From positions 1-35,412 of the IMG/VR virus record IMGVR_UViG_3300033141_003865: a stretch of DNA of 35,412 nucleotides, one strand, 5' to 3'. Positions 1 to 35,412 of this stretch are shown here, piece after piece. Position 1 is the first letter of the stretch, and every line of letters begins with the position of its first letter. The notes below the pieces were generated by a model that was not told the origin of the DNA, did not search any database, and saw nothing but the letters and a program-made list of their open reading frames with translations. This DNA comes from a virus. The position numbers and the translations under genes are program-made.

Positions 1-311
1 GATCATGCTACTGAAACATATTTATTAACTTTATATTTAGTTAATCAAAAAATATTTAATATTGTTATTAATTTTCAATTACTGATTATTCCCCAAATTA
101 ATTTAGATATTCTATTAATTTTAGTCATATAAATATGATGACACCATTCATGAAATAAAACAAGTTCTATTTGTTCAGGTGTTTTTTTAAGCATTCTATC
201 ATAAGTAATTATTGATTTAGTTTTTACATGATATGATGCACAAACCCAAGAACCTAATTTATGTTTAGATTCTTGGGTAATTGATAATCATCTATATATT
301 TTTGGTATCAT
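1..311 (-). CDS. HExxH zinc metallopeptidase, N-terminal part (gene crosses the circle junction)
   Basis: This is the N-terminal part of a 145-residue protein whose 3' end is at 35172-35298. The motif HEWCH at residues 54-58 is a zinc-binding HExxH site, and NEDFAR with Glu109 fits the third ligand of HExxH...ED-F families of small phage and bacterial metallopeptidases. A TAG two codons upstream fixes the ATG at 311. It lies between a 60-aa gene, which it overlaps by 20 bp, and the amidase, so it sits in the lysis block. A hydrophobic stretch near residues 70-90 could contact a membrane. The role is inferred: cleavage of a cell-surface or envelope protein, or maturation of a lysis protein. 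The enzyme class is well supported; the substrate is unknown. Confidence 0.75.
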
Positions 312-474
312 CTTCTAATAAATTATAAATTATATTTTGATATGATTCACACTGATCAGATAATCTTTTTGCTAAATAATTTTTATTAAATCATTCATCT
401 TGTCTAATATTATCAACAGCATTGTTTGTAAATAAAAAAACTCATTCTTCTCTTCATTTAATAAAATTTGTCAT
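292..474 (-). CDS. small hypothetical protein (60 aa) in lysis block
   Basis: This encodes a 60-residue charged protein starting MTNFIKGREEGVFLFTNNAV and ending at a TAG. Its 3' end overlaps the start of the metallopeptidase gene by 20 bp, which suggests translational coupling. I see no signal peptide, membrane segment or known motif, and I do not recognise the family. It follows the tail-fibre gene by 13 bp, so it probably belongs to the same late transcript. Confidence 0.6.
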
Positions 475-487
475 ATTAAATAATTTA

Positions 488-1804
488 TTAAAATAATTCT
501 TGCCAATTAAAACTTATATTCATATCAAAAGCACTAGTACCTCAAAATAATTTATCTACTTGTAGTGTCATCACATCTCAGGCTTGTAAAGTTAATCATT
601 CATCTCATAAACTAACTCATGTACTTCAAGCTGTTACTCAAACTGATTTACCTCATACTATATAATCTGTATAAGCTACTTCTCAACCTGAATCATAACT
701 TAATCAATTATCATATTGTACAGTAGAACTAACAGGATCTACATCATTCCAAGCTGGAGTTCAAGTAAGGACAGCATTTTTAAAAAATCTAATTCTAACT
801 ACATCACTTGTATCTGTTACTGCATTCATTCTAATTAATTCAGCTACTATATGATTATGTTTAGTTTGAAAGGTAGTTACTGACTTAAAATTAACAAAAG
901 TACTTCAAGAAGCTAATAATGCACTTGATGTTGTACCTCATTCAAAAGAAAAGAATCTAGTTCAACAAGTTTGACATAATCCAAATACTCAACCTTGTAC
1001 ACTTCAAATTTTAACTGATATATCTGTATTATTACCAGTATTTTTAGCTTCTATCTTAAATGGTAAATAAGGTATATCAATATGAGTTTCAGCTTGTGTA
1101 TTTTGTAATCTAAATGTATGTACAGTTACATACTTACTAGTTCATGTTTGCATAATTTCAAGTGATATAGGAGCTATACCTAAATATCAATAAATTAATC
1201 TAAAATTATTCATCATAGAAAAATCATAATTAGCAAGAATTATATCACCATTAAAATTAGGTCAACTAACTGAGTGAACTACTGCTCCTGACTTAATTAT
1301 TTGAAATTTCATTACTCAATCTTCAAATCATATTCTAAACCCATTTTGGTCATCATATCATCAAGCCCAAACCTCACTATCAATATTTCAATAATTTTCA
1401 AATATAGGCGTAAACTGTACTATTGTAGTATGTCAAGGTCTATACCTAACTTCATTAGTAGACACAATACTAGCTTCTCATGCTATATTTATTCATGCTG
1501 AAGCAGTTAATAAATTTCCTCATGTAAGACTTATAGTTCATCAATTAACTTCAGTTTTACCAGCTATATCTACATCTTTTGGACTTAATCAATATCAAAA
1601 TTGCATTAATATATTATTAACAACATCTGTTGCCCGTTGTTCTCAAAAAATTCAACTTACAGTTTTTCTACCCGCACTATCTCATATATTAGTATTTAAA
1701 TTACCATGTAAATCAACACTAAGTGATTGTGGGTCTTGATTGTCATCAGCTCATCAAGCAACTTGTGAAACAGGTATATTTAAATTTTGTGTATCTTTTG
1801 ACAT
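488..1804 (-). CDS. tail fibre / receptor-binding-type structural protein (438 aa)
   Basis: This is a 438-residue protein rich in Gly, Thr, Ser and Asn with short beta-type repeats throughout, as expected of a tail fibre, spike or baseplate appendage. There are no membrane segments. The N-terminus (MSKDTQNLNIPVSQVAGGAD) is short and could dock to the tail. By hand count roughly three quarters of its glycines are UGA, the opposite of the capsid gene. Upstream lies AAAAAGGA, one of the few Shine-Dalgarno-like leaders here. It is the last large structural gene before the holin-associated and lysis genes, where receptor-binding proteins usually lie. I do not recognise a specific family; structural role by position and composition. 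Confidence 0.6.
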
Positions 1805-1814
1805 AATATTATAA

Positions 1815-2201
1815 TTAAAAAGTAATATCCTTTTTATTCCAATAAAAGCACCAATTAAACGCCCCTATTCATCATATCATTAATATAATAAATGCAAGAA
1901 TAAATATAAGAAAAGCTATAAAAATATTTGTCCACCAAAGTAATAAATATAAATCGTAAGCAAATTTTAAGTTGGCCCAAATATAAGCAAATATAAATCA
2001 TCAGTTATAAAATCTTACATCATGCGGACCACAAACGCGTAATTTTATTTTATTATGAAAATTATTATATTTTTTTTGTTTGAAATTATGAAAAAATTTA
2101 ATTATATAATCAATAAAAAGGCTAAAATTAAATTTTCCTTTAGCCCCACATCAATTTATTATTCATAAATTTTTTAAATATTTATATCTTACAGCATTCA
2201 T
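1815..2201 (-). CDS. small membrane protein with C-x2-HD motif (128 aa)
   Basis: This 128-residue protein has an N-terminal basic region, a central segment CGPHDVRFYNGGF (about residues 64-76), and a strongly hydrophobic C-terminal part with one or two membrane spans. The arrangement C-x2-HD-x2-[FY]-x2-GG resembles the catalytic HD segment of phospholipase A2-like phage proteins, but the conserved residues I can check are few, so this is only a hint. Tail-fibre and holin genes flank it. It could be a lysis accessory, such as an envelope-active or spanin-like factor. Its family is not recognised. Confidence 0.55.
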
Positions 2202-2207
2202 AATTTT

Positions 2208-2447
2208 TTATTTACCTAAAATAAAATCTCTAAAATCTGTTTTTTGATCTTCATAAATTCTATTTATTAAAGATTCTTTAGGTCCACCTTTTTTATTACA
2301 TATATTATAAAGCATTACTCAATCTTCATAAGTAAAGCGTTTTCCTTTTAATAATTCATTATCTACTTTAATTATTGTAGAAATATTTATTATAATCAAT
2401 AAGAATATTATAGAATATAAATATAGTTTATTTACTGGTGCGTCCAT
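2208..2447 (-). CDS. small membrane-anchored protein (79 aa)
   Basis: This 79-residue protein carries one N-terminal transmembrane segment (about residues 8-25, LYLYSIIFLLIIINISTII) followed by a charged cytoplasmic or periplasmic tail. Its start overlaps the 3' end of the holin gene by 20 bp, the usual layout for a co-translated lysis accessory. A single N-terminal anchor next to a holin would fit an antiholin or an inner-membrane spanin, but no diagnostic motif distinguishes these. Confidence 0.55.
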
Positions 2448-2922
2448 TTTTTCTTTTGTTAGATTTTAATTTATTATCTCATTCATCAAAATCTATTCTA
2501 TCTAACTTGTTTTTAACTAGAGATAACATTTTATGTAATATAATTGCTATTGCGTCATATTCTGTAACCTTTTTACCTGTTCTTATTTCATAAGTATTAC
2601 CAATTATACTATATAATTCAGCTAAACTTAATGCAAAAAATGTACCACTTAAAATATAACTCATATCATACTCGTTTATTCTCCCAAAAACTCACATACT
2701 TAAAATAAGTAATAAAATTGTAAATTTACTGAAAAAACCATTTACAGCTTTTCTACTACTTAAATTTTTATTTGCTATTCATTTTATAACTCCAGTCAAG
2801 AAATCAATAAAAAGCAATAAAACATAAAGACCAAAAACCTTTGCATCTATTCCTAAATATGTAAACATAGAAATTAGTCACACCGATAAAGTTGTTTGTT
2901 TTATTGCTATTATTTTTTCCAT
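2428..2922 (-). CDS. holin, phage_holin_4 (toxin secretion/phage lysis) type
   Basis: This is a 164-residue protein that permeabilises the inner membrane at lysis so that endolysin can reach the wall. It has three or four hydrophobic segments. The core FIDFLTGVIKGIANKNLSS (about residues 35-53) matches the D-x-[LI]-TG-x2-K...LSS pattern of the phage_holin_4_1 family, followed by a hydrophobic helix (KFTILLLILSMGVF). The C-terminus is basic and charged (DNKLKSNKRKNGRTSK), the usual cytoplasmic tail. It starts at 2922 and overlaps the following small membrane gene. Amidase, metallopeptidase and a second hydrolase lie downstream in transcription order. Confidence 0.8.
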
Positions 2923-2931
2923 AAGAATATT

Positions 2932-3432
2932 TTAAATATTTAAAGCTTTTAATTTTTCTCTTTTTATTTGTTCAGCTTTTGCATAAGCTAATTTAAAAAC
3001 TTTTGCATTTGTTAGAATCTTTGTAGCAAGCTCATCTTCTGTTTCTCATTCTACACATAATGTAGTTATAAATTCAGAACTTACACCTGAATTTACCATT
3101 AAAGCCTCATCTTCCTTAGTCTTCCAAGAATCAATTTCAGCTTGTGAATATCAAGTTGTAAATTGCTTTAATGTTTCTTGAAATTCATTTTCAATTTCTC
3201 TTATTTTATCTTGTTTAATATTTTCTAAAGATTCAGGAGTTTCAGAAACAATTATATCTCAATCTATCAAAGAAAAACTAGCTCAATTATATATATTTTT
3301 TCTATCAATATCAGAAATTATAAAATCAACTATAACTTCATCATAATTTTTTTCAACAATTTCTAATTCTCATTCTTTATCTGATATTCATATAAGAGAA
3401 TATATATCTCATTTTTTTACTATTGCTTCCAT
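2932..3432 (-). CDS. hypothetical tail-associated protein (166 aa)
   Basis: This is an acidic 166-residue soluble protein between the tail appendage gene and the holin. The segment GYSQAEIDSWKTKEDEA (about residues 100-116) resembles the 'Y-x-Q-x-E-x-x-[ST]-W-x3-E-x-EA' stretch found in small proteins beside phage tail-fibre genes (fibre assembly or DUF4376/XkdW-like), which suggests a fibre assembly or baseplate accessory role. The N-terminal half (MEAIVKKGDIYSLIGISDKE) looks like a small beta domain. The family assignment is weak and rests on one motif plus position. Confidence 0.5.
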
Positions 3433-3451
3433 AATTTATAATTATTAAATA

Positions 3452-4549
3452 TTAATTAGCTCAATATACTTGCATTGTAGTTCAAGCATTAAGGTTTCAA
3501 CTTGTTGCTTTTAGTGTTATGCTTGTTATTTGTGATAAACTATTCCAAACTCAAGATGTTTGATACATATTTGCAACCGCATCAGTCCCTGAATTATTAT
3601 TTCATATTCAATTTAATCATTTAATCTCTGTAGATAAATTTGATATATTTAAAGAAAAACATATTTCATTTGTATTAGCTACAAGTGATGAAGTTAATCT
3701 TATAAAATTAGTATTTCAAGTACCATAACTATAAGTTCAATCTCTAACAATTATCGCTCAATAATTTGCTCCAGTATCAGAATTAAACTGTAAATCAAAA
3801 GTTGTGTTTGTATCAGTTCAAGGAATATATATATCAACTACTAAATTATTTTTAGCAGTAAATGTTCAACTTGTTAAACTTGTTGCTGGACTTCCTAGTG
3901 CTGAACTATCTAATAGCTCTTTAGCTGTTGAAGTAAGTGGATCAGCTCCTTGTGAATCAAATTGAAATACATCTAAAACAGAATTATAAACAAGTGTTGC
4001 AATTCAATTAATACCCCATTCTCATCAAGTTAAAGCAACTGTTCATTGAGTTTTTTTAATTGTTTTAGCTCATAAACTATTAATATTTAAAGTAGAAGCT
4101 CCAGTATTTGTAAAATCTGATTTAACTTTTATTTTTAATCAGTTGTAATAAGCATTAAGATTTGGTATTGAAATAGCATAATTATTACTTCATCAAGTAG
4201 AAGTATATGTATCAAGCTCAATATCTACTGAAGCAGGTCTAGTTAATTGAAAACTATCATTATCAGCAAACGCAAAAGCTGTTGTAGTTTGTGAAGTAGC
4301 TGTTGTATCGTTAGCAGGACAAGCTTCAACACCTCTTGAAATAGTAAAAGTATCACCAGTTCTACTAGTGACTTCAACAATTTCTCTTTGTGTAACTATT
4401 CAACTTACAAATTTAGTAAGAGTACATCTATAAGGATATACGCTAGGAAATATACCACCTCTACTATCTTTAATAGTAACAAAACCAGCTGAAGCAAGAA
4501 CTGTACCTAATATTAGTCATTTTGCATTATTTGCACTTTTTAATCACAT
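3452..4549 (-). CDS. tail appendage / baseplate protein (365 aa)
   Basis: This is a 365-residue Thr/Ser/Asn/Gly-rich structural protein. The N-terminal third contains VTSRTGDTFTISRGVEACPA, the 'sRtGdtftisRGvegt.A' element often seen in phage tail-fibre and baseplate appendage proteins. The remainder is beta-rich with no membrane helix. More than thirty in-frame UGA codons fall in Gly-rich turns. It lies between the baseplate-hub-like gene and a small accessory gene, in the usual order Dit, hub, appendage, fibre. I infer a tail-tip structural role; host binding is possible but unproven. Confidence 0.65.
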
Positions 4550-4612
4550 ATTTTATTTATTTAAAATATAAGTTATCATTATTAATATAATGATTTTCCC
4601 AAAAAAGAGAAA

Positions 4613-5647
4613 TTATTTATTTAATATTTTACCCAAACTATCAAACTCTTCTAATTGTATTGTAACAAGTTCAGGAGTATAAGTAATTTTTTGTATTTGG
4701 ACATTATCTATAACATAATCAATATTTAAAACTTTTATATTATCTCATGGCTTAATATCTTCTAAAATAAACTTTTTATTTATTTGAATACTTACTTTTT
4801 GTTTGGGATTTTTTTTATCAGCTAAAATATTTGAAGCTGTAGTATCAGCCGTAGCTTGTAAATTTATATCATTTCTATCTTCTAATAGTTCTCTTTTACC
4901 CCAAGTAGTAGCACTTGTTGCGTCACTATCTGTACCCTGTCAAGTAGAAAAGTCAACGAAAATATTATTTTGTAAATTAGCTGTATCTTCAGTAATAATT
5001 AATTGTTGTAATTCTTTTCAGGCTTTAAATTTATGTGTAACTGTTGCTTGTTTTACTTGAAAGATAACATTTCAGTCTTCTTTTATTAAGAAGTAAAAAC
5101 CAGAACTTTCAGCTAAATTTTCTATTGCTTCCAAACAAGTAGTAAAATCAAAATCAATACTAGTATTACTTCAAAGTAGAGTAACGCCAGTATCACTTAA
5201 CCAATTTCAAGTATAAACACCATTAAAATAAGTAATTACATCTTTTACAATATTACCAGGATCCTTATTTTCAGAAAAAGTTTTACTACTAGATTTTTCA
5301 AAAAATAATCTAGTAAGTAAACTTCAAAGACCTCTACAAATAAGTTCAATTTGATTGACATTAGACGTATATATTCTTTTAATAGCTTCTATAATTCAAG
5401 TATAAATAAGTCTTCAGTTTGGCGAATTATCATCAAACATAAAAACTTTTACAAAATTACTTTTTTCAATACTTGTATCATTAAAATTACGATTTAGAAG
5501 AACTTTAAGCATACCTTGTCCACCATTTATATTTTCAGTATAACTAATATCACTAGCTATTTCATCTTCAGAAATACTAGCACTACTTTTAAAAGTTCAG
5601 TCTAAATTGTAAATTTTTATTAAAAATCTTTTATTAATTTCAGCCAT
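4613..5647 (-). CDS. siphovirus tail/baseplate hub-like protein (344 aa)
   Basis: This is a 344-residue protein directly downstream of the Dit-like gene, with a TAATG overlap, so the two are probably translationally coupled. The segment RLIYTGIIEAIKRIYTSNV followed by NQIELICRGLGSLLTRLFF matches the pattern of siphovirus tail proteins of the gp37/gp44-like hub class: a small barrel, 'nqieL.crG...LL.r', then a mixed alpha/beta body. The C-terminal region (IKPGDNIKVLNIDYVIDNVQIQKI) looks like a beta barrel. It probably forms the tail-tip ring beneath Dit. It lacks any recognisable peptidase or wall-hydrolase domain. Confidence 0.65.
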
Positions 5648-6468
5648 TATAATAAATTTAATTTATAAACCATTGATATATCTACACTAAAAGTACCATT
5701 TATTGTAAAAATAACTGTATTACTTCATGTTTCTAATAAAGGAAAAATACCGTCAAAATCTTTTTCAACATCATTTAATTTTACTATTTTTTCTCTACCG
5801 TCAATAACTAATATATCATTATCACTAATACTTTCATTTATCGTAATTCAAATACCTCAAATAGTAATTGAAAGTGAAGTTACACTACTTAAACCAGTTC
5901 AAAAACCAAATAAAATAAAAGGAAAACTTGGCTGTCATAAATTCTCAACTTGTTCAGTTCTTGGCGAACTCGTAACCGTTCAAAGATTAAAACTTTGTTC
6001 AATTTCATTATTCCAAAAACTCTCTTGACTTCTAAAAGTTAGACTATATGGTATAATTATATTATCTTTTTCACCAAAAGTAATACTTTCCATTGTTGCT
6101 AATATTTGTCTTATTACTCAATTTACTCTCCATTTTAATAGCTTATTTGACTGTGATAAATTAAGTTTAAATTCATCAATAGCATCATCAAGATCAGTTT
6201 TATTATCAGCAACTATAAAACCCTCAATAGTAATATTCCTACCTCTAAAAAATGCACTATTTAAAATTTCACCATTCGCTTGTGGTGCTTTAAAAATGCT
6301 TATATCTCTATTAGCTGAATTTCTTAATCCAAAACTTTCACCAGTAGTAATAATATTAGCGTTTTGTAATCAAAAATTATTAAAACTTATAGTATCTAAT
6401 ATTTCAGAAATTGGTAAATCTTCAGTATTAACAGCTTTATCATTTACTGCGAAACTATTTATAGACAT
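5647..6468 (-). CDS. distal tail (Dit)-like protein (273 aa)
   Basis: This 273-residue protein immediately follows the tape measure gene, the fixed position of Dit in siphoviruses. The N-terminal half contains FFRGRNITIEGFIVADNKTD and then LDDAIDEFKLNLSQSN, matching the Sipho_tail/Dit N-terminal barrel ('r.i.i.G.i.....l...i..lk..l'). The C-terminal half resembles the galectin-like extension (TSLSITI...FTINGTFSVDISM). It would form the hexameric ring linking the tail tube to the tip. Its stop overlaps the next start. Confidence 0.72.
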
Positions 6469-6486
6469 AATATTTTATATTATAAA

Positions 6487-9400
6487 TTAAAGTATTCATT
6501 TATCGGCATTTTGACTATCTTCAATTATGCTTTCTTTTATTTGGTTTATAAGATTATTAGCGTCAACATCATTATTAATTATAACATCTCAAATAGTAAC
6601 AGTATTACTATTTGTATTACCACCTGAAGCACCTGAAGTACTACTAGAAATATTAGGTGTAGACGGTGCATTTGTACTTAATCAAGCTTGTCTTTTAAGT
6701 TCAATAAGTCTTTTAACTCTAGCAATAACTTTATCAGTAATAGCAATTTGTTTTTTAGCTTCTTCTCATAATCTTTTTGTAACAAATTCTTCAACTTCAA
6801 CTCTAATATCTCAAAGCTCTCTAATAAGTGTTTCTTCAGCAAGAACTTTAGCTTCTAATATTTCAATTTCTTTATTTTTTAGTTCTTCAGCAAGTGCAAT
6901 TTCTGTTTCTATACTTAATTTTTTAGCTTCTAATTTTAATTTTTCAGCTTCAATTTCTTCAAGTATTAATGCAGTTGGACTCAATTCACTTATTCTTTTT
7001 GCTTCCTCTATAGCTTCTTTAGTAGTATTAGCTTTAGCAATTTTTAATTCATTTTGTAAATCAATTAACTTTTGTGCGTCACCCTCTTCTAATTCACTTT
7101 TATTTTTTATTTCTTTTATTTCATTTTCAATTTCATTAGCTCTTTCAGCTATACTTTGTGTTCTATCTTTATCAAGTTTTCAAAGTTCTTTATCAATATC
7201 AGCAATATCACTAATAGCTTTTTCTTTTAGTTTATCAAAAGCATCACCAGTTTTTTCAATTTCATCTTGATAACTTTTAACATTTTTTTCACTTTCTTTA
7301 ATAGCTTTATCAATTTCTTTTTGTGCTGATTTACTCCTTTCAGCTTCAGCTTTTGTTTGTTTTTTAATTTGTTCTTCTAGTTCTTTTTCTGCTTCAGTTC
7401 TTTTATTTGTTCATCAAACATTTTTTCATAAAGCTTTATTTAATTTTTCTTCATTTTTTACAATTTCTCATTGTAATTTTATAAATTCTTTACTTCATAA
7501 TTCTAATTGTCATAATTGTTTATTTTGTTCAATTATTGTACCCTTTATTGTATCAAGATTATTAATAATTACTTTAGTTTCTTTATCATCTAATCAAACA
7601 GCACTTCAAAAGCTTTGATCTGTTCCCTCTAATTCTTTTAATAAATCATCAACAGCAAGTTTAGTTTGTTTTGATTGCCCCTGTAAAGTATCTGTAATAT
7701 TAGTAAATTCTTCCTCTATTCCTTTTGAAATTCTACCACCAAATAATTTAAAATCAGCTTCACTTTGTTTTAAATTTTTAAAATCTATTTTTGGTAAACT
7801 TAATTCTCATTTTAATAATTTTGTAAAGCTAAATCCTCTAAATAATTCTACAAATTGACTAAAATTATCCCTAACATCTCTAAAAACATCAACGAAACTT
7901 TTTCAGAATCTTCATATAGATAAAATACCTAAACCAACAAATCCCGCAACAACTCTACCAGTACTTTTTAATATACTAGCAAAATCAACAAAAAGACTAA
8001 ATATACTAATTAAAGCACTACCAGCCCTAACTTTAAAATCTTCATATTTTGCACTTGCAACTTCTAATTGAAAAGCTGTATCATTAGTAACTTGATTAAC
8101 TGCTTTTTGTAAATTCCCTTGTGAATTAGTAACCTCGTCCAAAGAAAGCCTATATTTATCATTTTGAGTAGTAGCTAAAGCAACAATTAATTTTTGTGCT
8201 TCAACTTCAGGTATTAATTTTCTTAAAACTTCTAAATTTCAGTCAATAGCATCAAAAACTTCTTTTGCAACAGTTACAAAACCTTTTTGAGCTATAGTGT
8301 CTTGCCCAACTTCAATACCGAGTTCTTTAAATTTTGTACTAGCTTCTTGTGTTGGTGCCGCCAACGCATTAATGGCTCCGTTAAGCTGAGTTATAACTTG
8401 GTTTGCGTTTCAAGTAACCCCAGTCAAAGTAGAAAGTATAGCAAAAACTTCTTCAATTTTAACCCCAGCAGGTCAAACAGTAGAAGTTAAATTTTGCATT
8501 GCATTAGCTAAATCTTCAATAGTTGTTTGTCCAAGTTTATTAGCTATAAAAAACTTTTCCGCAACAGCTCAGGCTTGATTTAGATCGATTCAAAACTTTT
8601 TAATAACAGCAATAATACCATTAAAAGCAGTTGTCGTATCAGTAAAGGCACCAATAGCAACAACACTAGAAAGTTTTAATATATTAGCAACATTTTTAAA
8701 TTCAACACCAGCAGAACTAATATTAAAGGCTGTATCAAGTAGCTCATCTTTTGCAATACCAAAAGTAGTAGAAATAACAGTTATTTCATCACCTAATCAT
8801 TTTAATTTTTTTTCAGAAACACCAGCAACGGTATTTATTCTTGATAGTCATTTTTCAAAATCAGCAAAAGCTTTAACCGCATCTTTAGTAAAATTTATAA
8901 GTGTAGCTATTCAAAGACCCGCAACAAAAGCAATACCTAAAGCTTTTACAGATTTTTTTACACCGTCAAAAGCACCTTTTGTTTTAGGTAACTGTTTTTG
9001 TAAAGTATTTAATTTAGATTTATATTCAGTAATACCTATTCTACCTTGTGAAAATTCTTTATTTACATCGTTTATTTCTTTTTCAAGCTTATCTAAAACA
9101 GCTGTACTTTTTCAAAGTTTTCTTAATTCGATCCTACTTTTAGCTATTTCATTATTTACAGAATCAAAAAGTTTACCCAAAACAGATACATCTTTTTCAC
9201 CAGTTCTAGCAAAATTTCTAAGTTCTCTTTTAGCTCCAGTCAGTTCTTGACTTAATTTAGTGATATTAGTTCTAATTTTAATTTCAGCTTCCTCATTACC
9301 CTCTTTTATTGATTTTCTTAATAATAATCTAGCCTTTCTAAGTTCTTGTTCTTTTAAAGACACACTTAAAGCAAGCTTTGTAGCTTCATCACTAGCCAGC

Positions 9401-9504
9401 CTTTTTTTAAAACCTTTTATATCATCTCTTAAGTCTTTAAATTCTTTATCAACTTGTTTTTTGTCAATACTAATTTCAACTTCAATATTTTCAGTAACAG
9501 CCAT
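6487..9504 (-). CDS. tail tape measure protein (1005 aa)
   Basis: This is the longest gene. It sets tail length and is packed in the tail tube. The first 130 residues are charged coiled coil. Residues of about 190-330 contain the conserved TMP core (NTVAGVSEKKLKGLGDEI, then ISTTFGIAKDELLDTAFNIS), where UGA supplies the expected glycines. A hydrophobic stretch (LISIFSLFVDFASILKSTGRVVAGFVGLGIL, about 455-485) is typical of TMP membrane segments. The rest is long coiled coil with a Ser/Gly/Asn-rich linker near the end. ATG at 9504 is the first start; no Shine-Dalgarno is visible. A tail of about 150 nm would be expected from the usual 0.15 nm per residue. Confidence 0.92.
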
Positions 9505-9524
9505 GTTATTTAATTTAAAAAATA

Positions 9525-10076
9525 TTAATCTTTTATTGCTTTTCTTGCAATTTTTAAATCTTCCTCAACAGAATTTGTAAAAGTTTCCTTAAATCTAGTC
9601 TTTTGTTTATTTTTTTGTTGTCATTCTTTAGTTTGCTCGTTTACATTCCAAATAATTCAGTCAGTATATCAGTCTTCACTAGTTATTTCTTCCCAAGTAT
9701 AATTTTCTATTAAATACTTAGGGTCACACGCGAACTTATCACATATAATCATAAGAAAAGAAGAAAAAGGTCACTTACTACCTCAACCACCTTTTGTATC
9801 GTTAAAAAATGATTTAAATAGTGTTTCTTGTAGTTTTTTAAATATTTCTACTATTTTTGGCTCGATCTCTTCTCTTTGTTCGTCAGTTAAGGTTATTTTT
9901 CCATTTATCTCTATAAAATTACATACATATAAGATTAAGTCAAAACTTTCTTCTTGACTTTCTTCTAAAAATTCTAATAGCTGTTTTATATATGCTTGTT
10001 TATATCTAACAATTATTTCTTTTCAAGAAAGTTTTAATGTTAAATTGTAATTTTTTCTTAATAAATTTCAATACAT
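9525..10076 (-). CDS. putative tail assembly chaperone (183 aa)
   Basis: This 183-residue acidic, mostly helical protein lies between the major tail protein and the tape measure gene, the standard site of tail assembly chaperones. It contains CDKFACDPKYLIENYTGEEI and later EQTKEWQQKNKQKTRFK. Position is the main evidence. In many siphoviruses this locus makes two products by a programmed frameshift; here the 20-bp gap before the tape measure ATG carries no second reading frame, so I see only one product. A terminator precedes it at 10134-10160. Confidence 0.6.
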
Positions 10077-10133
10077 ATAATTTTTAATTATTTTTAATAT
10101 TCTTATTATACGAATAAATAAAAAAAAATAAAC

Positions 10134-10160
10134 AAAAAAAAGCACGGGATTAACCGTACC
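10134..10160 (-). terminator. intrinsic terminator after the major tail protein gene
   Basis: In the minus-strand RNA, GUACGG pairs with CCGUGC (six pairs, one G-U) around a 6-nt loop and is followed by eight U. It lies 20 bp past the stop of the major tail protein gene, where partial termination would keep tail-tube expression above that of the chaperone and tape measure. Confidence 0.75.
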
Positions 10161-10179
10161 TTTAATTTTACAAAAGAAA

Positions 10180-10983
10180 TTATAGAATTTCGTTGTTGTA
10201 AGTAAGTTTTGATGCTTTTTCTCAAACAAAAGTAAGAGTAGATCAAGTCAAATCACCAGCTTCAACAGCGTCTAGGAAGTTCATATTATAAGGAGCTTCA
10301 AATCTAGCAGGAGTTAAGCTAATTGTTCTATCTTTACCAGTAGAACTATCAGTAGCAGTAATTTTTACTTCAAATAAAGGATTTTCAGTAAAACTAGAAT
10401 CAATTTCAACTTGTTCAGAAGCATTTGGAGTATAAGTATAATCAACATCAACATCACCAACACCACCAGTATCAGTTAAGAAAGTGATATAAGATTTACC
10501 TATTATACCAGTAACGCTACCGTCAGTATCAACATTAATTGTATAATCAGTAGCTAATACAAGAGGAGTACCATTATCATCAACAACAACAGCAGTAACA
10601 ACAGAATCATCACCACTTTTATTTATGATAGGGTAAACAGTACCTTTAGGAACTACAACAGCTCCAGCTTGGATAACTTCACCTGTTACAGGAACTGGCG
10701 TACCAGCTACATTAGTTCTATTTAATCCAGCAAGTAATAATTCAATTGTATCAACACCCATGTTTTCAAGTAATTCAGCTTCAATAGAAAGTCATGGTCT
10801 ATTACCTGAAAATACTGTACCAGTATCATCAGCGTTTACTTCAACAGTATTAGCAGAAGTATCAACAGTAGATACTAACCCTCTAACTGAAGCAAGTCTA
10901 GTAAAAAGCCCAGTAGTTCAAGCAGGTCTAACAAATAATTGTCATACGAATTTAGGAAGCTCTAAAGCATTTATTGCAGTCAT
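10180..10983 (-). CDS. major tail (tube) protein (267 aa)
   Basis: This 267-residue beta-rich protein is expected to form the tail tube. It contains an Ig-like middle part (about residues 95-170: VPKGTVYPIINKSGDDS, TGIIGKSYITFLTDTGG, DVDVDYTYTP) and ends with FEAPYNMNFLDAVEAGDLTG, a tube-protein-like C-terminus. It sits downstream of the connector genes and upstream of the chaperone and tape measure, with its own terminator. Only about five of its roughly 25 glycines are UGA, a low fraction for this genome, as in the capsid gene and consistent with high expression. Confidence 0.8.
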
Positions 10984-11007
10984 AATTTCTTAAAATTAAA
11001 AAATATA

Positions 11008-11202
11008 TTATAAGAATTTTACCTTGTTCTTAAAAGGAGAATTTTTTAAATATTCAAGTTCTTCTTTCTTAATTAAATGTACTCATTTAGTATACATTTG
11101 TCAAGAAATATTAAAATTATTAAATAATTCAATATTATGTTTTTTAACTTCAATATTTTTAGTTTTTACAGTATTCTTAACTGTTTCTCTATTTTTAGCC
11201 AT
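11008..11202 (-). CDS. small basic protein (64 aa) between connector and tail tube genes
   Basis: This 64-residue lysine-rich protein (MAKNRETVKNTVKTKNIEVK at its start) overlaps the preceding connector gene by one base (TAATG). There is no membrane segment or recognisable motif. The position between tail terminator and tube genes suggests a small head-tail joining or tube assembly factor, but the function is unknown. Confidence 0.6.
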
Positions 11203-11600
11203 TATTTCAAATAGTTAAAGAAATAATCATTAATAACGGTATTTTTTCAAAGTTCATCAATTGTTTCAAGGTATGTTGTTTCCTCAACCAAATAAACAGT
11301 TTGAGTACCGAAAACTTTATTAGGTCAAACAAGAAAAGTATTAACTACATTATAAATATTCCTTAGAGTTGGAAAATCTCAACTATCTTTATTTCACGCC
11401 ATAATTCTAATTGATAATCTATTTCTTTTGTTCACTAACTTATTTGTTTGTGAAATTGCTCCCTCAACAATTATAAAAGTTGTATCAGGTGCGTCACTAG
11501 GTAAGTTATCAAAAATATTATCAGTAGGAATTAAAGCAGTAATACTAGCTTCACTTTGCATTGCACCGACTATTTCGGCTACATCTAAGAAATTACTCAT
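11202..11600 (-). CDS. putative tail terminator / tail completion protein (132 aa)
   Basis: This 132-residue protein follows the HK97 gp10-like gene. The N-terminus (MSNFLDVAEIVGAMQSEASI) and the pattern 'L-x-P-T-D-N-I-F...DTTFIIVEG' resemble small siphovirus tail terminator proteins of the DUF3168/gpU type, where an N-terminal helix precedes a beta sheet and a 'r.ri.i' strand. Order is connector, closure, gp10-like, this gene, tube, as in many siphoviruses. The family call is by size, pattern and position. Confidence 0.6.
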
Positions 11601-11604
11601 AATA

Positions 11605-11970
11605 TTATTTTGTTAATAATTTATTTATTTGACTTCTATTTTCATCAACAGCTCTTGTAAGCATTCTAGCTCACGGTAAACCTTTATAATCTCTACTTTG
11701 AAAAAATATAGTTCATTTAGGTTTATGATAATTTTTAGCTCTTCTAGTTCAAAATTCTACAAAAAATGCGTATGGTGTATTATTTTTAACTTTTCAAACT
11801 ATCTTATCTCAAACTTCCCTTGCAGGTTCAATTTCAAAATTTTTCACTAAATTTTTCTTATCTTCAGGCGTTCTATCCTCAGCTTCATCTTTTACAAATT
11901 TAAGTGCTGTATCAACATTATTTGTAAGTCTTTTAATTAAAGCGTCTTTTTGTTTGCTAATTGTCGCCAT
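11605..11970 (-). CDS. HK97 gp10-like neck/tail completion protein (121 aa)
   Basis: This 121-residue protein carries TPYAFFVEFGTRRAKNYHKP (about residues 63-82), a clear match to the HK97-gp10 signature 'pYA.fvEfGT', followed by an arginine-rich C-terminal helix. UGA encodes the Gly of EFGT. These proteins join the head connector to the tail. Its start overlaps the 3' end of the head-closure gene by 14 bp. Confidence 0.82.
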
Positions 11971-12319
11971 TTTCTAATTTTTTAAGAATTAAGGAAATTC
12001 CTCAAATTCAAGTAAAACTTCTATGTTTTTCAACAACAGCAACTATATATTCTCATAAGCTTCATAAATCAGGATCAGTTACAACAACTCTATAACTTTT
12101 TTCTATATTAGTATTGTCAGGTTCAATTATAAGTGTAATATCGCCAACTTGGTCTTCTGTAGAAATAGAATCTATTTGCTGTTTTCTCTTTTCCCTATAT
12201 AAAAAACAAGGTATATCTGTATATACAGGGGTTTTAGTAGGTGTTTGTGTTCACTTATTATTTACCCTAGATACTGAAGAAATTGTACAAGTTTGGGTTA
12301 AAAATCTGTTTAAGCTCAT
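11957..12319 (-). CDS. head closure protein-like (120 aa)
   Basis: This 120-residue mostly beta protein lies between the head-tail adaptor and the gp10-like gene. It starts MSLNRFLTQTCTISSVSRVN; the '-C-x-I-' strand followed by DIPCFLYREKRQQ and 'DLGSLGEYIVAVVEKH' fits the small beta barrel of head closure proteins (SPP1 gp16 / phage head-tail joining type). Assignment rests on fold-like pattern, size and gene order. Confidence 0.6.
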
Positions 12320-12906
12320 TATGTAAAATGTTTAAGATTTAAAACTTTATAGTTATTGATAACGGTTAAGGCTTCGTTTCTTTTAACTTCACTGTTCTCA
12401 ATTCAATTTATTCACCCTCCTCAATAAGCAACTTTTCTAGGTCCAGTAGTTTCACTTGTAACATTTTTACCTAATTCTTTTGCAAATTCAAATCAGACTA
12501 ATTCAGCAATAGCATTTTCAAGATCAACAGGGATAGTAGCGATACCACTTGTATAGACTATGTCAAATACATCAAAGTTTAAGTCACTTAGAAAACTACA
12601 TAAAGAAGTAATTGTTACAGTATCGTTAGCCCTAATTAAATAATCAGTTCAATTAACTTTACTTGTAAAATCAGTTCAATTAACAGTTTTAATTTTAGTT
12701 ACTTTCCAATTTTTAAGAGGTATTGTATTTCCGTCATCACCAATAAATATTTTATTAATAGTTTCGGTTTTATCATTAGTGTTAATATCTCAAATAATAT
12801 TAAAAACAAACGCTTCTACACCGTCTAAAATAGCAGTTAATCTATCGTCACTAGTACTACTAGTGATTCATAAATAAGTTTTTACTTTTGCAAGTGTAGT
12901 ATACAT
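12319..12906 (-). CDS. head-tail adaptor / connector protein (195 aa)
   Basis: This 195-residue protein starts MYTTLAKVKTYLGITSSTSD and then DDRLTAILDGVEAFV, the pattern of gp6/gp15-like DNA-packaging adaptor proteins ('yL.i....Dd.l..li..a...i'). The C-terminal part is helical (VPVDLENAIAELVGFEFAKE), also typical. It would bind under the portal to form the neck. Its stop overlaps the next start by one base. Confidence 0.75.
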
Positions 12907-12927
12907 TTGTTAAAATATTAATAAATA

Positions 12928-13503
12928 TTATTTTTTTGTTTCAACATCATCTTCAAAAGGATCATCTTCTTCAGTAGATTTAGTACCTTTATCTTCATCA
13001 CCAGTAGTTTCTTCGCCAGTAGTATCAGTTTCATCAGTACTATCTTCTTCAGAATTATCAGTATCTTCTTCATCTTCAGTATCTTCGTCTTCAGATTCTC
13101 CACCTAATTCTTCAGTTTTTTTATCAATAGCTTTTTGTAAATCTTTATTAGAATAATCAAATTCAGCTAAATCTTCTAAAGTTTCACAAGCTTCTATTTG
13201 TCCTAAAGTAAGTTTTAATCTTCTTTTAAGTTCGTCACTAACTCTTTCATTAGCAACATCTTGACCGATTTTTGAATCAGCTAGTGTAATTTCTTCACCA
13301 CCTAAAGCTTTTAGGTCTTTTTTAATCAGTTTTATTAATTTTTTACTATCAACTTTTAATATTTTTACTTCAGCAAATTTAGCATATTTATTATACTCAA
13401 CCAAAGAAAAAGTAGTGATTTCAAAACCTTTTTTAAGATTTTTTTTCACTCAGTCAACATTAATTCTTAAATCTGACTTTAATTTTAGTATATAAATTTT
13501 CAT
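12928..13503 (-). CDS. hypothetical protein with very acidic C-terminal tail (191 aa)
   Basis: This 191-residue protein follows the capsid gene after a terminator. Residues 1-130 are basic and helical (KKNLKKGFEITTFSLVEYNK, LKRRLKLTLGQIEACETLED). Residues of about 135-191 are almost only Glu, Asp, Thr and Ser (EDEDTEDEEDTDNSEEDS). It has a single in-frame UGA. The start at 13503 requires reading that UGA; otherwise the frame would begin 18 codons later. A head decoration, head fibre or connector-associated role is possible from position. The acidic tail resembles that of the scaffold part at 14797-15288. Function unknown. Confidence 0.65.
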
Positions 13504-13525
13504 TATATTTTTAAGTTAAAGAATT

Positions 13526-13545
13526 AAAAGGGGGAAGCCCCCTAT
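13526..13545 (-). terminator. intrinsic terminator after the major capsid gene
   Basis: The minus-strand RNA reads UAGGGGG-CUU-CCCCCUUUU: five G-C pairs plus a flanking U-A pair, a 3-nt loop and a short U run. It starts 3 bp after the capsid stop. Together with the terminator at 10134 it brackets the two most abundant virion genes. Confidence 0.75.
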
Positions 13546-13547
13546 TA

Positions 13548-14762
13548 TTATAATGTAATATTATAGATTAATGCACAAGAACTAGTCGCTTCAGCGTTGT
13601 TTTGTAAATCATTAAATACAACATCAACTCTAGCAGAACCAGTAACTTCTGTTTGTTGTTCTTTAACATTTCTTTCAGCTTCAGTAGAGAAATTTCTTCT
13701 GATCCCTAACCATAAACTTGGTAAATGAATAAGTACAATTTGACCAGTAGTATTATTAGCAGGAGTAGCTGAAATTTCACCAGTAGCAGTAGCATTACCT
13801 AATTCTTCTCTAACTACAACTTTCATACCGTCAACATGAGTAAGTACACCTTTAAGGATAGTTGCGTTATCTTTGAATTTATCAGCAGTTTCAACTTGTG
13901 ATAATCCAAGCATTATAGAATATACAGCAACAGAAACAACCATTGCAATATTAGCAGGATTAACCCCTTTAATACCCATTGAAGCTCTAGCTTTTCTAAT
14001 ATCAGTTAAATCAAGTGTACCAGCATTAACAGTAGTACCGTTAGTAATTGCAGTTTTTCTAGCACCCTCATTAATTACGATAAAATCAGTAACATCACCG
14101 TCATCTAAAGCAGAAGTATTAGCATCAATAATATTAATATTAACATTAGCACCAGTTGCAGTATCACCATTAATTATAACTTGGTGCATTGAAGTATCAA
14201 AAGCACTAGATATTTCAGAAATAACATAAGAACCTAATTCAATTACTGAATCTTCAAGTAATTCATCTGTATAAGGTACAGTAAGAATTAATTTTTTAGC
14301 TTCAACACTTAAACTTTGAGTTTTAGCTTTTTTAAGTTGTGCAGTAACTGTAGCTGGTATATCAGGATTTTCAATACCTCATACCATTCTAATCTTTTTC
14401 CCTCTAGCTGGTAAAGTTTCTTTTTTACCATTCATTCTTTTAATATTAGAAGTTGGTATTAACCCAATTAATGAGTTTTCATCTTCTAATCTTTCAATTA
14501 ACATAGCAACAAGAATTTCTTGGTCTACAAATTCTTTACCAAAACCAACTTGTCCAGTAGACATAGCTTCGTTTGCGTTTGTTTCCATAAATTCAGCAAA
14601 AGACATTTCGTATAAAGAATCAACTTTAACATCAACTTTAGCATTTTTAAACATTTTATTTAAAGCAGTTTCAGCTTTTTCACCTTTAGCACCCTCAGTT
14701 TGGTGTACTCTATTGATTAATACAGCGTTATATAACGCGTCTATAATTTTAGTTTTGTCCAT
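13548..14762 (-). CDS. major capsid protein, HK97-like fold (404 aa)
   Basis: This 404-residue protein is placed directly after the protease-scaffold gene, the usual HK97-type order. The segment TLPARGKKIRMVGGIENPDI followed by AKKLILTVPYTDELLEDSVI and SSAFDTSMHQVIINGD matches the P-domain/spine-helix pattern of HK97 capsids ('...v...y..ELleDs...l...i......a.d...i.Gd'). The first 100 residues are helical and charged, like a delta domain to be removed by the prohead protease. By hand count only one of 27 glycines is UGA (residue 128), which is exceptional for this genome. Confidence 0.85.
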
Positions 14763-14796
14763 TTTTGGTATAAATTATAAATATAAATAAATTAAA

Positions 14797-15903
14797 CTAT
14801 TTTCTTAAAGCATTCTTTAAGTCTTCACCAGCGTCAGTTTCTTCACCTTTAACAGCATCTTTTACGATAGTTGCTAAATCATTCCTCTTTTCTTCTTTTA
14901 ACTCATTTACTTTTAAATTGAATTCATTTTGTAATTCATTTTTCAAAGTAGAGATAGCACTAGTAAGAAGTTTCTCAAATTCATTTTTACTTAATGAAAT
15001 TTGTTTTTCTTCTTTTTTAACCTTGTTTTCTTTAACAGGTTCTTCCTCATCAGTTTCAACTTCTTCTTCAACTTCAGGAGTATCAGTAGTTTCTTCTTCA
15101 GTTTCAACAACTTCTTCAGTTTCAATAGTTTCATCAACTACTTCTTCTGTATCAGTTACTTCTTCATCAGTTTCAACTTCCTCAACATCATTAGTTTTAG
15201 GGAAATTTACACCTTTCATTTCCAGAATGTCTTTTTTATTCATAGACTTATCTTTAGAAAGTAAAATATTAAATTGGTCTTCGGACATTCACAGTTTATT
15301 AATCAAGTAGCTTTTACTGTTAATAATATGACTATCTCTATTTGAACCTATAGTTACTAACGAGTTTTCTACAACTTCGGCGCTCGTTACCGCCATTAAC
15401 CATTTACCACCCCACATAGCTAAATCCCAAAAGTCGTATTCATCAAAGAACTCTTCCTCTTGTAAAACTTGCTTAGTTTCTTGGTGTTCAAATTCTCTAT
15501 TATGGGTAATATGTCAAGTACTAATACTTGTTACTAATCATCTAGCAATATTTCAGTCAGTATAATTATCATCATAAACCCACGCTTCAAGAATTAACTC
15601 ATCACCTACAACCTTTAAAGATAAAGGTTTTCAAATAGGTTTTTCAGAATTATGCTGATATAATATTTTTCAATTCTCTAAATAATGATCTATAAATGAA
15701 GTATCTTTTTTCCCTAGAGCATTGGTAATCCAAGCTTTAGCTCTAATTATATAACCATTTCTATTTTCATCACCATTACTAGCAACAGCTTTAAAATATA
15801 AAGCTCATTCAGGTATATTTTCCTTTACTTTCTTTGGTGCCTTATCTTTACTAACTAAAGAATTTGCCTCAATATTAAAACTGTAATTTTCTAATCAGTC
15901 CAT
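14797..15903 (-). CDS. prohead maturation protease fused to C-terminal scaffold (368 aa)
   Basis: Residues 1-190 form an HK97 family serine prohead protease: LYQHNSEKPIGKPLSL (catalytic His about residue 83) and ARGLVTSISTGHITHNREFE (catalytic Ser about residue 125) match the 'l.Hd...PiG' and 'g.l.g.SiG' motifs. Residues 205-368 are an acidic, Glu/Thr-rich stretch (about 240-285) followed by a coiled coil (LTSAISTLKNELQNEFNLKV), typical of scaffolding domains. The protein therefore probably both scaffolds and matures the head, cleaving itself and the capsid delta domain. It lies 34 bp upstream of the capsid gene and downstream of portal. Confidence 0.85.
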
Positions 15904-15938
15904 ATTTTTTATATTAAAAAGTATAAGTATAATTTATA

Positions 15939-17180
15939 TTATTTTTGCTTAGTGTCAATTTTTTCTTTTCCTCACATTATCTTTTTGTTTGTTCAAATCC
16001 ATAATTCGTTTGCTTCTTTTAATTCAAATTGTTCAAGTCCTAAATCTTCTCTCGCCTCATTTGGAGTAATTACACCATTATTAGTAAGTTCAATAACAGT
16101 TTTACTTTTAACTTGTTTTTGGTCAATATGATCATCAATAAAATCAAATACAATATTTTCAAAACCTAAGTCTTGTATTATTCCAGTCAAGAATAATGAT
16201 ATAGTTTCTTCAGTTGGCTTAATAGTATTTTCAATATACTCAATAAATTGTTTATCAGCATTACTATAATTTACCCCCTCAGTATATCAAAGAATCGTTT
16301 TAGGTACTCAGAATAAAGCACAAACATTTTCTAAAGTAAACTTTCTCATCTCTAAAAATTGAGCGTCTGTAATCTTATCTTGAAGCTTAACAACTTCTTT
16401 AACTCATTTCATCACTCCCCCTTTATGGTGATTTTTACCCCCTTTAAATTGATCTTGTAAAGCTTTCTTAATTTCAATTAAATCAGTAGAACTAACACTA
16501 TTTTCAAGTACTATTAATGAAGCTGGTGTTTGATTATTTTTAAAATATGCAAGGTTACTTTCTTTAGCTTCCTCGTCAAGGTCAATATCAGTATTTAAAC
16601 TATCAAGTAAAGGCATACCAACAGTTTCATCGTCAATATCTGAATCATATTTTAAATGCCAAACATCTCATGGAAGAAAAGCTTGTACAGCTCAATTTAC
16701 ATTTTGAATATATCAACCTACATTACCAAATTTATCAGTAACAGGCGACATATAACGAGGGTCTAATATTTGTAGTCAAGTAACTTTATCACTTCTATTA
16801 CCATTTGCGTCAAGTTCAGTCACTTTATAAACATAAACATTTGCACCAATAAAATAATCTCTAACTATTCTTTTCTTGAAAGCTTTGAAACTATTATTTT
16901 TTTGAGTATTTGTGAATAAATCTCTAATTTCTTGTTGGGAAACATCACCAATAGCATCTCCCTCGTCGTCTAACAACTGAAAACCAGCCTTACCTACCGT
17001 ATCCATTAAATTAGTAACAGAACTTCTTACAAATTGATTCTTTTTATATATTCTATAGAATTTATCTAAACTAGCGTCGCTCTGTATAAATATACTACCA
17101 AGAGAAATAGCTTTATTAATTACAGGTTCTGAATCTGTACTTTTATTAAATATTCAAATAATATCAGCAAATATTGACAT
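15939..17180 (-). CDS. portal protein (413 aa)
   Basis: This 413-residue protein is the dodecameric DNA gate at the capsid vertex. Recognisable portal patterns include FKKRIVRDYFIGANVYVYKV, the VPKTILGYTEGVNYSNADKQ segment (typical 'gvP..llg......ysn.e......') with FIEYIENTIKP next, and the C-terminal VITPNEAREDLGLEQF ('G.iT.NEaR...gl'). It lies between large terminase and prohead protease as in HK97-type modules. A possible promoter (TTGATA, 17 bp, TATTAA) lies in the 63-bp gap before its ATG, but this is weak. Confidence 0.9.
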
Positions 17181-17243
17181 AGGTTTTATTTTAATAGATA
17201 TTTTAACTTTAATATAATGATTTTTCTAAATTATCAAAACTTT

Positions 17244-18602
17244 TTATAAAGGTATATAAAATGCCTCAGTTTGTTTTAAATCAAAAAATACTCTCATCAT
17301 TAACGCGTCAGCGAAATCGGGCGAACGACCAAGTTTTTCTTTTATTTGGTCCTTTGGTATAACTCTTTTTGGTTCATCTTTTCAAATATTAATATGAGTT
17401 AAAACATCAAGTTCTTCTTTTAACATTTCAAAATCTTCACTTGACATTATACTTAAATCAATTTTATTTTCATTTATTAAATCAGCCAATTTAAAATAAC
17501 ATTGGTCTTTAAGTGACTTATAATTTTCTTTTTGTGTTTTATCTTCTTTATATTCCTCACCTTGTATAGCTGAAGCGTTTGACACGAATCCTTTACATTT
17601 TAGGTGTCCAACTACCCCCTCACCTAATCAAGTCTTATCTACGACGACTGACGACATTCCTATAGTATGTATTTTAGCTAAAGCTCTAAATTTATTATCA
17701 AAAGCTTCATCTATTTTATTTTTCCTTATAACTCTATAATAAATTAACTTGTATCAATTCCAAACAAAAATAACAGTTCTATCTTTTCACTCACCAGCAA
17801 TATCGGAAGTAATATATTTACTTCAAGTATAACTTTGGTTTGTTTCTAAATCACAAATTTTATCATAAGACATTAAACGTCAAGGTGTGTCATCATATTC
17901 AAAATCTCATTCCCAAAGTCTTTTACGCTTAATTTTATCTTTTATTCTACTAAGCTTACTTAAATACTGTTTTGTTAAATATTTTGCATTATCACGAGCT
18001 AAAGCCCTAATAAATTTAACAGTTTTACTTTCGTTACCATTCTTAAAAGGTTTCCAAAACCAAGAATAAACCCGTCCTTTGTCAGGATTAAAACAGCAAA
18101 GCACTTTTTCAGGTATATTATATTCTAGATTCATATGACGCCCAACCCTAGTTTGTAGTATTTCTATACCAGCAATAGGACATTCGTTAGCTTCATCAAC
18201 AAAAGCCCCAGTTAATTCAAGACCTCAAAGTTTAGTAAAATGTATATCAGTTGGCTTTTCCATTAATCACCTTGTAATAATACTCGATCCATTAACAAAC
18301 ATTATATCTTTACCGTCCTTAATTGTAAAATGGATTCACTCAATAAATTTTAATTCCTTTAATACTTTTAACATAGAAACAAAAGTTGTATCTTTCGCGT
18401 CCTGAATATATTTACGGAAGATTCAATATTTAACTCATGGATAAACATTACATTGAGAAACGATCCATGCACCAGCTAAAAAGGTTTTACCCCCTCAGGC
18501 TCAACCTCAATATCATAAAAGCTCTACAACTGTATTACTATTGTCTAGTAGTTGTAAAGCTTTGTATTGCTTCGGATTAGGTTCAAAACATAATGCTAAC
18601 AT
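17244..18602 (-). CDS. terL: terminase large subunit
   Basis: This 452-residue packaging motor has an ATPase domain with Walker A GGAGGGKT (residues 33-40) and Walker B AFVDEAN (about 133-139), and an RNase H-like nuclease domain with SDIAGEGKD (first Asp), VVVDKTGLGEGVVGHL and RSPDFADALMM (last Asp). The linker RLWEGDFEYDD is characteristic of the family. UGA encodes two of the glycines in the Walker A loop and the Gly of WEGDF, which fixes the code as UGA=Gly. The ATG at 18602 is preceded by GAAAGGA and by a 260-nt structured leader. The small subunit is 1.5 kb away rather than adjacent. Confidence 0.95.
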
Positions 18603-18861
18603 ATTTCCTTTCGTTAAGTATTATATATAAATGGTGGGTACTAAATAACCAAGATATGCTTCTGTATTCTCTATCCCACATACCTGACTACATATCTACT
18701 CTGTACATTTCAATATGTCTTCCTAAAGCAATTATTTAGAAGAATACCCCCCATTTATATATAATATAGTTTAAAAACTATTTAGGATATAATAAAACTT
18801 ATGGTGAAAGGAGGAAACCACAAGCCCTAATATATCCAAAGCAGTCTTTAAACCGCTTCTA
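18603..18861 (-). ncRNA. structured RNA leader of terL with anti-Shine-Dalgarno loop
   Basis: There is no reading frame here. Three elements occur in the minus-strand RNA. First, a hairpin at 18839-18858 (AAGCGGU/ACUGCUU, loop UUAAAG). Second, a hairpin at 18785-18837: GGAUAUA/UAUAUCC closes an inner stem CUUGUGGU/ACCAUAAG whose 11-nt loop contains CCUCCUUUC, identical to the 16S rRNA anti-Shine-Dalgarno tail. Third, a large stem at 18622-18763: 18 of 19 pairs (TATATATAAATGG arm), then CUAAAUAA/UUAUUUAG, enclosing an 83-nt branched tip with AGAUAUG/CAUAUCU. The first two stems have G-U pairs on the minus strand that would be A-C mismatches on the plus strand, so the RNA is minus. The loop can pair with the terL GAAAGGA (18606-18612). 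A cis regulator or packaging RNA is possible; the family is unknown. Confidence 0.7.
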
Positions 18862-19200
18862 TTAACCTTTAACTACTGCAAATAAATCAAAATCAAAAGT
18901 TTCTCAACCTCCACCAGCGATAGTATAATTGAATCTTATAAACTGCCCAGTTTTACTAGCAGTATTTAATAATTCTTTTGTAACTCCTGTAGCTTGTGTA
19001 AAAGCAACACCAGTATCAAACCAAGTTTCTTTATCAAAAGACGCTTCAACTGTTATATCTAAAGTTGGTGTAGTACCTGCCCCAGCTGTTACGCTTAAAG
19101 CAACATCAATACTATTAACATGATCTTCAGATTGAAAATCAAATACTTCACTTATACCACTTGTTGTAGCACTAGCAATTTCTTGTGTAAAATCTCTCAT
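18862..19200 (-). CDS. hypothetical beta-rich protein (112 aa)
   Basis: This 112-residue protein is rich in Thr, Ser, Ala and Asp: MRDFTQEIASATTSGISEVF, then LSVTAGAGTTPTLDITVEAS, FDKETWFDTG and FIRFNYTIAGGGG. The alternating pattern suggests an Ig-like or jelly-roll beta domain of the kind found in virion decoration proteins. Only one of about ten glycines is UGA, as in the capsid gene, hinting at high expression. It lies immediately before the terL leader RNA. A minor structural or decoration role is inferred only. Confidence 0.6.
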
Positions 19201-19218
19201 ACAAAAATAATTAATAAA

Positions 19219-19374
19219 TTAAACAGCCCAAATAAAGGCAATAACCCAACCTATAAAAGTCCACCCAAGAAAAAGATTTAAAATAAATATTTTCATCATA
19301 TTTTTCTTTAGTTTCCACATCGCTATCATACTTGGTAAAAAGTATATTGCAACAATAATTAATAATTCTTTCAT
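19219..19374 (-). CDS. superinfection immunity protein (Imm-like, 51 aa)
   Basis: This 51-residue inner-membrane protein has two transmembrane segments. The sequence LPSMIAMWKLKKN followed by KIFILNLFLGWTFIGWVIAF and IWAV matches the superinfection immunity family ('YflPt.iA......I..lNl.lGWt.iGWv.AL.wa') over almost its whole length. Family members such as T4 Imm block DNA entry by related phages. All tryptophans here are UGG. It lies in the small-gene cluster between the terminase genes, so it would be made with packaging proteins, late enough to protect the infected cell. Confidence 0.85.
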   Translation of the reverse strand: MKELLIIVAIYFLPSMIAMWKLKKNMMKIFILNLFLGWTFIGWVIAFIWAV

Positions 19375-19523
19375 AATGGTTTTGTATTAGTAATAAATAA
19401 TCAAGTTTCTTGTGTAAATAACATTTCAAGCTTATCTTTTATAACAATATTTTTATTAAGTCTATATTTTATATATTCTCTTTTTTTAGATCCATTAACT
19501 CATTTTAATCACATTGTTATCAT
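19359..19523 (-). CDS. small hypothetical protein (54 aa)
   Basis: This 54-residue basic protein starts MITMGLKGVNGSKKREYIKY; a second in-frame ATG three codons later could be used instead. It overlaps both neighbours by a few bases (start inside the upstream gene end, stop inside the imm start), as expected for coupled translation. No motif or membrane span is visible. Confidence 0.5.
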
Positions 19524-19801
19524 AATTTCTCACCGTTAACAATTAATAAATAATACTTATCAAATAACTCAATAGTTTCATCAATAGTTTCTTGGGTCAT
19601 GTATTTAGGTCTTTCGTTAAGTACGCTCTCTAATTTAGCCATTGTAAGCATTTCGTCAGTAATTTCTTTAATACCGATATAATCAAATATAATCTTATCC
19701 ATTTTCTTAGAATATATTTCTATTTTATTTTTTCCCTCGTTTAATAGTTCATCAACAAAAACAACTTTAGGGGTTAATCAATTTAGTTTATTTAGTTTCA
19801 T
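19517..19801 (-). CDS. small hypothetical protein (94 aa)
   Basis: This 94-residue mixed-charge protein starts MKLNKLNGLTPKVVFVDELL. The start at 19801 was chosen because the frame is open through one UGA from there; an internal ATG at 19702 would give 61 residues. A central helical part (TDEMLTMAKLESVLNERPKY) is visible. It overlaps both neighbouring small genes. Function unknown. Confidence 0.55.
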
Positions 19802-20075
19802 GGTTTGTAAAAGTTAAGTTTAAAGTTTTCGGCTCTATTTTATGTTCTACACATATCGCAAAATAATACATTCTTTTTCAATAATTATTATATTTTTTTA
19901 CTAACGTAAAAGTTATAAATATTAATAAAAGAGAATATAATAATCAAAATTCATTACTTATATAATAATAATATACAAACAATAACCAACCTAATATAAA
20001 TATATTTCATTTTTGAAAATCTATTAATGCACTTATCTTAAACCAATATTTTATTTTATTTATAATTCCTTTCAT
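19788..20075 (-). CDS. two-span small membrane protein (95 aa)
   Basis: This 95-residue protein has two hydrophobic segments (about residues 24-40, NIFILGWLLFVYYYYIS, and 44-60, LLYSLLLIFITFTLV) separated by a short loop and followed by a basic, soluble tail. It lies beside the small terminase gene and two genes away from the Imm-like gene, so a membrane role in exclusion or lysis timing is possible. Family not recognised. Confidence 0.55.
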
Positions 20076-20095
20076 ATCCTTTTTTTATTTAAATA

Positions 20096-20644
20096 TTATT
20101 TATCAACTTTATGTTCTTTTGGATCAGGCTTAATAAATTGTACAGTTCAAGGTACAAGGTCTTTACCGTCCTTACCATATACTTCAGATTCTGTTTTATC
20201 TCTCCAACTAAAACCATTCTTTAAAATAAAGATTTGTCAAGCTGGGGAACCCCTACCTAGAGCCAATCTATTCTCTAAACCTTGCTCTATTGCTGTCTTG
20301 GCACTCTTTATTATACAAGTAAACTCTTTTCAATATGTACCGTCTTCTAACGCTTTCTTTTCATCTCTATTACAATAATCTAAAAGACTTTGTCTATCAA
20401 TAAACCCTAAAAAAAGAGTTAGTCAAGACACAGTCGGAAGTTGTTTGTATTCAAATCAAACCTCTTTTCCTTTCTTATCATAGAGCTTAACAATATTATG
20501 TTCTTCTTCAAATCACTCGAAAAAATCATTAATTTGAAATTCTAGTTCTTCAGGAGTTTCATATTTAGCAGGTCTTCACCCCCACTTTCAACTTTTGATT
20601 CTACCCTCTTGTAATTTTTTTTGATGTTCAGCAGTTATAGCCAT
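20096..20644 (-). CDS. terS: terminase small subunit (P22 gp3-like)
   Basis: This 182-residue DNA-recognition subunit of the packaging motor has GGRPAKYETPEELEFQINDF near residue 20 (the 'GRP.ky.t.eel...i..yf' start of the GP3-package family), LPTVSGLTLFLGFIDRQSLL (helix-turn-helix-like), and QGLENRLALGRGSPAGQIFI followed by LKNGFSWRDK, the classic 'n.f..W.dk' ending. It is the first gene after the tandem promoters at 20671-20782 and so heads the late operon. Six small genes or RNA elements separate it from terL, an unusual split. Confidence 0.85.
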
Positions 20645-20670
20645 ACTTTTTTTTTATTGATAATATTTTT

Positions 20671-20698
20671 ATTATATATGAATCTACTAAATATACAA
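20671..20698 (-). promoter_or_regulatory. candidate late promoter, proximal (TTGTAT-16-TATAAT)
   Basis: On the minus strand TTGTAT (20693-20698) and a consensus TATAAT (20671-20676) are 16 bp apart, 27 bp upstream of the small terminase ATG. All strong promoter candidates in this genome share the 16-bp spacer. Confidence 0.55.
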
Positions 20699-20721
20699 AT
20701 TTATTATATATTAAAAAAGAC

Positions 20722-20782
20722 CATAACTATAGGTATAATATCATTACTGTAAATAGTATAATACTTTTAGTTATGAAATCAA
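20722..20782 (-). promoter_or_regulatory. candidate late promoter, distal, with operator-like repeats
   Basis: On the minus strand TTGATT (20777-20782) and TATACT (20755-20760) are 16 bp apart. An inverted repeat CATAACTA (20722-20729) / TAGTTATG (20768-20775) brackets the -10 element and lies beside the -35, and a direct repeat GTATAATA occurs inside it. This is the layout of a regulated promoter. The late operon starts downstream and the preceding early gene ends at 20789, so this 144-bp gap is the early/late boundary. The excisionase-like HTH protein encoded at 23384 is one possible regulator. Confidence 0.5.
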
Positions 20783-20788
20783 GTTTAT

Positions 20789-21103
20789 TTAATAAGTTAA
20801 TACTTTTTTGGCTCATCTTATTCATTTAGAACCTAGCCACCAAGCTGGTCATCATTCAAAATCGTCATCAGCTCAATTTATATGAAAATGTACCCAGTCT
20901 TCTTTTATATTTTTTATAAATTCCTCTTTACTAACAAGGTCATCTATTTCGTCTTCATTTAAAAGCTCTTGCATATATTTATAAAATTCCTCTTTTGTAT
21001 TTTCTGCTGATATTACAAAAGTATCATCTGTAAATTTTTGTACTTCATTTAATAAAAATTTATCAAACGCACTTACTTTTTTATTATTTTTATGTATTGT
21101 CAT
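20789..21103 (-). CDS. hypothetical acidic protein (104 aa)
   Basis: This 104-residue protein starts MTIHKNNKKVSAFDKFLLNE and is helical and acidic through residue 76 (YKYMQELLNEDEIDDLVSKE). A Trp/Gly-rich C-terminus follows several UGA codons (ADDDFEGGPAWWLGSKGIRG). It is the last gene of the early block, just before the late promoters. The function is unknown; a small regulator or anti-host protein would fit the place. Confidence 0.55.
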
Positions 21104-21377
21104 TATCTAATTCGTAAAAAAATAATATTCTCTTTATATATAATTCAATTTTAATTTCATTTTCTTTATTGTAACCCTCGCTATTATCTTTATATATATC
21201 TTCTCAACAGTCCTTTAGTCTATGGGGCTTAGTTTCAATAAAAGTAGAATTTATCATTGTAACTTCAATAAAATTACCATTCTTATCACCATTAAAAGCA
21301 ATAAGTTTTTTTAATTTTTCTTTACTCTCAATAATTTCTAATTTAGTTCACTCGTTTAAATGTATTAATGTTTTCAT
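21090..21377 (-). CDS. hypothetical protein (95 aa)
   Basis: This 95-residue charged protein begins MKTLIHLNEGTKLEIIESKE and continues KLKKLIAFNGDKNGNFIEVT. The N-terminal half looks like a small alpha/beta domain; the C-terminus is Glu/Asn-rich. It overlaps both neighbours by 13-14 bp. No family recognised. Confidence 0.5.
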
Positions 21378-21523
21378 AACTTTTTTAATAGTTTAGATAA
21401 ATTAAATTTTTTCTTTTTTTTCTTTCAAAAAAATGTATCTCGTTTTCAACAATAAGGACATTCAGTAGGAGCATTAAATATAATCCCTACTTGATTAAAG
21501 CACTTAGTACACATTAACCTCAT
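21365..21523 (-). CDS. small zinc-ribbon protein (52 aa)
   Basis: This 52-residue protein has two CxxC knuckles (CTKC at residues 5-8 and CPYC at about 23-26, followed by GKRDTFFGKKKKKF). The spacing of about 15 residues is that of a small treble-clef or zinc-ribbon fold, with a basic tail suited to nucleic-acid binding. A role in host transcription or translation takeover is possible. The domain is clear; the function is inferred. Confidence 0.6.
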
Positions 21524-21654
21524 AACTTCATTATATTATCAATTAAATCTTTTGCCCAAACAACGACTTTGTTCGGTTTAATAATTGGATTAGGAGCCTT
21601 TTTATTTTCTATTGAATAATATAATTTGTTATCTTTTATAAATGTTTGTTGCAT
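21514..21654 (-). CDS. very small hypothetical protein (46 aa)
   Basis: This 46-residue protein (MQQTFIKDNKLYYSIENKKA at its start) ends at TAA and overlaps the zinc-ribbon gene start by 10 bp. The overlap and intact frame in a tight gene string support it as coding, but there is no motif. Confidence 0.4.
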
Positions 21655-21657
21655 AAT

Positions 21658-21915
21658 TTAAGTTTTATCAATAGTTTTAATTAATTCATTTTTTGTACCA
21701 AATACTTTTTTTTCTTCAAGTATAGTAAAGGCATTTTCAAAAATAACAGGAGGAGTATCTGTATGCATTGAAATTATATATCAATTTGTATATTCTTCTG
21801 TATCATCGTCAAGTATTATAGAATCCCTTTCAATTACTATTCATCTTGTAATATGTCAGAAGTCTAAAAAATAAACTTCATCTTTTTTAACAAATTTAAA
21901 TGCTTTTCTTTTCAT
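21658..21915 (-). CDS. hypothetical protein (85 aa)
   Basis: This 85-residue protein begins MKRKAFKFVKKDEVYFLDFG and continues with a beta-rich stretch (RGIVIERDSIILDDDTEEYT, then IISMHTDTPPVIFE). The pattern suggests a small barrel. It is the first gene after the PIF1-like helicase, 14 bp away. No family recognised. Confidence 0.5.
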
Positions 21916-21929
21916 ATTTCTATTTTATT

Positions 21930-23174
<1,245 letters not shown>

Positions 23175-23182
23175 TTTTTAAA

Positions 23183-23371
23183 TTATTTATAAACTTTTCA
23201 AACTTTATTTTTAATTTTTTTATTTAAACTTTTATATAAAATTTCCGAGCAAATACAATCTAAATCAAACTCGGTTAAATTATGTTTATTTGCTAATTTC
23301 CGTAAGTCCATTTCAAAACTACTTATTTTTTTAGTATATTCTTGTCTTTTAGGATTTATTTTTAATCACAT
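23183..23371 (-). CDS. small basic hypothetical protein (62 aa)
   Basis: This 62-residue lysine-rich protein (start MGLKINPKRQEYTKKISSFE) is predicted helical and lies 8 bp before the PIF1-like helicase. It might be a DNA-binding partner, but no motif supports that. The second codon is UGA, also seen in the terL-region 54-aa gene and the 74-aa gene at 28287. Confidence 0.5.
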
Positions 23372-23383
23372 AACAATTTTTTA

Positions 23384-23785
23384 TTATATAAATTTAGCAA
23401 CTTCCAATTCTAAAGGGCTTGGTTTTCTTAAAGGACCTGAAATACAATATTTATTGTTAATCATTCTTATTGTACTTCACCCCCTAATTTTAAGATCGTC
23501 AATATCTTTTACAAGAATATATTCTTTTTTATTATACCAGTCATAAACAATTTTATCTCATTTTTCTAATTTACTAATATCTAACTTATCAAAACTTAAA
23601 TAATTTAATAAATCTATTCAAAATATTCTCCAAGTAGATCTTTTTTCAGTACCAACATTTGTAGCTTTTAAAACTCAACTTTGACATTTTCTAGTAATAG
23701 TACTTTCGTGTACATCTAATAAAATTGCTATCTCATTTGGTTTATAAAGCTCTTCATGTTTTATTTCGTTTATATTTTGTATCAT
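23384..23785 (-). CDS. excisionase/MerR-like helix-turn-helix protein (133 aa)
   Basis: The N-terminal region YKPNEIAILLDVHESTITRK, then CQSGVLKATNVGTEKRSTWR and IFGIDLLNYLS (residues about 14-65), matches the HTH_17 excisionase/MerR pattern ('ltp.EvA.lLgvs.sTv.r....G.lkA.kvGt...WrI...dl..yl'), with UGA giving the Gly of QSG. The C-terminal 65 residues are an unrelated basic domain. As no integrase is visible, it is more likely a transcription regulator, perhaps of the late promoters or the TTGCA-type operators, than a true excisionase. Confidence 0.75.
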
Positions 23786-23786
23786 T

Positions 23787-24050
23787 TTAATCGCAATTAT
23801 TAGTAATAAATTTTTCTAATTCAGGTATATTATTATGTAATTTTTCAATATCTTCTCTATCCATTCAATTTTTATTATGTATAACTTCTATAAAAATTAC
23901 ATTTCTTAATAATTCATTATGGGTTTGAGTAGAATCTAACTTACCTTTATTACAATAAAGTCTTACATATTTACCAGTTACTTCAACTTTTTCGCCCTCG
24001 TGAGCAAGTTCTGAATAGTCTATATATCTTTTTAGTAGTGCGTGTTTCAT
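23787..24050 (-). CDS. hypothetical protein (87 aa)
   Basis: This 87-residue protein starts MKHALLKRYIDYSELAHEGE, has a beta-rich middle (KVEVTGKYVRLYCNKGKLDS) and an acidic helical end after one UGA. It lies one base from the HTH gene, so the two are probably coupled. No family recognised. Confidence 0.5.
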
Positions 24051-24066
24051 AATTATTTTTTATTTA

Positions 24067-24354
24067 TTATTTAATATTTCATTCTAATTCTCTTCTATAA
24101 ACACACCAAGCTTTTAAAAAATCTTGTGCTTCATTAGTAAGCCATATTGGATTATTATAACTATCTTGTTCTGAGTTCCAAGTAGTATGTTTTGTAACAA
24201 TAGTAATTCACATTAAATCTCATTCCTTTTTTCATTTATAACACTCATAATGTGTTTCCTTTTCAGTTAAAAATCTTTTTTCTATATGACTCACATCAGC
24301 CATTGGTATAACTATTTTTCAATTGAATATACTTTCACTTACTTTTTTACTCAT
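24067..24354 (-). CDS. hypothetical protein (95 aa)
   Basis: This 95-residue protein contains HYECYKGKKEGDLMGITIVT, then KHTTWNSEQDSYNNPIWLTN and EAQDFLKAWCVYRRELEG. The C-terminal part is helical and Trp-rich. It follows the SMC-like ATPase by 2 bp. No recognised family; all Trp are UGG. Confidence 0.5.
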
Positions 24355-24356
24355 AA

Positions 24357-25805
24357 TTATTTATTTATTTTATCTAAAATAATATTTTCCTCTATTTTAT
24401 TTTCTTCAATTAATTTAGCTTTTTCTTGTTCGTCTTCTACAAGTTCACCCTCATTAATAATAATTGTATCAAAAGCGTCAATTTTAGCTCTTTGAATAAA
24501 TATTTGAAAACCAGCTTTTAAAACTTTATCTTGTATTTCTGAAAGTGTATTAAAATCTAATTCCCCACCCTCTTCAATATTTAAAACTCTAAGTGGCGAT
24601 TCACTTATTAAAACTAAATCAATTGCAACTTCAATTTTTCTAGCAGTATTTAATTGTTTATACTCAATACCGTCTACCATTACACCGTAAACTTCTGAAA
24701 CTTCCATATAATCAGGCATTTTACTACCTTTAATCATTTCAATTTTTTCATCTTTTAAGGCTTTTACATCTTTTTCACAAGCTTCTACTCACTTTTTAGC
24801 CTCGTCACGGTCCTTAACTTGATTTAGGTAATCTGTATAGGCATTAGCTTTTTCGTTCGTATCTTGGGCATTATTTAATGCCTCAGCGTTATGTATTTGT
24901 GTTCAATTATCTAAAATAAACTTCTTTTCTTCATCTACTATAGCTTCTTTATAATTTTTACCGTCAGTTTTTGCTTCTTCTAACCATATTTTTGCTTTTT
25001 TAAGTTCTTTTTCAAGTTCATCAACTTTAGCTTTCCTATTTTTAAAAACATTTATCTTTTCTTGTAAAAGGTCTTGTTTTTTACCTAAATTATTAAATCC
25101 CTCTTGTGTTTTAAGTAAATCATTAATATTTACTTTTTCAACTTTTTCAGGAACTCCAACTTTTGTAGATTCGTCAACCAAAGCAACGATCTTAGCTAAA
25201 CCTTGTTTTTCGTATTTTCTCTCTTCTTCAGCTTTTTCAATTTTATTATCAATTTCTTTAGTATCTAAACCAGTTATAGCTTGTACTTCTTTTATTGAAT
25301 CAGGTATATTTAATTTATCAAGAGCTAGAGGGTCAATAGTTAATACATTTATTAACTCTTTTAATTGATCTTGCCCAACTTTAGAACCGTCCTCAAAATA
25401 AGCTTCTAATTTACTACTTCATCAAGGTTTTTTTTCAGTACCTTTTTTAAAGGTCCTTTCAATTGTAATTTCTCTTTCCTCCCCTCTGAGTATAAGAGAA
25501 ATAACAGCTTTATCTTCTCAATGTTTAATTATTCTCGCTGGTTCTGTACCAGTTCAATAAAGCATTGTACCCTTTAAAGCAAGAAATATACTATCAATAA
25601 AGCTAGTTTTACCATTTGCATTTTTACCACCAACAACAACCCAATCAGCAAAAGTAGTATTTATATAGTCAATATTTTTAATATTTTGTATATCAATAGC
25701 TTTAACTTTTAAAGGTCATTTTATTTTTCATGGATTAATACTTTTTTCTACTGCTTTATTCATAGATTCAAATTTTTCTTCAGGTATATCTTTAAAAATT
25801 GTCAT
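24357..25805 (-). CDS. SMC/RecF-like coiled-coil ATPase (482 aa)
   Basis: Residues 1-110 contain a RecF/SMC-type nucleotide-binding lobe: IKNIDYINTTFADGVVVGGK and NANGKTSFIDSIFLALKG with Walker A GKNANGKTS (about residues 56-64). Residues of about 175-340 are coiled coil. The C-terminal lobe has YKQLNTARKIEVAIDLVLIS followed by PLRVLNIEEGGELDFNTL, equivalent to the ABC signature and Walker B region, though the usual 'LSGGQ' is reduced to 'LNTAR' and the Walker B Asp-Glu reads IEEG. Such phage proteins are SbcC/RecN-like partners in recombination-dependent replication. A nuclease partner could be the RecU-like protein. Confidence 0.8.
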
Positions 25806-25827
25806 ATTTATATTTTATTATTAAAAA

Positions 25828-26388
25828 TTATTTTTTCTTAGTTATTCATTTTTTAACTACTAAACTTGCTTTATAAGAAAAGTCAGGACACTCAATAACA
25901 CATCATTCAGAATCATTTATTGTAGTTCATTTTTCATTAGCACTAACAACATTTTTTAATATAGATTCTCTATTTTTTAATTTTTCTTTTATTTCACTAT
26001 ATTCTTCATCTTCTTCAAATTTAATAGTTAATCTATTTGTTATATTTCAAACATATCAATAAGGTAAATCGTCTTTATTCCAATTACCAAAATCATCATA
26101 AGCTTCATTAGAAATAATATTTAGTGCATTTTTAATTACTTTTTCTATTATTTTTAATTCAACATAACCTCTTATAGGCTCTTTTTCTCATTCTTCTACT
26201 TTTTTTGCTATTTTATTCACAAATAATCAAATATCATTTAATGATATATATTCAATATTTATTAATAAATCAAGTTTAGCTTCAGATTCAGTATTTCAAA
26301 ATCAAGCTGGGCTTTCTTGTAAATTTGTAAAATTTTCAAAAGTAGCACAAATTTTATTTCAGTCTTGTTTATAATTTATTTTTTCCAT
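25828..26388 (-). CDS. hypothetical protein (186 aa)
   Basis: This 186-residue acidic alpha/beta protein includes NFTNLQESPAGFGNTESEAK, LRG-type strand PIRGYVELKIIEKV and a C-terminal GCVIECPDFSYKASLVVKKG. No family recognised. Its position between the SSB-like and SMC-like genes suggests a recombination or replication accessory, possibly a mediator, but that is inference. Confidence 0.55.
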
Positions 26389-26389
26389 T

Positions 26390-26509
26390 TTATATAAATT
26401 TATAGGTTAAAATTATTAAAAAAATAAATAGAAATATATATCTTCAGTCGTAAAAAGCATTTTCAATTGTTCTTTTAAAAATTCTATTTTTGGCGTTTGT
26501 TTTATACAT
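26390..26509 (-). CDS. tiny membrane protein (39 aa)
   Basis: This 39-residue protein has a basic N-terminus (MYKTNAKNRIFKRTIENAFY) and one C-terminal transmembrane helix (YIFLFIFLIILTYKFI). It fits tightly between two genes (1 bp and 21 bp gaps). Single-span micro-proteins of this type are common in phage early regions. Function unknown. Confidence 0.45.
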
Positions 26510-26530
26510 ATTTCTATTTATTATTAAATA

Positions 26531-27328
26531 TTATTCAAAATCATCATCTTCTTTTTTTTCTTCAGCTTTTGCATTTGCTCTAGCTTTAGTAGTAGTTTTA
26601 GGTTCGTCAAATATTTCTTCCACATCATCATTTGAAACTTCTTCTTTTGGTTCAGCGTTTTTAGGAGCTTCTTCAGTTTCAGCTTTTTTTTCTTTAATTT
26701 CTTCTTTTAGTTCTTTTTCTTGATCGTCTAAATCAACAACTCAAAATAATTCTTTTACTTCTTTACTTTCTGAAATTTTAGTTTGTAACCATTCAGGAAG
26801 AATATCGTAAACATCTTCATTATATCAAGTAACTTTCCCTTTTTCATCTTCTTCAATAGAAAAACTTATTAATTCTCTTTCACCTTTTGGAACTTCAACA
26901 CCAGCCATTAAAGGTAAGGCATTTTCAATATTTGCATATTCTCAGTCGTCAGAGTGAATAATTTGTAATTGACAAGGTTTCCCTAATATTTTTTGAAGAT
27001 CAAACCCCTCTAATTCTTCTTTAGTAAATTTTTTACCTCTCCAGCTTTCTAAGAATTTTCTCATAGTAGCTTTTGCATGAAGACTAATAGTAAAGTTTTT
27101 TCATGTAACTTTTGTAGTTTCAACTTCTTCTTTAGTGTCTTTATCTTCATAAGTATATTTTAAATTTGGTAATTCAAATTCAAATCTTACTTGATGTACT
27201 TCTTTTGTTTGTTTTTCAAAAGTAAGTTTTTGTGTTCATAAATCAATTATTGAAACACATCTTGCAAGGTGTATACCTGCTGGGATTAATTCTTTAGTCC
27301 CTCATTTTTCTTTGGCTATTAAGCTCAT
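26531..27328 (-). CDS. SSB-like / DUF669-type ssDNA-binding protein (265 aa)
   Basis: This 265-residue protein carries an N-terminal OB-like domain: GTKELIPAGIHLARCVSIID, then VHQVRFEFELPNLKYTYEDK, ISLHAKATMRKFLE and ILGKPCQLQIIHSDDGEYAN. These match the pattern of phage DUF669-like SSB functional analogues ('G.y.arl..i.d.G....v.f.fElp....s...ka.lr..l...lGk.c.v.i'). The last 70 residues are acidic and disordered and end EDDDFE, comparable to the SSB acidic tip that recruits partners. It is the first gene behind the operator-promoter at 27829 and the 490-nt leader RNA. Confidence 0.75.
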
Positions 27329-27828
27329 AATACAATATATTATAATTTAAAATACACAGTTTTACTTCTTGGGGGAAGCTTTGTAGTATAGTTTTAATTT
27401 ATTCACCCAAAACTTAAAGGCTAGTTTTATATTGTTTAGCGTCAAGGCGACGGTAGTTATATTCTACGAGCGCGAGATCAGTTGTAAGTTCTAGGAGTTG
27501 AAAAAATTAGATGAAATAAATCGGTATAATTTAATCATTTAAACCCTTATGGAATATATTTTACCCTCAGAAGATCTTTTATAACACTTGTATATTTAAG
27601 AAGAAATGCTAGTCAACGCCACCTATTAATATCCGTGTTCTTCCTACTCTATATATTTTTTCACTGTACTCTAGGATTTTCGACTACTTTCTCGTTTTGA
27701 GCATACAGCGTATCAATTACAAAGGACTGAGTCCAGCTCTCGTAAAATACAACATTATTAGTTATTGAAAGTCAGCTAGTTTAATCGTAAGTAGTGATTT
27801 TTTAAGTTGTTTCAATTTAACTAAGAAC
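27329..27828 (-). ncRNA. ~490-nt structured noncoding RNA or long leader before the SSB-like gene
   Basis: This 500-bp stretch has stops in all frames on both strands and patches of higher GC than its surroundings (27441-27478). A promoter ends at 27829. The 5' and 3' parts can pair: UAGUU (27819-27823) with AACUA (27389-27393), AAUU (27814-27817) with AAUU (27396-27399), and AACUUAAA (27801-27808) with UUUAAGUU (27411-27418), all nested. Internal helices include AGGAAGAA/UUCUUCUU (27638-27645 with 27598-27605, one G-U on this strand only), UCCUA/UAGGA, CGUC/GACG and GGAC/GUCC. ACTAGC recurs three times. A closed, multi-branched RNA of about 435 nt recalls large ornate phage RNAs (ROOL, GOLLD), but I cannot assign it. 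Confidence 0.65.
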
Positions 27829-27856
27829 ATTATATTCTTTTTTGCAGGTATTGCAA
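27829..27856 (-). promoter_or_regulatory. promoter TTGCAA-16-TATAAT with TTGCA-N5-TGCAA operator (P1)
   Basis: On the minus strand the -35 TTGCAA (27851-27856) and consensus -10 TATAAT (27829-27834) are 16 bp apart. A palindrome TTGCA-GGTAT-TGCAA (27842-27856) covers the -35 and part of the spacer, as a repressor operator would. The same arrangement recurs at 32910-32937. It drives the structured RNA and the SSB-like operon. Confidence 0.75.
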
Positions 27857-27874
27857 GTTTAATTTGTAAAAAAA

Positions 27875-28279
27875 CTATTTTTTCTGTATAAACTGCTTGG
27901 TCTTAAAATCAATTATAATACTTGTGTCCCAACCTAAAGCCAATAACTTAGGAAAACTGATTATAATATAATCTTTTTGTTTTTTACTATAAATAGTAAT
28001 TATTGTTGGTCTTCCTAATAAATGTAATCTTTTTAATGCTGTAACTTGATTATCTCTTAACTGATTAAATTTAAAAACTTCATTATCAATAATTTTTATT
28101 TCACAAGCATAAAAATCTAAGTTTGTAGAGATTAAACAATCAAAAGGCTTAAATCACATTGAGCCGTCTGTTATTTTATGACACCAAAATCAAACTTGTT
28201 TTAAAGATTTTAGCCATGTAGTAGTAAAGATAGCTTCAGTTTTTAAATTACCTTTTACTTTTGTTTGTAGTTCTAACAT
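27875..28279 (-). CDS. RecU-like PD-(D/E)XK nuclease, putative Holliday-junction resolvase (134 aa)
   Basis: This 134-residue protein has GFKPFDCLISTNLDFYACEI and K (about residues 47-67): Asp in PFD and the ExK of CEIK form the PD-(D/E)XK metal site, and FNQLRDNQVTALKRLHLLG follows, matching the RecU-type 'f..lr.hQ...L' helix. Such enzymes cut Holliday junctions or branched DNA before packaging. It is shorter than RecU (about 200 residues), as in other phage versions. It ends with TAG, 19 bp before promoter P1. Confidence 0.72.
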
Positions 28280-28286
28280 AATATTT

Positions 28287-28511
28287 TTATAAAATAATAA
28301 ATTTTGCTAATTCTTTTGAATCTTTTTTTAATATATAAGTATTATTGCTATGATGAAATTCAATAGTATAATCTTTTACATTTTCTTTATTAACTCAATT
28401 TTCAATAAGCCAATTTTCTAATTGTTTATTATGTCTTTCAATAATTTTATTACATAAATCACTTACAGGTCAATTTTTTTCCTCCATTTCAACTATTTTA
28501 TATTTTCACAT
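28287..28511 (-). CDS. small hypothetical protein (74 aa)
   Basis: This 74-residue charged protein begins MGKYKIVEMEEKNGPVSDLC, with a helical middle (NKIIERHNKQLENWLIENGV) and a strand-like end. It lies between the SF2 helicase (2 bp) and the RecU-like gene (7 bp). No motif recognised. Confidence 0.5.
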
Positions 28512-28513
28512 AA

Positions 28514-29848
28514 TTATAAATTTACAGAATTAATATTATTTTTTTCTAACCAATATTCTTTACATATTGTTTTAATTTTCTCAGCTCTTTGTTTTTTAAG
28601 AATAGGTAAGTCGTTCCAAATTCAAACTATGACATCAGTTTTACCCTCACACTTCCTTAATCCTCTTCAAATTGCTTGTATAACTGTCGATCTAAATTTT
28701 ATAGCACTCAGTAATAAAACTGTATCTATAATAGGTATATCAACACCAACCCCTATTTTTTGTATAGTTCCTAATATAATTGTTTGTTTTCAATTAGATT
28801 TAGCTTTTTCAAGATTTTCATCATCATCTTTAACTTTAGTATCACCAGTCATAACAATAAGGTTAAAATCTCTATTTGGGTCTTGTTCAAGCTCATTATA
28901 ATAATTTTCTATTTCATATTTTCTATCGGACAAAACAAGTAAACATTTTCTACCCTCTAAATATTCATATATTGTAGTCATTTGTAAACTAAGTCTTTCT
29001 TCATTTTCACTTATTGCAGTTCTTAATTCAGCTGGTCCCTCAAATTCATAATGTTCATCAGTATAATAATCTAACATTGTAAATTTTGGTATAATATTAT
29101 AACCATTATTTTTTTGACCTTTTACTTCTAGAATTTTTCCAAAATATTTTTCTAAATCTTCAGTATCTAAATCGTTTTTTTGCGGTGTTCACGAAAGACC
29201 ATATAAACCAATACTTTCTTTTCAGTGAAAATAAACATCTAAAGCACTCCAAAATTTTTTACTAAATCCAATAGGGGCTTCATCAATTAAAACCAGTCAA
29301 AAGAAATTATCTATCTTTTCATAATCCATTACAAAACTCCTTTTAGTCATTATGGTAATATTTTTTATTTCTTTTTTTCACCCTCAATAAATTCATGGTT
29401 CAATATTTGTATATTCTTTAAATTTTTGGTGCATTTCCTGAAGAGTTTTTACATTATGCACTAAAACTAAAGTGTTAGTTTGGTAATATTCAGCAATATT
29501 TAGAATAATATGACTTTTACCCTTTCAAGTTGTAAGTCTTATAAGTCAACATCTATAATTAAATTGCTCGGCTCTTTTCTTGACAATACGCATTACTTCA
29601 TCTTGAATAATGATATTTTCAGCAAATCTAACTTTTACTTCTTCAGGAAGTTCTTTTTGTTCTAAATTTAGTGTTTTTCTAGGCGGTAGAGTGTTTTTAT
29701 TTCCTTTTGGATATATATAATCCGAAGTAGGTGGAAAACACGCCCCAGCATATAGCCTATATGTTCTGTTAACCATTTTTTGAGAAGCAAAACTAAATTC
29801 CTTTTTATTTATGGTAAAAAAATCCCTCTTTTCTTTTATTTCAAACAT
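28514..29848 (-). CDS. superfamily 2 DEAD/H-type helicase (444 aa)
   Basis: This 444-residue ATP-dependent helicase has motif I LTTGKGKSHI (about residues 106-113, first Gly is UGA), motif II LVLIDEAPIG, motif III GLSGTP, motif V GTIQKIGVGVDIPIID and motif VI QAIGRGLR (Gly is UGA). The domain order is typical of UvsW/type III restriction-like SF2 helicases. The first 100 residues form a separate N-terminal part (RLYAGACFPPTSDYIYPKGN). It would remodel replication forks or R-loops. It lies between the primase-helicase and RecU-like genes. Confidence 0.88.
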
Positions 29849-29864
29849 TTTTTACTTTTATAAA

Positions 29865-32615
29865 TTAAAATGGTACAGTTGTTTTATTATCTTGTTCAAT
29901 ATAATCAGCTATATTTTGTAAATTTTCAGGTAAATTATTTCTATTAAATTTTAAACTATGCTCTTTTTTTCAGTTCATTCAAATAGTCATTCTACTAGCA
30001 ACAGCTCAATATTCACTAATCATATATTTTTTTAAATCTCTATTACTTGCTTCTCTACCTTGAATTTGTCTTTGTTTTACTTGAAATCTAGAATATAATT
30101 GACTATAAAATATTTGTACTGAATCATCTGTAACCTTAACAAAGCCGTCAGTAGGTCTTATTGCATTAGTTCAGTCATCAGAATATAAATCATTTATAAC
30201 ACCAAAGAAATAATTAACAATATCTTCATCTTCTTCATCAGTAATTTTATCATTAATAATTTGTAAAATTTTTTCAAACCATTCTTTAATAAATTCTTCA
30301 TCTTTAATTAAATTTTTCTTTAATACAATTGTATTGTAGAAAAAGAATCAAGTAATTACTGGTAAATAAACATTTAATATCCTTTTTTCAAGACCAAATT
30401 CGTTTATTAATTTCTTTTTCATGTAATTAAACATCTTTTCATACTTTCTAGCCATTTCTTGAAAGTCATTTTTTTCTAAAATCATTCTTAAAATACTTCA
30501 ATATTTTCAGCTTCTTTTAACTATTTCTTCATAAATATTAGGACCTGTTCTTTTGTTTGAAACATTTATTAAACAAACTCTTGAAAATAAAGCGTCATCA
30601 ATAGGAGCTTGTTCTCCTGAAAGTATTAAAGTTGCATTAATATCATAATTTTCAACTTTTAACCCTTTACTTCAAATACTTCATTTATTTAAAGCTCATT
30701 TATTACTACCATTTCTATCAAATACAGTTTTATAAAAACCGTTTTTTTCTCTTGTTTTTTTACCGTTTTTATATTCATCACTCCAAACAGGTAAACTAGA
30801 AACTTCACTTAAATTAAATTGATCTACAAAAACATTATCTTCTTCAGCTGAATAAACTGAATCTTCTAGCCCTAATACTCTTAAAGCATGACTTGTAGCC
30901 ATAGTTTTACCACTACCTTTTTTACCTGAAACAAATAAAATAGGAAACGGTTTTAAAACTTTTTTTAAATTATTCACAAACAAAGAAGAAATTAGAAATC
31001 ATAGAACTAAATCACCTTGCTTACCACTAAATAAATGTCTGAAATCATCAATTATAAAATTTCAAATATCTTTATCGTAATAATCTTGATCTTGAAACAT
31101 AGGTAAATTTTTTCTAGTCGTAATAACTGATTTTAATTTTCTTTGTCAAATATCAACAACATTTAATTCGTTAAATTCAATAAATTCTTTATTAAAAATA
31201 ATTCACTCATCAAAAACCCAAGAGTCAAATTCAGGTACATAACCTTTTTTGTCTACAACTTTTGTATTTTTTATATTAATTCATTTATGAATATATCTAA
31301 GTAATCACTCTAAAGCTAAAGGTTTCATATCATAAGTACTAAAACTTGTTTCAAGTCCTTTTACAATTGTTTTAAATCCTCTCACATCAGCTACATCTTT
31401 TGGCTGAAATTCCCCAAAAACTGTTTTTTCTCAATTAGTTAATTTTAAAACTAAAATTTTTATAGTATTATTATTACTATCAAATTCAATAATATCTTCA
31501 ATAGAAATTTTGAAATTAGTAATTTTTATTTCTTTTATATCATCTTTAAAAGCCTGAATAATATAGTAACCGTCTTCTTTTTCTATAATTAAATTCTCAT
31601 CTCCCTCGTCATCAATACCGTCAGAAACTTTAGAATTTGAAATTAATTTATCAAAATCTTTTTTTCCATAACCCATTTCAAAAAGATCATTTACATCAAA
31701 TTTACTTTTTCCCTCAATTTCAGGGTAAGCAATTTCTTTAATAGGTCTATTTAAATCTTTTGAAAGTAATTTATTTGCTTTTTTTCAAGCTGGGTCATTA
31801 TCATAAAAACTAATAACTTCTTTAGTACTTTTTAATAATTGTTTTAATTTATCTCTATTTGAATTTACACCACCCAAATTACAGATAACACTTTTAAAAC
31901 CTAAGAATTTTAAAACTATATAGTCACAAGGTCATTCACAAATAATAACACTATTTCCGTCCAAAAAAGAATATAATAAACCAGTTTTACTACCTTTAAC
32001 AGTCCCCTCTTTTACTGGGTCTAATTGTCATCTTGGTATTACTTCCCCGTCAGTTCTTCTAAATTTAGCACCAATTAATTTATTATTTTCATCTAATTCA
32101 GGAAAAATAATAAAATCTTTATTACCATGATCTTCACCTAAATAATTATTTTCAGAAAATCAAAACTCTTTTGCTATTTCATTTAATATTTCTTTATTTT
32201 CTTGTATTTGTTCAAAACTAAAACCTCTAGTTTTTAGAAATCTACCAAAACCTATATTACCTCCAGTCATTCTAAAATCTTCAAAATTTTCTAATAATTC
32301 AATTCTTTTAGGACTTTTTTTAAATTCTTTTTTTTCTTCTACAATTCCAAACTTATCACACAAACTTTTTATAGCAGGTCAATTTTCCATATTATAAAAG
32401 TTCATTTGAAAATCAATTATAGAACCTCCTCATAATCTTCAAGAATAATCAAAGTATCATTTATTATTATCTTTATAAACCAATAAACTAGGTGTTTTAT
32501 CGTCTTTACCTGATTTAAATCTATAACCTTCAATTTCTTTTTTTCAATTTTGTCAAAGACTAGCCTGTATATATTCAAGTAAATTTTTTTCTTTTAATTG
32601 TTGTATAGCCTCCAT
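29865..32615 (-). CDS. primase-helicase (916 aa)
   Basis: This is the second longest protein and the likely replication initiator. Residues 1-85 resemble a CHC2 primase N-domain (DKTPSLLVYKDNNKGYFDYS, then GRLGGGSIIDF) but lack the zinc cysteines. A TOPRIM core follows: VIICEGPCDYIVLKFLGF (about 215-235) and VISFYDNDPAGKKANKLL (DxD about 268). Residues 540-760 are an AAA+/SF3-like helicase with Walker A GKKGSGKT (564-571), LPVWSDEYKNG and an arginine-finger region ILSGEQAPIDDALFSRVCLI. One protein thus makes primers and unwinds DNA. It lies beside the GGTACC repeat array, the candidate origin. Confidence 0.88.
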
Positions 32616-32764
32616 TATTTATTTTTGGTTACAAAATAAAATCAAACTTTATCATTCTCAGAGAAAAAAACTATTTTGTGTTTTCTTTTTTCAACTGCGT
32701 CTGTTAATTGTTTTAAACTATTTTGTACCTTTTTACTTCTTAATAGTATTTTTATTCACTCCAT
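32615..32764 (-). CDS. small basic protein upstream of primase (49 aa)
   Basis: This 49-residue lysine-rich protein (MEGIKILLRSKKVQNSLKQL at its start) has a stop that shares its first base with the primase ATG, indicating coupled translation. It is the first gene of the primase operon after the attenuator-like leader. Function unknown; small nucleic-acid binding protein by charge. Confidence 0.5.
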
Positions 32765-32903
32765 AAATTTATATTATAAGATAACAAAAAAACACCGCTC
32801 ATCACAACAGTGTTTTTGCCCTCTATACCCAAACGGTATTTTAGAAAAAAAATGTGATAAGTATAGAGAATTAGAATTTACTTTGTATTGCATTTCCTAA
32901 CGC
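32765..32903 (-). ncRNA. leader RNA / attenuator of the primase operon
   Basis: Transcripts from P2 would begin near 32903. Two hairpins follow: CUCUAUAC/GUAUAGAG (32861-32868 with 32821-32828) and a terminator-type stem AAAAACACUG/CGGUGUUUUU (ten pairs including one U-G; 32808-32817 with 32788-32797) followed by U residues. The loop of the first carries AUCACA (32853-32858) and the loop of the second UGUGAU (32801-32806), perfectly complementary, so the loops could kiss. This would either end transcription as a short RNA of about 115 nt or act as an attenuator for the primase operon. The U-G pair exists only on the minus strand. Confidence 0.6.
32786..32817 (-). terminator. intrinsic terminator inside the primase operon leader
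   Basis: The 10-bp stem AAAAACACUG/CGGUGUUUUU with loop UUGUGAUGAG is followed by a U run. It lies between promoter P2 and the first gene, so it must be bypassed or regulated for primase expression. It is also a weaker terminator in the opposite direction. Confidence 0.65.
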
Positions 32904-32909
32904 TCATTT

Positions 32910-32937
32910 ATTATAATAATTTTTGCAGTAAATGCAA
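32910..32937 (-). promoter_or_regulatory. promoter TTGCAT-16-TATAAT with TTGCA-N5-TGCAA operator (P2)
   Basis: On the minus strand the -35 TTGCAT (32932-32937) and -10 TATAAT (32910-32915) are 16 bp apart. The palindrome TTGCA-GTAAA-TGCAA (32923-32937; TTTTGCA/TGCAAAA at full length) covers the -35, exactly as in P1. Both early operons are thus probably under one repressor or activator. Confidence 0.75.
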
Positions 32938-32988
32938 AACTTTTTTATAAAAAAAATAAGTTGGCTTAAATTAGCTATTACTTTAAGT

Positions 32989-33297
32989 GGTACCGAAAAA
33001 AACGGTACTCCAAAACAAAAACGGTACCTAAAATGGTACCAAAAAATGGCTTATTCTAGGTTAAAAGTCGGGTTAGTACCGTAAGTACCATGTTTTTTTT
33101 AACTTTCTTAGGGGAAGTGTGTTTTACCATTTTCCTTAAAATCATAGGGGGTAAGTGGTAAATCGTCTATCTATATAAAGCATAGGCATTTTTTACGGTA
33201 CTCGCGGTACCAAACGGGGTTTTAGGCAATTAAGAGCCAAAAAATGGTACCGTTTTCGCTTTTTAAAAGTGGTACCAGTACCGTTTTTTTCGGTACC
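32989..33297. repeat. GGTACC iteron-like array, candidate replication origin or partition site
   Basis: Twelve copies of GGTACC or one-base variants (GGTACT/AGTACC) occur in 309 bp, starting at 32989, 33004, 33023, 33035, 33075, 33084, 33197, 33206, 33246, 33271, 33277 and 33292. They are mostly paired, 6 to 15 bp apart. The outermost pairs, GTACCG-A7-CGGTAC (32990-33008) and GTACCG-T7-CGGTAC (33278-33296), are exact reverse complements of each other, so a 21-bp inverted repeat closes the array. There is no reading frame. It is bounded by promoters P2 and P3 and lies next to the primase-helicase gene. Binding sites for a replication initiator, repressor or partition protein are possible. Confidence 0.75.
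33239..33277 (-). terminator. terminator-like hairpin built from two GGTACC repeats
   Basis: In the minus-strand RNA UGGUACC pairs with GGUACCA (33271-33277 with 33245-33251), a perfect 7-bp stem with a 19-nt loop, followed by six U. RNA started at P3 could end here, giving a short RNA of about 60 nt. Confidence 0.5.
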
Positions 33298-33304
33298 TCA
33301 TTTT

Positions 33305-33332
33305 TTTATACTATGATTTTATATAATGTCAA
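33305..33332 (-). promoter_or_regulatory. strong promoter TTGACA-16-TATAAA reading into the GGTACC array (P3)
   Basis: The -35 is the perfect consensus TTGACA (33327-33332) and the -10 is TATAAA (33305-33310), 16 bp apart. The start site would fall at about 33298, the very edge of the outer GGTACC inverted repeat, so a protein bound there would control initiation. No gene follows directly; the transcript runs into the array. Confidence 0.65.
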
Positions 33333-33368
33333 AAAATTATACAACATTTTTAAGCTTTGTAAAACAAG

Positions 33369-33406
33369 AAAAAAAGGTAAAATTTTTCGTTTTTTTACCT
33401 TTTTTT
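33369..33406 (-). terminator. bidirectional terminator after the membrane-anchored hydrolase
   Basis: The 14-bp stem AAAAAAAGGTAAAA / TTTTACCTTTTTTT with a 10-nt loop is flanked by T runs in both orientations. It ends the lysis block 10 bp past the hydrolase stop and insulates it from the control region. Confidence 0.7.
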
Positions 33407-33416
33407 GTCATATTTT

Positions 33417-34124
33417 TTACTTTTTTGTTAAAATTTCTAGTTCATTATACATATTCCAGTATCTTTTTATTACGAATTTTATGTATCTATTTTCTATTTC
33501 TACTGAATCCCCTGACCAATTTCTAATAAATTGTTCTATATTTCTATTTTTATGTCATTTAAAATAATTATTTTTATGTCCTATTAAATATTTTTCAGCA
33601 AAATATATTTGTCATTCATACCTAGAATCAAATTTAATAAAATTTCAATATTTACTTCTCATTCCATGACAATTATTTTCTTCTATACATTTTCTACTAG
33701 AATAAAATCAAGATTCATAAGCTCAAATTATTCACATCATAGTAGCACATCTAATAACTGGATCTTGTGATTTATGAATATATGTATTATCAATAAAATA
33801 TTGGTGTTTTACATAAACCCTAGCACATACCTCTAATCTTATTTTTCTAGCGTAATCCTTATAATTATCTACTCAATAATAAGTGTATTCACTATTTATT
33901 TGGTCGTTATTAGAAGCATTTGTATTTTCAGGTGTTAATATACCCCAACCAAATAAAGAAACTATAATAAACCAAATTATCCCTGCTGTACTTATATATT
34001 TTTTCATATTTTCTATAATTAAATTTTTATTTTCTCTTTGTTCGCAATATTCTTTAGCTATAACATATTTTAAATCAATTGTCATAGGTCTATTTAATTT
34101 TTTAGTTTGTGTTTTATTTATCAT
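33417..34124 (-). CDS. membrane-anchored wall hydrolase, lysozyme/glucosaminidase-like (235 aa)
   Basis: This 235-residue protein has a basic cytoplasmic N-terminus, one transmembrane helix (about residues 46-63, AGIIWFIIVSLFGWGIL), then an external domain. MGIIGAYESGFYSS with Glu137, followed by NNCHGMRSKYG, FDSRYEGQIYFAEKYL and a C-terminal RNWSGDSVEIENRYIKFV, resembles glucosaminidase/transglycosylase domains ('..S.yESg.g......n.fGir......F.s...g......l......Y'). UGA provides the Gly of YESGF. As an anchored hydrolase it could act at entry, lysis or virion exit from an episymbiotic host. Exact bond specificity is not resolved. Confidence 0.68.
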
Positions 34125-34152
34125 AATTTTATTTTTATTTTTGTAAAGTAAT

Positions 34153-34236
34153 TGTTACATTCGTGTAACATTTTTATTAGTTGCAATATGTTATGATTTT
34201 GTCGTTATTGTAACACAATATTTTTTTATGTTACAA
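34153..34236 (-). promoter_or_regulatory. promoter with TGTTACA operator cluster for the hydrolase gene
   Basis: There are four half-sites. TGTTACA-TTCG-TGTAACA (34153-34170) forms a perfect 7-bp inverted repeat around UUCG-like TTCG, in the 5' leader. TTGTAACA (34208-34215) and TGTTACAA (34229-34236) form an 8-bp inverted repeat 13 bp apart. On the minus strand TTGTAA (34231-34236) and TACAAT (34207-34212), 18 bp apart, can serve as -35 and -10, so operators cover both. A dedicated repressor for this hydrolase is implied. Confidence 0.55.
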
Positions 34237-34263
34237 ATTATTACTTATCATTTACATAAATTA

Positions 34264-34392
34264 CTACTTATCAATTTTTTCTTCCCAATTAATCAACATA
34301 TCTTGATTAATTTCTTTTAATTCTTGTTTTGTTTCTTCTATTATTTCATTATAGAATTTTTTGGAAACTTTCATTTTTCATAATTTCACCAT
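34264..34392 (-). CDS. very small helical protein (42 aa)
   Basis: This 42-residue charged protein (MVKLGKMKVSKKFYNEIIEE at its start; TAG stop) is predicted as one amphipathic helix. A second in-frame ATG at residue 7 would give 36 residues. It lies between two operator-like palindromes, at 34208-34236 and 34417-34434, and could be the small regulator that binds them, but no HTH is visible. Alternatively it is not translated. Confidence 0.4.
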
Positions 34393-34416
34393 TTGTTTTT
34401 GTTTTAAAAAATTAAG

Positions 34417-34434
34417 TGTCTGTTGCAACTGACA
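34417..34434. promoter_or_regulatory. near-perfect 18-bp palindrome TGTCTGTTGCAACTGACA
   Basis: TGTC-T-GTTGCAAC-T-GACA is symmetric at 16 of 18 positions. It lies between the amidase terminator and the 42-aa gene, where no other coding is seen, and contains TTGCAA like the P1 -35/operator. It is probably an operator for a dimeric regulator. Confidence 0.5.
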
Positions 34435-34457
34435 ATATAATAGTAACATTTCATAAT

Positions 34458-34489
34458 AAAAAAAACAACTATCTGTTAAAATAGCTGTT
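34458..34489 (-). terminator. intrinsic terminator after the amidase gene
   Basis: AACAGCUAU pairs with AUAGUUGUU (nine pairs, one G-U) around an 8-nt loop, followed by eight U on the minus strand. It lies 26 bp after the amidase stop. The T run on the plus side is shorter. Confidence 0.75.
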
Positions 34490-34514
34490 TTTATTACTTT
34501 ATTGTATAAAAATA

Positions 34515-35168
34515 TTATACAATATTCTTAATTTTTTCTAATTTTTCTTTAAAAATTTTGTTTTCTTCTTTTAATTTTATATTTTCTTTTCTTAATATTT
34601 CTACTTCAGAAAGGTCTTTGAATCAAATATATTGTTTTAATCAATTGTATAATCAATCAGAAAAGCTAATTATATTAGATTTAAGAACTTTCCTATCTTT
34701 TTCAGTATCAATAAACCCGCATTCAAAAATAATAGCAAGAGGGATAGTATTTTTAATAATATACAACTGTTTTCACTCCTTAACTCATCTATTTTTTAAT
34801 CATGTAGTTTTTATGGTATTAATAATTAAGTCTTTAGATAAATTATAAGCTGGATCGTATCAGTCATAAATTAAAGATTCTATTCAAGTTCCTCATCAAG
34901 CGTTTGTATGTACTTCGATCAATAAAGAATTTTCAAGAGTATATCAATTATCTTTACATATTTTATTTACTAATTCTGTTTTTGATTCAAGAGAAACTTC
35001 ATCAATTCAAATTAAAATAATATCAATATCTTTTACATTTTTGATTTTATTATATAAATCAGTAGAAATTTCTTTTACTAAATCTCTCTCAATTAATCAA
35101 TTATTCTCAGCTCATGGATTAAATTTACTATGTCATGCAATAATAAAAATTGCTTTAATATTTTTCAT
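34515..35168 (-). CDS. N-acetylmuramoyl-L-alanine amidase (Amidase_3 endolysin, 217 aa)
   Basis: This endolysin cleaves the bond between N-acetylmuramic acid and L-Ala of peptidoglycan. The zinc ligands and catalytic Glu of the Amidase_3 family are in place: IIAGHSKFNPGAENNGLIE with His13 and Glu27, EVHTNAGGGTGIES with His87, and LAIIFECGFIDTEKD with Glu149. UGA supplies the Gly of AGHS. The domain ends about residue 180; residues 184-217 are a coiled coil (VEILRKENIKLKEENKIFKE) that could oligomerise. No signal peptide is visible, so export depends on the holin. The metallopeptidase gene ends 3 bp before its ATG. Confidence 0.93.
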
Positions 35169-35171
35169 AAT

Positions 35172-35412
35172 TTATTTTTTACTAAAATAATTTAACATCG
35201 ATCTAGCTAATTTAATTTTATCATCTAAATAATTATTATATTTACCATGATTAAATCATTGAGCGCAACACCGAGCGAAATCCTCGTTAGCATTTCTCGA
35301 TCATGCTACTGAAACATATTTATTAACTTTATATTTAGTTAATCAAAAAATATTTAATATTGTTATTAATTTTCAATTACTGATTATTCCCCAAATTAAT
35401 TTAGATATTCTA
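35172..35412 (-). CDS. HExxH zinc metallopeptidase, C-terminal part (see 1-311)
   Basis: This is the 3' part of the gene whose 5' part is at 1-311; bases 35299-35412 repeat bases 1-114. It contributes the third-ligand segment SRNANEDFARCCAQGFN (Glu109) and a charged C-terminal helix ending LNYFSKK, TAA. The frame is continuous across the junction, which shows that the molecule is circular or circularly permuted. Confidence 0.75.
35299..35412. repeat. 114-bp terminal repeat identical to bases 1-114
   Basis: The last 114 bases equal the first 114 exactly. They lie inside the metallopeptidase gene, which joins in frame. This is most simply an assembly overlap of a circular or circularly permuted genome of about 35,298 bp. 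Confidence 0.95.

Follow-up and report, generated by a model that had tools for sequence, protein, structure and literature searches.

The pRNA of phage phi29 is a phage RNA of helices and loops that is linked to packaging, whereas phage T7 carries hairpins between its genes that are processed by RNase III. Intrinsic transcription terminators likewise lie between phage operons. In staphylococcal phages, the terS-terL genes themselves give rise to a structured RNA termed cabRNA, whose defining property is that it activates a cyclase (PMC10686824). Here we describe the leader of the large terminase subunit gene (terL) in a virus, IMG/VR record IMGVR_UViG_3300033141_003865; the window is the whole analysed stretch of 35,412 nt, positions 1-35,412 of that record. 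The leader is the 259-nt gap at 18603-18861 between a 112-aa gene and terL, and all genes around it are read in code 25 from the minus strand. We tentatively favour, with somewhat less than even confidence, the reading that it divides the terS-side genes from the terL-portal-capsid genes as an RNA boundary element (a weak terminator or an RNase III-type hairpin) and is combined with a lineage-specific insert. The terL gene (17244-18602, minus strand) encodes 452 aa under code 25 with 16 in-frame TGA codons and matches the PHROG terminase large subunit (E 2e-25) and Pfam Terminase_6N. The 112-aa gene upstream (18862-19200, minus strand) matches a major tail protein family weakly and adjoins a small membrane-protein gene on its other side.

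The original prediction described a strongly structured RNA leader biased towards the transcribed strand, and this was confirmed by a z-score of -7.5 on the minus strand and -4.4 on the plus strand for the gap itself. With short flanks included (18595-18866), the minus strand folded at -79.8 kcal/mol (z -5.84 against shuffles) and the plus strand at -56.3 kcal/mol (z -3.90). The predicted helices were also present, namely hairpin 1 at 18768-18854, an outer helix formed by 18619-18640 and 18745-18766, and an inner 8-bp helix. The statement that G-U pairs occur on the minus strand only was nearly right, with 12 in the minus fold versus 2 in the plus fold, but the sense strand of hairpin 1 has one A-C opposition besides its seven G-U pairs. 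Of the 13 window gaps that are at least 142 nt long, the terL leader was the sole strongly folded one with a clear strand bias. The gap at 32616-33416 was the only one equally extreme but is strand-symmetric, and a weaker strand-biased gap was found at 26389-26530 (z -4.3 on the minus and -1.7 on the plus strand). Read in the direction of transcription, the leader consists of a foot hairpin, hairpin 1, a 148-nt element and 16 nt that are unpaired in the fold (CUUAACGAAAGGAAAU), followed by the terL AUG.

Four code-25 relatives with a matching TerL were found in IMG/VR, and searches with TerL, portal or capsid returned the same contigs each time, together with distant standard-code relatives. 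TerL identity to the window was 86% for L004, L005 and L006 and 79% for L007. The leaders of L005 and L006 are near-identical, leaving three distinct related leaders. A search of phage records with the leader DNA gave nothing significant, and its matches in host-class genomes were short, AT-rich and judged to be chance. TerL found no match in a search of genome contigs; its homologues in host-class code-25 genomes were only about 32-40% identical. A comparable leader was not found in the host-class homologues looked at, where terL closely follows the upstream reading frame.

The foot hairpin (GCGGUUUAAAGACUGC, 18841-18856, minus strand) has 6 bp, a UAAA loop and a terminator-like shape and lies 5 nt past the upstream stop codon. 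All six pairs are kept in the window, L004 and L006 (18/18 cells paired) at an energy of -7.6 kcal/mol in each, with two one-sided changes from A-U to G-U and from U-A to U-G. Its letters are included in the lower arm of hairpin 1 (18768-18854, minus strand), a 35-bp imperfect stem with an 11-nt loop (-35.7 kcal/mol, z -8.4), and the foot hairpin and lower hairpin 1 are mutually exclusive. Across the leaders 95% of the hairpin 1 cells were paired, with four one-sided changes that preserve pairing (G-U/A-U) and two basal pairs disrupted in relatives. The covariation in related terL leaders to which the original prediction looked did not appear, as neither hairpin showed a double-sided change among the three distinct related leaders, which are too few for a proper covariation test. 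The fold, the strand bias and the one-sided changes are evidence of selection on RNA, with true covariation lacking in these three leaders.

L004 is the only relative with hairpin 1 (-29.4 kcal/mol, z -6.2) and was the sole homologue in a pattern scan with the 3' arm; it keeps the foot hairpin as well. L006 retains the foot hairpin and, of hairpin 1, the outer arm but not the 43-nt apex. Because the apex is cleanly missing in L005 and L006, whose TerL is 86% identical to that of the window, the long stem is dispensable. Compared with L004, this clean absence leaves the L005/L006 leader (for example L006 1327-1390) with a better terminator-like hairpin ending in a UUUUAUUAU tail. At the foot-hairpin position of L007 stands a small terminator-like hairpin with a U run, UUGCCUUUUGGCUUUUUUUU.

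These observations can be arranged into a candidate boundary mechanism. A small terminator-like hairpin lies directly past the upstream stop and is conserved in three distinct leaders, and in the window phage and L004 this putative boundary hairpin takes the form of the 35-bp hairpin. In the transcript, the long double-stranded stem would be a weak terminator or a cleavage target of the host RNase III, and termination or cutting would detach the terL message from the one upstream and thereby set the terL level. The effect of the hairpin may be termination, cleavage or mere stabilisation, which are alternatives. The 16 nt that precede the AUG of terL would be left unpaired for initiation without a Shine-Dalgarno (SD) sequence, and this unstructured, A-rich start region fits SD-free initiation. 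The boundary reading is supported by a strand-asymmetric fold that no other gap shows as strongly, by the sharing of hairpin 1 with L004, by the complete (100%) pairing of the foot in three distinct leaders and by the terminator-like hairpin that L007 has in this position. Two features expected of an RNase III site, a long near-continuous dsRNA stem (35 bp) and an RNase III in the host group, were present, the enzyme (PF14622) being encoded in 10/10 host-group genomes tested. Counting against it, a consensus terminator scan found no site in the window, and the foot hairpin of the window is followed by UUUGG. Moreover, the hairpins would drop out of the terL message if terL had its own promoter within or downstream of them.

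Like the RNase III hairpins of T7, the window hairpin is a long imperfect intergenic hairpin on the transcribed strand before a downstream start, in a phage whose host group has RNase III. Unlike them, it is unrelated in sequence, single rather than serial and a predicted site, known here from sequence alone. Intrinsic terminators share with the locus a small G+C-containing hairpin directly past the upstream stop, with a U run after the foot-site hairpins of L006 and L007, whereas the window copy lacks a long U run and is embedded in a much longer hairpin. The cabRNA is likewise structured and encoded in the terminase region, but it derives from the terS-terL genes (PMC10686824), whereas the predicted RNA described here comes from the gap before terL. 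It serves as a reminder that defence systems can sense structured terminase-region RNAs. Should transcripts be processed or terminated at the hairpin, this would be one way for Gracilibacteria and Absconditabacteria phages to adjust how much packaging motor is made in the absence of SD control.

The main competitor to the boundary reading, possible though less probable, holds that the second helix is a non-autonomous MITE-like mobile element and hairpin 1 a palindrome gained or lost by replication slippage, both without function. The second helix (18619-18766, minus strand) is a 148-nt element whose 22-nt terminal inverted repeats (18619-18640 and 18745-18766) are 95% complementary, with the 8-bp helix inside them. 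It is missing from 4/4 relatives (L004-L007), where the site is empty, and this agrees with a mobile element, as the clean 43-nt apex difference in L005 and L006 does with slippage. Against mobility, searches of the window, of IMG/VR, of phage records and of 341 host-class genomes gave no further copy or relative of the element. Its inner sequence had no relative in IMG/VR apart from one coding chance match, and a scan with the pattern of the inverted-repeat arm gave 97 stretches, with one match in each contig listed and never a pair. No clear target-site duplication was seen either, the flanks TTTTTAA and ACTTAACG offering at best an ambiguous TTAA. A functionless palindrome is also at odds with the transcribed-strand G-U excess in hairpin 1 (seven G-U to one A-C). 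The second helix is lineage-specific and probably an insert with terminal inverted repeats, and the 148-nt piece may have originated as an inserted or a duplicated palindrome. The 112-aa gene shows a similar distribution, being absent from the corresponding place in L004-L006 and without a match in the L006 and L007 records. Since both are missing in relatives, the gene and the second helix would have been gained in the spacer of the window or lost by the others.

The original prediction centred on a possible pairing between a hairpin loop and the start region of terL. The hairpin 1 loop (18806-18816, minus strand) indeed holds CCUCCUUUC at 18806-18814, and GAAAGGA was correctly placed at 18606-18612 on the minus strand, 3 nt from the terL AUG. 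As DNA, CCTCCTTTC occurs a single time in the window (0.15 expected per window from shuffles). The claim that other leaders have no SD sequence was essentially right, as terL alone among 39 gene starts carries AAGG or AGGA at about -20 to -4, and GGAG or GAGG was found in 0/39 at these positions; in gene 19788, AAAGGAT directly abuts the ATG. The AAAGG just before the terL AUG is kept in 4/4 relatives while the remaining leader changes.

A cis translational switch, in which the loop of the window phage would pair with GAAAGGA as a pseudoknot and restrain TerL synthesis until opened, is in our view unlikely. It would draw on seven contiguous Watson-Crick pairs with a duplex energy of -9.9 kcal/mol, which 1.8% of shuffles of the two stretches matched in a post hoc test, and on the retention of AAAGG before terL together with its rarity elsewhere. 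The pairing itself was found post hoc, however, and it is possible in the window phage but not kept in L004. There the loop reads UUUGCUUCCU, which differs from CCUCCUUUC, and forms with the leader only 3-4 contiguous Watson-Crick pairs (-2.6 kcal/mol), no better than chance. L005 and L006 have no loop, though AAAAGG is kept before their terL. The expected conservation of the loop was thus not borne out, its letters differing in the only relative with hairpin 1. Under the boundary reading, CCUCCUUUC is best taken as the coincidence of a C/U-rich loop. If the switch were true after all, it would constitute an SD-based lock on one gene in a system almost free of SD sequences.

The meaning of the loop as an anti-SD copy depends on the 16S rRNA tails of the host. 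Since prophages in such hosts keep to code 25 (PMC10746230), it is natural to assume that the host uses this code as well. The code-25 pattern GHVDHGKT, in which both glycines are read from TGA, retrieved eight genomes, the majority with Gracilibacteria in their titles; the class to which one of these belongs was taken as the likely host class and searched for 16S rRNA genes. We read 52 tails, 24 of which come from loci whose open-frame lengths clearly indicate code 25. Among these 24 loci of the likely host class, none ended in CCTCCTTTC and one contained CCTCC. Typical tails in the class were AGACCACCATTCTAA and GGACTATCTCCTTATA, and the canonical GGATCACCTCCTTTC was seen once, in L261, a locus of the same class that reads as standard code and whose tail equals the nine letters of the loop, as in some standard-code bacteria. 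Two genomes with phage-related sequence and a readable 16S rRNA gene end in ACCACCATTCTAATC and ACCACCACTCTAACC (ACCACCAUUCUAA and ACCACCACUCUAA as RNA). Hence the anti-SD meaning of the loop did not hold, as the tail differs from CCUCCUUUC in 24/24 code-25 loci and in both of these genomes, with the proviso that all of them stand in for the exact host. Across the code-25 16S 3' ends (L245-L247, L262-L310), the CCUCC core was mostly lost, in several ways such as ACCACCAUUCUAA, ACUAUCUCCUUAUA, ACCACCUUUCUAA and ACCACCACCCUAA.

Loss of CCUCC has already been reported, Absconditabacteria being among the organisms without both CCUCC and SD sequences (Table 4 in PMC10783764); our survey of 52 tails agrees and extends the list by further genomes from this class. 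Both the likely host group and the SD-poor phage studied here fit that description. The case shows that even a strong-looking anti-SD signal in a recoded phage needs to be weighed against the real 16S tails of the host group, in which the CCUCC core is largely lost. A minority of the class tails (for example L268 and L270), such as GGACCACCTTTCTAA, contain the same six letters, CCUUUC, as the loop, and the variant tail GGACCACCUUUCUAA, found in some class genomes, pairs with the terL leader at -8.0 kcal/mol, which also speaks in part for the cis switch. Because minority tails share CCUUUC and pair with the terL leader in this way, we retain at low probability a variant of the switch in which the host tail has drifted to something like ACCACCUUUCUAA and the CCUUUC copy in the loop closes the terL GAAAGG in cis. 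In this variant, GAAAGG, one of the few SD sites of the phage and conserved as AAAGG in 4/4 relatives, would be subject to gene-specific translational control in an otherwise SD-free genome.

We consider a packaging RNA resembling pRNA, or a packaging site acting as DNA, to be very improbable. The location before terL, the strong fold and the helices and loops recall the packaging-linked pRNA of phi29. The apex of hairpin 1 is absent from L005 and L006, however, and the whole second helix from 4/4 relatives, including those with an 86% identical TerL, so that the structure, which unlike pRNA sits in an mRNA leader, is not kept in close relatives. No Rfam covariance model matched in the window at the gathering threshold, and a relaxed threshold gave chance matches only, mostly to miRNA families. 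The G-U bias counts against a DNA cruciform for hairpin 1. In a comparison of terL upstream regions, 0/50 fell below z -4 (the lowest was L004, -3.65); distant terL genes lack such a leader, which is therefore not a general packaging feature. None of these findings points to the pRNA-like molecule that had been suggested.

A trans-acting anti-SD mimic copying the host 16S 3' end, for which the L261 tail and the shared CCUUUC might speak, is scarcely credible and may be regarded as already largely refuted, because the host-class tails differ, the loop letters and second helix are not kept and no double-sided covariation was seen; the near absence of SD sequences in the phage genes and their scarcity in Absconditabacteria (PMC10783764) argue against it too.

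Two further gaps of the window are structured. The gap at 32616-33416 contains many GGTACC and CGGTACC-type palindromes (32980-33300) and a perfect 21-nt inverted repeat (32989-33009 and 33277-33297), with z about -7.4 on both strands; it looks like an origin or an operator array. The gap at 34125-34514 also folds on both strands (z -4.4 and -5.3) and carries GTTACA and TGTAAC repeats. Folding on both strands would be expected of DNA palindromes in these two gaps. Besides, a code-25 contig from a host-class genome (L342) carries relatives of the window's capsid, portal and further head genes, with 46% amino acid identity in the capsid. Its TerL is more distant (32% identity), and this mismatch between head genes and TerL suggests a possible module exchange.
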